Assembly: GCF_020567425.1 (NCBI RefSeq)
Contig: NZ_JAJCVJ010000001.1
Coordinates: 124,001 to 188,000 of the forward strand
Length of the DNA stretch: 64,000 nucleotides
Direction: 5' to 3'
From: Salinirubrum litoreum
GTDB taxonomy: Archaea; Halobacteriota; Halobacteria; Halobacteriales; Haloferacaceae
Under the pieces are notes generated by a model. The model saw only the letters and a program-made list of their open reading frames with translations, was not told where the DNA came from and searched no databases. Position 1 is the stretch's first letter. Each line of letters begins with the position of its first letter. The translations under genes and the position numbers were made by a program. Positions 1 to 64,000 of this stretch are shown here, piece after piece.

Positions 1-27
1 CTGCTGGCGGTGGACGCCACCGGCTGA
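1..27 (+). CDS. possible 3' end of an upstream gene (truncated by window edge)
   Basis: Reading from base 1 in frame 1 gives LLAVDATG followed by TGA at 25-27. This could be the last eight codons of a gene that starts before the window and converges on the decarboxylase gene. Nothing about function can be said from eight residues, and the open frame could be chance in this G+C-rich DNA. Confidence 0.25.
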   Translation: MLAVDATG

Positions 28-71
28 CTCGACCGCGAGAAACGTCGAGAAGCGACAGCCGTCGCGACTCC

Positions 72-1043
72 TCAGAACAACGCGTCCGACTCGTCGAGAA
101 TCCGGGCGGGACCGCCGACCTCCCACACTTCGGTCTCGACGCCGCAGTCCGCGACGGCCGCCTCCACCTCGTCCACGTACTCGGCGGTCGTGTTGACGTA
201 CACCGACGCGCCGGTGTCCGTGGAGAAGTAGACCGGGACGTCCTCCTTTCGCAACTCGCGCACGGCGTTGAAGATGGCGATGGTGCGCGGCTGCCAGTAG
301 ACCCAGCCGGCCGGACCGGTCATCGTCGTCGCGGCGAGCGACAGCGAGTCGTGTTCCGCGAGTTCGAAGGTGCGCTCGAAGTCCGCCGCACGCAGGGCGT
401 CGCGGGCCTCGTCGATCTGTTCGTGGATGTGGGCCATCCGGGCCTGGAACATGTGGCTGTCCTCGGCCTCCGCGTGGGCCTGCTCCGTCTCCTTGTACGC
501 CGGGACGAGTCCCGAGACGATGCGCAGGTCGTCTTCGAGGTCGCTCTCGACGCGGTAGGAGCGACAGTCCGCGTCGTTCATCCCGCTGTGGAGCTGTGAG
601 AACGCCCCTGTGACCGCGCGGGCCGCCGAGGCGGAGCCGCGCCGGGCGATTGTCGAGACCTCCGGGCGGGAGAGGTCCATGCCGGCGGCGGTCGACAGTG
701 CCATCGCGGCGGCCGCGAAGCCGGACGCCGAGGAGCCGAAGCCGACGTTCGTGGGGAAGGAGTTCTCCGATTCGAGGCGGACGGGGTGGTCGACGCCGGC
801 GCGGGCGCGGACCTCGTCGACGACCGAGTCGATGCGTTCCGCGCCGCGACCGTCGACCGTCTCGCCGTCGACGACGTAGACGTCATCGCTGGCGTCGGGC
901 TGGAACTCGACGGTCGTGGTCGTGTTCGAGGGGGCGGTACAGACGCTGATGCTGTCGTGGTACGGGAGTCGCATCTCGTGGTCGCGCATCCCGTGGTACT
1001 TGACGAGCCCCTGGATCGGGTGGGCACGCGCGGTCGCCTTCAT
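72..1043 (-). CDS. mvaD: phosphomevalonate decarboxylase (haloarchaeal MvaD)
   Basis: A 323-residue GHMP-superfamily enzyme. It decarboxylates a phosphorylated mevalonate during synthesis of isoprenoid lipids. The haloarchaeal member of this family (studied in Haloferax) acts on mevalonate 5-phosphate and gives isopentenyl phosphate, the alternative mevalonate route; I infer the same here from family membership. The protein begins MKATARAHPIQGLVKYHG, shows the GHMP glycine/serine phosphate-binding loop (FGSSASGFAAAA, about residues 102-113) and a conserved SGMNDADCRS segment about residue 152 typical of the decarboxylase branch. Length matches the family. It stands alone on the minus strand, with the acetyltransferase gene upstream in the same direction across an 82-bp gap. 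Confidence 0.93.
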   Translation of the reverse strand: MKATARAHPIQGLVKYHGMRDHEMRLPYHDSISVCTAPSNTTTTVEFQPDASDDVYVVDGETVDGRGAERIDSVVDEVRARAGVDHPVRLESENSFPTNVGFGSSASGFAAAAMALSTAAGMDLSRPEVSTIARRGSASAARAVTGAFSQLHSGMNDADCRSYRVESDLEDDLRIVSGLVPAYKETEQAHAEAEDSHMFQARMAHIHEQIDEARDALRAADFERTFELAEHDSLSLAATTMTGPAGWVYWQPRTIAIFNAVRELRKEDVPVYFSTDTGASVYVNTTAEYVDEVEAAVADCGVETEVWEVGGPARILDESDALF

Positions 1044-1125
1044 ACTCCAACCGCCGGCAGACTCCCGGTTAAACGTCCCGATAGCCGGTGGCGACTGGTC
1101 CCCGGCGTCCGCGTTCGTCGGGAGT

Positions 1126-1656
1126 TCAGTCCTGGTCGAACTCGTCGGCCAGCAAGCCGAAGTGGCACAGATCGACGCGCTCGCCGCCGACGAACGCCTC
1201 CTGCCGATGGACGCCCTCCCGCTGGAAGCCGACCTTCTCCAGGACGCGCCGGGACCCCGGATTCGTCGCGTACGCCTCGGCGACGACCTTGTCCAGTCGG
1301 CGTTCGTCGAAGGCGTACCGGCTGATGGTCCGAACCGCGTCGGTGCAGTAGCCCTCGCCCCACGCCTCCGGCGCGACCATGTAGCCGAGTTCGCCGGTGC
1401 CCCACGTCTCGTTGACGTGCATGCCGACGGTGCCGACCGGGTCGCCGTCGACGCAGATCAGGAGATGCACGTCGGTCTCCTCCTGGGAGACCTGCTCGTA
1501 CCACTCCTCCTCCTGTTTCATCGTCTTCGGTGTCGCGGAGCCGAGCGACTGCCAGACCTCGGGGTCGTTGACGACGCGCTGGACGAACGGCAGGTCTTCT
1601 TCGTCGACCGGGTTCAGCGTGACCGTCTCGCCGTGGAGGAACGGTGGACCGGGCAT
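1126..1656 (-). CDS. GNAT-family N-acetyltransferase (RimJ/RimL-like)
   Basis: 176 residues if begun at the ATG giving MPGPPFLHGETVTL; the frame is open further upstream to 1746, but homology with the paralogue at 44781-45314 supports this start. The fold is the RimJ/RimL type of acetyl-CoA-dependent N-acetyltransferase: an N-terminal strand LHGETVTLNPVDEEDL, the acetyl-CoA binding motif around APEAWGEGYCTDAV, and a C-terminal RVLEKVGFQREGVHRQ block common to ribosomal-protein and small-molecule acetyltransferases. The substrate is unknown. It lies 64 bp after the gamma-glutamyltransferase gene on the same strand, so co-transcription is possible. Confidence 0.85.
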   Translation of the reverse strand: MPGPPFLHGETVTLNPVDEEDLPFVQRVVNDPEVWQSLGSATPKTMKQEEEWYEQVSQEETDVHLLICVDGDPVGTVGMHVNETWGTGELGYMVAPEAWGEGYCTDAVRTISRYAFDERRLDKVVAEAYATNPGSRRVLEKVGFQREGVHRQEAFVGGERVDLCHFGLLADEFDQD

Positions 1657-1720
1657 ACCCGACTCGACGCGAGTGAGCGACTTGAACGTGTCCGGGGTGT
1701 GCAATCGAGCCACAGGCGGT

Positions 1721-3403
1721 TCAGAACCCCATCGCCGCGCCGTCACGCCGGGGGTCGGAGCCGGCGATCAGCGTGCCGTCCGAGTCGCGGTAGACGATCT
1801 GACCGCCGCCCCAGTGGCCGCCCGCGTCGAAGAACTCGTCCTCCTCGACGACGCGGTGTCCTCTGCCCCGGAGGTTCGTCACGACCGACTCCGGGATGCG
1901 GTTCGTCTCCAGTGCGACGCGCTGGCCCTCGAGCCACCGGAACCGCGGTGCGTCGAGCGCGGCCTGCGGGTTCAGCCCGTCCGTCAGGTTGGCGACGACC
2001 TGGAGGTGTCCCTGCGGTTGCATCGACCCGCCCATCACGCCCCACGAGGCGCGGAACTCGCCGTCCTCCCGGAGCATCGCCGGGATGATCGTGTGGAACG
2101 GGCGCTTTTCGGGCGCGAGGCAGTTGTTGTGTGTGGGGTCGAGCGAGAAACTGTGGCCCCGGTTCTGGAGGGCGAAGCCCGCCGCAGTCAGTGCACTGCC
2201 GAAGCTCATATAGACGCTGTTGATCAGCGAGACGGCCATCCCGTCGCCGTCCACGACCGTCAGGTACACCGTGTTGTCCGGCGCTGGCCCGTCGCCTGCG
2301 GTCGGGTCGCCCGGTTCGGTCGCTCTCCCGACCGTGCCGCCCGCCCAGTCGAGTCCCGCCTTCGGGTCGTAGGTGTCCGCCCGGTGGCCGACCTCGCCTG
2401 CTCTGTCGTGCCCGTACTCCGGAGACAGCATCCGGTCGAGCGGGATGTCGGCCTCGTCGGGATCGGAGATGTACTCGTAGCCGTCGGCGAACCCGATCTT
2501 GGTCGCCTCGATCAGGTGGTGGAGGCGGTCGGGATCGGTCGGATCGTCCGGAAGATCGAACGCACTGGCGACGTTCAGTGCCTCCAGTGCGACGGTGCCC
2601 TGCCCGTTAGGTGGGTGTTCCAGCACCTCGACGCCTCGGTACTCGGTGCTCACCGGATCGGTCCACTCGCCCTCGTGCGCTTCGAGATCCGAGAGTTCGA
2701 GCGTCCCGCCGTGCTCCTGCACGCGCTGGACGACCGCCTCGCCGATCTCGCCCCCGTAAAACGCGCCGATCCCCTCCTCGGCGACGGTCTCGAAGGTCTC
2801 CGCTAACGTCGGATTGCGGAACGTCTCGCCGACCTCGGGAGCGTCGCCGTCGTGCAGGAAGGTCTCGCTGGTCGCGTCGAACTGCCGGAATCGACTCGCT
2901 GCGCCGGCCCACTGGCGGGCGATCCACTCGGAGACCGGGACGCCCTCGCGGGCGTAGTCGATCGCTGGACCGAGCAGGTCGCCGAACTCGCGGGTGCCGA
3001 ACCAGTCTGTGAGTCGGTGCCAGCCGTCGAGTGCGCCCGGAGTCGTCACCGGCAGGCCGCCGTCGGCCGGCACGACTGGCTCGCCGTCCTCCGTCGCGTC
3101 GGTGCGCTCGCGGTAGTCGTCGATGTCCGCGGCGGCGGGCGCGCCGCCGGAGGCGTTCAGCGCGGTCACGTCGCCCTCGCTGTGGACCAGTGCGAAGGCG
3201 TCCCCGCCGATGCCGGTCATGTGCGGTTCCACGACGTTCAGGACCGCCGCGACCGCCACGGCCGCGTCGGCCGCGTTGCCGCCGTCTTCCAGCACGCGCA
3301 CGCCGGTTCGGGCCGCGAGTGGGTGGCTGGTGGCGACCGCGCCGTTCCGGGCCATGACGGCCGAGCGTCGACCGGTGAACTGCCACGGGTAGTCGAAGTT
3401 CAT
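1721..3403 (-). CDS. ggt: gamma-glutamyltransferase/hydrolase
   Basis: 560 residues, the usual length for this Ntn-hydrolase family. The enzyme moves or hydrolyses gamma-glutamyl groups; in haloarchaea gamma-glutamylcysteine is the main low-molecular-weight thiol, so a role in its turnover is a reasonable inference. The proenzyme self-cleaves before a threonine, here T378 in the segment PDNTVYLTVVDGDG, to give two subunits. Other conserved parts are MTGIGGDAFALVH near residue 62 and the glycine-rich SWGVMGGSMQPQGHLQV region of the small subunit. No clear secretion signal is visible when started at MNFDYPWQF, so it may be cytoplasmic, unlike many bacterial forms. The frame stays open upstream through a repeat-rich leader, but that extension is low-complexity and probably untranslated. 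Confidence 0.92.
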   Translation of the reverse strand: MNFDYPWQFTGRRSAVMARNGAVATSHPLAARTGVRVLEDGGNAADAAVAVAAVLNVVEPHMTGIGGDAFALVHSEGDVTALNASGGAPAAADIDDYRERTDATEDGEPVVPADGGLPVTTPGALDGWHRLTDWFGTREFGDLLGPAIDYAREGVPVSEWIARQWAGAASRFRQFDATSETFLHDGDAPEVGETFRNPTLAETFETVAEEGIGAFYGGEIGEAVVQRVQEHGGTLELSDLEAHEGEWTDPVSTEYRGVEVLEHPPNGQGTVALEALNVASAFDLPDDPTDPDRLHHLIEATKIGFADGYEYISDPDEADIPLDRMLSPEYGHDRAGEVGHRADTYDPKAGLDWAGGTVGRATEPGDPTAGDGPAPDNTVYLTVVDGDGMAVSLINSVYMSFGSALTAAGFALQNRGHSFSLDPTHNNCLAPEKRPFHTIIPAMLREDGEFRASWGVMGGSMQPQGHLQVVANLTDGLNPQAALDAPRFRWLEGQRVALETNRIPESVVTNLRGRGHRVVEEDEFFDAGGHWGGGQIVYRDSDGTLIAGSDPRRDGAAMGF

Positions 3404-3460
3404 GCCGTGTGCGTCGGACGCTGGTGGCTTGTGCGTGTGGGTCGGGGAGAGAGGAGGTGA

Positions 3461-3533
3461 GTCGGAGCGGGACGTGTGATGACTCGAATCCGAATGTGGG
3501 TCACTCGGAGCGGGGCGTGTGACGAATCGATCC
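3461..3533. repeat. two imperfect 43-bp direct repeats
   Basis: The block with core CGGAGCGGGACGTGTGATGA starts near 3463 and recurs with changes as CGGAGCGGGGCGTGTGACGA from 3506. The copies sit between the divergent ggt and acyl-CoA synthetase genes. Confidence 0.6.
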
Positions 3534-3558
3534 AGTGCCAAGGAGGACGAGGTGCGGT

Positions 3559-3634
3559 GTAGTCGTAGTCTGCGGTCGTGGTACGTCGCAGTCTGTAGTC
3601 GTGGTACGTCGCAGTCTGTAGTCGTGGTCTGCGG
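3559..3634. repeat. 23-bp exact tandem repeat
   Basis: A 23-bp unit with core GTGGTACGTCGCAGTCTGTA occupies 3578-3600 and is repeated without change at 3601-3623, with partial copies on both sides (GTAGTCTGCGGTC before, GTGGTCTGCGG after). The intergenic stretch 3404-3746 between ggt and the acyl-CoA synthetase holds these repeats and presumably both promoters; an AT-rich AATCATTAA lies about 30 nt before the synthetase start. I see no gene in it. Confidence 0.8.
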
Positions 3635-3746
3635 CGCTGTCTCGGTTCCGCCGAGGGGTGCATCACACCGAGTCGCAGTCCGGTACCCGCCACCGCCGAC
3701 CGCCCCAACCCAAATCATTAACCATCACGTATTCGACCGTCCGGGT

Positions 3747-5363
3747 ATGTCACTCGACTACGACGCGGAGATGGCCGCCTTCGAGTGGGACATCCCGGAC
3801 GACTACGCCCTCCCGGCGGTGATCGAGGACCACGCCGACACCTTCGGGGACCGGGTCGCGCTCCGGTTCTTCGACGAGTCGGGCACCACCGCAGAGCGCA
3901 CCTACGACGACCTCCGGGCCGACACCAACCGGTTCGCCAACGCCCTCGCCGACCTGGGCGTCGGGAAGGGCGACCGCGTGATGCATCTCGTGCCCCGCCA
4001 CCCCGACGTGTTCGCGCTCCAGTTGGGGGCGTTGAAGCGCGGTGCCCTGCTCGTCCCCTGTTCGGCGATGCTGAAGCCGAAAGACATCGCCTTCCGCGCG
4101 AACGACTGCGAGGCGAGTACGGTCGTCGCGCACGCCGACCTGACCGACATGGTCGACCCGGTCGCGGACGAAACGCCGCTGGAGACGCTGATCTGTCTCG
4201 ACGGCGACCCCGAGGGCTGGCACGACTTCCACGACCTGCTGGACGGCCAGGCAGCCGAGCACGACGGTCCCGACCTCGCCGCCGAGGACCCGATGTCGAT
4301 CAACTACACCTCCGGGACGACCGGCCAACCGAAACCCGTCCTGCACAAACACCGGTGGATGCGTGCCTTCGAGTTGGTCAACGCGCCGTACTGGTGGGGC
4401 GTCACCGCCGACTCCGACATGAGCGAGGAACTGCTGTGGGCGACGACCGGCACCGGGTGGGCGAAGTGGTTCTGGAGTCCGGTCGGCGTCGGCCTCACGA
4501 CCGGCGCGACGCAACTGCTGTACGACGGCGAGTTCGACCCCGATACCTTCCTCTCGATCATGGCAGACGAGGGCGTCACGCGACTCTGTGCGGTTCCGAC
4601 CCAGTACCGGATGTTCGCGCAGGCCGACCTCGACGGCTACGACCTCGACCTCGTGGACGCGCTCTCGGCTGGCGAACCACTCAACCGCGAGGCCATCGAC
4701 GCGCTCGAATCCGGCATCGGCGTCGTCCCGCGTGACGGCTACGGCCAGACCGAGACGGTCGCGCTGGTCACCAACTACCCCGGTATCGACGTGAAGCCCG
4801 GAAGCATGGGCAAGCCGACGCCGGTCGGGACGACCATCATCGACGAGGAGGACGAGGAGGTCGAACCGGGGGAGATCGGCGAGATCGCGGTTCCGGTCGA
4901 GTCGCCGGGCATCTTCGACGGCTACTACGAGAAGCCACATCTGGACGAGAAGACCTTCGGCGGCGACTACTACCGGACCGGCGACCTCGCCTCCCGCGAC
5001 GACGACGGCTACTTCTTCTTCGAGGGCCGGGCGGACGACATCATCATCTCGGCGGGCTACCGCATCGGCCCCTTCGAGGTCGAGGACGCGCTGGTGTCTC
5101 ACGAGGCGGTCGCGGAGGCCGCCGCGGTCGCCAGCCCCCACGAGGAGCGCGGCGACGTGGTGAAGGCCTACGTCATCCTCACCGAGGGGTACGAACCGAG
5201 TGACGCCCTGACGACGGAGCTCCAGGAGTTCATGAAAAGCGAGACGGCCCCGTACAAGTACCCGCGTCGCATCGAGTTCACCGACGAACTGCCGAAGACC
5301 TCCTCGGGGAAGATTCGCCGCATCGAACTCCGCGAGCGCGAAGAGGAGATGTTCGGGCAGTAG
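3747..5363 (+). CDS. AMP-forming acyl-CoA synthetase (medium-chain type)
   Basis: 538 residues of the ANL adenylate-forming superfamily; it activates a carboxylic acid to an acyl-adenylate and then to acyl-CoA. The phosphate-binding signature INYTSGTTGQPKPVLHKH, the A5 motif DGYGQTE, the A7 YRTGDLA, the hinge ADDIIISAGYRIGPFEVE and the C-terminal catalytic lysine in KTSSGKIRR are all present in order, so it should be active. The overall pattern (GTGWAKWFWSPVG, whole-domain closeness) resembles medium-chain or branched acid acyl-CoA synthetases more than acetyl-CoA synthetase, but the exact acid is not decided by sequence. Start chosen at the ATG giving MSLDYDAEM; the upstream open frame passes through repeats. 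Confidence 0.9.
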   Translation: MSLDYDAEMAAFEWDIPDDYALPAVIEDHADTFGDRVALRFFDESGTTAERTYDDLRADTNRFANALADLGVGKGDRVMHLVPRHPDVFALQLGALKRGALLVPCSAMLKPKDIAFRANDCEASTVVAHADLTDMVDPVADETPLETLICLDGDPEGWHDFHDLLDGQAAEHDGPDLAAEDPMSINYTSGTTGQPKPVLHKHRWMRAFELVNAPYWWGVTADSDMSEELLWATTGTGWAKWFWSPVGVGLTTGATQLLYDGEFDPDTFLSIMADEGVTRLCAVPTQYRMFAQADLDGYDLDLVDALSAGEPLNREAIDALESGIGVVPRDGYGQTETVALVTNYPGIDVKPGSMGKPTPVGTTIIDEEDEEVEPGEIGEIAVPVESPGIFDGYYEKPHLDEKTFGGDYYRTGDLASRDDDGYFFFEGRADDIIISAGYRIGPFEVEDALVSHEAVAEAAAVASPHEERGDVVKAYVILTEGYEPSDALTTELQEFMKSETAPYKYPRRIEFTDELPKTSSGKIRRIELREREEEMFGQ

Positions 5364-5412
5364 GGTCGGCCCACCCGCTAGTGGGTCGGGCCGTCCCCAC
5401 CGCCGGCCCGAC

Positions 5413-5592
5413 TCACTGGGCCGGCGCGCGCTGGTCCTCCTGCAGCGTGAGCAGTTTGAACACCGCGAGGACGAAACACCCCAGAATGAACAGGGCGGCG
5501 AGCAGTTCGGCCAGCCAGCCGGGACCGAGCGTGTCGAACGAGACGACGAGTCCGACGACGACGATGAGGACTCTGGAGAGCGTATCGCCCAT
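5413..5592 (-). CDS. small membrane protein
   Basis: A 59-residue protein starting MGDTLSRVLIVVVGLVV. Two hydrophobic helices can be seen: RVLIVVVGLVVSFDTL near the start and LLAALFILGCFVLAVFKLL in the middle, followed by a short polar tail. It converges on the acyl-CoA synthetase (end 5363). I do not recognise the family and give no function. The coding call rests on the clean two-helix pattern and the ATG just after an 18-nt spacer; it is moderately supported. Confidence 0.6.
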   Translation of the reverse strand: MGDTLSRVLIVVVGLVVSFDTLGPGWLAELLAALFILGCFVLAVFKLLTLQEDQRAPAQ

Positions 5593-5788
5593 ACACCTCC
5601 ACCCACGGGGCCGGATCAAAACGCTGGCGGCTCCAGAGGCGACTCCCGCCGACTCGACGGCGGTCGGAACGTCCACACGTCGTCAACCGTTTTGTCGGTC
5701 CAGTCCCAGTGAGTGGTATGGGCGTCACCCGACCCCGCGTGCAGGTAGGTAGCCACCCGACCGCGACCGACCACGGAGGGACGACTCG

Positions 5789-7303
5789 ATGACGGTCTGG
5801 CTGCTCGGCGACCAACTGAACCCCGACGTCGGTCCCCTGCAGTCGGACGACGACCACGTCCTGCTGATCGAGGCCCACGAGTTCGCGGGGCGGAAACCGT
5901 ACCATCCACAGAAGCTGACGATGCTGTTCTCGGCGATGCGGCACTTCCGGGACGATCTGCGAGATCGGGGCTACGACGTGACCTACGTCGAGGCCGAGAG
6001 TTTCGGCGCGGGACTGGACGAGTACTTCGAGGCGGTGCCGGGCGACGACCTCGTGCTCCCGGACCCGCCGAGTCACGGCGCAGGCGAGCGATTCCGCGAG
6101 ATGGTCGAGACACGCGACGGGACGCTGACGGTCGTCGAGAACGACCTCTTTCTCTCGTCGCCCGACCAGTGGGAGTCGTGGATGCACGAGGACGGGCCGA
6201 AGGACAGCTACCTGCAGGAGACGTTCTATCGCCGGATGCGCCGCGAGACGGGCTACCTGATGGACGACGGGGACCCCGAAGGCGGCGAGTGGAACTACGA
6301 CGACGAGAACCGGGAGACGCCGCCGGACGACTGGTCGCCGCCGCCGGTGCCGGAGTTCGAGCCGGATCGCCTGACACGAGAGGTCCACGACTGGGTGATC
6401 GAGCGATACGACGACCACTGGGGGAACCCAGACCTCGGCGACTTCCCGTGGCCCGTCACCCGCGAGCAGGCGCTGACCGCGCTGGATCACTTCGTGGAGT
6501 ATCGGCTTCCGGAGTTCGGCGCGTACCAGGACGCGATGGTCGGTGGCGAGTGGGCGCTGTCACACTCCCTACTGTCGTCGGCGATCAACCTCGGACTCCT
6601 GCGGCCCGAGGAGGCAATCGAGGCCGCGATAGATGCGTACGAATCGGGCGACGCGCCACTGAACAGCGTCGAGGGGTTCGTCCGGCAACTGCTGGGCTGG
6701 CGGGAGTTCATGCGGCACGTGTACCGAGAAGCGATGCCGGCGATGGGCGCAGCGAACCAGTTGGATCAGGCCGAGGCGCTTCCCGACCTCTACTGGACGG
6801 GCGAGACCGACATGGAGTGTCTCTCGGAGGCGGTCGGCCACGTCCACGAGCGAGGGTACGCCCACCACATCGAACGGCTGATGATCCTCTCGAACTTCGC
6901 GCTGATCTACGGCGCGGACCCGCAGGAACTGAACGAGTGGTTCCACGTCGGGTTCGTCGACGCCTACCACTGGGTGACGACGCCGAACGTGGTCGGGATG
7001 GGGTCGTTCGCGACCGACGTGCTCTCCTCGAAACCGTACGCCTCCTCGGCGAACTACGTCAACAAGATGTCGGACCACTGCAAGTCGTGCCCGTACGCCG
7101 TCTCGAAGACGACCGGCGAGAACGCCTGTCCGTACAACGCGCTCTACTGGGACTTCCTGAAAGAGAACGAGGACCTCCTGCGCGGGACCGGCCGGATGGG
7201 GCTGATGTACTCGCACGTGGACCGGAAGGACGACGAGGAGTGGACAGCGATCCGCGAGCGGGCAGACGAGATTCGGGCACTCGCGCGCGACGGCGAGTTG
7301 TGA
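5789..7303 (+). CDS. iron-sulfur bacterial-type cryptochrome/photolyase (FeS-BCP, PhrB-like)
   Basis: 504 residues. The family repairs UV (6-4) photoproducts or acts as a light sensor, with FAD, a lumazine-type antenna and a [4Fe-4S] cluster. The four cluster cysteines can be placed at C344, C431, C434 and C447; the spacing (87, 3, 13) closely matches that of the characterised Agrobacterium enzyme PhrB (350, 438, 441, 454, from memory). The N-terminus MTVWLLGDQLNPDVGPL is the typical opening of the family, and the FAD-binding region is the C-terminal half (VEGFVRQLLGWREFM, LMILSNFALIYG). Repair rather than sensing is an inference, but fits a sunlit habitat. It is followed after about 100 bp by two membrane-protein genes in the same direction. 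Confidence 0.9.
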   Translation: MTVWLLGDQLNPDVGPLQSDDDHVLLIEAHEFAGRKPYHPQKLTMLFSAMRHFRDDLRDRGYDVTYVEAESFGAGLDEYFEAVPGDDLVLPDPPSHGAGERFREMVETRDGTLTVVENDLFLSSPDQWESWMHEDGPKDSYLQETFYRRMRRETGYLMDDGDPEGGEWNYDDENRETPPDDWSPPPVPEFEPDRLTREVHDWVIERYDDHWGNPDLGDFPWPVTREQALTALDHFVEYRLPEFGAYQDAMVGGEWALSHSLLSSAINLGLLRPEEAIEAAIDAYESGDAPLNSVEGFVRQLLGWREFMRHVYREAMPAMGAANQLDQAEALPDLYWTGETDMECLSEAVGHVHERGYAHHIERLMILSNFALIYGADPQELNEWFHVGFVDAYHWVTTPNVVGMGSFATDVLSSKPYASSANYVNKMSDHCKSCPYAVSKTTGENACPYNALYWDFLKENEDLLRGTGRMGLMYSHVDRKDDEEWTAIRERADEIRALARDGEL

Positions 7304-7410
7304 GGCGCGCTCCGGCACAGGTCGGCGGTCCGGGACGCGCACCGAGCGACCAGTCCCGTCGTCGAACCCCGGACACAGGTTGAAGCGTCGCCCGTGTCTC
7401 GGTGGAACCG

Positions 7411-7797
7411 ATGTTCGACTGGCTGTTCCCGAACTGGTCCAACCCGGCCGGTATCGCCCTCCTCCTCGGCGTCCGACTCGGCTGTAACGTCGCCCTGACC
7501 GCACTCGTCGCCCGGCGTCTCGGTCGCCGCCACCGCCGAACCGTGGCGATGGCCGCAGGGACGCTCGCCTCGACTGTCATCACGGTGCTGGTGCTTCGCC
7601 CCGGCGGACTCGGACTCGCCGCCTCCAGAGTCGAGTTCGTCCTCCAACTGACCCTCCTCGCCGTCGCGGGCTACACCGTCGCGCGGGAGCCACGCGGGGT
7701 TCGAGGGGTGCTCCCGGCGCTCGGCGTCGGACTGGTCGCAACGTTTCTGACGCTCGTGATGGTCGTCGTCTACGGCGAGGCGCTGGTGGCACCGTGA
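7411..7797 (+). CDS. hypothetical four-helix membrane protein
   Basis: 128 residues starting MFDWLFPNWSNPAGIALLLG (ATG 7411; an in-frame GTG nine bases earlier is less likely). About four hydrophobic segments: IALLLGVRLGCNVALTALV, VAMAAGTLASTVITVLV, VEFVLQLTLLAVAGYTV and LPALGVGLVATFLTLVMVVV. The family is not recognised. Its stop overlaps the start of the next membrane-protein gene, so the two are translationally coupled and may form one complex. Confidence 0.7.
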   Translation: MFDWLFPNWSNPAGIALLLGVRLGCNVALTALVARRLGRRHRRTVAMAAGTLASTVITVLVLRPGGLGLAASRVEFVLQLTLLAVAGYTVAREPRGVRGVLPALGVGLVATFLTLVMVVVYGEALVAP

Positions 7798-8183
7798 GCC
7801 AGCGTCGGTCTCGGGCCGGCCTGCTGGCCGGCGTCGTCGGTGGCCTCGGGCACGCGCTCGTCGTGCTGCTGCTGTGGAACCTGTTCGGCTTCGAGTCGCT
7901 GGTCGGTGCGTTCTCGGCAGAGCCTTTCTACGTCACCTACGTCCTCCTCGGAGCGGTCGGCGTCGGCGTCGCACTCGGCGTCGGCTCCGCTCGCCGGGAA
8001 CTCGTCTCGCCGGTACTCGTCGTCGGTGTCCTGCTCGTCGGCGCGGGGGTCACGACGTGGTTCGGTCTGCGCGGTGGGGCGACGCCCGTCGGGCCGACGC
8101 CGCTCGGCTGGTACGCCCTGCTCTGGCCCGTGGCGCTGCTGCTGGCGGGAGTGTCGGGTGTCGTCGAGAATCGCCGCAGGTGA
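7794..8183 (+). CDS. hypothetical membrane protein, coupled to preceding gene
   Basis: 129 residues, GTG start inside the GTGA overlap with the previous stop codon. Four hydrophobic stretches are visible (AGLLAGVVGGLGHALVVLLL, FYVTYVLLGAVGVGVALGV, LVSPVLVVGVLLVGAGVTTW, ALLWPVALLLAGVSGVV), ending in a basic ENRRR tail. I do not recognise the family. The four-base overlap with the gene before it says they are made together. Confidence 0.7.
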   Translation: MSQRRSRAGLLAGVVGGLGHALVVLLLWNLFGFESLVGAFSAEPFYVTYVLLGAVGVGVALGVGSARRELVSPVLVVGVLLVGAGVTTWFGLRGGATPVGPTPLGWYALLWPVALLLAGVSGVVENRRR

Positions 8184-8221
8184 GTAGCCGAGTTCGGAGC
8201 GGTGCCGCGGTCGCCGCCCGC

Positions 8222-9649
8222 TCAGCGGTTCAGCGTGTGGATCGCCTGCCCCATCGCGTTCTCGGCGGCCTCCATCACCGCCTCCGCGAGTGTCGGGTGC
8301 GTGTGGATGGTCGATGCCACGTCTTCGAGTGTCGCGCCCATCTCGATCGCCAGCGCGATCTCGGCGATCAGTTCGGACGCCTCTGGACCGACGATCTGTG
8401 CGCCCAGGACGAAGCCGGACGGCTCGTCGGCGACGATCCGGACGAACCCCTCGGCGTGGTTCGTCGTCAGCGCCCGGCCACTCGCGCGGAACGGCATCTG
8501 GCCGACCGTCGGCTCGAAGCCGGCTTCCTCGGCCTCCGATTCGGTCATACCAACCGTGCCGATCTCCGGATCGGTGAACACCGCCGCCGGAATCGCCTGG
8601 TAGTCCAGCGCGGCCGGTTCGCCGGCGATCACCTCCGCGGCGACGATACCCTCCTTCGAGGCGGTGTGAGCGAGCATCGGTTCGCCCGCCACGTCGCCGA
8701 CCGCGAAGATGTGGTCCTGCTCGGTGCGAGCGCGGTCGTCCGTGTCGATGAATCCCTGCTCGGTCGTCTCGATGCCGGCCGCGTCCAGATCCAGCGTGTC
8801 CGTGACTGGCTGGCGACCGACCGCGACCAGCACCTCGTCTGCCGGGTAGGTCGACTCCTCGCCGTCCTCGGTCTCGGTGGTGACGACGACGCCGCCATCC
8901 GGACCGTTCTGCCACTCGGAGGCACCCTCGCCGAAGTGGAAGTCGATTCCGAGTTCCTCGGCGCGCTTGCGCACGATTCGGGCCACGTCGTCCTCGTAGC
9001 CCGGCAGCACGTCGTCCAGCATCTCGACGACCGTCACGTCAGACCCGAGTTTGGCGTACGTCGTCGAGAGTTCCATCCCGATGTAACCGGCGCCCACGAC
9101 GAGCAGGCGGTCGGGAACCGAGTCCATCGCCAGCAGTTCCCGCGAGTCGTGGATCGGGTCGTCGGCGAACTCGAAGCCCGGAATCTGGATCGGGCGCGAT
9201 CCGGTCGAGACGATGCAGTGCTCGAACTCGATGGACTCGGAGCCCTGGCCCTCGCCGCCGTGGGCGACCCGGACCTTGTGCTCGTCGGCGAATCTCGCCT
9301 CGCCTTCGACGAGGTTGACGCCGTTCGCCTTGCAGAGCTTCTCGACGCCGCCCGTCAGTTGATCGACGACGCCGTCCTTCCAGTCGACCATCGCCGAGAG
9401 GTCCACGGCGGGGTCGGCGTGGATCCCCATCTCCTCGGCGTGGCCCGCCTCGTGGGCGAGGTTCGCGCCGGTGATGAGCGCCTTCGAGGGGATACAGCCG
9501 TAGTTCAGGCAGGTGCCCCCGTAGGCGTCCTTCTCGACCAGCGTCGTGTCGAGTCCCTTCTGTGCGGCGCGGATGGCGGCGACGTAGCCGCCCGGTCCCG
9601 CCCCGACGACCAGTACGTCAGTTCCGGTTGCGATGTCTCCGACGACCAT
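8222..9649 (-). CDS. lpdA: dihydrolipoyl dehydrogenase (E3)
   Basis: 475 residues, the flavoprotein that reoxidises dihydrolipoyl groups of the E2 core with NAD+. Visible features are the N-terminal FAD-binding VLVVGAGPGGYVAAI, the redox-active disulfide C47/C52 in GGTCLNYGCIPSK, the NAD-binding VVGAGYIGMELSTTYAKLG, the FAVGDVAGEPMLAHTASKEG FAD motif and the C-terminal HTHPTLAEA His-Glu pair. It is the last gene of the four-gene operon; its ATG overlaps the E2 stop codon by one base (TAATG), so it is translationally coupled. Confidence 0.95.
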   Translation of the reverse strand: MVVGDIATGTDVLVVGAGPGGYVAAIRAAQKGLDTTLVEKDAYGGTCLNYGCIPSKALITGANLAHEAGHAEEMGIHADPAVDLSAMVDWKDGVVDQLTGGVEKLCKANGVNLVEGEARFADEHKVRVAHGGEGQGSESIEFEHCIVSTGSRPIQIPGFEFADDPIHDSRELLAMDSVPDRLLVVGAGYIGMELSTTYAKLGSDVTVVEMLDDVLPGYEDDVARIVRKRAEELGIDFHFGEGASEWQNGPDGGVVVTTETEDGEESTYPADEVLVAVGRQPVTDTLDLDAAGIETTEQGFIDTDDRARTEQDHIFAVGDVAGEPMLAHTASKEGIVAAEVIAGEPAALDYQAIPAAVFTDPEIGTVGMTESEAEEAGFEPTVGQMPFRASGRALTTNHAEGFVRIVADEPSGFVLGAQIVGPEASELIAEIALAIEMGATLEDVASTIHTHPTLAEAVMEAAENAMGQAIHTLNR

Positions 9650-11301
9650 TATTCGAGCAGTAGCAGCTTCGGGTTCTGCAGTAGTTCCATCACTCGGTTC
9701 GTGAACCGACCGGCGACCGCCCCGTCGATGACTCGGTGGTCGATGGACAGCGAGAGGGGCAGCGTGTACGCCGCCGTCACCTCGCCGTCCTGCACGACCG
9801 GGCGCTGTTCGATAGCACCGAGACCCAGAATCGCGGTCTCGGGGTAGTTGATGATCGGCGTGGCGTACTCGCCGCCGATAGCGCCGAAGTTCGTGACCGA
9901 GAACGTCCCGCCCTGCATCTCCTCGCGCGTCACCTTCCTGTCACGCGCTCGCGAGGCCAGATCGTCGATCTCGCGGGCCAACTCGAAGACGGACTTCTCG
10001 TCGACGTTCCTCACGACCGGCACCATCAGGCCGGCGTCGGTCGCCACCGCGATGCCGACGTTGTAGTACTGCTTCAGCAGGATCTCGGCGTCGTCGGGGT
10101 CGGACTCGTCTAACGTCGCGTTGAGTTCCGGGTACTCCTTCAGCGCGGTGACGATGGCCTTCAGCACGAAGGGCATGTAGGTCAATTTCACGTCGCGCTC
10201 GCTCGCCAGTTCCTTCGTCTCGGCGCGGAACTCCACGAGGTCGTCGATGACGACGGTGTCGTGGTGGGTGACGTGCGGCGCGGTGTACTTCGACTGCTCC
10301 ATCTGCTTGCCGATGGTCCGCCGGACGCCCCGGTAGGGGACGCGCTCGACCGGCCCCTCGGCGGTCATCTCCGGGGCTTCGGCCCCACTCTCGGCGGACG
10401 CGGCACCACCCGCCTCGGCGTCGGCAGACACCCCGCTCGCGTCGGTCGTCGCAGACGCCGCCTCGACTTCGGCCTGCCGTGCCTGTCGCTGGGCCTCGGC
10501 GTACTCCCGCACCGCCTCGGCGGTGACGAACCCCTCGCCGTCACGCTGTTCGGTCGCGGGCACCGCGTTCAGATCGACACCCTCCTCCTCGGCGACTCGG
10601 CGCGTGGCGGGCGCGGCCAGCGTCCGGTCGCGGGCGGCCGACTCCACGGTCGTCGCGGTCTCCCCGTCCGTCGTCCGCTTCGAGACCGACGACTCGCCGT
10701 CGCCGACCGAGACGCTCCGGGGTTCCGGTGCGTCGTCGGCCGTCTCCGCCGTGTCCGATTCGTCAGCCTCGGCCGCAGTGCGCACGTCGCCTTCGGTGAT
10801 CCGACCGCTCGGGCCGGAACCATCGACCGACGCGATGTCCACGCCCAGTTCGCGGGCGAGTCGCCTGACGTTCGGCGGCGCGAAGACGCGACCCGAGGGG
10901 GTCTCGGCTTCGTCGTCCCCGGACTCGGCTTCAGCACCCGCCTCCGCACCCGCAGGCTCCGCCTCGGCGGCTGTCGCCGCCTCGTCGTCGCCTGCCGGTT
11001 CGGCGGTCGCGTCTGCGGCCGTGGCGGTCTCCTCGGTCTCGCTCTCCTCGTCGTCCTCGCCGGGCACGTCGAAGGTGATGATCACGTCGCCGACCGGGAC
11101 CATCTGGCCCTCCTCGGCGAGCAGTTCTTTCACCGTGCCGTTGTACGGCGACGGCACCTCGACCAGCGCCTTGTCGGTCTCGACTTCCGCCACCGGCATG
11201 TCCTCGGTCACCGTGTCGCCGACCTCGACGAGCCAGTTGACCAGTTCGCCCTCCGCGACGCCCTCGCCCACGTCGGGCAGTTTGAACTCCTTCGTTCCCA
11301 T
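9649..11301 (-). CDS. 2-oxoacid dehydrogenase dihydrolipoyl acyltransferase (E2)
   Basis: 550 residues. Layout: lipoyl domain 1-80 with the lipoylated lysine K44 in ETDKALVEV; an Ala/Glu/Asp-rich linker; a peripheral-subunit-binding domain about 138-176 (VFAPPNVRRLARELGVDI); a second peripheral-subunit-binding domain about 227-269 (LAAPATRRVAEEEGVDL, then VTAEAVREYA); another flexible linker; and the acyltransferase core to the end, with the catalytic SIDHRVIDGAVAG. Two binding domains in one E2 chain is less common than one. The acyl substrate is not settled: haloarchaeal complexes of this type have been hard to assign, with pyruvate or branched-chain 2-oxoacids as candidates. It lies three bases after the E1-beta stop. 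Confidence 0.93.
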   Translation of the reverse strand: MGTKEFKLPDVGEGVAEGELVNWLVEVGDTVTEDMPVAEVETDKALVEVPSPYNGTVKELLAEEGQMVPVGDVIITFDVPGEDDEESETEETATAADATAEPAGDDEAATAAEAEPAGAEAGAEAESGDDEAETPSGRVFAPPNVRRLARELGVDIASVDGSGPSGRITEGDVRTAAEADESDTAETADDAPEPRSVSVGDGESSVSKRTTDGETATTVESAARDRTLAAPATRRVAEEEGVDLNAVPATEQRDGEGFVTAEAVREYAEAQRQARQAEVEAASATTDASGVSADAEAGGAASAESGAEAPEMTAEGPVERVPYRGVRRTIGKQMEQSKYTAPHVTHHDTVVIDDLVEFRAETKELASERDVKLTYMPFVLKAIVTALKEYPELNATLDESDPDDAEILLKQYYNVGIAVATDAGLMVPVVRNVDEKSVFELAREIDDLASRARDRKVTREEMQGGTFSVTNFGAIGGEYATPIINYPETAILGLGAIEQRPVVQDGEVTAAYTLPLSLSIDHRVIDGAVAGRFTNRVMELLQNPKLLLLE

Positions 11302-11304
11302 CGG

Positions 11305-12300
11305 TCAGAACTCCACTGTCTCTCGGATACCTTCTTCGACGCGCGTCGGCGACGGGAGGTAGTAGTCCTCCAGCGCGTACAGCGGGAACGGCACGTCGAA
11401 GCCCGTGATCCGCTTGACGGGCGCTTCCTGGTACAACAGCGCTTCCTCCTGCAGCATGGCGGTGATCTCGCCGCCGATCCCGCCCTTCTTCGGCGCTTCG
11501 TGGACGACCGCCGCACGACCGGTCTTCTCGAACGACTCGACGATGGTCTCCTTGTCGATCGGCGAGATGGTCCGGAGGTCGATCACCTCACACTCGACGC
11601 CCTCCTCGGCGAGATTCTCGGCGGCCTCCATCGTCGGGCGAGTCATCGCTCCCCACGTGACGACGGTGACGTCCTCGCCTTCGCGGCGGACTGCGGCCTC
11701 GCCGATGGGCACCTCGTAGTCGTCTTCCGGAACGTCGCCCCGGAAGGCGCGGTAGATCAGCTTCGGTTCGAGGAAGATGACCGGATCCGGATCGCGGATC
11801 GCCGAGATCAGCAGTCCCTTCGTGTCGTACGGCGTCGAGGGGATGACGACCTTCAGGCCCGGTTCGTGGGCGTAGAACGCCTCCTTCGACTCGGAGTGGT
11901 GTTCCGGTGCGCGGATGCCACCGCCGTAGGGCGCGCGGATCACCATCGGGCACGTGAACCGGCCGCGACTGCGGGTCCGCAGGCGACCGACGTGGCTGAC
12001 GATCTGGTCGAAGGCGGGGTACATGAACCCCGAGAACTGGATCTCGGGGACCGGCTTCAGGCCGTAGGCGGCCATGCCGACCGAACAGCCGACGATACCG
12101 GACTCCGCCAGCGGCGTGTCGATGACGCGGTCCTCGCCGAACTCGTCGTAGAGTCCCTCGGTCGCGCGGAAGACGCCGCCGTTCTTGCCGACGTCCTCCC
12201 CGAGGACGATGACTTCGTCGTCGTTGTGCATCTCGGTGTAGAGACCGTCTCTGACCGACTGTACCAGCGTCAGGTTCTGTGTCTGTTGTGCGTCTGCCAT
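11305..12300 (-). CDS. 2-oxoacid dehydrogenase E1 component, beta subunit
   Basis: 331 residues, starting MADAQQTQNLTLVQSVRDG. It forms the thiamine-diphosphate-dependent decarboxylase with the alpha subunit encoded just upstream. Typical blocks are VIVLGEDVGKNGGVFRATEG, DTPLAESGIVG, PVPEIQFSGFMYPAFDQI and the C-terminal VKRITGFDVPFPLY. Start chosen at the ATG two bases after the E1-alpha stop; the open frame upstream of it only shadows the alpha gene. The order alpha-beta-E2-E3 with almost no spacing means one transcript. Confidence 0.94.
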   Translation of the reverse strand: MADAQQTQNLTLVQSVRDGLYTEMHNDDEVIVLGEDVGKNGGVFRATEGLYDEFGEDRVIDTPLAESGIVGCSVGMAAYGLKPVPEIQFSGFMYPAFDQIVSHVGRLRTRSRGRFTCPMVIRAPYGGGIRAPEHHSESKEAFYAHEPGLKVVIPSTPYDTKGLLISAIRDPDPVIFLEPKLIYRAFRGDVPEDDYEVPIGEAAVRREGEDVTVVTWGAMTRPTMEAAENLAEEGVECEVIDLRTISPIDKETIVESFEKTGRAAVVHEAPKKGGIGGEITAMLQEEALLYQEAPVKRITGFDVPFPLYALEDYYLPSPTRVEEGIRETVEF

Positions 12301-12302
12301 AC

Positions 12303-13406
12303 TCAGTCCTCCAGAAAGGCGCTGTCGCCGTGTCGCTCGCGGAGCGCCGCGAACTCCTCGTACTGTTCGCGCAGGTGCGGGGGGAGCTCCGCGAAGGTGT
12401 GTTCGAACATCTCTTCGGGTTCCGGTCGCGGCACCGACTCGGCCGCCTCGATGGCGTCGGCGACCTCCGCCTCGACCGACGCCTGGATCTCCTCGACACG
12501 CTCGTCGTCGAGGATCTCGCGGTCCCGCAGGTACGACTCCAGTCGGGGGATCGGGTCCTTCTGCTTCCAGCGTTCGACCTCGTCGTCGTCCCGGTAGACG
12601 GTCGGGTCGTCGGCGGTCGTGTGCGCGCCGAAGCGGTACTGCACCGCCTCGATCAGCGTCGGTCGCAACTCGCCCTCGTCGGGGTTCTTCGCCTTCTCGA
12701 CGGCCTCGCGGGTCACTTTGTAGACGGCGAGCGGGTCCATCCCGTCGACTTGCACGCCCTCGAAGCCGTAGGCGACCGCCTTCTGTGCGAGGGTCTCGCT
12801 CGCGGTCTGTCGCTCGCGGGGGACCGAGATGGCCCACTGGTTGTTGTTACAGAAGAAGACGGCCGGCGCGTCGAAGACGCCGGCGAAGTTGAGTCCCTCG
12901 TGGAAGTCGCCCTCCGAGGTGGCACCGTCGCCGAAGTAGGTCAGGAAGGCCTTCTCGTCGCCCTTCAGTCGGGAGGCCCACGCCGCGCCCGTCGCGTGGA
13001 GAATCTGGGTTGCGATGGGCACGGCGACCGGGAAGACGTTCACGTCCTCGGCGACCTTGTTGCCGTCCTCGTGGCCCATCCAGTAGAGGAGGGTCTGTTT
13101 CAGGGGGAGGCCGCGAACCACGGCGGCACCGTGTTCGCGGTAACTCGGGAACAGCCAGTCCTCGTCGTCCAGCGCGTGGGCGCTCCCGATCTGGGCACCC
13201 TCCTGTCCGGACAGCGGCGGGTAGGTGCCCATCCGCCCCTGTCGCTGGAGGCTGACGGCCCGCTTGTCGAAGTGGCGGGCCAACCGCATCTGTCGGTACA
13301 TCTCGACCAGTTTCTCCTCGGAGAGGTCCGGTTCCTCGCCGACGACGTTGCCGTCCTCGTCGAGCACCTGTACCTGCTCCAGAGGGTCACGCTCTAGCGT
13401 ACTCAC
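12303..13406 (-). CDS. 2-oxoacid dehydrogenase E1 component, alpha subunit
   Basis: About 367 residues from the GTG giving MSTLERDPLEQVQVLD; a GTG four codons earlier (13418) is possible. The thiamine-diphosphate motif GDGATSEGDFHEG ... CNNNQWAIS is present, followed by the phosphorylation-loop-like RFGAHTTADDP. It catalyses the first, decarboxylating step. First gene of the operon; its AT-rich promoter region lies at about 13449-13478. A shorter paralogue without partner genes is at 54100-55149. Confidence 0.93.
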   Translation of the reverse strand: MSTLERDPLEQVQVLDEDGNVVGEEPDLSEEKLVEMYRQMRLARHFDKRAVSLQRQGRMGTYPPLSGQEGAQIGSAHALDDEDWLFPSYREHGAAVVRGLPLKQTLLYWMGHEDGNKVAEDVNVFPVAVPIATQILHATGAAWASRLKGDEKAFLTYFGDGATSEGDFHEGLNFAGVFDAPAVFFCNNNQWAISVPRERQTASETLAQKAVAYGFEGVQVDGMDPLAVYKVTREAVEKAKNPDEGELRPTLIEAVQYRFGAHTTADDPTVYRDDDEVERWKQKDPIPRLESYLRDREILDDERVEEIQASVEAEVADAIEAAESVPRPEPEEMFEHTFAELPPHLREQYEEFAALRERHGDSAFLED

Positions 13407-13737
13407 GGTCGTACCCACCTACACATACGCGAAGCGTCTCGGTCGCACGGTATATGATTTTCGTAAATAGTTTACTATAGTCGGGATTCTTGCCAGCGCG
13501 GGTACGAATCTGTCCACCTGTCCGGGAGAAAATTTGGAACTCTCGATTCCTCACGGTCTATGCGGAACGAATCGTGAGTGTCCCGTGCGTTTCCGACCAG
13601 AAGTAGACGATTGGGACGCCAAGAACAGTGTAGGGCGCTACCGAGACACACGCTTCGTCGGCGATCGCAGCCACGCGCCATCACTCACAACCGACCAGCG
13701 TCGAGAGTCGCACCCACACGTCGTCGCCGGACCGCTC
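13407..13737. other. 331-bp gap holding the operon promoter; no gene seen
   Basis: The stretch between the E1-alpha start and the pcm 3' end has no convincing coding frame. Its left part is AT-rich and on the minus strand contains TATA-like CATATACC (about 13449-13456) and a 5-2-5 inverted repeat ATAGTTTACTAT (13467-13478), which may be a regulator site for the dehydrogenase operon. A 70-codon minus-strand frame at 13475-13684 lacks any protein-like pattern and I do not call it. Confidence 0.5.
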
Positions 13738-14364
13738 TCACTCCCGCATCGGCACGAACCGCACCGCGCCGTGAGTCTCGCGTTCGAGCGAGCCGTCTGC
13801 GAGTCGCCGAACGCGAACCAACGTCTGGCGACCGGTCCCGACCGGACCGACGACCACGCCGCCGGGGCGGACCTGCTTGATCACGGCGTCGGGCAACTCG
13901 GCGGGCGCGCATGTGAGGTACGCACAGTCGTAGGGCGCGTGCTCGGGCCAGCCCTCGTGGCCGTCGCCGACGCGGACCTGCACGTCGTACGCGAGGTCGG
14001 CGAACCGTTCGCGGGCCGACTCGGCGAGCGTCGGCTCGAACTCGACGCTGTACACCGTACTGGGTGCGACGACCTCGCCGGTCACGGCGGCGTGGTAGCC
14101 ACACCCGGTGCCGATCTCCAGCACGCGGTCGCCGGGCGAGAGGGCGAGGAGGTCGGTCATCTTCGCCACCATGTGCGGCGCGGAGATGGTCTGACCCGCG
14201 CCGATCCGGAGGGGGCGGTCCTCGTAGGCCGACTCGCGGGACTCTAGCGGGACGAACTCGTGGCGCGGAACGGCTCGAAGGGCGTCGGCGGTCGAGTCGC
14301 GGCCGATCACGCCACGCTGGCGGAGTCGGCGAACCATCGCGTCGCGGTCGTCGGCGCGGGACAT
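13738..14364 (-). CDS. pcm: protein-L-isoaspartate O-methyltransferase
   Basis: 208 residues. It methylates isoaspartyl residues in aged proteins so they can be repaired. The protein has the family block HEFVPLESRESAYEDRPLRI, the GAGQTISAPHMVAKM segment that contacts the substrate, and the SAM-binding motif VLEIGTGCGYHAAV. Length is normal for the family. It lies 36 bp after the zinc-finger gene on the same strand, a likely operon. Confidence 0.94.
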   Translation of the reverse strand: MSRADDRDAMVRRLRQRGVIGRDSTADALRAVPRHEFVPLESRESAYEDRPLRIGAGQTISAPHMVAKMTDLLALSPGDRVLEIGTGCGYHAAVTGEVVAPSTVYSVEFEPTLAESARERFADLAYDVQVRVGDGHEGWPEHAPYDCAYLTCAPAELPDAVIKQVRPGGVVVGPVGTGRQTLVRVRRLADGSLERETHGAVRFVPMRE

Positions 14365-14400
14365 GGCGGTGGGTGGCTCCGCTCGGTCAGGCGCTCGCAG

Positions 14401-15051
14401 TCACCACGCGGACCACGCGGTCGTGGTCTCGTCGCGGGCGTAGACGCGTTTCACGTCCTTCGCGTGGACCACGTCGCCCTCGAAGTCGAGTTTGTCGTGC
14501 TCGTAGCCGACCGCGTCCTGTCGGACTGCGATGCCCTCGATGGTGAACTTCTCGTCGCCGAACTCCTCGGTCTCGCCGACGGTGAACTCGTAGTCGCCCG
14601 GTACCTGCAACTTGACGCTCTTGGAGTCGTCGCGCCGGCCGTCGTTCGGGTGGACCGTGACGTTGACCGAGACGTTGTCGACCGCGCGGGTCCAGACCGT
14701 CTCGGCGTCCTCGACGAGCGCCTCGTCGACGCGCCGGTCGCCGCCCACGTCGATGGACGTGATCCGGGCGAGCATGATCGCCTCCTCGGTGTCGACGATG
14801 AACTCCTCGCCGACCGCGATCTGCTCCTCGGCCGGGGCATCGACCGTGGCGGGGAACGACTCGCCGTCCTGGGAGACGACCACGTCGAGTGGGACCTCGC
14901 GTTCGCGTTCGATACTGATCTTGTGGACGTGACTGCACTCGGTACACCGGACGGTCGCCTGTCCGCCGGGTTTCAGCACCTCGTGGACGGTCTCGGCCTC
15001 GGGACTGCAGGAGGGACAGACGGCCGCGACGCGCTCGTGTTGCTCGCTCAT
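14401..15051 (-). CDS. HVO_0476-family zinc-finger protein
   Basis: 216 residues. The N-terminus holds a four-cysteine zinc-binding site, CPSC at residues 12-15 and CTEC about 36-39, followed by a beta-rich body (PLDVVVSQDGESF, VGEEFIVDTEEAIMLARITS, VNVTVHPNDGRR) that ends in FEGDVVHAKDVKRVYARDE. I recognise it as the haloarchaeal HVO_0476-type family from its overall pattern; the function is unknown. It precedes pcm. The 1.1 kb upstream of it is non-coding and repeat-filled. Confidence 0.8.
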   Translation of the reverse strand: MSEQHERVAAVCPSCSPEAETVHEVLKPGGQATVRCTECSHVHKISIEREREVPLDVVVSQDGESFPATVDAPAEEQIAVGEEFIVDTEEAIMLARITSIDVGGDRRVDEALVEDAETVWTRAVDNVSVNVTVHPNDGRRDDSKSVKLQVPGDYEFTVGETEEFGDEKFTIEGIAVRQDAVGYEHDKLDFEGDVVHAKDVKRVYARDETTTAWSAW

Positions 15052-15183
15052 ACGCCCTCCTACTCGCCCCGGCGGTAAAAGCCGTCGGAGTCGGTCTCGG
15101 CGTGTGTACTGGTCGAATGTTGTCGGATGCGTGTTCGGTTTCGGGTGGTGGTTTTGTGGAGTGATCGGTGCGAGAGTTCTGTT

Positions 15184-15420
15184 CGGGGCGCGCTACAATC
15201 GCAACTGTGACAGCAACAGCATCCGCGACAGCAACGCTACGATTGCTAGCGCACCGACGAAACGACCGCGACAGCACAGCACCGCGACCGCGACAGCAAC
15301 CGCACCGCTACTCGTGCTAGCGCACGGAACCGCGATAGCGACAGCAACCGCGACAGCAGACAGCACCAGCACCGCTACTCGTCGTAGCGCGAGGAACCGC
15401 ACCCGCGACAGCACCGCACC
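15184..15420. repeat. CGACAGCAAC-rich low-complexity tract with three related hairpins
   Basis: About 235 bp made largely of GCGACAGCAACCGCGACAGC-like text. Within it three related stem-loops recur about 70 bp apart: CGCTACGATTGCTAGCG (from 15235), CGCTACTCGTGCTAGCG (from 15306) and CGCTACTCGTCGTAGCG (from 15373), each with CGCTA pairing with TAGCG. No coding pattern is visible. Confidence 0.7.
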
Positions 15421-15733
15421 TCGAACCTCCCCAGCCTCGGCAGACGCTCTCGGCACCGCCCGCGTCTGCCTCCCTCGCACGCGTTCCTCGCGCGCGCCGA
15501 CCGCACCTGCCTGACCGGAAATTCGACTCCCGTCACACGCACCAGTCGAACGGGCTGGCGCGACCTCCGTGTCGCGCACTTCGGCGGCGTGTAGCCGCCT
15601 CAGGCGAGCCGACGGTCGCAGGGAGGCGCTCACGCTGAAATCGACTGGTCCACCGAGAGTTGCGTGATGGGTCGCAGAGTTCGGGTGGAACTGAAAGGGG
15701 CCGGCGGTCTCGTGAGGGAACCGAACGAGACGT

Positions 15734-15885
15734 TGGAGAGCTTTGCTCTCCAGTACTCTCGACCCTGCCCCGGCGCCGGTAGCACCGCAAAGAGGCGAGC
15801 GAGCTTGCTCGCTCGCCGACTGAGAAGCGTGGTTCGAGAGACGCCGTGGCGTCTCTCGTCATCACGAGAGAGCTTCGCTCTCTCG
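15734..15885. repeat. four perfect hairpins in copy A
   Basis: Stems: TGGAGAGC/GCTCTCCA at 15734-15752; GGCGAGCGAGC pairing with GCTCGCTCGCC at 15794-15817; CGAGAGACGCC with GGCGTCTCTCG at 15835-15858; CGAGAGAGC with GCTCTCTCG at 15865-15885. Loops are two to four bases. The last two, with their flanks, are nearly identical to hairpins at 58464-58515 on the other strand. Confidence 0.85.
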
Positions 15886-15917
15886 AACGACACCAAGTCG
15901 CGGCAGGTCGAGAGCGC

Positions 15918-16133
15918 GGGGGCTTTCACCTCTCGTCGTCCGCGACTCACTCGCCAGAAACCGCGTCTCGCGGGGGCTTTCACCTCTTGTCGTCCGCAAC
16001 TCACTCGACCACAGAGACAACGTTCGAGAGCTTTCACCCCTCGTTGTCTGCGACTAATTCAGCAAAGACCACATCGTGTAGGGGCTTTCACCTCTCGTTC
16101 TCTCCAACCGATTCGACAGAGTCCCCACCATCG
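15918..16133 (+). repeat. four 54-bp tandem repeats
   Basis: The word CTTTCACC occurs at 15923, 15977, 16031 and 16085, exactly 54 bp apart. In each unit about 36 bp are conserved (GGGGGCTTTCACCTCTCGTC, then a CGCGACTCACTCG-like part) and about 18 bp vary. The array ends ten bases before the stop codon of the PAC2 gene. It is not a CRISPR array: the variable part is too short and the repeats are themselves diverged. Confidence 0.85.
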
Positions 16134-16143
16134 TGGCCCGAGT

Positions 16144-16881
16144 TCACTGGTACATCCGGAGCGGCCGGGCCTGCGAACTCTCCTCGTCGGCCTGTTGCAT
16201 CCGCTCGGCGAGGTTCTGCTTCGCCTGCCTGATCTCCTCGGCGCGATCCACCAGATCGTCCACCGGCACCTCGATGCCGGTCAGTGGCTGAATCCCCTCG
16301 GTGATGATGATCCGGGCGGCCTCCGGATCGGGGAACTGCGGGTCCGACTCGACGATCAGCCCCATCGCGTCGCGCTCGGTCTCGACTGCGTGAGCCAGCA
16401 ACGCGCCGGTCGGTCCCGACACGAGGCCGGTCTCGTTCGGGACGTCGATCCCGGCGTCTCGGAGTCGCCCCTCCGCGCCGCCGGACGCCACGCCGGTCAG
16501 CGCGGGCGGGTTCTCGTCTTTCTCTGCCGGGAGGCCACTGAGAAACAGCGGCGTGATCGACTTGTCGTCGTACCAGCCTGCGATGCACTCCGCGAACTCG
16601 CGGGCCGCCTGCGGCGAGATGGGCACGTCGCTCTGGAGTGCGAGGAGGTCGTGGTCGGCGTCGGCGTAGAGCCGGATCGGGGGCGCGAGTTTCGACTCGC
16701 CCTCCTGGTAGACGACCACGCGCGGGACGCCCTCGCAGTGGACGTTGGCGTAGTGGGTCATGTCGAACTCCTCGATCAGGTGATCGACAGCGATCTTACC
16801 GACCAGTCCGACACCAGGTAGTCCTTCGATCAGCGTCGGCTCCGACAGTTCCGTGTCCGCGAGAACGTTGATCCGTGCCAT
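16144..16881 (-). CDS. proteasome assembly chaperone family (PAC2) protein
   Basis: 245 residues starting MARINVLADTELSEPTLIEG. The opening GLPGVGLVGKIAVDHLIEEF is the signature of the archaeal PAC2 / PbaB-like family, which includes ATP-independent chaperones that bind proteasome alpha or PAN-like subunits. The C-terminal DRAEEIRQAKQNLAERMQQA is a helical, perhaps coiled, tail. A role in proteasome assembly is inferred from the family only. Start taken at the ATG at 16881; the frame upstream has no family similarity. It is divergent from mch. Confidence 0.88.
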   Translation of the reverse strand: MARINVLADTELSEPTLIEGLPGVGLVGKIAVDHLIEEFDMTHYANVHCEGVPRVVVYQEGESKLAPPIRLYADADHDLLALQSDVPISPQAAREFAECIAGWYDDKSITPLFLSGLPAEKDENPPALTGVASGGAEGRLRDAGIDVPNETGLVSGPTGALLAHAVETERDAMGLIVESDPQFPDPEAARIIITEGIQPLTGIEVPVDDLVDRAEEIRQAKQNLAERMQQADEESSQARPLRMYQ

Positions 16882-16998
16882 AGGTCCGGCAACGTCTGCC
16901 ACCGACTTGAGCGACAGGGCGTCGAGTGACTCTCGGGGACGACCGACAAACACCGACCGGAATCCCACTATCGCCCGCGACCACGAACAGCCAAACCC

Positions 16999-17003
16999 TT
17001 TAT
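16999..17003 (+). promoter_or_regulatory. TATA box of mch
   Basis: CCTTTATCC centred about 25 nt before the mch ATG, the spacing expected for a leaderless haloarchaeal transcript. Confidence 0.55.
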
Positions 17004-17025
17004 CCGAACACGCACAACCGCCGGT

Positions 17026-17961
17026 ATGGAGAGTCTCAACCGGATGGCGATCGAGTTGGTGGACGAGGCCCTCGACTTCGCCGAGGAACTGCGGATTCGG
17101 GCCTTCGAACTCGACTCGGGCGCTACGGTCATCGACTTCGGTGTCGACGCACTCGGCGGCGTCGAGGCCGGCTTGCTACTCGCCGAGATCCAGACCGCCG
17201 GGCTGGCGACCGTCCAGACGACGATGGGCGAGGTCGCCGGCACCCCCCGGCAGTACGTCGAACTGACGACCGACCACCCCGACCTAGCCCTGCTCTGCTC
17301 GCAGAAGGCCGGCTGGGAACTGGGCGTCGGCAACTACGCCGGACTCGGCTCCGGCCCGGCCCGCGCGCTGGTCGGCCAGGAGTCGGAGTTCGAGGCGGTC
17401 GGCTTCTACGACGAGTTCGACATGACCGTCCTCGCCGTCGAGAGCGAGGAACTCCCGCACGACCCGGTCGCCGAACACGTCGCCGACCTCGCGGAAGTCG
17501 ATCAGGGGAGCGTCTTCCTACCTGCCTTCGCCACCGGGTCGACGGTCGGGAGCGTGACGATGGCCGCCCGCGCCGCCGAACTCGCCGTCTTCCGCCTGTT
17601 CGAACTCGGCTACGACCCGCGGAACGTCGTCTCGGCACACGGCTCCGCGCCGGTCGCGCCGGTCGCGTACGACGAGGCGACCGCGATGGGCCGGACGAAC
17701 GACGCCATCGCCTACGGTGGCGAGGTCCACCTGCGCGTCACCGACGACGAACCGGACAGCTTCGCCGAGGTGCCCTCCTCGGCGACCGAGCAGTACGGCC
17801 AGCCCTTCGAGCAGGTGTTCGAGGACGCCGACTGGGACTTCTACGAAGTGGACGAATCTGTCTTCGCCCCGGCCCGCGTGACCATCGACGTGCTGGGTGG
17901 GCCGACCTACGTCCACGGCGAGACGAACGAGGCCCTGCTGGCCGAGTCGTTCGACTTGTAA
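17026..17961 (+). CDS. mch: methenyltetrahydromethanopterin cyclohydrolase
   Basis: 311 residues. The family reversibly hydrolyses the methenyl form of the C1 carrier to the N5-formyl form; in haloarchaea, which are not methanogens, it is thought to serve C1-unit interconversion on a folate-type carrier. The sequence carries MESLNRMAIELVDEALDFAE at the start, the QTTMGEVAGTPRQYVEL block and SQKAGWELGVGNYAGLGSGP typical of Mch, with normal length. An 18-bp gap separates it from the next gene, so the mch-hypothetical-HAD genes probably form one operon. Confidence 0.93.
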   Translation: MESLNRMAIELVDEALDFAEELRIRAFELDSGATVIDFGVDALGGVEAGLLLAEIQTAGLATVQTTMGEVAGTPRQYVELTTDHPDLALLCSQKAGWELGVGNYAGLGSGPARALVGQESEFEAVGFYDEFDMTVLAVESEELPHDPVAEHVADLAEVDQGSVFLPAFATGSTVGSVTMAARAAELAVFRLFELGYDPRNVVSAHGSAPVAPVAYDEATAMGRTNDAIAYGGEVHLRVTDDEPDSFAEVPSSATEQYGQPFEQVFEDADWDFYEVDESVFAPARVTIDVLGGPTYVHGETNEALLAESFDL

Positions 17962-17978
17962 GCGTCGCCGAGGCACTC

Positions 17979-18509
17979 GTGAAGTTCAAACTCGTTCCCC
18001 CAGCGCCCGACTCGCTCGACTTCGTTCGGCAGGCACAGCAGGCGGTCCCGCTCGTCCCGGGATCGGAGGACGACTGCTGTGCCCGACTGCTGCGTCGAAC
18101 CGGCCTGCCGGCGCGCGACGACGCCCGGACGTGGCTGACGTTCCTCCGGGCGCTCGAACTCGCTACGGAGACCGACGCCGGATTCAAACGGCTGTCGCAG
18201 GAGCCGACGCCAGAACAGCTTCGGGATGCCTTCGTCCGCCGAGTCTTCGGTGTCGAGGAACTGCTGGCGACGCTCCGGGAGGCAGAGGACCCGATCACGA
18301 CCGAGGAGGCGTTCGCTCGCCTGCGGGAGCGCGTCCCGCAGTGGGAGCACTACAAGAACCCGACCGAGTGGAAGGACATCTGGCAGGAACGAACCGGCGA
18401 CCTGCTGGACTGGCTGGTCCTGTTGAACGCCGCCGTGGAGACCGACGAGGGGTATCGGCTCGTGGCCGATCCAGTCGGTGGTGGCGAGCAAACGGGAGTC
18501 GATTCGTGA
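17979..18509 (+). CDS. conserved hypothetical protein
   Basis: 176 residues from a GTG giving MKFKLVPPAPDSLDFVRQAQ. The chain appears mainly helical and soluble with blocks DDCCARLLRRTGLPARDDAR and PQWEHYKNPTEWKDIWQE. I do not recognise a domain. Support for coding: it fits exactly between mch and the HAD gene, with its TGA inside the next gene's GTG (GTGA), and reads as a normal acidic haloarchaeal protein. Start chosen because the upstream frame is only an antiparallel shadow of mch. Confidence 0.75.
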   Translation: MKFKLVPPAPDSLDFVRQAQQAVPLVPGSEDDCCARLLRRTGLPARDDARTWLTFLRALELATETDAGFKRLSQEPTPEQLRDAFVRRVFGVEELLATLREAEDPITTEEAFARLRERVPQWEHYKNPTEWKDIWQERTGDLLDWLVLLNAAVETDEGYRLVADPVGGGEQTGVDS

Positions 18510-19225
18510 CCGACAGCACACCCCACCTGCGAATCGACGGCCCTGTCGAGGCAGTCCTCTTCGATCTGGACGACACACTCGTTACCTACCGGCGGTCGCC
18601 GGGCGAGGTCCTCGAACTCGCGTTCGCCGAGGCCGGCTACGAGCAGTTCTTTCCGGTCGAGTCGTACTACGCCCGGTTCGACGAGTACCTCCAGCAGACC
18701 GAGACGCTGGACGACCTCCGGCGGGCCTGCTTCGCCGACATCGCCGAGTCGGTCGGGCGGTCGCCGGGCGACGGGGTGGCGGTCGCCGAGGCGTTCGACC
18801 GTCTGCGCGATCCGACGAACGTCGAGGCGCTCCCGGGTGCGCGGGAGGTACTCGTAGAACTCGCCGAGGACTACCGACTCGGACTCGTGACGAACGGCTC
18901 CCCCTCGGCGCAGGAGCCGAAGTTGGCGGGAGCCGGCATCAGCGACGCCTTCGACGCGCGTGTCTTCGCCGGTCACGACACCCCGCCGAAACCCGACCGG
19001 GAACCGTTCGAGAGGGCTGTCTCGGCGCTGGGCGTCGACCCCGAGCGAGCCGTGATGGTCGGCGACTCGCTCTCTGCCGACGTGGCCGGCGCGCAGGCGG
19101 TCGGAATCGGGGCGGTGTATCTCGCGCCGGACGTAGAGCGAACTGACACGACGGGCGACGAGCAGTCGGTCGATCCCGACCACCGAATCGCCGCGCTCTC
19201 TGACCTGCGCCACCTGCTTCGATAG
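18506..19225 (+). CDS. HAD-superfamily hydrolase
   Basis: 239 residues, GTG start overlapping the previous stop. The four HAD motifs can be placed: motif I FDLDDTLVT near the N-terminus (first Asp the nucleophile), motif II LGLVTNGSP, the lysine of motif III in PKPDREPF, and motif IV MVGDSLSADVAGAQ. The cap is the helical type of the phosphoglycolate phosphatase / haloacid group. The substrate is unknown, probably a small phosphorylated metabolite. Last gene of the mch operon. Confidence 0.88.
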   Translation: MTDSTPHLRIDGPVEAVLFDLDDTLVTYRRSPGEVLELAFAEAGYEQFFPVESYYARFDEYLQQTETLDDLRRACFADIAESVGRSPGDGVAVAEAFDRLRDPTNVEALPGAREVLVELAEDYRLGLVTNGSPSAQEPKLAGAGISDAFDARVFAGHDTPPKPDREPFERAVSALGVDPERAVMVGDSLSADVAGAQAVGIGAVYLAPDVERTDTTGDEQSVDPDHRIAALSDLRHLLR

Positions 19226-19398
19226 CTCTCTGCGGCCCGGATGCTCGGGCAGGCCGCTCGTCCGCGACCGGTACGAGCCAGAGGCCCGTCTGAGTAACTG
19301 GTGCGTAACTGGGACGAGTCCGGACCGATCCGAGTCTGATCCGGTAGCGACGGAGAACCGAGAGCAGACGCGCCGATCCGGTGAAATGTTACTATGAC

Positions 19399-19404
19399 TA
19401 TATA
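19399..19404 (+). promoter_or_regulatory. distal TATA box of pst operon with adjacent inverted repeat
   Basis: ACTATATAGG places a transcription start near 19429. A 5-3-5 inverted repeat GATTTTCGAAATC (19430-19442) lies right at that point, a good position for a phosphate-responsive operator. Distance to the pstS ATG is about 100 nt. Confidence 0.5.
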
Positions 19405-19474
19405 GGCTCCGTACATCTACACGTCTGCCGATTTTCGAAATCTGTCACGACGAGCTACGGAGTATCACGGCGGA

Positions 19475-19480
19475 GCTATA
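19475..19480 (+). promoter_or_regulatory. proximal TATA-like box of pst operon
   Basis: GCTATAGC centred about 29 nt before the pstS ATG would give a leaderless transcript. Together with the distal box this gives two possible promoters; a two-promoter arrangement has been described for a Halobacterium pst operon. Confidence 0.4.
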
Positions 19481-19505
19481 GCGGCTCGCGACCAGAGTAG
19501 CGGTG

Positions 19506-20534
19506 ATGACGAAGACTCGTCTCCGACAACCGTCCGAACCGACCGGTGAACAGGGATCGTTCCACACCGCGACCGATCACCGGCTCTCCCGGCGGACGTT
19601 CGTCGCGGGGGCGGGACTCGTCGGTGCGACCGCGCTCGCTGGCTGTCTCGGCACCGACACCGCCGACGCCGGCAGTCTCTCCGGTGAGGTCGCGATCGCC
19701 GGCAGTTCGACCGTCTTCCCGGTCTCGGTCGCGGTCGCCGAGGAGTTCCGGGCCGAGTACCCCGACGTGCAGGTCAGCGTGGACTCGACGGGCACCGGCG
19801 GCGGCTTCGGGAACTTCTTCTGTGAAGGCCTGACGCAGATCAACGACGCCAGTCGCCCGATCCAACCCGAGGAGGAACAGCAGTGTGCGGACAACGGCGT
19901 GACACCGCTTGAGTTCCAAGTCGCCATCGACGCGCTGACGGTCGTCGTCAACGCCGAGGCCGACTGGGTGGACTGCATGACCGTCGACGAACTCCGCCGC
20001 GTCTGGGAGCCGAACGGAGCCGAGCGCTGGAGCGACATCCGGCCCGAGTGGCCCGACGAGGAGTTCGAGTTGTACGGCGCGGCCCCGACCTCCGGCACGT
20101 TCGACTACCTCACGGAGGCAATCGTCGGCGAGGAGGACTCACACCGCGAGGACTACCAGGCGACCGAACAGGACAACACCATCGTCACCGGCGTCGCCGG
20201 CTCCCGGTACGCGATGGGCTACTTCGGGTACGCCTACTTCGTCGGGAACGATGACGCGAACATCAAGGCCATTTCGGTCGACGACGGCGCGGGCTGTGTC
20301 GCACCCTCGCTGGAGACGGCGAAGGCCGGCGAGTACAGCCCGCTCTCTCGGCCCCTGTTCATCTACGTCTCACAGGAGTCGCTCTCGCGGCTCGAGGTAC
20401 AGGAGTTCGTCCGGTTCTACCTCGAATCGTCCGGCACGAGTCTGATCAGTGACGTGGGCTACGTCCCGATGCCCGAGGAAGACGTGCAGGCGAATCTGGA
20501 TCGGTTCGAGTCCATCGTCGCCCAGGTAGAATGA
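19506..20534 (+). CDS. pstS: phosphate ABC transporter, substrate-binding lipoprotein
   Basis: 342 residues. It captures phosphate outside the cell and passes it to PstCA. The N-terminus carries a twin-arginine signal (LSRRTFVAGAGLVGATALAG) ending at a lipobox cysteine in LAGCLG, so it is Tat-exported and lipid-anchored as usual for haloarchaea. The mature part shows AIAGSSTVFPVSVAVAEEF and the phosphate-contacting STGTGGGFGNF typical of PstS. Start taken at ATG 19506 rather than the GTG just before. First gene of pstSCAB; its ATG-TGA end overlaps pstC. Confidence 0.94.
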   Translation: MTKTRLRQPSEPTGEQGSFHTATDHRLSRRTFVAGAGLVGATALAGCLGTDTADAGSLSGEVAIAGSSTVFPVSVAVAEEFRAEYPDVQVSVDSTGTGGGFGNFFCEGLTQINDASRPIQPEEEQQCADNGVTPLEFQVAIDALTVVVNAEADWVDCMTVDELRRVWEPNGAERWSDIRPEWPDEEFELYGAAPTSGTFDYLTEAIVGEEDSHREDYQATEQDNTIVTGVAGSRYAMGYFGYAYFVGNDDANIKAISVDDGAGCVAPSLETAKAGEYSPLSRPLFIYVSQESLSRLEVQEFVRFYLESSGTSLISDVGYVPMPEEDVQANLDRFESIVAQVE

Positions 20535-21471
20535 GCACGCGGACGCCGCCGGACCTGACCGCCGGGAACGCCGGGCGACAGACCAGAGAGCGGGCGGTCG
20601 GCGCGGTCTTTCTCGCGTGTGCGGCCCTGACGGTGGCGACGACGCTCACTATCGTCCTCGCGCTGGTCGGTGACGCACTCGTCTTCTTCGGCGAGATATC
20701 GCCGATCGACTTCTTCACGGGGACGACGTGGAGTCCGAACCTGCTCGTGGACGGCGAGTTCCGGTACGGCGTCCTCCCGCTTATCTCCGGCACCCTCACG
20801 ATCATGCTCGGGTCCGCGCTCGTCGCACTCCCGCTCGGTCTCGGCGCGGCCATCTACCTCAGCGAGTACGCCAGTTCGCGGACACGGGGCGCGCTGAAGC
20901 CCGCATTGGAGGTGCTGGCCGGCATCCCGACCGTCGTCTACGGTTACTTCGCGCTGGTGTACATCACCCCCACGGTGAAGGAACTCCTCCCGCTGAGTAC
21001 GTTCAACGCGGTCAGCGCGGCGGTCGTCGTCGGCGTGATGATCGTTCCGATGGTCTCCTCGATCAGCGAGGACGCGATGAACGCGGTCCCGGACTCGCTG
21101 CGTGAGGCCTCGCTCGGTCTCGGTGCGACGAAGTTCCGGACGACCGTCTCGGTGGTCGTTCCGGCGGCCGCCTCCGGCATCGTCTCGTCGTTCATCCTCG
21201 CGCTCTCGCGGGCCATCGGCGAGACGATGGCGGTGACGATCGCGGCCGGCCAGAACCCCCGGCTGATCGCACCCGGCAACCTCGACGCCGTCTTCGGGCC
21301 GATCGAGACGATGACGGCCGCGATCGTCAACCTCGGTCTGAGCGACAACACCGCGAACAGCGTCCAGTACCGGAGTCTGTTCGCCATCGGCCTGACGCTC
21401 TTCGCGGTCACGCTGGCGATGAACGTGATCAGCCAGTACGTCGCCCGACACTACCGGGAGGTGTACCAGTG

Positions 21472-21472
<1 letters not shown>
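20531..21472 (+). CDS. pstC: phosphate ABC transporter permease PstC
   Basis: 313 residues with six predicted membrane spans. The cytoplasmic EAA-type loop is [18 protein letters not shown], followed by [21 protein letters not shown], a PstC/PstA signature. It forms the channel with PstA. Its ATG overlaps the pstS stop (ATGA), and its TGA overlaps the pstA start. Confidence 0.94.
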
Positions 21473-22412
<940 letters not shown>

Positions 22413-22416
<4 letters not shown>

Positions 22417-23375
22417 CCGACCGATTCGAGACCCACTCCAGAGCCGATCTGCCGGCCGGAAACGGCAGGCGAGACACCCCGATCCAGATGACCGACACAC
22501 CAGACGACCGACGACCGACCCAACGCGTCGAGGAGACGCCGCGACCGACAGTGCAACCGACCGACAACGCGACCGCCGAGGGGACTGGTGTCACTGGCGC
22601 ATCCGACCGCTCGCTCGCCGACGAGGGGACCCTGATCGAGGCCCGTGACCTCTCGGTGTACTACGGCGACGACCAGGCGCTCCGGGACGTGAGCATCGAG
22701 ATCCCCGAGAACCGCGTGACCGCGATCATCGGTCCCTCCGGGTGTGGCAAGTCCACGTTCCTGCGCTGTCTCAACCGGATGAACGACCTGATCGACGACG
22801 TGACGGTCGAGGGCGAACTGCTGTTCGCCGGGAAGAACGTCTACGACGACGACGTGGACCCGGTTGTGCTCCGCCGACACGTCGGGATGGTGTTCCAGCA
22901 GCCGAACCCGTTCCCGAAGTCGATCTACGAGAACGTCGCCTACGGCCTGCGCGTGCAGGGTCGGACCGACGATCTGGACGCGAAAGTCGAACAGGCGCTC
23001 CGCCGGGCCGCGCTGTGGGACGAGGTGAACGACCGACTCGACGAGTCGGGTCTCGAACTCTCCGGCGGCCAGCAACAGCGACTCTGTATCGCCCGCGCCA
23101 TCGCGGTCGATCCGGAACTTCTCCTCATGGACGAACCCGCGAGCGCGCTCGACCCCATCGCCACCGCCGGCATCGAGGACCTGATCCGGGACCTCTCCGA
23201 GGAGTACACCGTCGTCATCGTCACCCACAACATGCAGCAGGCCGCCCGCGTCAGCGACTACACCGCCGTCTTCCTCACCGGCGGGGAACTCGTGGAGTTC
23301 GCCCCGACGGCGACGATCTTCGAGAACCCGGACGACCAGCGCGTGGACGACTACGTCTCCGGGAAGTTCGGCTGA
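22413..23375 (+). CDS. pstB: phosphate ABC transporter ATP-binding protein
   Basis: 320 residues, overlapping pstA by four bases. Walker [11 protein letters not shown]-loop [14 protein letters not shown] signature [10 protein letters not shown], Walker [13 protein letters not shown] and the switch histidine in IVTHNMQQA are all in place, so it should hydrolyse ATP. About 70 residues before the ABC domain are polar, Thr/Arg/Asp-rich and variable; an internal ATG at 22488 could be the real start. No phoU gene follows, although pst operons commonly carry one. Confidence 0.93.
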
Positions 23376-23650
23376 TCTGTCGGCACTTCCACTGCGATTC
23401 CCTCGTTTCAGCCCACCTTTCGCCGGTATCTGACGGTATTCGGACCGAACCGTCGTTCCGACATATCCGGAAAGGTCGCCTTGCAAACTCGGTGCTGTCT
23501 CTCGGTATTCTCGTCGTACTGTCGGACTACCGGCCGCTTAGTCCACCCCGAAGCGGCGCTTAGGTAAGACCCCTCCCGACGTGGCTATGCTCGTCCGACC
23601 GGGCCTCGTGACTCCAGACCGGAGTCGCCGACGCTCGGGACACCTTCACC

Positions 23651-25402
23651 ATGACACACGAACCGTACACCGTCTCACGCCGGTCGGTCCTCGCGGGCCT
23701 CGGCACCATCGGTATCGCCTCCGCCGGGGCCGGTCTCGGCACGACCGCCTTCTTCAGCGACGACGAACAGGTCTCCGCCTCCCTCGAAGCGGGCCGGCTC
23801 GACCTCAAACTCGACTACCGCGCGACCTACGTCCCCGGCAACCGCGCCACGCCCTTCGACTCCGTCGGCGTGATCCCCGACACCGACCTCGACGGCGACG
23901 GGAGCGACGACCGGTACCTCCTCGCGCAGGTGCCGGACCTGCGGTACGACTCCGGCGAACTGGCTGGCAGACCCCTCTCCGAGCAGGACTGGGGCGACGC
24001 GGTCAAGCCACTCGGCTGTGACGACGCGAGCTTCGTCGACGGCGAGGAGGGCGTGATGTTCGCACTCGACGACGTGAAGCCGAAGGACGAGGGCGAGTTC
24101 ACGATCAGCCTCCACCACTGCGACAACCCCGCGTACCTCTGGCTCCGCGGCGAAGCGACCGCCGAGGACGAGAACGTCGCCTACGAACCCGAGCTCACGG
24201 CCGGCGACGACGAGGGCGCGGTCGGCGAACTCGCCGACTACCTCTACGTCGAGGCGTTCTACGACACCGACTGCGACAACCGGAAGGACCCCGACCGCGC
24301 GGTCGACATCGCACTCGCTATCGACGTGTCCGGCTCGATGCTCTACCCGCAACACGGCGGTCTCGTCGCCGACCCGGACGGCGACACGCCCAACAACCGC
24401 CCGGACGCGCTCCGGACCGGCACGGCAGACGCTCGCTACACCGACGACACCTACAAGATCGACCTCGTGGAAGACGCCGCCAGCGACTTCGCCCAGCGCG
24501 TCTTCGCTACGACACTCGACGCACAGCTCGGCGTGGTCTTCTTCGGGACCGCCGACAGCGCGGACGACTTCGTGCCGGGCGATTCGAGTACCAGCAGACC
24601 TGCAGTGCGCTCCAGCGCGCTCTCGGACGACGCGAGTGCGGTGGGCACGACGCTCTCGGACCTCCGGTACGAGGTCGCCGGACCGGGTCGAACTGGCACC
24701 GACCTCCCGGTCGGCATCGCCACGGCCCAGTCCCTGCTCGACGCGGGCCGGGCAGACGCCGAGAAGGTCATGATCGTCCTCGGCGACGGTGGCCAGGACG
24801 GCACCAGCGGCGCGGTCGGTGAAGCCGACGCCGCGAAGGCCGCCGGCACGCGCGTCGTCACCATCGCGTTCGGTGCGAACGCGAACGAGGGTCTCCTGCG
24901 CAGACTCGCCAGCGAACCGAAGGAGGAGAACTTCTACGACGTGCGGGCCGATCTGGACGCGCTCGAAGCCGCGGTCGGCGACGCCTTCACGAGCATCGTG
25001 CTCGATCTGGTCGGCGACGTGCGCTTCTTCCGTGGGTCGCTGTCGGCGTTCCTCGCCGTGGTCGGGTCGGGTGTCCCGTTCGACCCGGTCGGCGTGCTCG
25101 ATCCCGAGGCGGACGGGCCGGTCTGTGTCGATCCGGGCACGAACTGCATCGCGGTGGACTGGTACCTGCCGTGCCTCCCGGAGGAGTTCGCCACGCTGGT
25201 CTCCGACGCCGACGTCCCGGACGCCGACGAGGACGGTGTGGTGACGCTGGCCGACGAACTGGCCGCGAAGGGCCTCCCCTTCGAGACCGACGACTCGATC
25301 AACGTCGTCCAGACCGACAGCGTCGCGTTCCGGATGGCCTTCGCGGCGGTCCAGTGCCGGCACAACATGGACAACGCGAACCCCTTCGTGCAGGCCGCCT
25401 GA
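23651..25402 (+). CDS. secreted von Willebrand A protein with SipW/TasA-type frame
   Basis: 583 residues. It opens with a twin-arginine motif (SRRSVLAGLG, residues 9-18), a hydrophobic stretch and AFFSDDEQVSASLEAGRLDL, the start of the CalY/TasA (SipW-dependent) family of secreted fibre proteins. About residues 215-445 form a von Willebrand A domain with the metal site DVSGS, and later VMIVLGDGGQDG. The C-terminus returns to the haloarchaeal TasA-like pattern (CIAVDWYLPCLPEEF, VQCRHNMDNANPF) with several cysteines. So a vWA domain seems inserted inside a TasA-like fold. Likely a cell-surface or extracellular protein. It follows pstB after 275 bp, which is too far to assume co-transcription. 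Confidence 0.85.
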   Translation: MTHEPYTVSRRSVLAGLGTIGIASAGAGLGTTAFFSDDEQVSASLEAGRLDLKLDYRATYVPGNRATPFDSVGVIPDTDLDGDGSDDRYLLAQVPDLRYDSGELAGRPLSEQDWGDAVKPLGCDDASFVDGEEGVMFALDDVKPKDEGEFTISLHHCDNPAYLWLRGEATAEDENVAYEPELTAGDDEGAVGELADYLYVEAFYDTDCDNRKDPDRAVDIALAIDVSGSMLYPQHGGLVADPDGDTPNNRPDALRTGTADARYTDDTYKIDLVEDAASDFAQRVFATTLDAQLGVVFFGTADSADDFVPGDSSTSRPAVRSSALSDDASAVGTTLSDLRYEVAGPGRTGTDLPVGIATAQSLLDAGRADAEKVMIVLGDGGQDGTSGAVGEADAAKAAGTRVVTIAFGANANEGLLRRLASEPKEENFYDVRADLDALEAAVGDAFTSIVLDLVGDVRFFRGSLSAFLAVVGSGVPFDPVGVLDPEADGPVCVDPGTNCIAVDWYLPCLPEEFATLVSDADVPDADEDGVVTLADELAAKGLPFETDDSINVVQTDSVAFRMAFAAVQCRHNMDNANPFVQAA

Positions 25403-25480
25403 GCCGACCGCCGACGATTTTTCCGACGCCAGTCGGGTGACGACCGACAGCGAGACACCGAGCGACCCGTGACTGCGACG

Positions 25481-25620
25481 TGATGGATCGCAGACTCGGG
25501 TGGGACCGAGAGGGGCCGGCGATCTCGTGAGAGAACGAACGAGACGCTGGAGGCTCTCGTCTCTCGTCGGTCACCGTTCCGGGTAGACAGAGTTCACCCC
25601 ACGACCCGATTCGGCACCGA
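25481..25620 (+). repeat. composite dispersed element, short copy B
   Basis: Box 2 (25481-25531, with GGTGGGACCGAGAGGGGCCG) matches copy A box 2 in about 45 of 52 positions by eye, and the next 20 bases (GAACGAACGAGACGCTGGAG) also match copy A. Box 1 and the clean hairpins are missing; a weak box 3 relative, GTTCACCCCACGACCCGATT, follows. It lies in the 231-bp gap between two converging genes. Confidence 0.65.
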
Positions 25621-25633
25621 CCACGACACACGA

Positions 25634-27235
25634 CTACTGCTCGTGAACCTCACGAACGGTGCCGACACCCTTGCTCTGTCCCTCCCGGAAGACGAACCGC
25701 TGGCCCTCCTCGATCAGGTACGGGCGGAACTTGAACTCGATCGTCGCACGCCCGGTGTCGCCCGGCAACAGTTGCCCGCCGTCGGGGTAGAAGACGACCG
25801 CCTCGCTGATCGTCTCCAGGTGGACGACCGGTTCGTAGCCGTCGCCGATGCGGGTCGGGTGGTTCAACACCATCACCTCGGCCTCGAACGACCGGATCGC
25901 CGGGGGTGCCGCGTCACGCGGGACCAGCACCATCCCGCGTTCGATCTCCGGTTCGCTGACGCCCTTCAGCGCGATCCCGACGATTCTCCCGGCCTTCGCC
26001 TCGTCCACGCGGTGGTAGTGCATCTCGATGGACCTGACTTCGACGTCGCGGTAGGTGCCGTCCGGCATCGGCCCCAATAGGAGTTCGTCGCCGGCCTCCA
26101 CGGTCCCCGAGTTGATGGTCCCCGAGGCGACCGCGCCGACGCCCGTGACGCTGTAACTCCGGTCGACGTACATCCGGAACTCGCCGGCGTCGTCGGTCGT
26201 CTTCGGGAGCGTCTCGAACATCCGGTCGAGGTCGTCGAGGCCCTCGCCGGTCACCGCACTGGTGGCGAGGATGGGGACGACCGACTCGTTGATCTCCTCG
26301 ACGGCGGTCTCGACGCCGTGTCGGTCCACGAGCAGGGGTGTCTTGCCCACGTCCCGCAGCAGTGCCTCGACCTCCCGTTCGACCTCCAGTGCGCGCTCCT
26401 CGCTGACGGCGTCGACCTTCGTGATCGCCACCACGGTCGGGAGTTCGGTGGCGAGCAGGATACCGAGATGTTCGCGCGTGGTCTTCGTCGGCCCGTCGTC
26501 GGCCGCCACCACGAGCAGGCCGTAGTCGAGTTTCTGGCCGACGAGGCCCCGGATGGTCGTCCGGAGCCACGGTTCGTGACCGACGGTGTCCACGAAGGAG
26601 ACGAGTCGGTCGGCCTCCTCGACGATGCGGGCGCGGTCGGACTTCCGGTCGGGGTTGTCCATCCGGACCGGTCCCTCGTCGTCGAAGCCGTAGACGCCGT
26701 ACGAGAGGTCGGCCGACAGGCCACGCTCGACCTCGTGCGGCTGTACGTCGAGGTAGCTCCGGGTGCCGCCCTGTCCGTCGTCGGCCTGCCCGGTCACCAG
26801 CGAGCCGACGAGCGTGGACTTGCCGTGGTCGACGTGGCCGGCCGTGCCGACCACGATGTGGGCGTCGTCGGTCTCCAGCATCGCGCCCTCCCGGATCGTG
26901 GCGACCCCGACCAGTCCGTCGTCGCCGGCCGGCCACGTCTCCACGTCGTCGATGTGTGCGCCGGCCTCCTCGGCGAGTAACGAGAGGACGTCCATCGACT
27001 CCGAGAACTCGGCGCGGGGGATGCCCGCGATGCCGCCGTCGTCGGTGACGCCGACGACGTAGGTCGCCTCGCCGTCGCCCGAGAGCACGCGGTGGCGCAG
27101 TTGCGCCGCGAGGCTCTCCATCCGGCCGTCTGCGAGGTGGATCTCACGCGAGAGCCGTTCTTTGAACTCGACGTGACCGCCCTCCTCCTCGCCGTGTTCG
27201 AGGGCGTCTTCTAACACCGCCCGGTCGGCGCTCAT
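25634..27235 (-). CDS. GTPBP1-family translational GTPase
   Basis: 533 residues. G motifs: G1 GTAGHVDHGKST, G3 FVDTVGHEPW, G4 TKVD in VVAITKVDAV, then an EF-Tu-like domain II (VDRSYSVTGVGAVASGTIN) and domain III ending PYLIEEGQRFVFREGQ. The first 120 residues are an extra N-terminal domain (EEEGGHVEFKERLSREIHL) characteristic of GTPBP1/GTPBP2-like proteins rather than elongation factors. Eukaryotic relatives help rescue stalled ribosomes; the archaeal role is not established. Its 3' end faces element copy B. Confidence 0.9.
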   Translation of the reverse strand: MSADRAVLEDALEHGEEEGGHVEFKERLSREIHLADGRMESLAAQLRHRVLSGDGEATYVVGVTDDGGIAGIPRAEFSESMDVLSLLAEEAGAHIDDVETWPAGDDGLVGVATIREGAMLETDDAHIVVGTAGHVDHGKSTLVGSLVTGQADDGQGGTRSYLDVQPHEVERGLSADLSYGVYGFDDEGPVRMDNPDRKSDRARIVEEADRLVSFVDTVGHEPWLRTTIRGLVGQKLDYGLLVVAADDGPTKTTREHLGILLATELPTVVAITKVDAVSEERALEVEREVEALLRDVGKTPLLVDRHGVETAVEEINESVVPILATSAVTGEGLDDLDRMFETLPKTTDDAGEFRMYVDRSYSVTGVGAVASGTINSGTVEAGDELLLGPMPDGTYRDVEVRSIEMHYHRVDEAKAGRIVGIALKGVSEPEIERGMVLVPRDAAPPAIRSFEAEVMVLNHPTRIGDGYEPVVHLETISEAVVFYPDGGQLLPGDTGRATIEFKFRPYLIEEGQRFVFREGQSKGVGTVREVHEQ

Positions 27236-27399
27236 GAACGTCGGTAGGGAATCGGGGTTGATAGCCCTTTTCGTGGGTGAGAATAGTTAGCACAGAAATA
27301 TCCGGAGGTGGTGATGCGTGACTCGCCGGGTTCGTCGTGTCGTGAGGTGCGACCGGCGCGGTCGAGGACGGTGGCGGTCGAGGACGGCCTCCGCTCTCC

Positions 27400-28221
27400 T
27401 CACGCGAGCGCGAGCCACGCGACGAACACCGCGAGACCACCGAGGCCGGTGCTGGCGACCGCGTGGACGCGCAGACGGTCTAAGAGCGCGTGCGCGTCAC
27501 CGTCCACCGTCAACACGTCGTGGACCTCGCTCCCGAGTTCACACCGGGGGAGGAAGTCCATCGCCACGTGGAGGAAGACCCCGGCCGCGAAGCCGAAGAC
27601 GACGCCTCTGATCGCGCCACCGGCCGGGAGGCCGACGAAACTGGCGAGGATGGCCGTCAAGCCGACGCCGGTCGCCGGGAGGAGCAGGACGGTCCAGTCG
27701 CCACCCTTGTCGGCGAGTCGGCTCGCGGCGGCGTAGCCCGCCGGTCCCTTGTGCGAGACGATGGCGAGCCCGAGCGTCAGCCCCAGTTCGGGCATGTTCC
27801 CGTAGACGATACCGATGATCGCGCCCGCCGACAGTGCGTGGGCCGACAGCTCTGCGACGGTGCGGTCCATCGGCAGATCGAGATGCGAGAGGCGGTGGCC
27901 GACCGTGTGGGAGGCGAACCCCAGGAGGAGTCCGAGCGCGATGCCGAACCCGCCGTACTGCGTGTGGTGGCCGATGGCCTGCGGGACGAGGAAGACGGCG
28001 GCGCTCGTCACCATCGCGCCGCTGGCGAGACCGTAGCCCCAGACGAGTCGATTGGCGTGTTCCCGGCGTGCCCGCGCCCCGAGCGGTGCCGCGACCGCCA
28101 TCGCGGCGAACGCGACCCACGAGATGCCCAGCAGTTTCCACTGACCGGCACCGGCCGCGAGCACGGAGAGGAGCGCCAACGTGACGACTGCGGCCACGCC
28201 GACGCGTGAACGACTACCCAT
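27400..28221 (-). CDS. ZIP-family metal transporter
   Basis: 273 residues and about eight membrane spans. Metal-binding features of ZIP proteins can be seen: HALSAGAIIGIVYGNMPELG and IVSHKGPAGYAAASRL, which correspond to the conserved fourth and fifth spans, plus HVAMDFLPRCE near the C-terminus. Likely imports a divalent metal such as zinc; ion specificity cannot be read from sequence. A leaderless promoter with TTATTAA 26 nt before the ATG precedes it. Confidence 0.85.
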   Translation of the reverse strand: MGSRSRVGVAAVVTLALLSVLAAGAGQWKLLGISWVAFAAMAVAAPLGARARREHANRLVWGYGLASGAMVTSAAVFLVPQAIGHHTQYGGFGIALGLLLGFASHTVGHRLSHLDLPMDRTVAELSAHALSAGAIIGIVYGNMPELGLTLGLAIVSHKGPAGYAAASRLADKGGDWTVLLLPATGVGLTAILASFVGLPAGGAIRGVVFGFAAGVFLHVAMDFLPRCELGSEVHDVLTVDGDAHALLDRLRVHAVASTGLGGLAVFVAWLALA

Positions 28222-28243
28222 GTTGCTAACTCCCTCGCTTTCG

Positions 28244-28250
28244 TTAATAA
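28244..28250 (-). promoter_or_regulatory. TATA box of the ZIP gene
   Basis: On the minus strand CTTATTAACG is centred 26 nt before the ATG at 28221, fitting a leaderless transcript. Confidence 0.55.
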
Positions 28251-28297
28251 GGCCGTCGGTCGTCGACGGCCGTCCGTCGGATCGGCGGCCGAGACGG

Positions 28298-28990
28298 CTA
28301 CCGGGTCGCGCGTTTCCACGCCTTCAGATCGACGACCTCGCCGTCGAACTCCTCCGGATCGGCGTCGGTCGCGGCCCACCGGAACATCGGTGCCACGTCG
28401 GCCGGGTCGCGCCCCTGCCCGCCGGAGAGGTCGGTGGCGACGTAGCCCGGATCGACCGTCAGGACGGTCGCGTCCAGATCGACCGCGAAGCCCCGAACCA
28501 GTGCCTCCGCGCCGGCCTTCGAGACCGCGTAGCTCCCCATGCCGGGCTTCGCCTCGCGGGCGATGGAGCCGGAGGGCACGAGGATACGAGCGTCCTCGGC
28601 GAGGTGCGGGACCGCTTCGGTGACCGTCGTGAAGACACCCCGGACGTTGGTGCGCATGGTGTCGTCGAACCGGGAGTACGACTCCTCATGCAGGGGCATC
28701 TCGCCGGGCGCGCCGTGGTTGATGGCGGCGTTGGCCACCAGCACGTCGATGGGTCCGTGGATGCGCGCGGCCTGTTCCATCAGTCGCTCCACGTCGTACT
28801 CGTCGCGCACGTCGGCCCGGAAGCCGCCGGCCTTCCCGCCGGACCCTGTGATCTCGTCGGCGACCTCGTTGACGGCCGACTGCTCGCGGGCACACAGGAC
28901 GACGTGTGCTCCTGCGTCTGCGAACTCGCGTGCCACTGCGCGTCCGATGCCTCGACTGGCTCCCGTGACCACGACCGTTTTCCCGTCCAT
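28298..28990 (-). CDS. short-chain dehydrogenase/reductase
   Basis: 230 residues. Rossmann motif VVTGASRGIGRAVAREFADA at the N-terminus, NAAINHG motif (classical NNAG variant), the catalytic serine in VPSGSIAREAK and the YAVSK tyrosine/lysine pair (SYAVSKAGAEALV). A complete classical SDR using NAD(P)H; the cofactor preference and substrate are not clear. It is in the same direction as the ZIP gene but separated by 76 bp with a promoter between them. Confidence 0.9.
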   Translation of the reverse strand: MDGKTVVVTGASRGIGRAVAREFADAGAHVVLCAREQSAVNEVADEITGSGGKAGGFRADVRDEYDVERLMEQAARIHGPIDVLVANAAINHGAPGEMPLHEESYSRFDDTMRTNVRGVFTTVTEAVPHLAEDARILVPSGSIAREAKPGMGSYAVSKAGAEALVRGFAVDLDATVLTVDPGYVATDLSGGQGRDPADVAPMFRWAATDADPEEFDGEVVDLKAWKRATR

Positions 28991-29124
28991 GGGTTTCGGT
29001 AGGGCGGGCCGGACCTAAAGGTGCGGTTCGACACCCGGCACCGGGCAGTGTCCGAGCAACGGCGGGAACCTGACGGGCGACACCCCACGAACGACGACCC
29101 GCGACGCACCCAGAGCCACCCGCA

Positions 29125-29131
29125 CCTTTAT
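29125..29131 (+). promoter_or_regulatory. TATA box of the zinc-ribbon gene
   Basis: ACCTTTATCA centred about 43 nt before the ATG at 29171, predicting a short leader. Confidence 0.45.
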
Positions 29132-29170
29132 CAAGCGGGCTGTGAAATCTCCGCGACGAGGTGGCAAAAT

Positions 29171-29353
29171 ATGCCCGTACTGACGCCCGACAACACGAAC
29201 GCGCTCGCCCACCGTGTCGCCGGGGACTCCCTGATCTACGAGTGTCCGAACTGTGAACACGGCGAGATTCTCCTCACCGACCTGATCGAGAACCCCGACG
29301 CCAAGTGCCTCGACTGCGGGACGCGCTACCACCTCTACGTCGAGGAAGTCTGA
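29171..29353 (+). CDS. small zinc-ribbon protein
   Basis: 60 residues starting MPVLTPDNTNALAHRVAGDS. Two CxxC knuckles, CPNC and CLDC, 21 residues apart (first Cys to first Cys), form a single zinc-binding site; the rest is short beta structure (SLIYE, YHLYVEEV). Proteins of this size and pattern are common in haloarchaea and mostly without known function. Start fixed by the ATG after a good promoter; the upstream frame is a shadow. Confidence 0.8.
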   Translation: MPVLTPDNTNALAHRVAGDSLIYECPNCEHGEILLTDLIENPDAKCLDCGTRYHLYVEEV

Positions 29354-29430
29354 GCCACCGGAACCGCCGTCCTCTCTCTGTTCTCCGCGTCCGACGCTAC
29401 AGTGATGCTCTCGGCGGTCGTGACAACTGT

Positions 29431-30072
29431 ATGCAGTTCTCACGCTCACGCGTCAGCCTCGCGGTCGCGCTTCTCGTCGTTCTCGCGGGCTGTACCGGGA
29501 CGCTCGCGGAGTTCAGTTCCGAACCGGCTGTCGTCCCCGAGTCGGCGCTGTCGGGCGGCTACGTCCACGGGAACACGACCGACGTGACCGTCCCGCTCGG
29601 CTTCGCGCTCGGTCCAGTCTCGCGCGACGTGCGCCTGACGGGGTGGGTCTCCGGTTACTCCAAGACCACCGACGACGACATCGCGCTGCTCGCGGTCGTC
29701 AGCACGCCGGACGCCGAGTTCGAGGGCCAGTCGCTCAGTCCGGTCGTCCACCTCTCCGACCCGGAACTCGTCTCGTGGACGCTCGACAGACTCGCCGAGA
29801 CATCGGTGCAGGGTGGGATCGCACCCGACGTGACGGGGCTTCGAGTCCTCGACACCGAGACGCGAACCGTCCTCGGGACGCCCACCGAGGTCGTGACCTA
29901 CACCGGCACCGCCGAGGTGGAGGGCGAGTCGGTCGCCGTGGTGCTCCACCTCGCGGTCGTCAGCCACGAAGGGGACGTGATCGTCGCTCTCGCGGCGCAC
30001 GACCCCGATCTGGACGAACGGGAGGCCCTGCTGGCGCTGATGGAGCGAATCGAACACGAGGGGAAGGAGTGA
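29431..30072 (+). CDS. haloarchaeal lipoprotein, DUF6517-like
   Basis: 213 residues starting MQFSRSRVSLAVALLVVLAG. A Sec-type signal with lipobox VLAGC puts it on the outside of the membrane. The mature part has GYVHGNTTDVTVPLGFALGP, VRLTGWVSGYSKTT and ALAAHDPDLDEREALLALM, which I recognise as the DUF6517-like haloarchaeal family; function unknown. Expressed in the same direction as the zinc-ribbon gene 77 bp before it. Confidence 0.78.
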   Translation: MQFSRSRVSLAVALLVVLAGCTGTLAEFSSEPAVVPESALSGGYVHGNTTDVTVPLGFALGPVSRDVRLTGWVSGYSKTTDDDIALLAVVSTPDAEFEGQSLSPVVHLSDPELVSWTLDRLAETSVQGGIAPDVTGLRVLDTETRTVLGTPTEVVTYTGTAEVEGESVAVVLHLAVVSHEGDVIVALAAHDPDLDEREALLALMERIEHEGKE

Positions 30073-30073
30073 C

Positions 30074-30448
30074 TCACTCGTACTCGATGTCGTCGAAGTT
30101 CGCCCGGAGGTCGTCTGCGAGGTCGGCACCGTCCGCTCGCCGACTGATCGAGACGAGGTAGCGTCCGTACTTTCCGGTTCGATCCTTCGTCGTCTCGGCG
30201 ACGATGGGCCACTTCCCGTCGTACTCCCGTTCGGCCGTGTCGAACCACGACTCCACGAACAGGCGTTCCTCGGTGCCGCGCTGGAACTCCTCGGACTCGC
30301 GCGGCTGGCCGGATATCTCGTGGGTGTCGATGCCCTCCAACCGGACGCGTAGCTCTCGCGTGATGTGGAACCCCAGGTCCAGTTTGAGGTCGTAGGTGTC
30401 GCCGTCGACGACGTTCACGCGCCGCCCCTGGTACTCGAACAGTGCCAT
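30074..30448 (-). CDS. staphylococcal-nuclease-like (TNase) protein
   Basis: 124 residues. The nuclease signature can be followed: VNVVDGDTYDLKLDLGF (calcium-site aspartates), RVRLEGIDTHE with the catalytic Arg and Glu positions, and GKYGRYLVSI where the second catalytic Arg is expected. Expected to cut single-stranded or damaged DNA/RNA, or to have lost that activity; the catalytic pattern looks intact. No export signal is seen. It converges on the lipoprotein gene, ending one base from it. Confidence 0.75.
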   Translation of the reverse strand: MALFEYQGRRVNVVDGDTYDLKLDLGFHITRELRVRLEGIDTHEISGQPRESEEFQRGTEERLFVESWFDTAEREYDGKWPIVAETTKDRTGKYGRYLVSISRRADGADLADDLRANFDDIEYE

Positions 30449-30519
30449 GCGTGACGTTGGCGTGCCACGCTACTGAACGTTGTCACGGACGACCCGGAGA
30501 AACGCCGTCGGCCCGACGG

Positions 30520-30990
30520 TCAGAGTTCGACGCCGGAGGGGATCAGACTTCGCGCCCGCAGGAGACTCCCGTCTTCGTCGTAGACGAGGAACATCGACTT
30601 CTCGTAGGACGTGACGAGGTCGCCGTCGACGCTGATCTCGATCCGGTACTTGCCGTCGTCTTCGCCGACCGACTCGGCGTACTCGCGTGCCGACCGGATG
30701 AAGTCGAAGACGTTGCCCGCCTCCTCGTTCAGTTCGAGGAGGAAGTCACCGTTCGTGCGGTTCGTCAGACTGACGACGCCGGTCGTCTCCGGGTCGTCCG
30801 CCGGTCCCTGCAACCGGAAGGCGGCGTCGGTCTCCGAGGCGTCCAGTAGCTCCCCGTCGAGACCTGTGAGGCGCTCTCGAAGGGTGTCGGAGGGACCGTG
30901 GAAGTCGATCATCACGGTCGGTTTCCCCGAGGTGTCCTCACCGGACGAGCCGACGTTGTGTACCTCCAGTTCGAAGTAGTCGCGCCTCAT
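30520..30990 (-). CDS. conserved haloarchaeal protein, DUF5793-like
   Basis: 156 residues starting MRRDYFELEVHNVGSSGED. The chain is acidic and beta-rich with PTVMIDFHGPSDTLRERL and DGKYRIEISVDGDLVTSYEK. I associate it with the DUF5793 family from overall pattern; function unknown. No membrane segment. It lies 71 bp before the nuclease gene on the same strand. Confidence 0.72.
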   Translation of the reverse strand: MRRDYFELEVHNVGSSGEDTSGKPTVMIDFHGPSDTLRERLTGLDGELLDASETDAAFRLQGPADDPETTGVVSLTNRTNGDFLLELNEEAGNVFDFIRSAREYAESVGEDDGKYRIEISVDGDLVTSYEKSMFLVYDEDGSLLRARSLIPSGVEL

Positions 30991-31077
30991 TCGCTACCGA
31001 TGCTTGGAGTTGCGGCGGTATGAACGTAACGACCCCGACAAGGAGTCACACAGCGCCGAGGAGGGTCGCGGTCGCCC

Positions 31078-31240
31078 CTCGTGAGCGGTGCGACCGGGCG
31101 CGGCTCTCGTGCACGGTTCGACCGGGGCCACCTCTCGTCAACGACTCGGTCGGGCACCCGCAAAACGCTCTGCCGTCGGGTGATCCCTCGCCGAGCGCTA
31201 TCCCGTCGGGTGGTCACCGGCCGAGCGCTGGCCCGTCGAG
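31078..31240. repeat. 28-bp and 30-bp imperfect tandem repeats
   Basis: Three 28-bp units begin at 31078, 31106 and 31134 (core CTCGTGAGCGGTGCGACCGG). Two 30-bp units begin at about 31173 and 31203 (CCGTCGGGTGATCCCTCGCC and a variant) with a third partial copy. Together they take up most of the 290-bp gap before the next gene. Confidence 0.7.
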
Positions 31241-31280
31241 AGACGGTAGCTTTTACTCCGGACCGGCCACGAGTCGGGGT

Positions 31281-31778
31281 ATGTGGGTCCGTTCGGAGTA
31301 CGCCGGTGAACTCGCTGTGCTGTCTGCCTGGTTCGCGGCGCTGTTGCCGTGGAACGTCTCGTACGTCGGTGACGTGCTCGGTGGCTCCGCGTTGTTCGTC
31401 CGGTTTCCGTTCTTCCAGGTTCGCTTTCTGTTCGACACCGCGTTCGGCCCGCCGGTCCGGTTCCTGACGCTCCCGGCGGCACTCGACCTCCAGCGTGGCA
31501 ACCCCATCGAACTCGCCTACCAGGTCTGGGCCGCCGGCGCGGTCGTCGTCGCCCTCGCGGTCGGCCTCTCGGTCGCGTACTACCTCGCCGAGGACCGCCT
31601 GGACGCCACTCTCGATCCGGTCCGACTGATGGGCGGTCTGCTCGCCCTCGGCGGCGTGGTGTTCGCGGTCGCCGTCGTCCTCCTCGCTACGCGCGGATTC
31701 GGCGGGATACCGGTTCCGGTCGGCGTCGTGTTGATGCTCGCGCTGGCGGGGAGCTTGCTCGGTGTCGAGCGAACGTGA
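31281..31778 (+). CDS. membrane protein, DUF7549-like
   Basis: 165 residues starting MWVRSEYAGELAVLSAWFAA. Predicted spans: ELAVLSAWFAALLPW, VWAAGAVVVALAVGLSVAY, GGLLALGGVVFAVAVVLLA and PVGVVLMLALAGSLLGV. The first third (WNVSYVGDVLGGSALFVRFP) is characteristic of a haloarchaeal family I know as DUF7549; no function. Start taken at ATG 31281; the frame upstream runs through tandem repeats. Confidence 0.75.
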   Translation: MWVRSEYAGELAVLSAWFAALLPWNVSYVGDVLGGSALFVRFPFFQVRFLFDTAFGPPVRFLTLPAALDLQRGNPIELAYQVWAAGAVVVALAVGLSVAYYLAEDRLDATLDPVRLMGGLLALGGVVFAVAVVLLATRGFGGIPVPVGVVLMLALAGSLLGVERT

Positions 31779-31820
31779 GGCCGTCACGACGACTGAAGTG
31801 GTCCGGCGTGACGGCGCGGA

Positions 31821-31828
31821 TTTATTAT
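31821..31828 (+). promoter_or_regulatory. TATA box of the pilB-pilC operon
   Basis: GGATTTATTATGG centred 34 nt before the ATG at 31858; predicts a very short leader. Confidence 0.6.
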
Positions 31829-31857
31829 GGTGTCGTCGCTACGTGGTAACGAACTGA

Positions 31858-33729
31858 ATGTCAGGAGACACGCACGGTGGGTCGGAGAGTACCCTCGGCT
31901 CACTCCGGCGGCGACTCGCCCGGACGGTCGAGATGCTCCGTGGCTCCGAGATCGACGTGCAACCGTTCGCGCCGGGCGAGGACGGTCCACTGGCGGAGTT
32001 CGACGTGCCGCCCGACCACCGCGAGGTGGATCGCTACTGGGTCAACGCGCCGTACGCCTACGTCGTCATCACCTACGACGAGTCGGAGAGTGAACACGCC
32101 TACCACGCCGTCGAACCGGAACTCGACGCCTTCGAGCGCGACCTGCTCTCGCGGGTCCGCGAGGACATCCGCGATCCGCTGCTCTTCCGCCGGGAGACGG
32201 ACACGACCGCCGAGACGACGCTCCGAGAGGAACTGCGCGATCTACTGGAGAGCTACGGCGTCGAAGCCGAGATGGACACCTTCTACAGTCTGCTGTACTA
32301 CCTCGTGCGCGACTTCCAGGGGTTCGGGCGCGTCGATCCACTGCTGCACGACCCCGGCATCGAGGACATCTCCTGTGACGGCTACGACCTCCCGCTGTTC
32401 GTCTACCACGCCGACTACACCGACGTCGAGACGAACGTCTCGTTCGGGAGTGAGGAACTGGACAACTACGTCGTCCGCCTCGCCCAGCAGTCCGGCCGCC
32501 ACATCAGCGTCGGCGACCCCATCGTCGAGACGACACTCCCGGACGGTTCGCGTGCGGAACTCGCACTCGGCGAGGAGGTCACGCCGCGTGGCTCCGCGTT
32601 CACCATCCGGAAGTACGCCGAGGAACCGTTCACGCCGCTCGATCTGATCGAGTACGGCACCTTCTCGGTCGAGGAGATGGCGTATCTCTGGCTGGCCATC
32701 GAGCACAACAAGTCGATCCTCATCGCCGGCGGCACGGCGTCGGGAAAGACGACGACGATGAACGCGGTGTCGATGTTCGTCCCGCCGCGCGCGAAGGTGT
32801 TGACCATCGAGGACACCCGCGAACTCGCGCTGTACCACGACAACTGGCTCTCCTCGGTGACGCGCCAGCGACTCCACGAGGGGTCGGACATCGACATGTA
32901 CGACCTCCTGCGCTCTGCGCTGCGCCACCGACCGGAGTACATCATCGTCGGCGAGGTACGCGGGGAGGAGGCGCTGACGCTGTTCCAGGCGATGAACACC
33001 GGTCACACGACCTTCTCGACGATGCACGCCGACAGCGTGGAGACGGTCATCAACCGACTGGAGAACGAACCGATCAACGTCCCCCGTGCCATGGTGCAGT
33101 CGCTCGACGTGCTCTGTATCCAGACGCTGACCCGGTTCGAGGGCGAACGCGTCCGGCGCTCGCAGGCCATCGCCGAGATCGGGGGGATCGACAACCGGAC
33201 CGGCGAACTCGACTACTCGACGGCCTTCTCGTGGGACGCCGGCACCGACACCTTCTCCCGGAACGACTCGTCGCTGCTGGACGAGATCCAGTCGGAACGC
33301 GGCTGGAGTCGGTCCCAACTGTTGCGGGAACTCCGGAACCGCGAGACGTTCCTCCGATCGCTCTCGGCCCTCGGCGTGGACGACTTCCGCCGGTTCACGG
33401 CGCTCGTCAACGAGTACTACGCCGACAGCGAAGCGGTGCTGACGCGGCTCTCGGAGGCGGAGGCGGTTGCCGACGAGACTGTTCCCGACGTGCCCGGCGA
33501 GAGTCGTGATGGCGACGACGGTGCGGAGAGAGGCGACGACGACAGTCCGCCCGAGCAGCCGACAGACGACACGACCGCGGGCGACTCGTGGGAGTTCGAG
33601 ACCGCCGAGCCGTCGCCGGTCGAGGACGGCCACACCGGCACAGAGGAGCCGAGACACGGGGACGACCACGCCGACGCGGGTGAGTCGGGGGCCGAGGACA
33701 GGCCGACCGACTCGCCCGAACAGGACTGA
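31858..33729 (+). CDS. type IV pilus / secretion ATPase (PilB-like, archaeal)
   Basis: 623 residues. It is a secretion-type hexameric ATPase that powers pilus assembly. Walker A is GGTASGKTTT (about 291-300); the Asp/His boxes TIEDTRELAL and HADSVETVINRL and Walker B-type IIVGEVRGEEAL are present. The N-terminal 250 residues carry the archaeal-type all-alpha/PHC-like region (DISCDGYDLPLFVYHADY). The last 110 residues are highly acidic, Asp/Glu/Pro-rich and likely unstructured. The platform gene follows after nine bases. No pilin-like gene (prepilin motif) is visible in the flanking DNA. Confidence 0.92.
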   Translation: MSGDTHGGSESTLGSLRRRLARTVEMLRGSEIDVQPFAPGEDGPLAEFDVPPDHREVDRYWVNAPYAYVVITYDESESEHAYHAVEPELDAFERDLLSRVREDIRDPLLFRRETDTTAETTLREELRDLLESYGVEAEMDTFYSLLYYLVRDFQGFGRVDPLLHDPGIEDISCDGYDLPLFVYHADYTDVETNVSFGSEELDNYVVRLAQQSGRHISVGDPIVETTLPDGSRAELALGEEVTPRGSAFTIRKYAEEPFTPLDLIEYGTFSVEEMAYLWLAIEHNKSILIAGGTASGKTTTMNAVSMFVPPRAKVLTIEDTRELALYHDNWLSSVTRQRLHEGSDIDMYDLLRSALRHRPEYIIVGEVRGEEALTLFQAMNTGHTTFSTMHADSVETVINRLENEPINVPRAMVQSLDVLCIQTLTRFEGERVRRSQAIAEIGGIDNRTGELDYSTAFSWDAGTDTFSRNDSSLLDEIQSERGWSRSQLLRELRNRETFLRSLSALGVDDFRRFTALVNEYYADSEAVLTRLSEAEAVADETVPDVPGESRDGDDGAERGDDDSPPEQPTDDTTAGDSWEFETAEPSPVEDGHTGTEEPRHGDDHADAGESGAEDRPTDSPEQD

Positions 33730-33738
33730 CGACCGACG

Positions 33739-35811
33739 ATGCTCTCCCTCTACCTCCCGCTCGTCGCGGCCTGTTGTCTCGCGGCGGTCGTCCCGCTGGC
33801 GTCCGTCAGCCGGTGGACGAACGTCCTCGTCTCGCGGGCCGCGCTGGGGCTGTTCGGCGACTACGTCTCCGGTGACTCACCCCGGAAGCGTCGCCAACAC
33901 CGGAAGCTACAGGCCGCTCACGTCCCGACGACGCACCGCCTGTACGCCGCCCGGACGCTGTCGTACGCCGGCCTGTTCGGCGTCGTCGGGAGCGTCGTCG
34001 GCGTCTACGCGCTGGCCGGACTGCTGGGGCTGCTCCAACTCAGCGAGTCGGCCGTGCGGGACGCCCTCCCGAGCGCGTTCGACTTCCTCGCGTCGGCCGC
34101 CGCACTCCCCGAGGTCGCCGCCGGCGAACTGTTCGTCCTTCTGCTCGCGTCCAGCGCGACCGTCGGTGCCGGCGCGGCACTGGGCACCTACTGGGCCCGT
34201 TGGCAGTGGCTCGACCAGCGTGCCAGCGCCCGCGCCGCCGGGATCGAGGCGACACTGCCCCGGACCGTCGCGTTCGTCTACGCCCTCTCGGGGTCGGGGA
34301 TGTCGTTCCCGCAGGTGCTGGAGACGCTGACGCGCAACGAACGCGTCTACGGCGAGGCGGCCAGAGAGGTCGGGGTCGCGGTCCGGGACATGAACACCTT
34401 CGGAACCGACGTGTTGTCGGCCCTGCGGGCGATGTCGCGCCGGACGCCCAGCGACGGGATGGAGGAGTTCGGCGAGAACCTCTCGTCGGTGCTCGGAAGC
34501 GGCCGGAGCCTCTCGTCGTTCCTGCGCGAGCAGTACGAACGCTATCAGGAGGAGGCCGAGGCGCGACAGGAGCAGTATCTCGAACTCGTCTCGACCTTCG
34601 CGGAGGTGTACGTCACCGTCCTCGTGGCGGGGCCGCTGTTCTTCATGACCATCCTCGTGGTCATCGGCCTCGTGCTGGCGGACACCCTCGACATCGTGCG
34701 GTTCATCGGCTACGTCGGAATCCCGCTGGCGACGGCCGGCTTCGTCGTCTACATCGACAGCATCACCCGGTCGCTGCGAACGCCGAGCGAGACCGACGGA
34801 ACCGAACGGCAGGTAGGTGTCGACGAGACCGTCGGTGCCGGTATCGCAGACGGCGGGGAGATCGCGGACCGGTGGCAGCCGAACCGCGAGCGACTGGCCG
34901 CCTACGACCGGTTTGCGCCACTCCGCGACTGGGTCACCGACCCGCTGGGGACGCTGATCGAACGACCTGCTGGGAGTTTCGTGCTGACGGTTCCCCTCGG
35001 GGTGGTCTGGGTGCTGAGTCGGGTCGACCCGGTGTCGACCGCACCGATGGATCTGGTGGTGGCCTTCGACGGCCCCGTCGTGGAGGCGACGATCGCCGTA
35101 CTCGGACTGTACGCGGTCGTCTACGAACTGAAGAAGCGTCGGACGCGGCGAGTCGAGCAGGCGGTGCCGGACTTTCTGGACCGACTGGCGAGCGTGAACG
35201 AGGCCGGGTTGACGGTCGTCGAGAGTCTCCACCGCGTCGGCCAGACCGACCTCGGGGCGCTGTCGCCCGACCTGCGCAGACTCCGGCGGGACATCGAGTG
35301 GGGCGCGAACGCCGAGACGGCGCTGGCCCGGTTCGAGCGCCGGGTCGAGTCGCCGATGGTGACGCGGTCGGTGACGCTCATCACGAACGCGATGCGGGCG
35401 TCAGGCGACATCTCGCCGGTGCTCCGCATCGCGGCCGACGAGGCGCAGGGGACGCGGCGACTCCAGAAGGAGCGCCGACAGGAGATGGTGACGTACCTGC
35501 TCGTCATCTACATCTCCTTTTTCGTCTTCCTCGGGATCATCGCGGCGCTGACGGTCTCGTTCATCCCGGCGGTCGAACAGGCCAACGTCGGGATGGGCCA
35601 GACGGGCCAGCAGTTCTCGACGGGCTTTCTCGGGACGATCCAGAGCGTCGACACCGACGCGTACGAACTCGTCTTCTTCCACACCGCCGTCCTGCAGGGT
35701 ATCTGTTCGGGACTCGTCGCCGGACAGTTGGGTGAAGGGAGCGTGAAAGACGGCGTGAAACACGCGACCATCCTCCTGCTGTTCACCGCTGTCGCGTTCC
35801 TGTTCATCTGA
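33739..35811 (+). CDS. type II secretion F / PilC-like membrane platform protein
   Basis: 690 residues with two type-II-secretion-F domains, about 140-330 and 450-640, separated by a cytoplasmic linker. Conserved F-domain blocks: VAFVYALSGSGMSFPQVLETL and DFLDRLASVNEAGLTVVESL; several hydrophobic spans flank each (PLFFMTILVVIGLVLADTLD, YLLVIYISFFVFLGIIAALT). It is the inner platform that works with the adjacent ATPase. Two fused F domains is typical for archaeal PilC/TadC proteins. Confidence 0.91.
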   Translation: MLSLYLPLVAACCLAAVVPLASVSRWTNVLVSRAALGLFGDYVSGDSPRKRRQHRKLQAAHVPTTHRLYAARTLSYAGLFGVVGSVVGVYALAGLLGLLQLSESAVRDALPSAFDFLASAAALPEVAAGELFVLLLASSATVGAGAALGTYWARWQWLDQRASARAAGIEATLPRTVAFVYALSGSGMSFPQVLETLTRNERVYGEAAREVGVAVRDMNTFGTDVLSALRAMSRRTPSDGMEEFGENLSSVLGSGRSLSSFLREQYERYQEEAEARQEQYLELVSTFAEVYVTVLVAGPLFFMTILVVIGLVLADTLDIVRFIGYVGIPLATAGFVVYIDSITRSLRTPSETDGTERQVGVDETVGAGIADGGEIADRWQPNRERLAAYDRFAPLRDWVTDPLGTLIERPAGSFVLTVPLGVVWVLSRVDPVSTAPMDLVVAFDGPVVEATIAVLGLYAVVYELKKRRTRRVEQAVPDFLDRLASVNEAGLTVVESLHRVGQTDLGALSPDLRRLRRDIEWGANAETALARFERRVESPMVTRSVTLITNAMRASGDISPVLRIAADEAQGTRRLQKERRQEMVTYLLVIYISFFVFLGIIAALTVSFIPAVEQANVGMGQTGQQFSTGFLGTIQSVDTDAYELVFFHTAVLQGICSGLVAGQLGEGSVKDGVKHATILLLFTAVAFLFI

Positions 35812-35847
35812 CCGAGGCCGGTCGTCGGGAGACTCCCGTCTCGGCCG

Positions 35848-36010
35848 CAGTCGACATCCGGGAGGTCTCTACCGACGGCGCCATCGACATCCGGGAGACC
35901 TCTGCCGACAGCGCCATCGACATCCGGGAGACCTCTGCCGACAGCGCCATCGACATCCGGGAGACCTCTGCCGACAGCGCTATCGACATCCGGGAGGTCT
36001 TTGCCGACCG
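35848..36010. repeat. 33-bp tandem repeat, about five units
   Basis: Unit core GACATCCGGGAGACCTCTGC followed by CGACAGCGCCATC; starts near 35852, 35885, 35918, 35951 and 35984. The middle three are almost identical; the end units are diverged. 33 bp is a multiple of three, so every frame stays open across it. In the frame of the downstream methyltransferase it would read DIRETSADSAI repeats, but no start codon is available upstream in that frame. Confidence 0.85.
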
Positions 36011-36026
36011 CCACAGAGTCGGTTGT

Positions 36027-36692
36027 ATGGACACGCGGGCGACCTACGACCGGATCGCGGCCCACTTCGCACAGACGCGGGAGTACCCGTGGCCCGAAGT
36101 CGAGTCGTTCGTCGCCGAGACCGTCACCGAGGAGACCGACCGCGCCCTCGACCTCGGCTGTGGCAACGGCCGCCACGCGGAACTGCTGGCCGACCACGCG
36201 ACCGAGGTCGTCGGCCTCGACGTGAGTCGTGGACTGCTGGGAACCGCCAGCGACCGCGCGACCGAGCGTGGATTCGCGGTGGATCTCGTGCAGGGTGACG
36301 CGAGTCGCCTGCCACTCCGGGACGACACGTTCGACCTCGCGGTGTACGTCGCCACGCTCCACCACCTGCGTCCCCGCGAGGCGCGCGTCGCCAGTCTGGA
36401 CGAACTCGCCCGCGTGCTCACACCAGACGGACGCGGTGGACGCGGCGGGCGCGCACTCGTCAGCGCGTGGAGCACCGCCCACGACAAGTTCGACGCGCCC
36501 CCGGACACAGAGGTCGGCTTCGGCACCGAGGTCGACTGGACGCTCCCCGGCGGCGAGACGGTCCCGCGCTTCTACCACATCTACGCGCCCCGCGAGTTCG
36601 AGGCGGACCTCGCCGAGAGCGACTGCCGGATCGTCTCGTGGGAGATTTCCAGCGGGAACTGCTACGCGGTCGTCGGTCCCGGCGAGGACTGA
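36027..36692 (+). CDS. class I SAM-dependent methyltransferase (Trm9-like)
   Basis: 221 residues starting MDTRATYDRIAAHFAQTREY. SAM-binding motif I ALDLGCGNGRHAELLADHA, then VVGLDVSRGLL, and VYVATLHHLRPREARVASLD. The opening (YDRIAAHFAQTREYPWPEV) and the HHL block resemble Trm9-type tRNA wobble-uridine methyltransferases, but substrate is an inference. The 33-bp repeats sit just before its start. The frame is open into them but without ATG, GTG or TTG. Confidence 0.8.
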   Translation: MDTRATYDRIAAHFAQTREYPWPEVESFVAETVTEETDRALDLGCGNGRHAELLADHATEVVGLDVSRGLLGTASDRATERGFAVDLVQGDASRLPLRDDTFDLAVYVATLHHLRPREARVASLDELARVLTPDGRGGRGGRALVSAWSTAHDKFDAPPDTEVGFGTEVDWTLPGGETVPRFYHIYAPREFEADLAESDCRIVSWEISSGNCYAVVGPGED

Positions 36693-36802
36693 GACCCGGT
36701 CGAGAGTGGCACGGGGCGTCGTCCAGCGAGACACCACACGCCGCCGAGCGTGGTACGTGAACACACGGCGGGGCGGCGGCGAAACTGCACGAGAGCTATG
36801 CG

Positions 36803-36808
36803 TTTAAA
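36803..36808 (+). promoter_or_regulatory. TATA box of the flavoprotein gene
   Basis: CGTTTAAACG (36801-36810), itself a palindrome, is centred about 33 nt before the ATG at 36838. Confidence 0.55.
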
Positions 36809-36837
36809 CGGCTCCGAGACCTACGATTGTCCACGAA

Positions 36838-37860
36838 ATGACGGACGAACACCAGCCGGACTCCTACGAGGTCGTCGTCGTCGGTGGCGGACCCGCCGGC
36901 CTCCAGACCGCACTGTACACGACACGACTCGGCCACGACACGGTCGTCGTGGACCGCGGCGGCGGGCGGGCCGCGATGATGCTCGACACGCACAACGTGA
37001 TCGGGGTGCCCGAGTCGGTGTCGGGCAACGAGTTCCTGGAGACGGCCCGCGAGCAGATCGAGAGCTACGGGGCTGACGTCCACCGCGATCTGGTGACCGA
37101 CGTCGAGCGCCGGCCGGACGGCCGGTTCCACGTCACCGCGAACGACCGCGAGTACCTCGCGGACCGCGTCGTGCTGGGCATGGGCTTCGCCGACGAGCGA
37201 CCGGAGCCGCCACTCCCCCGGACGGGGAAGGGGCTCCACTACTGCCTGCACTGTGACGCCTACATGTTCGTGGACGAACCGGTGTACGTGATGGGCCACG
37301 GCGAGTCGGCCGCCCACGTCGCCATGATCATGCTGAACTTCACCGACGAGGTGGACGTGCTCCTGCGCGGCGACGACCCGACGTGGAGCGACGAGACGGA
37401 CCGCCTGCTCCGGGCGCACCCGGTGGACGTGATCGACGACGAGATCAGCGGGATGGAGAAACGCGAGGACGGCTGGCTGGCCGGCTTCGAGTTCGAGGAC
37501 GGCACCTTCCGGGAGTACAAGGGCGGGTTCGCCATGTACGGGTCGGACTACCACACCGACCTCGCGGTCGACCTCGGCTGTGAGTTGAACGACGACGGGA
37601 CGGTCGCGGTGGACGACGCGGGCCAGACGTCGGTCGACGGGGTCTACGCGGTCGGCGACATCACGCAGGGACACAACCAGATCCCGGTCGCGATGGGGAA
37701 GGGGGCACAGGCCGGCATCGACATCCACTACGACCTCCGGGAGTTCCCCAAGAGTCTCGAGGAGATCGAGAGCGAGGGGCCCGTGGGCGTGGAGGACGTG
37801 CCCGGTATCTCGCCGCGACTGCGCGACGCGGCGCGGTCGTTCGGGACGAGCGACGACTGA
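36838..37860 (+). CDS. thioredoxin-reductase-like FAD/NAD(P) oxidoreductase
   Basis: 340 residues. FAD motif EVVVVGGGPAGLQTALYTTR at the N-terminus, a CxxC redox pair in YCLHCDAY, the NAD(P) site VYVMGHGESAAHVAMIML, and the C-terminal FAD motif VDGVYAVGDITQGHNQIPVA. That is the layout of a low-molecular-weight thioredoxin reductase, though the NAD(P) motif (GHGESAA) departs from the usual GGGxSA/GxGxxG, so cofactor or partner may differ. Electron acceptor unknown. It has its own promoter. Confidence 0.87.
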   Translation: MTDEHQPDSYEVVVVGGGPAGLQTALYTTRLGHDTVVVDRGGGRAAMMLDTHNVIGVPESVSGNEFLETAREQIESYGADVHRDLVTDVERRPDGRFHVTANDREYLADRVVLGMGFADERPEPPLPRTGKGLHYCLHCDAYMFVDEPVYVMGHGESAAHVAMIMLNFTDEVDVLLRGDDPTWSDETDRLLRAHPVDVIDDEISGMEKREDGWLAGFEFEDGTFREYKGGFAMYGSDYHTDLAVDLGCELNDDGTVAVDDAGQTSVDGVYAVGDITQGHNQIPVAMGKGAQAGIDIHYDLREFPKSLEEIESEGPVGVEDVPGISPRLRDAARSFGTSDD

Positions 37861-37996
37861 CGTCGGTGTCCGTGTGCTCGGCCCACGGGATGACCGCTGT
37901 CTCCAGTCGGGCTCGCCGGCGCGGTTGCCCAGACACGACGTCCCGAGGCGAGTCACGGTCCCCTCCGGTGATCAGTCGCCTCTCACACCTCTGGCC

Positions 37997-38075
37997 CTAC
38001 TCACCCACTCTCTTTCCCCGACTCTACTCACCCACTCTCTTTCCCTGGCTCTACTCACCCACTCTCCTCTCCCGA
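37997..38075. repeat. 27-bp pyrimidine-rich tandem repeat
   Basis: CTACTCACCCACTCTCTTTC begins at 37997, 38024 and 38051 (third copy ends CTCC); about three 27-bp units, almost only pyrimidines plus a few A and G on the plus strand. It lies in the 288-bp gap between the flavoprotein and glycosyltransferase genes; a TCTTTACC box about 33 nt before the next ATG may be the promoter. Confidence 0.8.
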
Positions 38076-38148
38076 CTCTCCCGACTCACACGCGCATCCC
38101 TCCTCACAGACCGTCGGTCTTTACCACCCGGCCCGTCTATCGCGCCGC

Positions 38149-39384
38149 ATGAACGCGCTGGTGGTCGCAAGCGCCGTCCTCGTCGCGGTCACGAGCGCCC
38201 CGTATCTCGCCTTTCTCGCACTCTACGCGGTCGTCCGCCCGGCCGGGTCTCCGGCCGACAAGCGCGACGACTGGGAACCGACGGTCAGCGTCGTGCTCCC
38301 GACGTACAACGAAGCCGAGATCATCGAACACAAACTCGCCGACATCTGCGCACTGGAGTACCCCCTCGACAAACTCGAGATCGTCCTCGCAGACGCCTCG
38401 GACGACGGGACGCCCGAGGTCGTCCGCGACTGGATGACGGCGCGCGAAGCCGCCGACGAACCGACGCCCGACCTCCAGATCCGCCACGACGACGAACGCC
38501 GAGGCGTCGCACCCGCGCTGAACGACGCCTTCCGGGCGGCCTCGAACGAGGTGATCCTCCGCACCGACGCCGACTCGGAACTCGCCGCGGACGTGCTCCG
38601 GGAGGCAGTCGCGAACCTCGCGGACCCGGCAGTCGGCGCGGTGACGGGCCGACAGTCCGACGTGCTGGGCGAGAGCCGAGTCGAGGCCGACTACCGGAAC
38701 ATCCTCTCGAAGTTGCAGGGTCTCGAATCGCACCTCGACTCGACGTTCATCTTCCACGGGCCCTGCTTCGCCTTCGCCCGCGAGGACTTCGTCCCCATCG
38801 ACCCCGCGTCGCTCGCGGACGACACCGAGGTCGCCCTGCGCATCCGCCGGGCGGGCAAGCGCGTCGTCATGGACCCGGCACTCAGATTCACCGAATCCGG
38901 CGTCTCCGACTTCCGGAAGCGCCGCCAGCGGAAGGACCGGCGGGCGATGGGCCTCGTCAGACTGCTCGTCCAGCACCGCGACGCCCTCGGCAAGTACGGG
39001 CGGTACGGCCGGGTCGTCCTCCCGTTCAACTGGTGGTTCATGCTCGTCTCGCCGTGGCTCGTCGCGGTCGGTACCCTCGTCGTCTCGGCGGCCGCCGTCT
39101 CGGTCGCCGGTCCGGTCGGTCTCGTGGTCCCGGCGGGCGTCCTCGGATTCGGCTACCTCGGCCAGCGCGACTCACTCGGTCCACTCCAGCCGATCTACGC
39201 CATCCTCGACTCGTGGGTCTCCCTGCTGGTCGCGCAGGTCCGCCTCCTGCGCGGCGAGGGTGACGGCGTCTGGGAGATCGACCGGGAGTCCCGCGAGGCG
39301 TTCCTCGCTGGCGAAGACGGAGACGACGACTCGGCGGGCGACGACAGGGCCACGGAAAATCGCGGTGCGGAGGGACAGGACTGA
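38149..39384 (+). CDS. membrane glycosyltransferase family 2
   Basis: 411 residues. N-terminal span (VVASAVLVAVTSAPYLAFLA), then a GT-A domain: VSVVLPTYNEAEIIEHKLAD, the DASDDGT segment, the metal-binding RTDADSELA, and the acceptor block (QRKDRRAMGL) corresponding to QxxRW. Three C-terminal spans (WWFMLVSPWLVAVGTLVV and following). It probably transfers a sugar to a lipid or exported polymer. The next glycosyltransferase gene overlaps it by one base, so the two work in one pathway, perhaps surface glycan or glycolipid synthesis. Confidence 0.87.
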   Translation: MNALVVASAVLVAVTSAPYLAFLALYAVVRPAGSPADKRDDWEPTVSVVLPTYNEAEIIEHKLADICALEYPLDKLEIVLADASDDGTPEVVRDWMTAREAADEPTPDLQIRHDDERRGVAPALNDAFRAASNEVILRTDADSELAADVLREAVANLADPAVGAVTGRQSDVLGESRVEADYRNILSKLQGLESHLDSTFIFHGPCFAFAREDFVPIDPASLADDTEVALRIRRAGKRVVMDPALRFTESGVSDFRKRRQRKDRRAMGLVRLLVQHRDALGKYGRYGRVVLPFNWWFMLVSPWLVAVGTLVVSAAAVSVAGPVGLVVPAGVLGFGYLGQRDSLGPLQPIYAILDSWVSLLVAQVRLLRGEGDGVWEIDRESREAFLAGEDGDDDSAGDDRATENRGAEGQD

Positions 39385-40490
39385 TGCACGTCCTGTTCGT
39401 GACGACCCGCTACCCACCACACACCGGCGGCGTGGAGCGTCACGTCGCCGAACTCGCCGAGGGACTCGTCGCCCGTGGCCACGAGGCGACGGTCCTCACC
39501 GCCGACGCCAGAACCGCAGACGCGCCGCGCCGCCAGCGAAGACGTGGCGTCAGGGTCCGGCGTCTTCGGGGGCTCGCTCCCGGTGGCGCGTTCCACGTCG
39601 CGCCGGCACTCCTCGGTGCGGTTCGCAACGCCTCGGCCGACCTCGTCCACGCGCACAACTACCACTCGCTGCCGGTTCTCTTCGCCGCGCTCGGCACCCA
39701 CGCACCCGGCTTCGGCTCCGACACTCCGCTGGTCGTCACGCCGCACTACCACGGCGCGAGCGCATCCGACCTGCGGGACCGCCTGCTGTCCGGCTACCGA
39801 CTCGCGGGTGGCTGGGCGCTCCGACGGGCCGAGCGCGTGATCGCGGTCAGCGACTGGGAGCGTGCTCGCCTCGCCGACGACTTCGGCGTCCGGGCGACTG
39901 TGATCCCGAACGGACTGGACACAGAGCGGTTCGCCGACGCAGAAGCTCCGTCACCGGACGACGCGACCCACCCGGCCGGTGGTCGGCCGTACGTTCTCTC
40001 TGTCGGTCGACTGGCGGAGTACAAGGGCGTCCAGCACGTGATCCGGGCCCTGTCGAACCTCGACTACGATCTGGTCGTCGCCGGCGCCGGCGACTACGCC
40101 GACGACCTCCGGGCCGTCGCCCGCGAGACCGACGTGAGCGACCGGGTTCACTTTCTCGGCTACGTCCCCGACGACGAACTGCCGACTCTGTACGCCGGGG
40201 CGTCGGCGTTCGTCACCTGCTCCGGCTTCGAGGCCTACGGCATGACGGTCGCCGAGGCACTCGCGTTGGGGACGCCCTGTGTCGTCCGGCGGGCCGGCGC
40301 ACTGGTCGACTGGATCGACCGCGACGACTGCGTGGGCGTGGGGACCGAGTCGGGCGTCTCGCCGGACGAGGTCGCCGACGCGGTGCGCGAGGCTGTCGTG
40401 CTGGACGCGCCGAGCGAACCACTGCCGACGTGGGACGAGGTAGTTGACGCGACCGAGACGCTGTATCGGGCGGTGCTGGGATCGGCGTAA
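39384..40490 (+). CDS. glycosyltransferase family 4
   Basis: 368 residues, GT-B fold. N-terminal THTGGVERHVAELAEGL with ATVLTADA; C-terminal nucleotide-sugar site: LSVGRLAEYKGVQHVIRALS and the EX7E-type SGFEAYGMTVAEALALG. The donor sugar is unknown. Its ATG uses the A of the preceding TGA. The stop codon lies inside the first of three 33-bp repeats, so the last residues (LYRAVLGSA) are the first copy of an 11-residue unit that continues, untranslated, after the stop. Confidence 0.9.
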   Translation: MHVLFVTTRYPPHTGGVERHVAELAEGLVARGHEATVLTADARTADAPRRQRRRGVRVRRLRGLAPGGAFHVAPALLGAVRNASADLVHAHNYHSLPVLFAALGTHAPGFGSDTPLVVTPHYHGASASDLRDRLLSGYRLAGGWALRRAERVIAVSDWERARLADDFGVRATVIPNGLDTERFADAEAPSPDDATHPAGGRPYVLSVGRLAEYKGVQHVIRALSNLDYDLVVAGAGDYADDLRAVARETDVSDRVHFLGYVPDDELPTLYAGASAFVTCSGFEAYGMTVAEALALGTPCVVRRAGALVDWIDRDDCVGVGTESGVSPDEVADAVREAVVLDAPSEPLPTWDEVVDATETLYRAVLGSA

Positions 40491-40555
40491 CTGGTGTACC
40501 GGGCGGTCCTCGTATCAGCATTATTGCTGTACCAGGCGGTCCTCGAATCGGCGTG
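40461..40555. repeat. 33-bp tandem triplication across a stop codon
   Basis: Units begin at 40461, 40494 and 40527. Each has the core TGTAYCGGGCGGTSCTSGKATC (CTGTATCGGGCGGTGCTGGG in the first). Translated in the frame of the glycosyltransferase they give LYRAVLGSA-stop-L, VYRAVLVSALL and LYQAVLESA-stop. The stop at the end of unit 1 ends the gene. Confidence 0.8.
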
Positions 40556-40605
40556 AGACGGGAGAGAAGAAACCGCAGACGGTCGGTCGAGCGCAGGTCG
40601 ACGAC

Positions 40606-42792
40606 TTAGAAGTAGTCGATCGACTGCGGGAGTTCCAGCTTCATCCCCTTGCGCTCGCGGATGGTCATGATCGTCTCGCGCTGGAGGTTGTCCGCCATGA
40701 CGCGGAAGCCGGCGTTCTCGGTGTTCCACGAGGCGCGGCCCTCGGTCGCAGAGCGGATGTCGCTGGAGAAGCCGATCATCTCGTCGACGGGCGCGATGCC
40801 CTCGACGACCATGAGGTCACCCTCCTGGTACATGTCGTCGACGCGGCCACGGCGACCCTGGATCTCGCCGGAGGCAGCGCCCATGTGCTCGCTCGGCACG
40901 TCGATGCGCACGTTCTGGATCGGCTCCAGCAGGCGCACCTCGGCGTCGATCAGCGAGCGGTGGACCGCGTCACGCACGGCCGGGATGACCTGTGCGGGAC
41001 CACGGTGGATCGTGTCCTCGTGGAGCTTCGCGTCGTGGAGACGGAGCAGGGCACCCTGGACCGGTTCGCCGGCCAGCGGGCCGTCCTCCAGCGCCTCTTC
41101 GAGCCCCTCGACGACGAGTTCCATCGTCTCGTTCAGGTGCTGGATCCCCTTCGTGTCGTCGATGAGGATGTTGGTGCCGAAGATGTGCTCGACGTTCTGG
41201 CTGGTGTCCTTGTCCATCCCGGCCTCCTGCAGCGCCTCGCGGCGCTCCAGTTCCGGCATGTCCATCGAGACATTGCCGAGGCGGATCTCGTCGACGATGT
41301 CCTCCGACAGCGGGTGGACCGTGATGTAGAACTTGTTGTGGCGGTTCGGCGAGACGCCCTCGACCTCGCGGGACTCCTGCTGGGGCGACTCCCGGAAGAC
41401 CACGATGGGCTCACCGGTGTTGACCGGGATGCCCTGGTTCTTCTGGATACGCTGGGTGATGACTTCGAGGTGAAGCTCACCCTGCCCGGAGATCAGGTGT
41501 TCGCCGGTGTCCTCGTTGATCTCGATCTGGATCGTCGGGTCCTCCTTGGCGACCTGCTGGAGTGTCTCGATGAGCTTCGGCAGGTCGTCCATCGACTGTG
41601 CCTCGACGGACTTCGTGATGACCGGCTCGGAGATGTGTTCGATGGACTCGAACGGCGTCATCTCGATCGAGGAGACGGTCGAACCGGCGATGGCGTCACG
41701 CAGGCCGGTGACGGCCGCGATGTTGCCGGCCGGCACGTGGCCCACTTCCTCGCGTTCGCCACCCATGAACAGGCCGACGCTCTGGAGGCGGTTCTTCCCC
41801 GCCGTCCCGGAGACGTACAGCTCCTGGCCCTTCTCCAGTGTGCCGGAGAAGACGCGCCCGGTGGCGATCTCGCCGGCGTGGGGGTCCATCGAGATGTCCG
41901 TCACCATGAAGACGACCTCGCCGTCGTCGTCGACCTCCTGCATCTGCCGGGCGATGTCGAGGGTGTCGTCGCCGCGCCAGATGCGCGGGATACGACGTGG
42001 CTGGGCGTCCAGCGGGTTCGGGAAGTGCTCGGCGACCATGTCGAGCACGACGTCCGAGAGCGGCGACTGCTGGTGGAGTTCGAGCCGCTGATCGTTGCGC
42101 TCCATCTCGATGATCTCGGGGAAGCCGATGCCCGTCTCTGCCATCGACGGGGCGGAGACGCCCCACTTGTACAGGGCGGACCCGAAGGCGACCGTGCCAC
42201 CCTCGACGGAGACGGTCCAGTCTTCGATGTCGTCCATCTCCTCGGTCATCCCGCGGATCAGCTCGTTCACGTCGGAGATGACGTCCAGCAGGCGCTCCTG
42301 CATCTCCTTCGGCCCCTCCTGCAGTTCCGAGATGAGGCGGTCGACCTTGTTGATGAACAGCGCGGGCTTGACACCCTCGCGGAGTGCCTGTCGCAGGACC
42401 GTCTCGGTCTGAGGCATCGCGCCCTCGACCGCGTCCACGACGACCAGCGCGCCGTCGACGGCACGCATCGCGCGCGTCACGTCGCCACCGAAGTCGACGT
42501 GGCCCGGCGTGTCGATGAGGTTGATGAGGTGGTTGGTGTCCTCGTACTCGTGGGTCATCGAGACGTTCGCCGCGTCGATGGTGATCCCACGCTCCTGTTC
42601 GTCTTCCTTCGTGTCCATCGCGAGCTGCTGGCCGGCGGTGTCGTCGGAGATCATGCCCGCGCCGGCGAGCAGGTTGTCGGACAGCGTCGTCTTCCCGTGG
42701 TCCACGTGGGCGGCGATGGCGATGTTCCGGATGTTCTCCGGTTTGTCCATCAACCGCTCACACTCTTGAACGATTTTCTTTCGGCGTCCCAT
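40606..42792 (-). CDS. fusA: translation elongation factor 2
   Basis: 728 residues, the normal archaeal EF-2 length. G1 [10 protein letters not shown]3 DTPGHVDF, G4 NKVD in [10 protein letters not shown]; the N-terminal [16 protein letters not shown] is typical. The diphthamide-modified histidine lies in [16 protein letters not shown]. It moves tRNA and mRNA through the ribosome. The ribosomal-protein S12/S7 genes usually nearby in archaea are not in the window. Minus strand, divergent from the lipoprotein gene; a weak TATA-like CCTTTTGAC is about 29 nt before the ATG. Confidence 0.97.
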
Positions 42793-42927
42793 TACTCCCT
42801 CATATCGATAGCAGGGTCAAAAGGGTAGTGTTTCCGTCCGGGGGTGTGCGGGGCTGTACCACCCGCAGACCGGAGTTGGTCTCTCGGCCCCCGAACGCTT
42901 TTGTTCGTGTCGAAACAGTTCAGAACG

Positions 42928-43842
42928 ATGCCCTCCACCAGTTCGACGCCCGACTCCGACCGAAATCGCGGGCCGAGACGCGTACTCGTCGCCGGCTGTC
43001 TCGCCCTGCTCGTCATCACCGCCGGCTGTAACGGCCTGCTGGGGTTCGACGGCGAGACCACCCCGGACGCCGACTCGTCGCTCGACCCGGCGACCGTGCC
43101 CGGCGTCGACACCAACGACTCGGTCGACGCCAACCGACTCGCGAGTGCCCACGCCGACACCCTGTCGAACCGGTCGTTCACCGCCGAACAGCGCGTCGTC
43201 GTCCGGGGCGCGAACGGGTCGATCCTCCGCGAGACGCACAGCGTCAGCAGGATGGCCGCCAACCGGACTCGCTACCGGTTCGAGCAGACTATCGCTGGCC
43301 CGGCGGCCGTCGAGAACGACCGCAACGCGACCGTGAGACTGTTCGCCGACGGCCAGCGTGCCTACCGTTCTCTCCGCGTCGACGAGCGTACCCAGCAGGA
43401 ACTCGTGCGCGGGGCGGACGGTGAGCCACTCGATCCGCGTGCGGCGTTCGGCCCGCAACCGACGCTCCGGAACCGGATCGAACTCGTGCTCGGTGTCGCC
43501 GAGAACACCTCGGTCAGTGCGACCGACGACTCCGTGACGATCACCGGTACGGCCGACGGGAGCGCACTCGGGCCGATGTCGCGTGACCTGCGTGCCGTCG
43601 AGAACGGCACCGTCTCGGTGACTGTCGCCCCGAACGGGCGTGTGATCGAGTACACCATCGCGTACGACGCGAGACTCGACGACGAGTCGGTTCGAGTGCG
43701 CGAGACGGTCGCGATCTTCGGTGTCGGCGAGACGAACATCGTCCGGCCGGCCTGGGTCGCAGAGATCACCGAGGAGGACGCGACGACCGAAGATCGTCGG
43801 CTTCCTCCGGCACTGACGACCGTCGGCCTCCTCCGGCACTGA
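42928..43842 (+). CDS. haloarchaeal lipoprotein, DUF7537-like
   Basis: 304 residues starting MPSTSSTPDSDRNRGPRR. A hydrophobic segment VLVAGCLALLVITAGCNGLL ends in lipobox TAGC, so it is exported and lipidated. The mature part contains SLDPATVPGVDTNDSVDANR and FTAEQRVVVRGANGSILRET, then beta-rich repeats that resemble a haloarchaeal family I recall as DUF7537; the fold suggests a LolA/LppX-like lipid-binding shape, but that is an inference. The C-terminal RRLPPALTTVGLLRH comes from a 26-bp tandem duplication. Confidence 0.75.
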   Translation: MPSTSSTPDSDRNRGPRRVLVAGCLALLVITAGCNGLLGFDGETTPDADSSLDPATVPGVDTNDSVDANRLASAHADTLSNRSFTAEQRVVVRGANGSILRETHSVSRMAANRTRYRFEQTIAGPAAVENDRNATVRLFADGQRAYRSLRVDERTQQELVRGADGEPLDPRAAFGPQPTLRNRIELVLGVAENTSVSATDDSVTITGTADGSALGPMSRDLRAVENGTVSVTVAPNGRVIEYTIAYDARLDDESVRVRETVAIFGVGETNIVRPAWVAEITEEDATTEDRRLPPALTTVGLLRH

Positions 43843-43846
43843 CGAC
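43795..43846. repeat. 26-bp tandem duplication at the end of the lipoprotein gene
   Basis: CGTCGGCTTCCTCCGGCACT plus GACGAC at 43795-43820 is repeated with a single change at 43821-43846. Because 26 is not a multiple of three, TGA is read through in copy 1 (as CTG-ACG) and used as stop in copy 2. Confidence 0.85.
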
Positions 43847-43917
43847 CGACAGCACACTGCTCGGCGATCTGCGACGGCACAAGAGTCAAATCACCCCGGA
43901 CCTTGGTAACGACCAGC

Positions 43918-44685
43918 ATGGACTTGCGAGTACAGGGGACCGTCCCCGCCGACCCGTTTCTCAGTGCCGTCGACCTCTTCGAGACGGAGTACGAGTTGGA
44001 CCTGCCGGTCGAGGTCCACGTTCGCGACGACCCGGACGAGCGCATCTGGACCGCCCACTACGACGACTACCACACGCTGAACATCTCCCGGCAGGCGGCC
44101 ACCAGCGCGATGGCCCGCGAGTTGACACTGCACGAACTCTCCCACATGGCGCGGTACGAGGAGGAACACCCCTCACACACCCAGTCGACCGAGGAGGCGC
44201 TGTACCTCGCGCTGGCCGGGAAGTCCGTCGAGCGCCGGAAGCTGACACACTGTTACCAGATCGCCAACCACATGAAGGACATCTACGCCGACGACATCAC
44301 GCTCTCGCTCGCGCCGGCGGAGAAACTGCTCTACTTCCTCGAATCGCAGTTGGCGGCGGCGGTCGCCGGCACGCCCGGCAGTCCACCGGGGCCGAACTTC
44401 GAGCGTATCTCGCCCGCCTCCGACCCGGAGATCACGGCCGTCAACGCCGCGTTCGCGCTGGCACTGCTGGAACGCCACGACCTCCTCCCGGACGGTCACC
44501 GTCTGTACGACCTCGCCCACGCAGCGGCCGACGACGCCCCCGGTGTCGATCTGGGCGAGTTCAAACGCCGGTTCCGGAGCCTCACTGAGAACCCGACCGA
44601 GAGCGACTACCGGAAGGCGCTGGTCGACGTGACGCGGGCCTACGCGGTCGACTCCGGGACGCGACCGGGACAGGCGGCCGACTGA
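43918..44685 (+). CDS. HExxH-motif protein, DUF5781-like
   Basis: 255 residues starting MDLRVQGTVPADPFLSAVDL. It has the zinc-metalloprotease motif HELSH in ARELTLHELSHMARYEEEHP, followed by CYQIANHMKDIYADD. The rest is helical. I recall relatives as haloarchaeal DUF5781; peptidase activity is an inference from HELSH alone. It follows the lipoprotein gene by 75 bp in the same direction. No signal peptide, so intracellular. Confidence 0.78.
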   Translation: MDLRVQGTVPADPFLSAVDLFETEYELDLPVEVHVRDDPDERIWTAHYDDYHTLNISRQAATSAMARELTLHELSHMARYEEEHPSHTQSTEEALYLALAGKSVERRKLTHCYQIANHMKDIYADDITLSLAPAEKLLYFLESQLAAAVAGTPGSPPGPNFERISPASDPEITAVNAAFALALLERHDLLPDGHRLYDLAHAAADDAPGVDLGEFKRRFRSLTENPTESDYRKALVDVTRAYAVDSGTRPGQAAD

Positions 44686-44780
44686 CGCCGAGTCGTCTCG
44701 TTGGCTCGCCCATACTGCTGTGAGAGTGTGACGCACTCTCGCGGTACACTCAACTCGCGCGACCGAGACCACCCGACACG

Positions 44781-45314
44781 ATGCCCGGACACGTGTTCCT
44801 GCGCGGCGAGCGCGTCACCCTCCACCCGGTCGAGGAGGACGACCTCGACTTCCTGCACCGACTCATCAACGAACCGGCCGTCCGGCGGAGTCTCGGCATG
44901 TCGTCGCCGCACAACAGAAAGAGCGGCGAGCAGTGGCTCGAACAGGCCGCCGAAGACGACGACGGCGTCCACCTCCTGATCGTCGCCGACGACGACCCGG
45001 TCGGCGCGATCAACCTCGACCGACGCGACCACTGGGACGCGGTCGTCGGCACGGTCAGTTACTACGTCGCCCCCGAAGCACAGGGGAACGGCTACGCGAC
45101 CGAAGCCCTGCAGACGCTCTGTCGGTACGCCTTCACGGAGCGCGGCTTCGACAAACTCGCCGGGCACGTCTTCGCCAGCAACGAAGGGTCCCAGCGGGTG
45201 CTGGAGAAGGTCGGCTTCCGCGAGGAGGGCGTCCACCGCAACGAGGGGTTCCTCGGCGGGGACCTGATCGACGTCGCCTACTTCGGCCTGCTCCCGGACG
45301 AGTTCGAGGGCTGA
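44781..45314 (+). CDS. GNAT-family N-acetyltransferase (paralogue of 1126-1656)
   Basis: 177 residues starting MPGHVFLRGERVTLHPVEED. Same family and almost the same length as the gene at 1126-1656: both share GExVTLxPVxEEDL, RYAFxExxxDK and RVLEKVGFxxEGVHR. Acetyl-CoA-binding APEAQGNGYATEAL. Substrate unknown; RimJ/RimL-like. It converges on the topoisomerase VI A gene. Confidence 0.86.
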   Translation: MPGHVFLRGERVTLHPVEEDDLDFLHRLINEPAVRRSLGMSSPHNRKSGEQWLEQAAEDDDGVHLLIVADDDPVGAINLDRRDHWDAVVGTVSYYVAPEAQGNGYATEALQTLCRYAFTERGFDKLAGHVFASNEGSQRVLEKVGFREEGVHRNEGFLGGDLIDVAYFGLLPDEFEG

Positions 45315-45353
45315 CCGACCTACTGTGGTGCCGTGGTGAGGCCGACCGACGCC

Positions 45354-46463
45354 TCAGATGACGCCCATCTCGCCGAGTCGCTCGGGGAGGTACGTCTCGG
45401 TCACGAAGTCCAGCCCGCGCGACGCGAGTGCCTGCTGTTCGGCCTTCTTCTCGATGTCCAACTGCAACTCGATCTGTTCTTCCCAGTAGTCGGTCATGAA
45501 CCGGGGGTCCTCCAGTTCGGACTCCAGCGCGTTGATGTCGGAGTCGGCCAGCGGATCGGTCGGCAGGTCGTAGTCCACGATGTCCTGCGGTTGGATGCCG
45601 ACGAACCGTGCTTCCGGCGTCGCGAGATACTCCGAGAGGTGCGCGGACTTGATCGACCCGTAGGCCACCGATCCGAAGATGCGGTACGACCACGGGTCGC
45701 CGTCCGTGAAGACCACCACGGGCAGGTCGAGTTCGTCGTGGAGACGCTTCGTGATGCGGCGCGTGGCGCGGGCCGGTTGCCCCTTGAGGTGGACGACGAG
45801 ACAGTTGTGGGCCTCGTCGAAGCCGTTCTCGATGAGGCGGTCCCGCATCCCGCCGGTCTCCACGCACAGCACGAAGTCGATGTCGTGATCGAGAAACTCG
45901 ATGGTGTCCGGGTTGTTCGGGATCTGGTAACCACCCTCGCCGACGTCCTCCTGACAGTGGATCTCACGCTCCCCGCGTCGGGTCTGCTCGCGGAGTTCCA
46001 GCGGGCCCATCAGGGTCGCCCCGGACTCCTCCGGACGCATGTGGAAGTCCTCGCGGGTGACCCCGGAGACGATCTCTAAGTCCTCGACGAGTTGGTTCGA
46101 CTCGTCCTGTGAGGAGAAGCCGGCCTCCTCGGAGTCCCACGACTCCGAGAGGTAGTACAGTTCACGCAGGGTGGAGGACCGCTCCTCGTCCAACTGCCGG
46201 GCGAGGAACTCTATCGTGTAGGCCGCCTTCAGGAGTTTCCGCGCGCCGCGAACCGAGTTCGCAGAGCGCGTCGAGGTGCGGTCCCCGTACACCCAGACGT
46301 GTGACTCCTCGTCGAAGACGATGTTGCTCTTCGACCGCGTGGGGAGTGTCATCTGTGGCACGTCGCCGCGGTCGAACTGGTCGTAGAACTCCGCCGCGAG
46401 GTCGATCAACTGCTGTCGTGCGCGCTCTTCTGCGGTCTGTGATCCGCGCTCTGTGTCGCTCAT
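45354..46463 (-). CDS. top6A: DNA topoisomerase VI subunit A
   Basis: 369 residues, Spo11/Top6A family. The strand-cutting tyrosine is in [12 protein letters not shown] (Y103 or Y104). The Toprim domain carries the metal-binding acid residues in [15 protein letters not shown] and [11 protein letters not shown]. Together with subunit B it makes a type IIB topoisomerase that relaxes and decatenates DNA. Overlaps top6B by four bases (ATGA). Confidence 0.96.
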
Positions 46464-48868
46464 GCGTTCACCGTGAGTTTCTGCTGTTCGACGCCGCTGA
46501 CGCTGATGTCGAACTCGGCGTCGTCGTCGGTCTCGTAGGTCAGTTCCATCGTCTCACCCGCCGGCACGTCGGGGTGCCAGCGGACGTACCACTCCCCGTC
46601 CATCTCGAAGCTCTCGCCGGTCCCGTTCAGCGCCACCTCCCGGCTCACGATGTCGGTGATCTCCACCGACTCGTTCCGGTCGGAGTGGTTCTCCACGATC
46701 AGCGTCACCTTCCCGGCGTCGAACTCGCGTTCGACGCTGACGTTGTTCATGATGCGCGCCATCGCCCCGGAGATGTCCGGGCGCTCTTTCCCGGTGACTT
46801 CGGAGAGTTTGTCCGCCATCTCCGGCAGAATCTCGCCGAGGACGTTCTGCTTCTGCTGGCGCTTCTGCATCGACTTCCGCTTGTTGATGTGCGACTTCAA
46901 CTCGCGGGCGGCCTCCCGCACCGCGAGTTCGATCTCGTCTTCGATGGCGGGGACGTTGGCGATGGCGTCCTTCGACTCACTGGTGAAGGGGACGTTCGTC
47001 GAGGCGACGTGGATCATGATGACCGCCGGCCCCTGCGGCATCCCCGACCCGCCGGGTTGACTCAGTCCGTAGTTGCGCCAGCCGATCCGCTTGACCACGT
47101 CGGTCGTCGCACACGCGCCGCGCTGGTAGACCAGCGGAACCCGGTTGGCGAACCGCAACAGATCGACCGACCCGCTCTCCTCCAACTCGCCGCCGTAGGC
47201 GATGCCGGCCTCGACGACGAAGGGGTCGCCGCCGTGGACCTCGGCGTCACGCGTCGACGCGGCGTAGAATTCCGCGTCGAACTCCTTCCGCAGGCCGGCC
47301 TCGACCAACTCGCTGGTGATCGGCGAGAGACAGTCCGTCGGCGGCGCGATGATGTCCGTCTCGCGCATCGCCTCCAGCAGTTCGGAGGCGGCGTCCCGGT
47401 CGTCGGCCACGGCGCTCGCCGACGGCGGATCGTCCGGCACGGTCCGCATCCGTGACCAGAGCGCCTCGACGACGTTCTCGCGGGCGGTCTCGCCGACCGT
47501 CGCGTCCTCGTACTCCGCGACGCGGTCGGCGGCGTTGTCGACGTACTCGACGACGGTGTCGTGGGTCGCCCGGTGTCGCTCGTCGTCCGCCTCGGTGAAC
47601 TTCTCGCCGATGCGCTCGGCGAGTCCCCGGACGGTGGCGTCGTCCTTCCGGGTGCTGGTCGCCTCGTCGACGAGGGAGTAGAGATCGGCCGCGAGGTCGG
47701 CCGTCAGTGCGTCCCACGCCGCATCGACCGCGTTCTCCTGGACCGTCTCGCCGAAGTTCGTGTCCGTCTCCTCGCCGACCGTCTCGGCGACGTTGGCGAC
47801 GATCTCCCGCAGTTCGTGGTGTGCGGTCCGGTCGCGTTCCCTGAGGACGCCGGCGATCTCCGCGGCGAACTGGCCGGTCGCCTCCTTCCCCTTGTTCGCC
47901 ACCGCGTCGGCGATGCGGGCGTCGAGGTCGGTCTCTAAGTCGGTCGGGGCCTGCCACGCCATCTCCCGACCGAAGTGCCGGTCGCGGAAGGCGTCGAGGA
48001 CGTTCGTGGCGGTCTTCCGCCCGACGCGGGTGAACTCGGTCTGGAGGAAGCCAGAGAGGGTCCGGGAGTCGGTCGCCCCGAGCATCTTGAGGAGGGTCCC
48101 GAGTTCGACGCCGTGCGGGTGGGGCTGGATCTCGCTCGTCTCGCGCGGCAGGTCGGCCCCCTCCACGCGGTCGAACTGTTGCCAGCCCTCCAAGCCGGGT
48201 TCCTTCAACCGGATGCGGGCGTGGGGGTTGACGACCGCCGTGTGCTTGATGTAGTCGCGCAGTTGGTTCCGGGCGCGCATGTTCGCCTCCATCTCCAACT
48301 CGATGCGCGTCCCGGTCGTCGGGTTCAGGTCGCTGTCGGCCGCCGACAGCGCCTCCTCGTGACGGATCTCCGGTTCGTTCGTGTCGGTGTCGATGACGAG
48401 TTCGAAGTACTGGGCCTGATCATGACCGGCGGTTCGGGAGGTGATCTTCGCCGGTTTGCCGGAGGTGAGTTGCGAGTAGAGAACTGCGGCGGAGATTCCG
48501 ATCCCCTGCTGGCCGCGCGACTGCTCGCGGGCGTGGAACCGGGAGCCGTACAGCAGTTTCCCGAACACTTTCGGGATCTGCTCTTTCGTGATGCCGGGAC
48601 CGTTGTCCTCCACGACCAGGCGGTAGTAGTCGCCGTCGTCTGCGATCTCGACCGAGATGTCGGGTTTGATACCGGCCTCCTCGGTCGCGTCGAGGGCGTT
48701 GTCGACCGCCTCCTTGACGGCGGTGACGAGGCCCCGCGCACCCGAGTCGAACCCGAGCATGTGCTTGTTCTTCTCGAAGAACTCGGCGATGGAGATGGAT
48801 CGCTGGCTCGCGGCTAACTCCTCCGCGATGCCCTCGTCCTCGCCGAGTGTCGATTGAAACGAGGTCAT
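46460..48868 (-). CDS. top6B: DNA topoisomerase VI subunit B
   Basis: 802 residues. GHKL ATPase domain with the asparagine/aspartate boxes ([45 protein letters not shown]), the helix-two-turn-helix insert, and the transducer domain ending with a C-terminal Ig-like extension ([13 protein letters not shown]) typical of haloarchaeal forms. A large acidic/arginine-rich insert (about 290-450) is longer than in Sulfolobus. The ATPase subunit drives strand passage. Gyrase genes, which lie next to top6 in some haloarchaea, are not here. TATA box CCTTTTAAAG precedes it. Confidence 0.95.
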
Positions 48869-48895
48869 TTCCTGCGGGAAGCTACCGACCGCCTC

Positions 48896-48902
48896 TTTAA
48901 AA
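48896..48902 (-). promoter_or_regulatory. TATA box of the top6BA operon
   Basis: On the minus strand CCTTTTAAAG is centred about 31 nt before the ATG at 48868. Confidence 0.55.
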
Positions 48903-49051
48903 GGTGTTCGGGCTCAATCCCGAGCGTAGAGTGAAAGTGAAAGTGAAGGACAGCACCGGGTCTGACGGGCGTCTGACGCCGGCGCTCGGTCGTCGTGACC
49001 GGCGAGGAGAGATCGAGCGGTGTGGAGAGGGTGGCCGGCGACGACCGGTCG

Positions 49052-49951
49052 TTACTCCATGTAGCCGAGATCTCGCAGATGCTCCGTCGGCGTGTCCGAC
49101 TCCGCCACCCGGTCGTCTGCGGGACCGACCTCGCCCATCTCCGATTCGAGCCACTGCCGTACGTCGTACACCGACTCGGGGAGCGGACCGTCGACGCCCT
49201 CCGCCGAGATCACCGCGTCGAAGCTGTGGGTGCCGGGGTCCGTGTCGTCCAGCCAGCCGACCTGCATCCCGTGATCCGAGCAGATCACGAGTCGATCCAC
49301 GCGCTCCCGGAGGCGGCCCACCTCGCGGTCGGCCCACTCGTAAGTCTCTCTGAGGCGGTCCTCGCGGTTGCAGTAGACGTGGCCCATGATGTCGACGACG
49401 TGGCTGTGGACGCCCGCGATCGGCACGTCCCACTCCGCGGCGACCGCGAGCCACCCGAGTTCCTCGCCCGCGAAGCCGGTCAACTCCCGGCGTAACTGCT
49501 CCTCGGTGATCTCGCCGCCGCTCGCCAGCGACATCAGCCGCCACGCCTCGATGACGTGTTCGCCGGGCGTGATGCCGGGCCAGTAGCGGACGACGCCGTC
49601 CTGGAAGACGTGGGGTGCGTCGGTCTCGGCCAGCGAGCGTTCCTGCCCGGCCTGCTGGAACGGCCGGCCGAGTGTCGCGCGAACGCCACGCGGCAGGTAC
49701 TGCGTGATCGAACTCGCCGCCCGGAGCAGGGGGTTCTCCCACTCGTTGCCGTCGCCGGCGATGCCGTGTGCCTCGGGACCGAGGCCGGTCGCCACGGTGG
49801 GCCACACCTCGACCGTCCGGGGGAAGTCGAGCGAGTGGGCGTAGGTCTCCAGTCGGCGGTGGTCGTCCAAGAGGAGGTTCTCGCAGTCCCACTCGCGGGC
49901 GAGGCGCACGTCGAGTGCGTCCAGCGCGAGGACCGCGATGGTGTCGGTCAT
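49052..49951 (-). CDS. alkaline-phosphatase-superfamily protein
   Basis: 299 residues from the ATG giving MTDTIAVLALDALD. The pattern is that of the phosphatase/sulfatase/phosphodiesterase superfamily: first metal aspartate in LALDALD, SHVVDIMGHVY as the middle Asp/His site and ICSDHGMQVG as the late Asp-His site. Nucleophile Thr is likely in VEVWPTVATGLG. Substrate unknown; nucleotide pyrophosphatase or phosphoglycan enzymes are possible. No signal peptide. A divergent TATA box lies 27 nt upstream. Confidence 0.83.
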   Translation of the reverse strand: MTDTIAVLALDALDVRLAREWDCENLLLDDHRRLETYAHSLDFPRTVEVWPTVATGLGPEAHGIAGDGNEWENPLLRAASSITQYLPRGVRATLGRPFQQAGQERSLAETDAPHVFQDGVVRYWPGITPGEHVIEAWRLMSLASGGEITEEQLRRELTGFAGEELGWLAVAAEWDVPIAGVHSHVVDIMGHVYCNREDRLRETYEWADREVGRLRERVDRLVICSDHGMQVGWLDDTDPGTHSFDAVISAEGVDGPLPESVYDVRQWLESEMGEVGPADDRVAESDTPTEHLRDLGYME

Positions 49952-49975
49952 CGTCCGCACGTCCCTCGGCGCGGA

Positions 49976-49982
49976 TTTATAT
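49976..49982 (-). promoter_or_regulatory. TATA box of the phosphatase-like gene
   Basis: On the minus strand GATATAAATCC is centred about 27 nt before the ATG at 49951, fitting a leaderless transcript. Confidence 0.55.
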
Positions 49983-50067
49983 CGTTCGTTCCCCGCGAAC
50001 GCAGGTGGTCACTGCCGGTCGCACCGAATGCCAAGAGTTACCACGTGTCGTCCACAACACCGCGCGC

Positions 50068-50349
50068 ATGTCGATTCGACGCGAGCGGTCGGCCGGCCGG
50101 TCTGCGTACCTACTCGTCAGGACCGCCGTGGTCGCGCTCGTCGTCTGGTACCTCGCCGTGGGGGTCGTCCGGGTGATCGAAGTCGGTGCGGAGGCGGTCG
50201 GCGCGGCGTGGCTGGTGACGACGACTGCCGGGGTCGTCCTGACGAGTCTCGTGGCACTGACGCTCGCGGGGGCGGTCGTCTTCGCGGCGTTCACCTACTG
50301 GTACTATCGAGGGGGCTTGCTCGGTGTGACCCACGCACCGGAAGAGTGA
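50068..50349 (+). CDS. small membrane protein
   Basis: 93 residues starting MSIRRERSAGRSAYLLVR. Two long hydrophobic stretches: LLVRTAVVALVVWYLAVGVV and WLVTTTAGVVLTSLVALTLA running on to GAVVFAAFTYWYY. Family not recognised. Positive N-terminus suggests N-in topology. Coding support is the helix pattern and the ATG; moderate. Confidence 0.6.
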   Translation: MSIRRERSAGRSAYLLVRTAVVALVVWYLAVGVVRVIEVGAEAVGAAWLVTTTAGVVLTSLVALTLAGAVVFAAFTYWYYRGGLLGVTHAPEE

Positions 50350-50419
50350 GTCGTCGCGGCCTTCGGTCGGACCGCCGACTCCGACACCTATTTCCTGCTC
50401 ACCCGCAACTTCCCGCCAG

Positions 50420-51832
50420 ATGCCGTCACGCGACGACCTGCCCTCCACTCCGAACTGGCTGACGAAACGACACGTGCGGATCGGCTTCGCGCTCCTGCTC
50501 GTGGTCTCGCTCGGCTTCCTCGTCAACGGCTACCTCACCGCCACGGAACGCGGCGGGGAGGCCGACCTCGCACAGCAGGCCGATCTGCCCTACGACCAGC
50601 GCGACCAGGTCGCCCCGCCCCGCGACGGCGCGACCGTGATCACCACCTCCTCACGACCCGGGAGCCAGGCCGAGATCGTCGCCTTCGGCGAGGAGGGCCG
50701 GGTGTTGTACTACAACAGTAGCTTCCGGAAGTTCTTCGACGTGGACCCGGTCGAGGGCCAACCGAAGACTGTCGAGTACGTCGCCTCCCGCGAACTGCCG
50801 AAGGAGAAGTGTCCGGTCGAGGCCGGCCGCGACAACTGCATCCTGAACTCGGTGGTTCGGGTGAACCTCACCTCCGGCGAGGAGACCCACGTCTTCGACC
50901 GCGTCACGCACAAGGACTGGCACGACGTGGACCGCCTCGGCGAGGACCGTCTGCTGATCGCCGACATCGCCAAGGACCGCGTGTTCGTCGTCAACACGAC
51001 GACCGGCCTGACGACGTGGGAGTGGGACGCGCAGTCCGAGTTTTCGATCCAGTCGGGTGGCTTCTACCCCGACGACTGGACCCACCTGAACGACGTGGAG
51101 AAGTTGGACGACGGCCGGATCACCGTCAGTCTCCGGAACCAAGATCAGGTCGTCTTCATCGACCCCGAGACCGGAATGGAGGAGAACTGGACGTTGGGTT
51201 CGGAAGACGAGTACTCGACGCTGTACGAACAGCACAACCCGGACTACATCCCCGCCGAGCGCGGCGGGCCGGCGTTGCTCGTCGCGGACTCCGAGAACAA
51301 CCGCCTCGTGGAGTACGAGCGCCAGGACGGCGAGTGGGTCCGGACGTGGGGCTACACCAGCGCCGAGATCCAGTGGCCCCGCGACGCCGACCGCCTCCCG
51401 AACGGCCACACGCTCGTCACCGACTCGAACGGCCGGCGCGTCTTCGAGTTGAACCAGCAGGGTGAGATCGTCTGGGAGGTGCCGGTGGACACGCCCTACG
51501 AGTCAGAACGCCTCGGCACCGGCGACGAGAGTACCGGCGGCGAGACGGCCCGCGAACTCGGCCTGCCGACCGTCGGCGACGTGGGCGTCTCGGGCGACGT
51601 CGAGGTCGAACAGAAGCGCACGAACCCCTCCAGACAGCTCTGGACCGTGATCCGCGACAGTCTGCCGAGTCTGCTGGTGAACGGCGTCGTGTTCATCATG
51701 CCGGCGTGGATCGGCTTCCGCGACGTGTTGACCGTGGTCGGGATGTTCGGTGTCGCCGGCCTGTGGGTCACCGTCGAGTTCTACTGGTCGGCCTGGACGC
51801 TCCAGTGGCCGCTGTCGCGGCGTCGGGACTGA
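50420..51832 (+). CDS. membrane-anchored arylsulfotransferase-like beta-propeller protein
   Basis: 470 residues. One N-terminal span (RIGFALLLVVSLGFLVNGYL), a long extracytoplasmic part with propeller-like blades (DWHDVDRLGEDRLLIADIAK, WTHLNDVEKLDDGRITVSLR, WPRDADRLPNGHTLVTDSNG), and two C-terminal spans (LLVNGVVFIMPAWIGF, VGMFGVAGLWVTVEFYW). The blades resemble the arylsulfotransferase (ASST) fold. Aryl transfer is not certain: it may be only a scaffold. The next gene starts 74 bp downstream. Confidence 0.8.
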   Translation: MPSRDDLPSTPNWLTKRHVRIGFALLLVVSLGFLVNGYLTATERGGEADLAQQADLPYDQRDQVAPPRDGATVITTSSRPGSQAEIVAFGEEGRVLYYNSSFRKFFDVDPVEGQPKTVEYVASRELPKEKCPVEAGRDNCILNSVVRVNLTSGEETHVFDRVTHKDWHDVDRLGEDRLLIADIAKDRVFVVNTTTGLTTWEWDAQSEFSIQSGGFYPDDWTHLNDVEKLDDGRITVSLRNQDQVVFIDPETGMEENWTLGSEDEYSTLYEQHNPDYIPAERGGPALLVADSENNRLVEYERQDGEWVRTWGYTSAEIQWPRDADRLPNGHTLVTDSNGRRVFELNQQGEIVWEVPVDTPYESERLGTGDESTGGETARELGLPTVGDVGVSGDVEVEQKRTNPSRQLWTVIRDSLPSLLVNGVVFIMPAWIGFRDVLTVVGMFGVAGLWVTVEFYWSAWTLQWPLSRRRD

Positions 51833-51905
51833 TCCACGCACGCGAACCGATCGCCGGGTCGCTGTCGCCACCTGTTTTCAAGTTCCTCGCGGTCCTCGTC
51901 GGCCT

Positions 51906-52979
51906 GTGGTCACGACCTCAGTCGCGGTCGACATCGGGATCGTCGTCGTCGCCGTCCTCGGCCTGTGGCTCGGCGCACGGACGATGGTGGACGGGTCGGT
52001 CCGCCTCGCCCGTGGGATCGGCCTCTCGGAGACGGTGATCGGCCTGACGCTCGTCGCGGTCGGCACCTCGACGCCCGAGTTGGTCGTCAGCGTCGACGCC
52101 GCACTCGTCGGCGCGGGCGACGTGGCGATCGGGAACGTCGTCGGGAGCAACGTCTACAACCTCGCCTTCATCCTCGGTGTCGTCTCGCTGGTGCGGGTGA
52201 TCCCGATCACGCGCTCGCTCGTCAAGCGCGACGGGGTCGTCCTCCTCGGCGCGACGTTCTTGCTCGCGGGGTTCCTCGTCGATCTGCGCGTGAGTCGGAT
52301 CGAGGGGCTACTCGCGGTGGGACTGATGATCGCCTACACCGCCTACCTCCTCAGGACGACACCCGAGGAGTCGGACTCAGTGGATGAGACCGACGAGTCG
52401 GGCGACTCCGATTCGCCGGTCGAAGACGGTAAGACCGGGTCGCCGGTCGAAAACGGCGGCACCGAGTCGGCGACCGCCGGCATCGCCGCCGTTCCACCGG
52501 GTGCGGTCGCCGAGCGCGTAGCGACCGAGAGCAGACTCCGGACGCTCGCACTCACGCTCGGCGGCCTCGCAGTCGTCCTCGTCAGCGGGCACTTCCTCGT
52601 GGAGTCTGCGGTCTCGCTGGCGCGTGCCGGTGGGCTGTCGGAGTGGGCGATCGGCGCGACGGTCGTCGCCGGGGGGACCTCGACGCCGGAGTTCGCGGTG
52701 TCGCTCGTCGCGCTCCGACGCGGGAGCGCGGGCGTCTCGGTCGGGAACGTCGTCGGCTCGAACGTCTTCAACGCGCTCGGTGTCGTCGGACTGGCGGCGC
52801 TGATCAGTCCCGCAGTCGTCACCGGCGAGGCACTGGGGAGCGTCGTGTGGTTGCTGGTCGTCACAGTCGTCGCGGTCACCGCGATGTGGACCGGCCGGCG
52901 ACTCTCCCGCCCCGAGGGTGGCCTGTTCGCCGGGAGCGAGGTCCTTCGGTGGACGAGTAATCTGCTGGGGCTGGGCTGA
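51906..52979 (+). CDS. calcium/sodium:cation antiporter (CaCA family)
   Basis: 357 residues from a GTG. Both alpha repeats are clear: GLTLVAVGTSTPELVVS with GNVVGSNVYNLAFILG, and GATVVAGGTSTPEFAVS with GNVVGSNVFNALGVVG. About ten spans, with a hydrophilic loop of some 70 residues (DSVDETDESGDSDSPVEDG) between halves. It exchanges cytosolic calcium, or another cation, for sodium. Salt-loving cells commonly carry such exchangers. Start placed at the GTG after an open region; an earlier start cannot be ruled out. Confidence 0.9.
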   Translation: MVTTSVAVDIGIVVVAVLGLWLGARTMVDGSVRLARGIGLSETVIGLTLVAVGTSTPELVVSVDAALVGAGDVAIGNVVGSNVYNLAFILGVVSLVRVIPITRSLVKRDGVVLLGATFLLAGFLVDLRVSRIEGLLAVGLMIAYTAYLLRTTPEESDSVDETDESGDSDSPVEDGKTGSPVENGGTESATAGIAAVPPGAVAERVATESRLRTLALTLGGLAVVLVSGHFLVESAVSLARAGGLSEWAIGATVVAGGTSTPEFAVSLVALRRGSAGVSVGNVVGSNVFNALGVVGLAALISPAVVTGEALGSVVWLLVVTVVAVTAMWTGRRLSRPEGGLFAGSEVLRWTSNLLGLG

Positions 52980-53038
52980 GTCACGACAGGAGTGAGGCGG
53001 TCGAAGCCGAGTCCGAGTACTCGCCGATGTCGAAGCGC

Positions 53039-53043
53039 TTTAT
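53039..53043 (+). promoter_or_regulatory. TATA box of the sulfatase-like gene
   Basis: GCTTTATGTCC centred about 30 nt before the ATG at 53071. Near the expected transcription start is the inverted repeat GTCCGG / CCGGAC (53044-53067). Confidence 0.5.
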
Positions 53044-53070
53044 GTCCGGCCGGTCGCCTGTCCGGACAGC

Positions 53071-54048
53071 ATGGGACTCGCGGACACCGCGTCGTACGTC
53101 TGGACCGGCCTGCGCGACAGTTGGGACGACCCCTACTGGTGGCGTGAGCGCGTCTTCGAGTTCCTCGTCGGTCCCTTCCACACGAACGTCTACCCCCGCA
53201 GAGACGGCGCGGTCCGCGTGATGGACGAGGACTGGGACACCCTGATCCTGCTGGACGCCTGCCGCGTCGATCTGTTCGAGGAAGTCGCGTCCGTCGGCGG
53301 GTACGACGACTACCGCACGGTGACGAGCAGAGGATCGACGACTCGCGAGTGGGTCCGGGAGAACTTCTCGGGAGGGAACTTCGGCGACACGGTGTACGTC
53401 ACCTCGAACCCCTACGTCTCGCGGGAGGCCAGCGACGCCTTCCACCGCCTGATCGAGGTGTGGGACACCGACTTCGACGACGCGGCGAAGACGGTCCGCC
53501 CGGAGGCGGTCGTGGAGGCCGCGAAACAGGCCCACCGCGACTACCCCGACAAGCGCGTGATCGCCCACTTCATGCAACCGCACCACCCCTTCGTCGGCGA
53601 GCACTCGCTGTCGTTCGCGGGCTGGCAGATCGAAGGCGAGCGTCACGAGGGAGACGGTTCGGAAGCCAGCGACGGGAAGCGCCAGCGACCCTACACCCCG
53701 TGGGACGCGCTGTGGATGGGGCGAGTCGACCGCGACGACCTCTGGCGCGCCTACGGCGACAACCTGCGACTCGTGCTCGACGCGGTCGAGGACCTGTTGG
53801 CCGACGTCGAGGGCCGGGTCGTGCTCACCTCCGACCACGGGAACATGCTCGGCGAGCGCACCTTCCCGATTCCACTGCGAGTGTACGGCCACCCGAGAGG
53901 GATCAGAAATCGGGAACTCGTGGAGGTGCCGTGGGCCACGATCGACATCGGTGAGCGCCGGACGGTGCGGGCCGGCGAGACGGCGTCTCTCTCGGAGTCC
54001 GACGACGAGGAGTTGGAAGATCGGCTGGAAGACTTGGGCTACGTCTGA
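53071..54048 (+). CDS. sulfatase/alkaline-phosphatase-like protein
   Basis: 325 residues starting MGLADTASYVWTGLRDSWDD. Superfamily features: the metal-binding aspartate in LILLDACRVDLFE, a Ser/Thr cluster (VTSRGSTTREWV) that could hold the nucleophile, AHFMQPHHPFVG, and the late metal site LTSDHGNMLGE. Pattern resembles haloarchaeal sulfatases or phosphoglycan hydrolases located beside surface-glycan genes, but no such genes adjoin it. No signal peptide. Substrate unknown. The residue region QIEGERHEGDGSEASDGKRQ is a hydrophilic insert. Confidence 0.8.
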   Translation: MGLADTASYVWTGLRDSWDDPYWWRERVFEFLVGPFHTNVYPRRDGAVRVMDEDWDTLILLDACRVDLFEEVASVGGYDDYRTVTSRGSTTREWVRENFSGGNFGDTVYVTSNPYVSREASDAFHRLIEVWDTDFDDAAKTVRPEAVVEAAKQAHRDYPDKRVIAHFMQPHHPFVGEHSLSFAGWQIEGERHEGDGSEASDGKRQRPYTPWDALWMGRVDRDDLWRAYGDNLRLVLDAVEDLLADVEGRVVLTSDHGNMLGERTFPIPLRVYGHPRGIRNRELVEVPWATIDIGERRTVRAGETASLSESDDEELEDRLEDLGYV

Positions 54049-54099
54049 GCCACCGACCCTGTGACGGCCGACGCGCCGGCGGGAGCCGACACCGACGGT

Positions 54100-55149
54100 C
54101 TACCGATCCAGTTCGACCGGATCGTGCCGCGAGAGGTAGTCGTGCAGTTCTTCTTGCTGTTCTCTGAGCGGTGCCGGCATCTCGGTGTAGGTGTGCTCGA
54201 ACAGGTCGTCAGGATCGGGTTCCGGCGTCGACTCGGCGGTCTCGACCGCCTCGGCCAGTTCCTCGGTCGCCTCCTCGCGCGCCTGCTCGACGAAGTTCTC
54301 GTCGATCACCCCCTCGCCGAGCAGGAACTCCTCGGCACGCTCGATCGGATCGCGGAGTCGCCACTCGGGGACGTCGTCCGGTTCCTCGTCGCGGTACTGG
54401 CTCGGGTCGTCGGCGGTCGTGTGCGCCCCCTGTCGGTAGGTCATGCTCTCCACGAGCACCGGCTTCCCGTCGCGGGCGTCTGCCAGCGCCTCGGTGACGG
54501 TTTCTCTCACTGCGAAGGGGTCGTTGCCGTCCACCTGCACGCCCTCGAAGCCGTACGCCTCGGCTTTGACCGCGATCGAGTCGCTGGCGGTCTGGCGCTC
54601 GCGGGGCAGGGAGATGGCCCAGCCGTTGTTCTCACAGAAGAAGACGACCGGCGCGTCGAAGACGCCCGCGAAGTTCAGTCCCTCGTGGAAGTCGCCCTCC
54701 GAGGTCGCGCCGTCGCCGAAGCACACGAGGACGGCCTCGTCGTTGCCGGCGTAGTTGCGCGCCATCCCCAGTCCGGCCGCGTGGGGAATCTGCGAGGCGA
54801 TGGGGACCGCCTGCGGGAGCACCGGCACGTCGTGGTCCGAGACGAACTCGGGGTAGCCCCGCCGGAAGAGGAGGATGTCCGACATCGGGACGCCCCGAGC
54901 GATCTGGAGCGCGTTCGACCGGTAGGTCGGGACGAGCCAATCGGCGTCGCGCATCGCGTGGGCCGCGCCGACCTGCGAGGCTTCCTGTCCTCGAAACGGC
55001 GGGTAGCCACTCATCCACCCTCTGCGCTGGAGCGCCAGTGCGCGCTCGTCGAACCGTCGCGTCCGAACCATGTCCCGCAGGCCGGCACGAGCGTCGTCCG
55101 GCGTGAGCCACGAGTCGGCCAACCCCCGCTCGCCGATCAGTCTGTGCAT
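54100..55149 (-). CDS. orphan 2-oxoacid dehydrogenase E1-alpha-type protein
   Basis: 349 residues. Thiamine-diphosphate motif FGDGATSEGDFHEGLNFAG with CENNGWAIS; GAHTTADDPSQY loop, so chemically complete for an alpha subunit. Roughly half identical by eye to the E1-alpha at 12303-13406. There is no beta, E2 or E3 gene next to it, so it either pairs with a beta subunit encoded elsewhere or with the operon at 9-13 kb. The N-terminus (MHRLIGERGLADSWLTPDDA) differs and is shorter. Substrate unknown. Confidence 0.88.
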   Translation of the reverse strand: MHRLIGERGLADSWLTPDDARAGLRDMVRTRRFDERALALQRRGWMSGYPPFRGQEASQVGAAHAMRDADWLVPTYRSNALQIARGVPMSDILLFRRGYPEFVSDHDVPVLPQAVPIASQIPHAAGLGMARNYAGNDEAVLVCFGDGATSEGDFHEGLNFAGVFDAPVVFFCENNGWAISLPRERQTASDSIAVKAEAYGFEGVQVDGNDPFAVRETVTEALADARDGKPVLVESMTYRQGAHTTADDPSQYRDEEPDDVPEWRLRDPIERAEEFLLGEGVIDENFVEQAREEATEELAEAVETAESTPEPDPDDLFEHTYTEMPAPLREQQEELHDYLSRHDPVELDR

Positions 55150-55230
55150 ACCGCCCCTGCTTTCGGATGGCTCATAAATTACCGTGGAAGGGGTCGGAGC
55201 GCTGACCGGTTCCCGTCGGCAACCGGGTCG

Positions 55231-55404
55231 CTACTTGCGACCCTTCTGGTAGCCCTCGGCCGCACTGAGGAGCGTCCGCCGGACGAACAGGTAGCTGAAG
55301 AAGACGAACAACAGCAGGATGGCGACGAGGCCGACGAAGATCAGATTCCCCGTGAGAAACTCGACGAGACCGTCGAGCAGTTGCAGAGGGACGACAGCGA
55401 GCAT
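55231..55404 (-). CDS. small membrane protein
   Basis: 57 residues starting MLAVVPLQLLDGLVEF. One strongly hydrophobic span (LIFVGLVAILLLFVFFSYLF) and a basic tail RRTLLSAAEGYQKGRK. Family not recognised; a single-span protein with cytoplasmic C-terminus, by the positive-inside rule. It follows, at 81 bp, the E1-alpha paralogue start on the opposite side: both are on the minus strand with this gene upstream. Confidence 0.65.
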   Translation of the reverse strand: MLAVVPLQLLDGLVEFLTGNLIFVGLVAILLLFVFFSYLFVRRTLLSAAEGYQKGRK

Positions 55405-55527
55405 ACTCGCGGCTTCCCCCGGCCGAAGTAAAGTCGTTTCGGCTACCGCCTCGGGGACGGCCGGCGGCCGCCCCCGCACACTCGGAGGGAGAAAGTTCTT
55501 GTCGCCCGGTCGGCAATCCGGCGGTAG

Positions 55528-56430
55528 ATGGCGGACCTGTTGCCCTCCCGGTCCGACGCCGCCGGTCCCGCGAGCGACGATCCGAAGGTCGTCGGCCTGG
55601 ACAGTGACGCGGCCGACGACCTCATCTCGGCGCTCTCCTCTCGTACCGCGCGCAGCGTCCTCGCAGAACTCCACGAAGACCCGGCCAGTCCGTCGGCGCT
55701 CGCCGACCGGGTCGACACCTCGCTGCAGAACGTCCAGTACCACATCGAGAACCTCTCCGACGCGGACGTGATCGAGGTCGTCGACACGGTGTACTCCGAG
55801 AAAGGCAGAGAGATGAAGGTGTACGCGCCGGCAGACCGCGCGCTGGTGGTCTTCGCCGGGCGCGAGCAGGAGACGACCGGACTGAGGTCGGCGCTCAAGA
55901 GCCTGCTCGGCGGTGTCGGCGTCCTCGCCCTCGCCAGCGTGGTCGTGGACCGACTCCTCGGCGGACCGACTGCGGATCTGTTCGGCCTCGGTGCAGGCGG
56001 CGGTGCCGACAGCGCGGAGTCCGGCGGCGCGGCCGACGACGGTGGCGCCGGCGAGAACGTCTCGACCGACGCGACCGAGTACCAGTCACAGACGACAGAG
56101 GCGGAGGCGGCGACGACCGACGCACCCGGTGGGACCACGACGACCGACGCCGGAGGGGGAGCGACGGAGACGGTGACCGAGACCGCTACCTCGGCACCCA
56201 CCAGCACCGCGACCGAGACCGCTACCTCGGCACCCACGTCGACGCCGAGTGCCACCCCGGAGGCGACTGCCACGTCCACACCGACCGAAGTTGCGACGAC
56301 GGCCGTCGACACGACCGATCCGCAGATGATCGCCGATACGGCCGCCGCGCTCCCGCCGGGCGTGGTGTTCTTCCTCGGTGGCCTGACGGTCCTGGTCGTC
56401 GCCGGTCTCTACCTACAGATCGGTCGGTGA
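55528..56430 (+). CDS. membrane-anchored winged-helix (ArsR-like) protein
   Basis: 300 residues. Residues about 30-110 form a winged helix (SSRTARSVLAELHEDPASPS, ALADRVDTSLQNVQYHIENL, VIEVVDTVYSEKGREMKVY) of the ArsR/HTH type. Then one span (LLGGVGVLALASVVVDRLL), about 120 residues that are Ala/Thr/Ser-rich, and a second span at the C-terminus (VVFFLGGLTVLVVAGLYLQI). So the DNA-binding part faces the cytoplasm while the linker would be outside. Such a layout hints at a signal-sensing membrane regulator. Part of the linker is a 36-bp tandem DNA duplication. Confidence 0.82.
   Translation: MADLLPSRSDAAGPASDDPKVVGLDSDAADDLISALSSRTARSVLAELHEDPASPSALADRVDTSLQNVQYHIENLSDADVIEVVDTVYSEKGREMKVYAPADRALVVFAGREQETTGLRSALKSLLGGVGVLALASVVVDRLLGGPTADLFGLGAGGGADSAESGGAADDGGAGENVSTDATEYQSQTTEAEAATTDAPGGTTTTDAGGGATETVTETATSAPTSTATETATSAPTSTPSATPEATATSTPTEVATTAVDTTDPQMIADTAAALPPGVVFFLGGLTVLVVAGLYLQIGR
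56176..56237. repeat. 36-bp tandem duplication inside the HTH gene
   Basis: ACCGAGACCGCTACCTCGGC begins at 56176 and again at 56212; 26 bases repeat exactly. In protein the repeat reads TETATSAPTSTA. Confidence 0.8.
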
Positions 56431-56713
56431 ATCGGCTCGATGGTTCCGTGGTCGTCGGTGAGCACGGATCGACCCGAGGGTCGGTAGGTAAAACGGGTCT
56501 TTGAGTTTACCAAGTGTACTTTATCCGGTAGAGTGTACGTGTAGGTGCGACCACCCTCCCACCGGGTCGCGGTCCCACGTAGGTCCCCCCGCCTGCACGA
56601 CTTCGGCCCTCCACGGTCGCCCTCCCCCCGCCGACGCTTCGGCCCTCCCTCGGATCGACGCGCCGGACCACCCTCCCGGTCTGGTGACCGAACCACTCGC
56701 ACCGAGAGGCGCT

Positions 56714-57250
56714 TTACTCCGAGACACGTCGCTGCGAGAGTCGGAACTGTTCGTACACCTCGCCCGACGGAGCGACGAGTCGACCTCGGAGCGTCGGGTT
56801 CTCGGCGTCGGCCACCGGTTCCAGTTCGGCGTGTGCCGGTCGATACCTGCGCGGGTCGGCGTGACTCCCCGGATTCAGGAGTTGCACCTCGCCGGTTGTC
56901 TCGACTTCCGGCTTGTGGCTGTGGCCGAAGATCACCGCGTCGGCGTCCCGTTCCCGGCCGAACAGCGAGAGTGCGGTCGCGCCGCCGCGCTGGGTGTGGG
57001 TGACGGCGAAGCGCAGGCCGCCGTACTCGACGACGCGGGCGTCCGGGATTCGGTCGCGGGTCGCCCGGTCGTCGTTGTTGCCGTACACCGCGAGGAGGCG
57101 GTCGGTCTCGTCGTGGAAGGCGTCCAGCACCGTCTCGGTCATCAGGTCGCCCGCGTGGATCACGAGGTCGGCTTCCCTGACCGCGTCGAGTGTCCTGCCG
57201 TCCAGTCGGTGGCTGTCGGTACCGTGGGTGTCGGAGACGACGACGAGCAT
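56714..57250 (-). CDS. metallophosphoesterase (YfcE/MJ0936 type)
   Basis: 178 residues starting MLVVVSDTHGTDSHRLDG. All metal motifs of the family are present: SDTH, VIHAGDLM, YGNNDDRA, THTQ and FGHSHKPEVE. Members hydrolyse small phosphodiesters such as cyclic nucleotides; MJ0936 is one. The exact substrate is unknown. The stretch 56431-56713 between this gene and the HTH gene holds only pyrimidine-rich text (CGACTTCGGCCCTCC twice, near 56600) and no gene. Confidence 0.9.
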   Translation of the reverse strand: MLVVVSDTHGTDSHRLDGRTLDAVREADLVIHAGDLMTETVLDAFHDETDRLLAVYGNNDDRATRDRIPDARVVEYGGLRFAVTHTQRGGATALSLFGRERDADAVIFGHSHKPEVETTGEVQLLNPGSHADPRRYRPAHAELEPVADAENPTLRGRLVAPSGEVYEQFRLSQRRVSE

Positions 57251-57322
57251 AGTCGGAGGGAGGCAGTCGGGCGGGCAAAAGCTGTCGGAACGCCTTTCCC
57301 GGTCCCCCGAGAGTCCCCGCCA

Positions 57323-58267
57323 ATGGCAGAATCCAAGTCGGTCGTCCTCGCCGCCCTGATCGCCAACGGGGCGATCGCGGTCATGAAGTTCCTCGGCTTT
57401 CTCGTGACGGGCAGTCCGTCCATGCTCTCGGAGACGTACCACTCCATCTCGGATACCGGCAACCAGGTGTTCCTCCTCGTCGGTATCTGGTACGGCGGGA
57501 AAGACGCCAGCCGCGCCCACCCCTTCGGCTACGGGAAAGCGGAGTTCTTCTACTCCTTTCTCGTCTCTGTCCTGCTCTTCGGCATCGCGGGCTGGGAGAG
57601 CGCGAAACACGGCTACAACGCCATCGTCCACGGCGGGCACGGCGGCGTTCCGGAGCCGGTGAGTCTGTTGGGGTTCAGCTTCGACCCGATCTGGGTGAAC
57701 GTCACGGTCCTGCTCGGGGCCATCGCCTTCGAGACCTACGCGCTGGCGAAGGCCAACGCTGGCCTGCGCTCGTCGATGGACGAGTACGGCTGGGGGAGCT
57801 ACCGCGAAGCGTTCCGGAAGACCAGCGACGTGACGACCCTGACGGCGTTCACCGAGGACACCATCGCACTCGTCGGTGCTGGTCTCGCACTGGTCGGTGT
57901 CGTCCTCTCGCGCGTCCTGAACAACCCGATCTTCGACGCGGTGACGGCGCTGTTGATCGGCCTCATGCTGATGGGCTTCGCGCTCGCGCTGGCGTGGGAG
58001 AACAAGCGGCTGATCCTCGGTGAGAGTCTCCCCTCTGCGGTCGAGGCGGAGCTTCGTGAACTACTGGGTCAGCACGAGGGCGTGACCCACGTCGACACCT
58101 TCCGGACGGTGTTCGTCGGTCCGGAGAAGGTGCTGGTGACGGCGGACGTGAGTTTCGATCCGGAACTGGTGACGGGCGACATCGACGACGACATCTCGGC
58201 GCTGGAACAGAAGTTGAAGCAGGCGGACAGCCGGGTGCGCGTCGTCTACATCGAACCCGAGTTGTAG
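57323..58267 (+). CDS. cation diffusion facilitator transporter (ZNT9-like)
   Basis: 314 residues, six spans and a C-terminal ferredoxin-like domain (VEAELRELLGQHEGVTHVDT). First metal pair HSISD in span 2 is normal. In span 5, where most CDF proteins have HxxxD, this one has FTEDTIALVGAG, with Glu and Asp, as in the ZNT9 branch. Also distinctive is the cytoplasmic insert SMDEYGWGSYREAFRKTSD. The transported ion is unclear; zinc or a proton-coupled divalent is likely. The 3' end faces element copy C. Confidence 0.87.
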   Translation: MAESKSVVLAALIANGAIAVMKFLGFLVTGSPSMLSETYHSISDTGNQVFLLVGIWYGGKDASRAHPFGYGKAEFFYSFLVSVLLFGIAGWESAKHGYNAIVHGGHGGVPEPVSLLGFSFDPIWVNVTVLLGAIAFETYALAKANAGLRSSMDEYGWGSYREAFRKTSDVTTLTAFTEDTIALVGAGLALVGVVLSRVLNNPIFDAVTALLIGLMLMGFALALAWENKRLILGESLPSAVEAELRELLGQHEGVTHVDTFRTVFVGPEKVLVTADVSFDPELVTGDIDDDISALEQKLKQADSRVRVVYIEPEL

Positions 58268-58404
58268 GTTGTAGACGATTCGGCCCGAGAGGTTGGGGTC
58301 GATTCTGCGGGTGAGATCGGTCTCGTTTTCGGCGCGAAAATCGAGGTGGAATGTCACGGTGAAATAGAGGTTTGATCTACTCGTGAGAACGGGAACTCGT
58401 TCTG

Positions 58405-58876
58405 TGTCGAGAACGAGAGGTGAGAGCCCCCGGCGTCTCGATTGTCCGCGACGTCCTGTCGTTCGAGAGAGCGAAGCTCTCTCGTGGTGACGAGAGACGC
58501 CGTCGGCGTCTCTCGAACCACGCGCTTCCCTCAGGCTGGCGGGTAAGCCCGCCAGCCTGCAGTCCAGTGTCGTCGGGCGACCCGAGAGTCGCCCGACTGC
58601 TGGCGGGACCTCCGGTCCCGTTCTGTCGTCGGCGCGCCGCGCCGACTGCCAGCGAGACCCTCGGTCTCGCTCTGTCACCGGCGCGGCGCGCCGGTTTCCT
58701 GCGGGACAGCCGGTCCCGCTCTGCTCACGAGACCGCCGGCCCCGTTCAGTCCCACCCGACGATGTGACGACCCGTCGTGCACCTCCCGGTGGACCAGTCG
58801 CTTTCAGCGTCGTGCCTACCTGCGACCGGTGGCGCGGCATGAAAGCCGCGCCAGCCCGGTCGACTGGTGCGTGTGT
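58405..58876 (-). repeat. composite dispersed element, copy C
   Basis: Read on the minus strand, the boxes of copy A occur in the same order: box 1 at 58787-58876 (with ACCAGTCG at 58793 and CGACTGGT at 58861 as inverted ends, GCCAGCCCGG between), box 2 at 58724-58767, a run of hairpins 58464-58719, and one copy of box 3 (GGGGGCTCTCACCTCTCGT) near 58410-58430. It fills the gap between two converging genes. No protein is predicted. Confidence 0.75.
58464..58719. repeat. run of nine perfect hairpins in copy C
   Basis: Stem-loops (total span): 58464-58484 (9-bp stem), 58491-58515 (11), 58532-58559 (12, loop TAAG), 58572-58597 (10), 58604-58620 (7), 58628-58646 (7), 58651-58671 (9), 58677-58695 (8), 58701-58719 (7). 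Short linkers often include CTG. The sequences of the stems differ from one another, so this is not a simple tandem repeat. Confidence 0.85.
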
Positions 58877-58996
58877 CGTCTGCTGTTACTGGTCGTCGGA
58901 CGAGAGTCGAATGGAGCCAGAGTCGAATCGGTTCGCAGAGGGGGCGCGTCGGGGACCGGGTCGGTCTAGCGTCGTTTCAGTCGTGCCGCCTGTCGA

Positions 58997-59167
58997 TCAG
59001 CGCAGTTCCTTCCACTCGGAGCCACACTCCGGACACGTCCTGACCGAGAACACCTCGTCGGGGTCGTTCTTCTTCTTCAGCGTCTTCTCACAGTCCGCGC
59101 AGTTCAGTCGCTCGTAGGTGTCCTTCATCAGTTCCCCGTCGCGCAGACCCTTCCGCGTCGATTTCAT
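58997..59167 (-). CDS. HVO_0758-like zinc-finger mini-protein
   Basis: 56 residues starting MKSTRKGLRDGELMKDTYER. Two CxxC pairs (CADC at about 23-26 and CPEC at 46-49) bind one zinc. The basic N-terminus and fixed spacing match the haloarchaeal HVO_0758-type family. Such small zinc-finger proteins are common in haloarchaea; the role is not known. Its 3' end faces element copy C. Start taken at ATG 59167; the long frame upstream is a shadow of the MFS gene. Confidence 0.85.
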   Translation of the reverse strand: MKSTRKGLRDGELMKDTYERLNCADCEKTLKKKNDPDEVFSVRTCPECGSEWKELR

Positions 59168-59254
59168 ATCTCGGCCTTCGTGACCGCGCTTAAAAAAGCC
59201 GGTGGCCCGCTCCGGAGTCGGAAGGCTTGACACCACCCGCGAGAGAGTCCCGAT

Positions 59255-60430
59255 GTGACACGAGGCCGGGTCTTCGGGACGCTCTGCGGGATGGTCTTCC
59301 TCGTCAACCTCGCGCGCATCGTCTTCGCGCCGCTGGTGAAGGAACTCATCGCCGTGTTTCAGATCACCGAAGGGACCGCCGGTCTCATCGCCACGCTCGT
59401 CTGGGTGGGGAGCGCCCTCCCGCGCATCCCGACCGGTATCCTCCTGACGTACGTCGCCCGCCACCGGGTCGTCATCGGCACCGGCGGGGTGCTGACCGGC
59501 GCGTCCGTCTTCACGGCGAGCGCGAACTCGGTCCCGATGCTCGCGGCCGGCGCGCTCTTGATGGGTCTCTCGTCGGGAGTCTACTTCGTCGCCGCGAACC
59601 CGCTGGTCAGCGAACTCTACCCCGAACGCGTCGGCCGCGCGCTGGGCGTCCACGGCACCGCGAGCCAGTTGGCGGCAGTCGCGGCCGCTCCGGTCGTCAC
59701 GCTCGCGCTCCTCGTGGACTGGCGCTGGGCGTTCCGGGGCATCGGCGTGGCGGCCGCGCTCGTGACGGTCGTGCTGTTTCTCGCGACCCGGAACACGACA
59801 CTGCCGCAGGCCAGCGTCGACGACCGTGACCTGCTCGGTGCGCTCAGACAGGAGTGGCGCATCGTCTTGCTGGGCATCGTCTTTCTCGGCTCGACCGGCT
59901 TCGTCTGGCAGGGGCTGTTCAACTTCTACGAACTGTACGCCGGGACCAAGGGACTGTCCGGCACTGCGGCCAAGAACACCGTCACGCTCGTCTTCGCGGC
60001 CGGCGTCCCGGCCTTCTTCTTCAGCGGTCGTCTCGCCGACCGCCTGCCACACGTCCCGTACATCCTCGCCATCCTGACCGCGTTCGTCGGCAGCGTGCTG
60101 GCGCTGACTCGCGTCGAGGAACTCGTCCCCGTACTGGCGGTCACGGTCGTCATCGGCTACGTCATCCACTCGCTGTTCCCCGCGATGGACACCTTCCTGC
60201 TCGACAGCCTCCCGGACGAGACACGGGGGAGCGCCTACGCGGTCTACAGCGGCGGGATGATGCTCGTTCAGGCGACCGGCTCTGTCGTCGTCGGGACGCT
60301 CGTGGACAGCGGGATGAGCTACGACGCCGTCTTCACGCGACTCGCGTTCGGCCTCGGTGCGGTCGTCGTGCTCCTCGTCCTGCTCCAGGTGACCGGACGA
60401 CTCGACCGGTCGGCGGCGACTGCGGAATGA
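59255..60430 (+). CDS. MFS transporter
   Basis: 391 residues from GTG 59255 (MTRGRVFGTLCGMVFLVNLA). Twelve spans. The usual A-motif loop between spans 2 and 3 is seen as VGSALPRIPTGILLTYVARH, and SGVYFVAANPLVSELYPERV follows. Substrate not known; the pattern resembles oxalate/nitrate-type or sugar-phosphate antiporters in part only. Divergent from the zinc-finger gene, sharing the 87-bp gap. Followed by the amt control region. Confidence 0.88.
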   Translation: MTRGRVFGTLCGMVFLVNLARIVFAPLVKELIAVFQITEGTAGLIATLVWVGSALPRIPTGILLTYVARHRVVIGTGGVLTGASVFTASANSVPMLAAGALLMGLSSGVYFVAANPLVSELYPERVGRALGVHGTASQLAAVAAAPVVTLALLVDWRWAFRGIGVAAALVTVVLFLATRNTTLPQASVDDRDLLGALRQEWRIVLLGIVFLGSTGFVWQGLFNFYELYAGTKGLSGTAAKNTVTLVFAAGVPAFFFSGRLADRLPHVPYILAILTAFVGSVLALTRVEELVPVLAVTVVIGYVIHSLFPAMDTFLLDSLPDETRGSAYAVYSGGMMLVQATGSVVVGTLVDSGMSYDAVFTRLAFGLGAVVVLLVLLQVTGRLDRSAATAE

Positions 60431-60509
60431 CCGTCTGCGAGCACGGACGAGGGTCGCAGAGTAGCCGGTGCGCGCGAGTCCGACCGCGAACTCACGGAAT
60501 CTTCCGCTG

Positions 60510-60565
60510 GACGATCGTCGAAAACGAACCGGACGAACGTCCGCGAATCTGGACGTAGTACGTCC
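60510..60565. promoter_or_regulatory. cluster of palindromes with GGACG half-sites
   Basis: GACGATCGTC (60510-60519), GGACGAACGTCC (60531-60542) and GGACGTAGTACGTCC (60551-60565, a perfect 7-1-7 palindrome) lie about 20 bp apart. A further half-site GAACGTCC is near 60598. They precede an AT-rich stretch CCTTATATT (60564) that could be a distal TATA box. This is a plausible multi-site operator for the amt operon. Confidence 0.5.
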
Positions 60566-60642
60566 TTATATTCTTCCGACGCCATCTAATTCTGACCGAA
60601 CGTCCTTCGTCACGCGCCGAAATATTCGTATCTCAAGCGAAA

Positions 60643-60649
60643 GTTTATA
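60643..60649 (+). promoter_or_regulatory. TATA box of the amt-glnK-lrp operon
   Basis: AAGTTTATACAG is a strong haloarchaeal TATA box. It predicts a start near 60675 and a leader of about 100 nt, long for this group. Confidence 0.6.
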
Positions 60650-60693
60650 CAGTGTTTCCTCCAGAGAGTCTCTTGCACATGAGGTCACGTAAC

Positions 60694-60711
60694 GTACACG
60701 AATTCGTGTAC
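60694..60711. promoter_or_regulatory. 18-bp perfect palindrome in the amt leader
   Basis: GTACACGAATTCGTGTAC reads the same on both strands. It lies between the predicted transcription start and the amt ATG (66 nt before it), the usual place for a repressor operator. The Lrp-type regulator gene at the end of the operon is one candidate binder. Confidence 0.6.
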
Positions 60712-60776
60712 TCTGTGGACGGTCGTGTAGAAAACGAACGCGATGCTGGTGGAACCACGTCGATCGGGGGTGACGC

Positions 60777-62147
60777 ATGATCGGCGACCTGCTCCTGCAG
60801 AGCGGGGCTGATCTGGAGGCAATCGCCTCCGGCGTCAACAACGTCTGGATTCTCGTCGTGTCGTTCCTGATCTTCTTCATGCAACCGGGCTTCGCACTGC
60901 TCGAAGCCGGACAGGTCAGAGCGAAGAACGTCGGCAACGTGCTGATGAAGAACATGCTCGACTGGACGCTCGGTGTCCTCGTCTACTTCATCGTCGGTGC
61001 GGGACTCGCCGGTGTCATCGGCATCCTCACCTCGCCCGGCGGGGGTTCGCTGGCGGGGGCGTTCTCGTACATCAACACGCCCGGCGCGTGGATCGGCTGG
61101 CTGTTCGGCGCGGTGTTCGCCATGACGGCGGCGACCATCGTCTCCGGCGCAGTCGCCGAGCGCATGGACTTCACGGCCTACGCGGTCATCGCCGGTGCGA
61201 TGACGGCCGTCATCTACCCGGTCGTGCAGGGGCTGACGTGGTCCGGCGGGTTGCTGGCCGGATCGGGCTACATCGGTGCCGCACTCGGCACCGGCTACCT
61301 CGACTTCGCGGGCGCGACCGTCGTCCACATGGTCGGCGGTATCGCCGGCCTGGTCGTCGCCAAGATGGTCGGGTCGCGGACCGGCCGCTTCGACGAGTCC
61401 GGCAACAGCCAGCCCATCCCCGGCCACTCGATGATCTTCGCGGTGCTCGGCACCCTGATGCTGGCGTTCGGCTGGTACGGCTTCAACGTCGGGACGCAGG
61501 CGACCGTCCTCTCGGTGAGTGACGGCTCCATCGCGTTCATGGGCGAGGCGCTCGGGAGAGTCGCGCTCGTCACCACGCTCGGCATGGGTGCCGGCGCACT
61601 CGGCGCGATGTTCACCTCGGTTCGGTTCCAGGGCAAACCCGACCCGCTGTGGACCGCGAACGGCCTGCTGGCCGGACTCGTCGCGGTGACGGGCGCGGTC
61701 CCGCACGTGACGTGGTGGGGCGGGCTCGTCATCGGCCTGATCGGCGGCCTGCTGGTCCTGCCGGCGTACCGGTGGGTCGTGGACTCGCTGCAGATCGACG
61801 ACGTCTGTGGCGTCTTCGCGGTCCACGGCGCGGCGGGCGGCGTCGGGACGATCCTGATCCCGGTGTTCGCGGTCGGCGGCTTCGGCGGCCTCACCCAACT
61901 GATCATGCAGATAATCGGCGTCCTCGTCATCGGGACGTGGACCGTGCTGGCGACGATGGCCGTCACGAAACTGGCCGACGTGACCGTCGGCCTGCGCGTC
62001 AGCGCCGAGGAGGAGGCCGAGGGTCTCGATCAGGGCGAACACGGGATCTCGGCGTACCCCGAGTTCGGCGGTGGCGGCGAACCGAGTCGTCCCGAGCGTC
62101 CGGCCGTCACGGACGGCGGCGAGTACGGGGGACAGGCAGATGACTGA
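60777..62147 (+). CDS. amt: ammonium transporter
   Basis: 456 residues, eleven spans, Amt/Mep/Rh family. Conserved histidine pairs of the pore are visible in [20 protein letters not shown] and [16 protein letters not shown]. The N-terminus ([20 protein letters not shown]) matches the archaeal Amt. It takes up ammonium when nitrogen is scarce. Its stop overlaps the glnK start by eight bases. About 346 bp precede it without a gene; they hold the TATA box and palindromes listed separately. Confidence 0.95.
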
Positions 62148-62577
62148 CGAACGGACCGAGACGCAGGCGGACGAACACACCGACACGACGATGGACCCGA
62201 CTGACGCGACCCTCCGAACAGACGGCGGTGAACCGGAACTGAAGCTGGTGATGGCGTACATCCGGCCGGACAAACTGGGCGACGTGAAACAGGCGCTCGC
62301 GGAGGTCGGCGCGCCCTCGCTGACCGTGACGGACGTGTCCGGTCGCGGGAGCCAACCGGCGAAGAAAGGACAGTGGCGCGGCGAGGAGTACGTCGTCGAT
62401 CTGCACCAGAAGACGAAGATCGAGTGTGTCGTCGCCGACGTGCCGTACGAGGACGTGGTCGAGGCGATCCGCGAGTCGGCCCACACCGGCGAGAAGGGCG
62501 ACGGCAAGGTGTTCGTCGTCGACGTGGCCGAGGCGTACCAGATCAGAACGGGAGAGGCAGGCTCAGAGGCAGTCTGA
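62140..62577 (+). CDS. glnK: P-II nitrogen regulatory protein GlnK
   Basis: 145 residues; the P-II core starts at [20 protein letters not shown], so there are about 33 extra acidic, Thr-rich residues in front ([16 protein letters not shown]). An internal ATG at 62188 would cut half of that. The T-loop ([18 protein letters not shown]) includes the tyrosine that is uridylylated in bacteria. It senses ATP/ADP and 2-oxoglutarate and blocks Amt in related systems. Overlaps amt, which supports coupled synthesis. Confidence 0.94.
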
Positions 62578-62581
62578 CTCG

Positions 62582-63031
62582 ATGTCGTCGTCGTTCGACG
62601 ACATCGACCGTGCGATCCTCAGACACCTGCTCGAAGACGGACGAGCCAGCGTGGACGCGCTGGCGTCGGCCGCAGACGCCTCGGAGGCGACCGTCTCGTT
62701 CCGGCGAGCGAAACTGGAGGCGACCGACGTGGTCCGCGGCTACAAACCCGCTGTGAACTACGACGCGCTCGGGTTCCAGACCGTCCTGCTCCACCTCCGG
62801 AGCCGGGAACCGACCGCGACGGCCGAGACGCTCGGCGACCACGCCGGCGTCGTCTCCGTCTACGAGACGACCGGTCACCACAACGTCCTCGCGGTGGTCC
62901 GCGTCGCGGACGACGCCGACCTGGATCGGCTGGTGGAGACCATCACGACCGACGTGGCGGTCTCGGCTGCCACGGCCTCGCCGGTGTCGCGGACCCTCTG
63001 TGAGTACCGGCCCGTGGAACCGGTGGAGTGA
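62582..63031 (+). CDS. Lrp/AsnC-family transcriptional regulator
   Basis: 149 residues starting MSSSFDDIDRAILRHLLEDG. An N-terminal helix-turn-helix (DALASAADASEATVSFRRAK) is followed by the ligand-binding RAM-type domain (VVSVYETTGHHNVLAVVRV). Starts four bases after the glnK stop, so it belongs to the amt-glnK operon and is the natural candidate for controlling it, with the operon palindromes as targets. It may respond to an amino acid such as glutamine; that is only an inference from the family. Confidence 0.88.
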   Translation: MSSSFDDIDRAILRHLLEDGRASVDALASAADASEATVSFRRAKLEATDVVRGYKPAVNYDALGFQTVLLHLRSREPTATAETLGDHAGVVSVYETTGHHNVLAVVRVADDADLDRLVETITTDVAVSAATASPVSRTLCEYRPVEPVE

Positions 63032-63149
63032 GCCGTCCCCGACACCGGCCGACGTTCGCTGCCACACCGCGGACCTGAGTGCGGGGCGTGCGACGACGAC
63101 GGCACGCGAACCACCCCGCTTTTTGCGAAACCGTGCTTACCGACACACG

Positions 63150-64000
63150 ATGGAGTACGTCCAAGAGCGCGTCACGACGCTCCACGATCTGGCGGACCCG
63201 CGACCGAAGACACCGACCGACCGGTGTGCGGTCGTCGTCCCGATGACGGAACGGGAGTACGCGGGACTTGCCGCCGAGCGTGTCCTCTCGGAACTCGAAC
63301 GCGTCGACCCGGCGCGGGTGATCGTCCCGCTCCGCGCGCCGGCCGACAAGGTCGCGCAGTTCCACGACTGGCTGGCGGAGTACGATCTGAACCTCCAGAC
63401 GCTGTGGTGTACCGGCCCGCGCGTCGAGTCGCTGTTGGACGCCCACGGCCTCGACGGCACGCGCGGGAAGGGCCGAGACGTGTGGCTCGCGGTCGGGCAG
63501 GCGCTCTCGGATGAGTACGTCGTCGTCCACGACGCCGACACGAAGACCTACTCGCGGTGGTACGTCCCGCGACTACTCTACCCTCTGCTCGAAGGCCACG
63601 ACTTCTCGAAGGGCTACTACGCCCGCGTCGAGAACAACCGGCTGTACGGGCGGCTCTTTCGGCTGTTCTACTCGCCGCTCGTCCGGACACTGGCCGACGA
63701 GCACGACGCGCCGGTACTCGACTACCTCGCGTCGTTCCGGTACGCGCTGGCCGGGGAGTTCGCGGCCACCTCGGACCTCCTGCGCACGGTGCGGTTCCAG
63801 CGGTCGTGGGGCCTGGAGGTCGGCACGCTCGGGGAGGCGTTCGCCGAGGCGGGCTTCCGGCGGAGCGCGCAGGTCGATCTGGGGGCGTACGAACACGACC
63901 ACCGCGCCGTCTCGGGACCGACCGGGCTGTCTGACATGAGCCAGACGGTTGGGGAGGCGATCCTGCGGGTCGTCACCGACCACGGCGTCGACCCCGACTA
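63150..64000 (+). CDS. glycosyltransferase, truncated at window end
   Basis: First 283 codons, running off the right edge. GT-A fold: VVVPMTEREYAG at the start, GKGRDVWLAVG (106-116), and the metal site VVVHDADTKTY (124-134). The pattern is close to glucosyl- or mannosyl-3-phosphoglycerate synthases (GT81/GT55), which make compatible solutes. I cannot tell which sugar or acceptor; related haloarchaeal proteins are often left as family-2 glycosyltransferases. Start is the ATG at 63150, 118 bp after the Lrp gene. Confidence 0.75.
   Translation, partial: MEYVQERVTTLHDLADPRPKTPTDRCAVVVPMTEREYAGLAAERVLSELERVDPARVIVPLRAPADKVAQFHDWLAEYDLNLQTLWCTGPRVESLLDAHGLDGTRGKGRDVWLAVGQALSDEYVVVHDADTKTYSRWYVPRLLYPLLEGHDFSKGYYARVENNRLYGRLFRLFYSPLVRTLADEHDAPVLDYLASFRYALAGEFAATSDLLRTVRFQRSWGLEVGTLGEAFAEAGFRRSAQVDLGAYEHDHRAVSGPTGLSDMSQTVGEAILRVVTDHGVDPD

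Follow-up and report, generated by a model that had tools for sequence, protein, structure and literature searches.

The window analysed here, a stretch of 64,000 nucleotides of the Salinirubrum litoreum genome, contains three intergenic copies (A, B and C) of a non-coding element composed of recurrent boxes and hairpins. Their parts are as follows:

15426..15436, minus strand: core of module X of copy A, GGCTGGGGAGG
15534..15660, plus strand: 5' domain of copy A, type I (box 1 of the initial annotation), an inverted repeat CCAGTCGA..TCGACTGGTCCACC with inner hairpins
15684..15716, plus strand: box 2 of copy A, whose conserved GGTGGAACTGAAAGGGGC (15684-15701) is the 5' foot of the main hairpin
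15699-15716, plus strand: GGCCGGCGGTCTCGTGAG, box 2 of copy A as initially annotated, overlapping the conserved stretch 15684-15701
15717..15906, plus strand: inserted and interior hairpins of copy A, within the main stem
15907..16092, plus strand: 3' arm and box 3 array of copy A, GGGGGCTTTCACC plus three degenerate repeats
25499..25558, plus strand: copy B, a short form with box 2 (25499-25516), a stem-loop and box 3 GGAGGCTCTC (25549-25558)
58790..58875, minus strand: 5' domain of copy C, type I, CACACGCACCAGTCGAC..GCGACTGGTCCACC
58739..58756, minus strand: box 2 of copy C, GGTGGGACTGAACGGGGC, its foot partly decayed
58432..58738, minus strand: interior hairpin chain and 3' arm of copy C
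58419..58431, minus strand: box 3 of copy C, GGGGGCTCTCACC

The initial annotation had described copies A and C as a succession of box 1, box 2, hairpins and box 3, and this is the order found in the sequence. A single hairpin has box 2 as its 5' foot and box 3 as its 3' foot (GAAAG / CTTTC), and the variable hairpins of the window copies sit inside this long stem. Copy B possesses both boxes as annotated, but its box 3 is not the weak version it had been taken for, as the change from CTTTC to CTCTC is matched by a change from GAAAG to GAGAG in box 2; this compensated lower stem is part of a match to our covariance model R1 at 25498-25564 (E 8.6e-6). The same model matches copy A at 15683-15933, and the plus strand of this copy has a fold z of -5.85 over 15534-16010. 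The feet of copy C have decayed to GAACG / CTCTC, and box 3 of copy A is a tandem array with a 54-bp period (starts at 15918, 15972, 16026 and 16080).

Two further features adjoin the copies. Upstream of copy A (15180-15420) lies a low-complexity tract of ~240 bp of the CGACAGCAACAGCACCGC type, G-poor on the plus strand, and such tracts are also present ahead of many other S. litoreum copies. Directly before copy C, a small gene of 56 codons (58997-59167, minus strand) codes for a zinc-ribbon-like CxxC..CxxC protein.

Layout of the element in the S. litoreum genome

The S. litoreum genome (4.06 Mb, five contigs) contains about 68 copies of the element, taken as the sequence stretches around search matches. 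The 18-base box 2 of the initial annotation, which marks one insertable hairpin cassette, occurs 18 times with at most one mismatch, while an overlapping 18-mer from the box 2 core, GGTGGRACTGAAAGGGGC, occurs 59 times and its reversed control never, which is far more often than chance would give. A 197-bp query from copy A retrieved about 40 loci at E<1e-20, and the box 3 part gave 40 good places, several of them new. Around these, 70 box 2 sites were read (up to 3 mismatches; at least one is a chance match inside a coding gene). Homology between copies extends from about -450 to +300 relative to box 2.

The element is longer in S. litoreum than elsewhere, and includes a 5' domain, which is of type I in 43 copies and of type II (CAGTCGGGGAGG) in 22, as well as module X, insertable hairpin cassettes and the 54-bp box 3 array. 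The core of module X lies upstream of 43 of 67 S. litoreum copies, on the opposite strand; in other genera it immediately precedes box 2 and shares its strand. Module X is itself a second repeated structured piece, made of GGCTGGGGAGG and a hairpin (15426-15510 of the window, minus strand), and it occurs without the element at one orthologous site in two other genomes (G177 and G080). The flanks are cleaner in genome G095, with units of ~27 bp before box 2 and of 53-57 bp after it; every downstream unit contains a repeat of the 3' arm. About ten S. litoreum copies have an uncompensated GAACG foot, and in about 15 copies box 2 is fused to box 3 by a precise loss of the hairpin. Such an exact loss of the entire hairpin, noted at five loci, leaves GGTGGGACTGAAAGGGGCCGGGGGCTTTC or a near form, with box 2 and box 3 intact. 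Paired elements in opposite orientation, with their box 2 ends ~38-46 bp from each other, were noted at seven other loci.

No gene was found inside the hairpin that would denote an autonomous copy, searching out to 6 kb, and no recurrent transposase is present among the neighbour genes of the copies. A CRISPR-like reading of the box 3 arrays was rejected, as the 'spacers' are shared and diverge in the way tandem duplicates do. A coding reading also seems improbable: the array spacings are often multiples of 3, but the frames inspected by eye contain stops.

In the window, each of the three copies faces a gene running towards it, and it had been proposed that copies always point at the 3' end of such a gene. 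This rule does not hold in the genome at large, where 35 of the 68 S. litoreum copies have a converging downstream gene and 33 have one that points away, nor elsewhere, with 50 converging against 79 not among 129 foreign loci (genes being called by codon usage, at a threshold that misses tiny ones such as 58997-59167 beside copy C). The three out of three in the window is chance. No copy lies inside a called gene among the 129 scoreable foreign ones, and some lie between divergent genes. A terminator-like insulator at gene 3' ends would suit the window copies and the pyrimidine-rich box 3 that follows the stem, but is made very unlikely by these same orientation counts and by the copies placed between divergent genes.

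Covariation and strandedness of the hairpin core

The invariant part of the element is a hairpin of ~120 nt with feet GAAAGGGGC (box 2) and GGGGCTTTC (box 3), between which are found an internal loop of facing G runs, a variable complementary stem and a conserved interior, GACGACGYAAGCACCGCAG .. GAGGAGCGCAGCGAG. A G-quadruplex (GGGTGGG, GGGG, GGGGG) was considered and set aside: plasmid copies break the G runs, and an upstream CCACC can pair with GGTGGG.

Among 191 foreign copies, the twelve bases beside the feet pair at 10/12 or better in 83%, against 6.7% for mismatched partners, and the 159 paired copies display 127 distinct 5' arms. The contrast is weaker among S. litoreum copies (66% versus 32%) because these have fewer arm types and many contain an inserted cassette. 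When 60 foreign cores are aligned, 27 pairs emerge, 21 of which have changes on both sides, and 93.5% of cells are paired against 71.5% in shuffles. The initial annotation had suggested building a covariance model and looking for covariation, and this turns out to be strong, with a score of 0.519 against 0.153 in shuffled and at most 0.079 in slid controls. Covariation extends to the lower stem, almost invariant as this is, with GAGAG/CTCTC in copy B and CAAAG/CTTTG in another genus.

When pairs are chosen by Watson-Crick complementarity only, which provides an unbiased cut, the plus strand presents 65 G.T against 17 A.C mismatches (7 against 3 in S. litoreum alone). The plus strand is therefore the strand that folds, as an RNA would, and RNA would be the simplest reason for such a fold. 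Covariation beyond controls and wobble pairs on one strand are what is expected of a structured RNA. Alternatively, the hairpin may be selected or regenerated as DNA, for example by template switching in palindromes, and its covariation would then be a by-product of quasi-palindrome correction. The precise loss of whole hairpins, the tandem arrays on both sides of the core and the fact that palindromes are mutation hot spots fit such a DNA-level process; however, strand-symmetric copying does not predict the 65:17 excess of G.T over A.C, and the sequence of the interior loop is conserved as well, so that we hold this explanation to be quite improbable.

The stem appears to change while remaining paired at a single site. 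At a topA-endA-like locus (names read off translations) of four related Natrinema/Haloterrigena genomes, the neighbours align well and the feet are identical, and the arms differ yet are complementary in each species (TTCCGGGCTCGG/CCGAGCCCGGAA; TTGCGCCCTCGG/TCGAGGGCGCAA; TGGCGCGCTCGG/CTGAGCGTGCCA; TGACTCGGTCCGG/CCGGAGCGAGTCA). From these sequences, the differences would represent compensation in place, gene conversion from another copy being also possible.

Distribution, ends and mobility

The element is dispersed across the order Halobacteriales. Among 196 of its genomes, 85 contain GGTGGRACTGAAAGGGGC, the highest count being 62 copies (in G016), and no reversed control contains it. The covariance model matches 47 of 295 genomes sampled from the phylum, all of them within the order of S. 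litoreum, and recovers at least 10 copies in genomes that lack the exact 18-mer. Many haloarchaea carry the boxes in the same order, as the initial annotation would have it for a single element. No match was found in viral contigs or phage records. In Rfam, the window has no match at gathering score and eight loci searched with the cut-off relaxed to E 1 yielded no credible match on the element, and a search for its sequence in the literature, with a coverage of mainly open-access papers, returned one unrelated match. The statement that no described family has this layout is in line with these searches, neither Rfam nor the papers searched containing a family with the same fold.

Relatives of the core occur in ninety plasmid records from haloarchaea, in a single copy in most of the listed ones; these are recovered by the covariance model with E 1e-17 to 7e-5, and most of the records examined have no annotation on the element. 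In several of the plasmids that we opened, the core is flanked on one side by an OB-fold DNA-binding gene and on the other by a small converging gene; in further ones it lies beside other genes of a similar backbone, and one carries an ordinary dispersed copy. Many large haloarchaeal plasmids have a single diverged hairpin in a conserved place beside the OB-fold gene (seven such loci were noted), which may represent a domesticated copy.

In other haloarchaeal genomes the core forms the interior of miniature inverted-repeat elements with 17-bp ends (TIRs), GGNNGTGTTCAGATAAG. These are present in G208, in G209 and at one locus of a further family (L416), and the copies of G015 carry the left end. 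The TIR 13-mer GTGTTCAGATAAG (at most one mismatch) occurs 114 times in G208 and 99 times in G209, often as inverted pairs, with no occurrence of the control. In all the loci read there are 41 TIR pairs 70-500 bp apart, and 39 of them enclose the core. Direct repeats of 8 bp outside the pairs match at 6/8 or better in 14 of these 41 pairs, all in foreign genomes, against 0.2 expected from mismatched flanks. They are seen only at a spacing of exactly four bases on each side, and the ends are therefore the 17 bp of GGNNGTGTTCAGATAAG, with 8-bp duplications. The TIR-bounded elements (120-425 bp) are too short for a transposase gene and have none.

A 697-bp ISH14-type IS with ends GGCACTGTTCAGATAAGCG / GGCATTGTTCAGATTAGC, which closely resemble these TIRs, and with 8-9-bp duplications is present in G095, its size and duplication length agreeing with the listing of ISH14 and ISH29 (PMC6807381). 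Four near-identical copies of this IS, with target duplications, appear to have been recently active. Matches to PF13610 were found in G095 and G030 only, one of those in G030 being below cut-off, and divergent ones can be missed by this search; G000, G208 and G209 gave no match, so that no transposase is seen beside most copies. IS1595 was rejected as the source of the transposase, with one match in nine genomes (G015) and no matching ends there.

In foreign genomes, orthologous sites hold the element in one species and lack it in others. At one of them (L284), a spacer of 436 bp with the element in G095 corresponds to 81 bp without it in G132, the flanking non-coding bases aligning up to the break, and other congeners hold other fillers or module X. 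IS-related TIRs, 8-bp duplications, the lack of a transposase gene and filled and empty sites are thus all found in foreign genomes, as in MITEs. The same ends are not found on the copies of S. litoreum, where TIR scores are no better than those of the reversed control, nor on those of G095. The window copies therefore belong to the family by their core and not by their ends, and for S. litoreum mobility and its vehicle are inferred.

These ends also bear on a possible relationship with TnpB guide RNAs (omega RNAs) or IS605-derived elements (PATEs). The element is structured and multi-copy, IS605 elements are common in halophiles and the S. litoreum genome contains 15 TnpB genes. However, an omega RNA is encoded at the 3' end of tnpB, and the 12 TnpB loci read contain neither an exact GGGGCTTTC nor a plausible box 2 (one chance match with four mismatches); foreign copies also carry TIRs and 8-bp duplications, which PATEs lack (PMC3119063). 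We therefore regard this relationship as extremely unlikely.

The copies might instead be stand-alone non-coding RNA genes, a new trans-acting class that was amplified, with the MITE form as a later capture. Deep covariation, strand-specific wobble, the apparent compensation in place, the retention of the core where TIRs were lost and the single copy at the same site next to the OB-fold gene on many plasmids are all consistent with this. Against it, a TATA-like box occurs at a shared position in only 5 of 22 type II and none of 43 type I S. litoreum copies, copies are present or absent between congeners, and copy number is very variable. On balance we consider such RNA genes unlikely.

Interpretation and comparison with known systems

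Taken together, the window elements probably represent a pan-haloarchaeal, MITE-like family of non-autonomous mobile elements with an RNA-type fold, resembling BOX and ERIC. The initial annotation had seen in them one element, either a structured RNA, a mobile element or a terminator-like insulator: the unity of the element and the first two options are supported, while the insulator and the link with converging genes are not. In genomes with TIRs, an ISH14-type transposase (archaeal 'IS6') would have moved the elements in trans. The S. litoreum copies would be older or would have used a different vehicle, their ends being no longer seen, and the element would have grown there into a composite of ~750 bp by addition of hairpins and tandem repeats. 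Less surely, the fold may act as RNA in read-through transcripts, as a stability or processing site of the type proposed for nemis, ERIC and BOX, which would explain both the strand bias and the compensation in place. A plain decaying MITE would not predict that the core persists where the TIRs are gone.

A more far-reaching possibility, which we put forward as doubtful, is that of a new RNA class restricted to Halobacteria and very widespread there, with dozens of copies per genome, carried by, and perhaps controlling, an ISH14-type transposition system. Its stem would turn over freely with pairing enforced, and one box 2 strand would choose among several repeated 3' arms (54-nt units) and repeated upstream units (27-nt).

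The element explains part of the intergenic DNA of haloarchaea, about 68 copies of ~750 bp amounting to ~50 kb in S. litoreum, and the covariance model detects the family in genomes missed by plain sequence searches. Should the fold work at the RNA level, haloarchaea, which are genetically tractable, would possess an archaeal equivalent of BOX and ERIC for which selection on the fold is strongly supported.

Both bacteria and archaea are known to harbour small mobile elements of a broadly similar kind. BOX elements of Streptococcus pneumoniae are intergenic and non-autonomous, built from box modules whose tandem units vary in number, and form a stable stem-loop. The haloarchaeal element shares all these traits with BOX, from which it differs in its unrelated sequence and host, copy structure and ends. 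ERIC, RU-1 and Correia/nemis are short intergenic mobile repeats that fold as RNA and have a proposed function in transcript processing. The haloarchaeal element is likewise short, intergenic and mobile, with an RNA-type fold, but its sequence is unrelated and its stem varies freely with near-perfect compensation. The features of BOX/ERIC-type repeats that it displays are mobility, intergenic position and fold. The RU class of repeats is treated in PMC2759123.

Closer in host are the MITEs, PATEs and SMRs of Haloquadratum walsbyi, which are also transposase-free mobile repeats of a haloarchaeon, the MITEs having IS-like ends and target duplications, and the PATEs being defined by near-terminal IS605-type palindromes without inverted ends or target duplication (PMC3119063). 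The present element differs from them in its conserved covarying core, of which the parts consulted of that paper show no equivalent, and from PATEs in its inverted ends and duplications. Finally, IS of the ISH14/ISH15/ISH29 type (archaeal 'IS6' group) and their MITEs share with the element of several haloarchaea 17-bp ends of the form GGNN(G/C)TGTTCAGATAAG and 8-bp duplications. These ends are unseen in S. litoreum copies, and compared with the IS the element is shorter (120-425 versus 697 bp), has no transposase gene, and contains a conserved, covarying hairpin interior.
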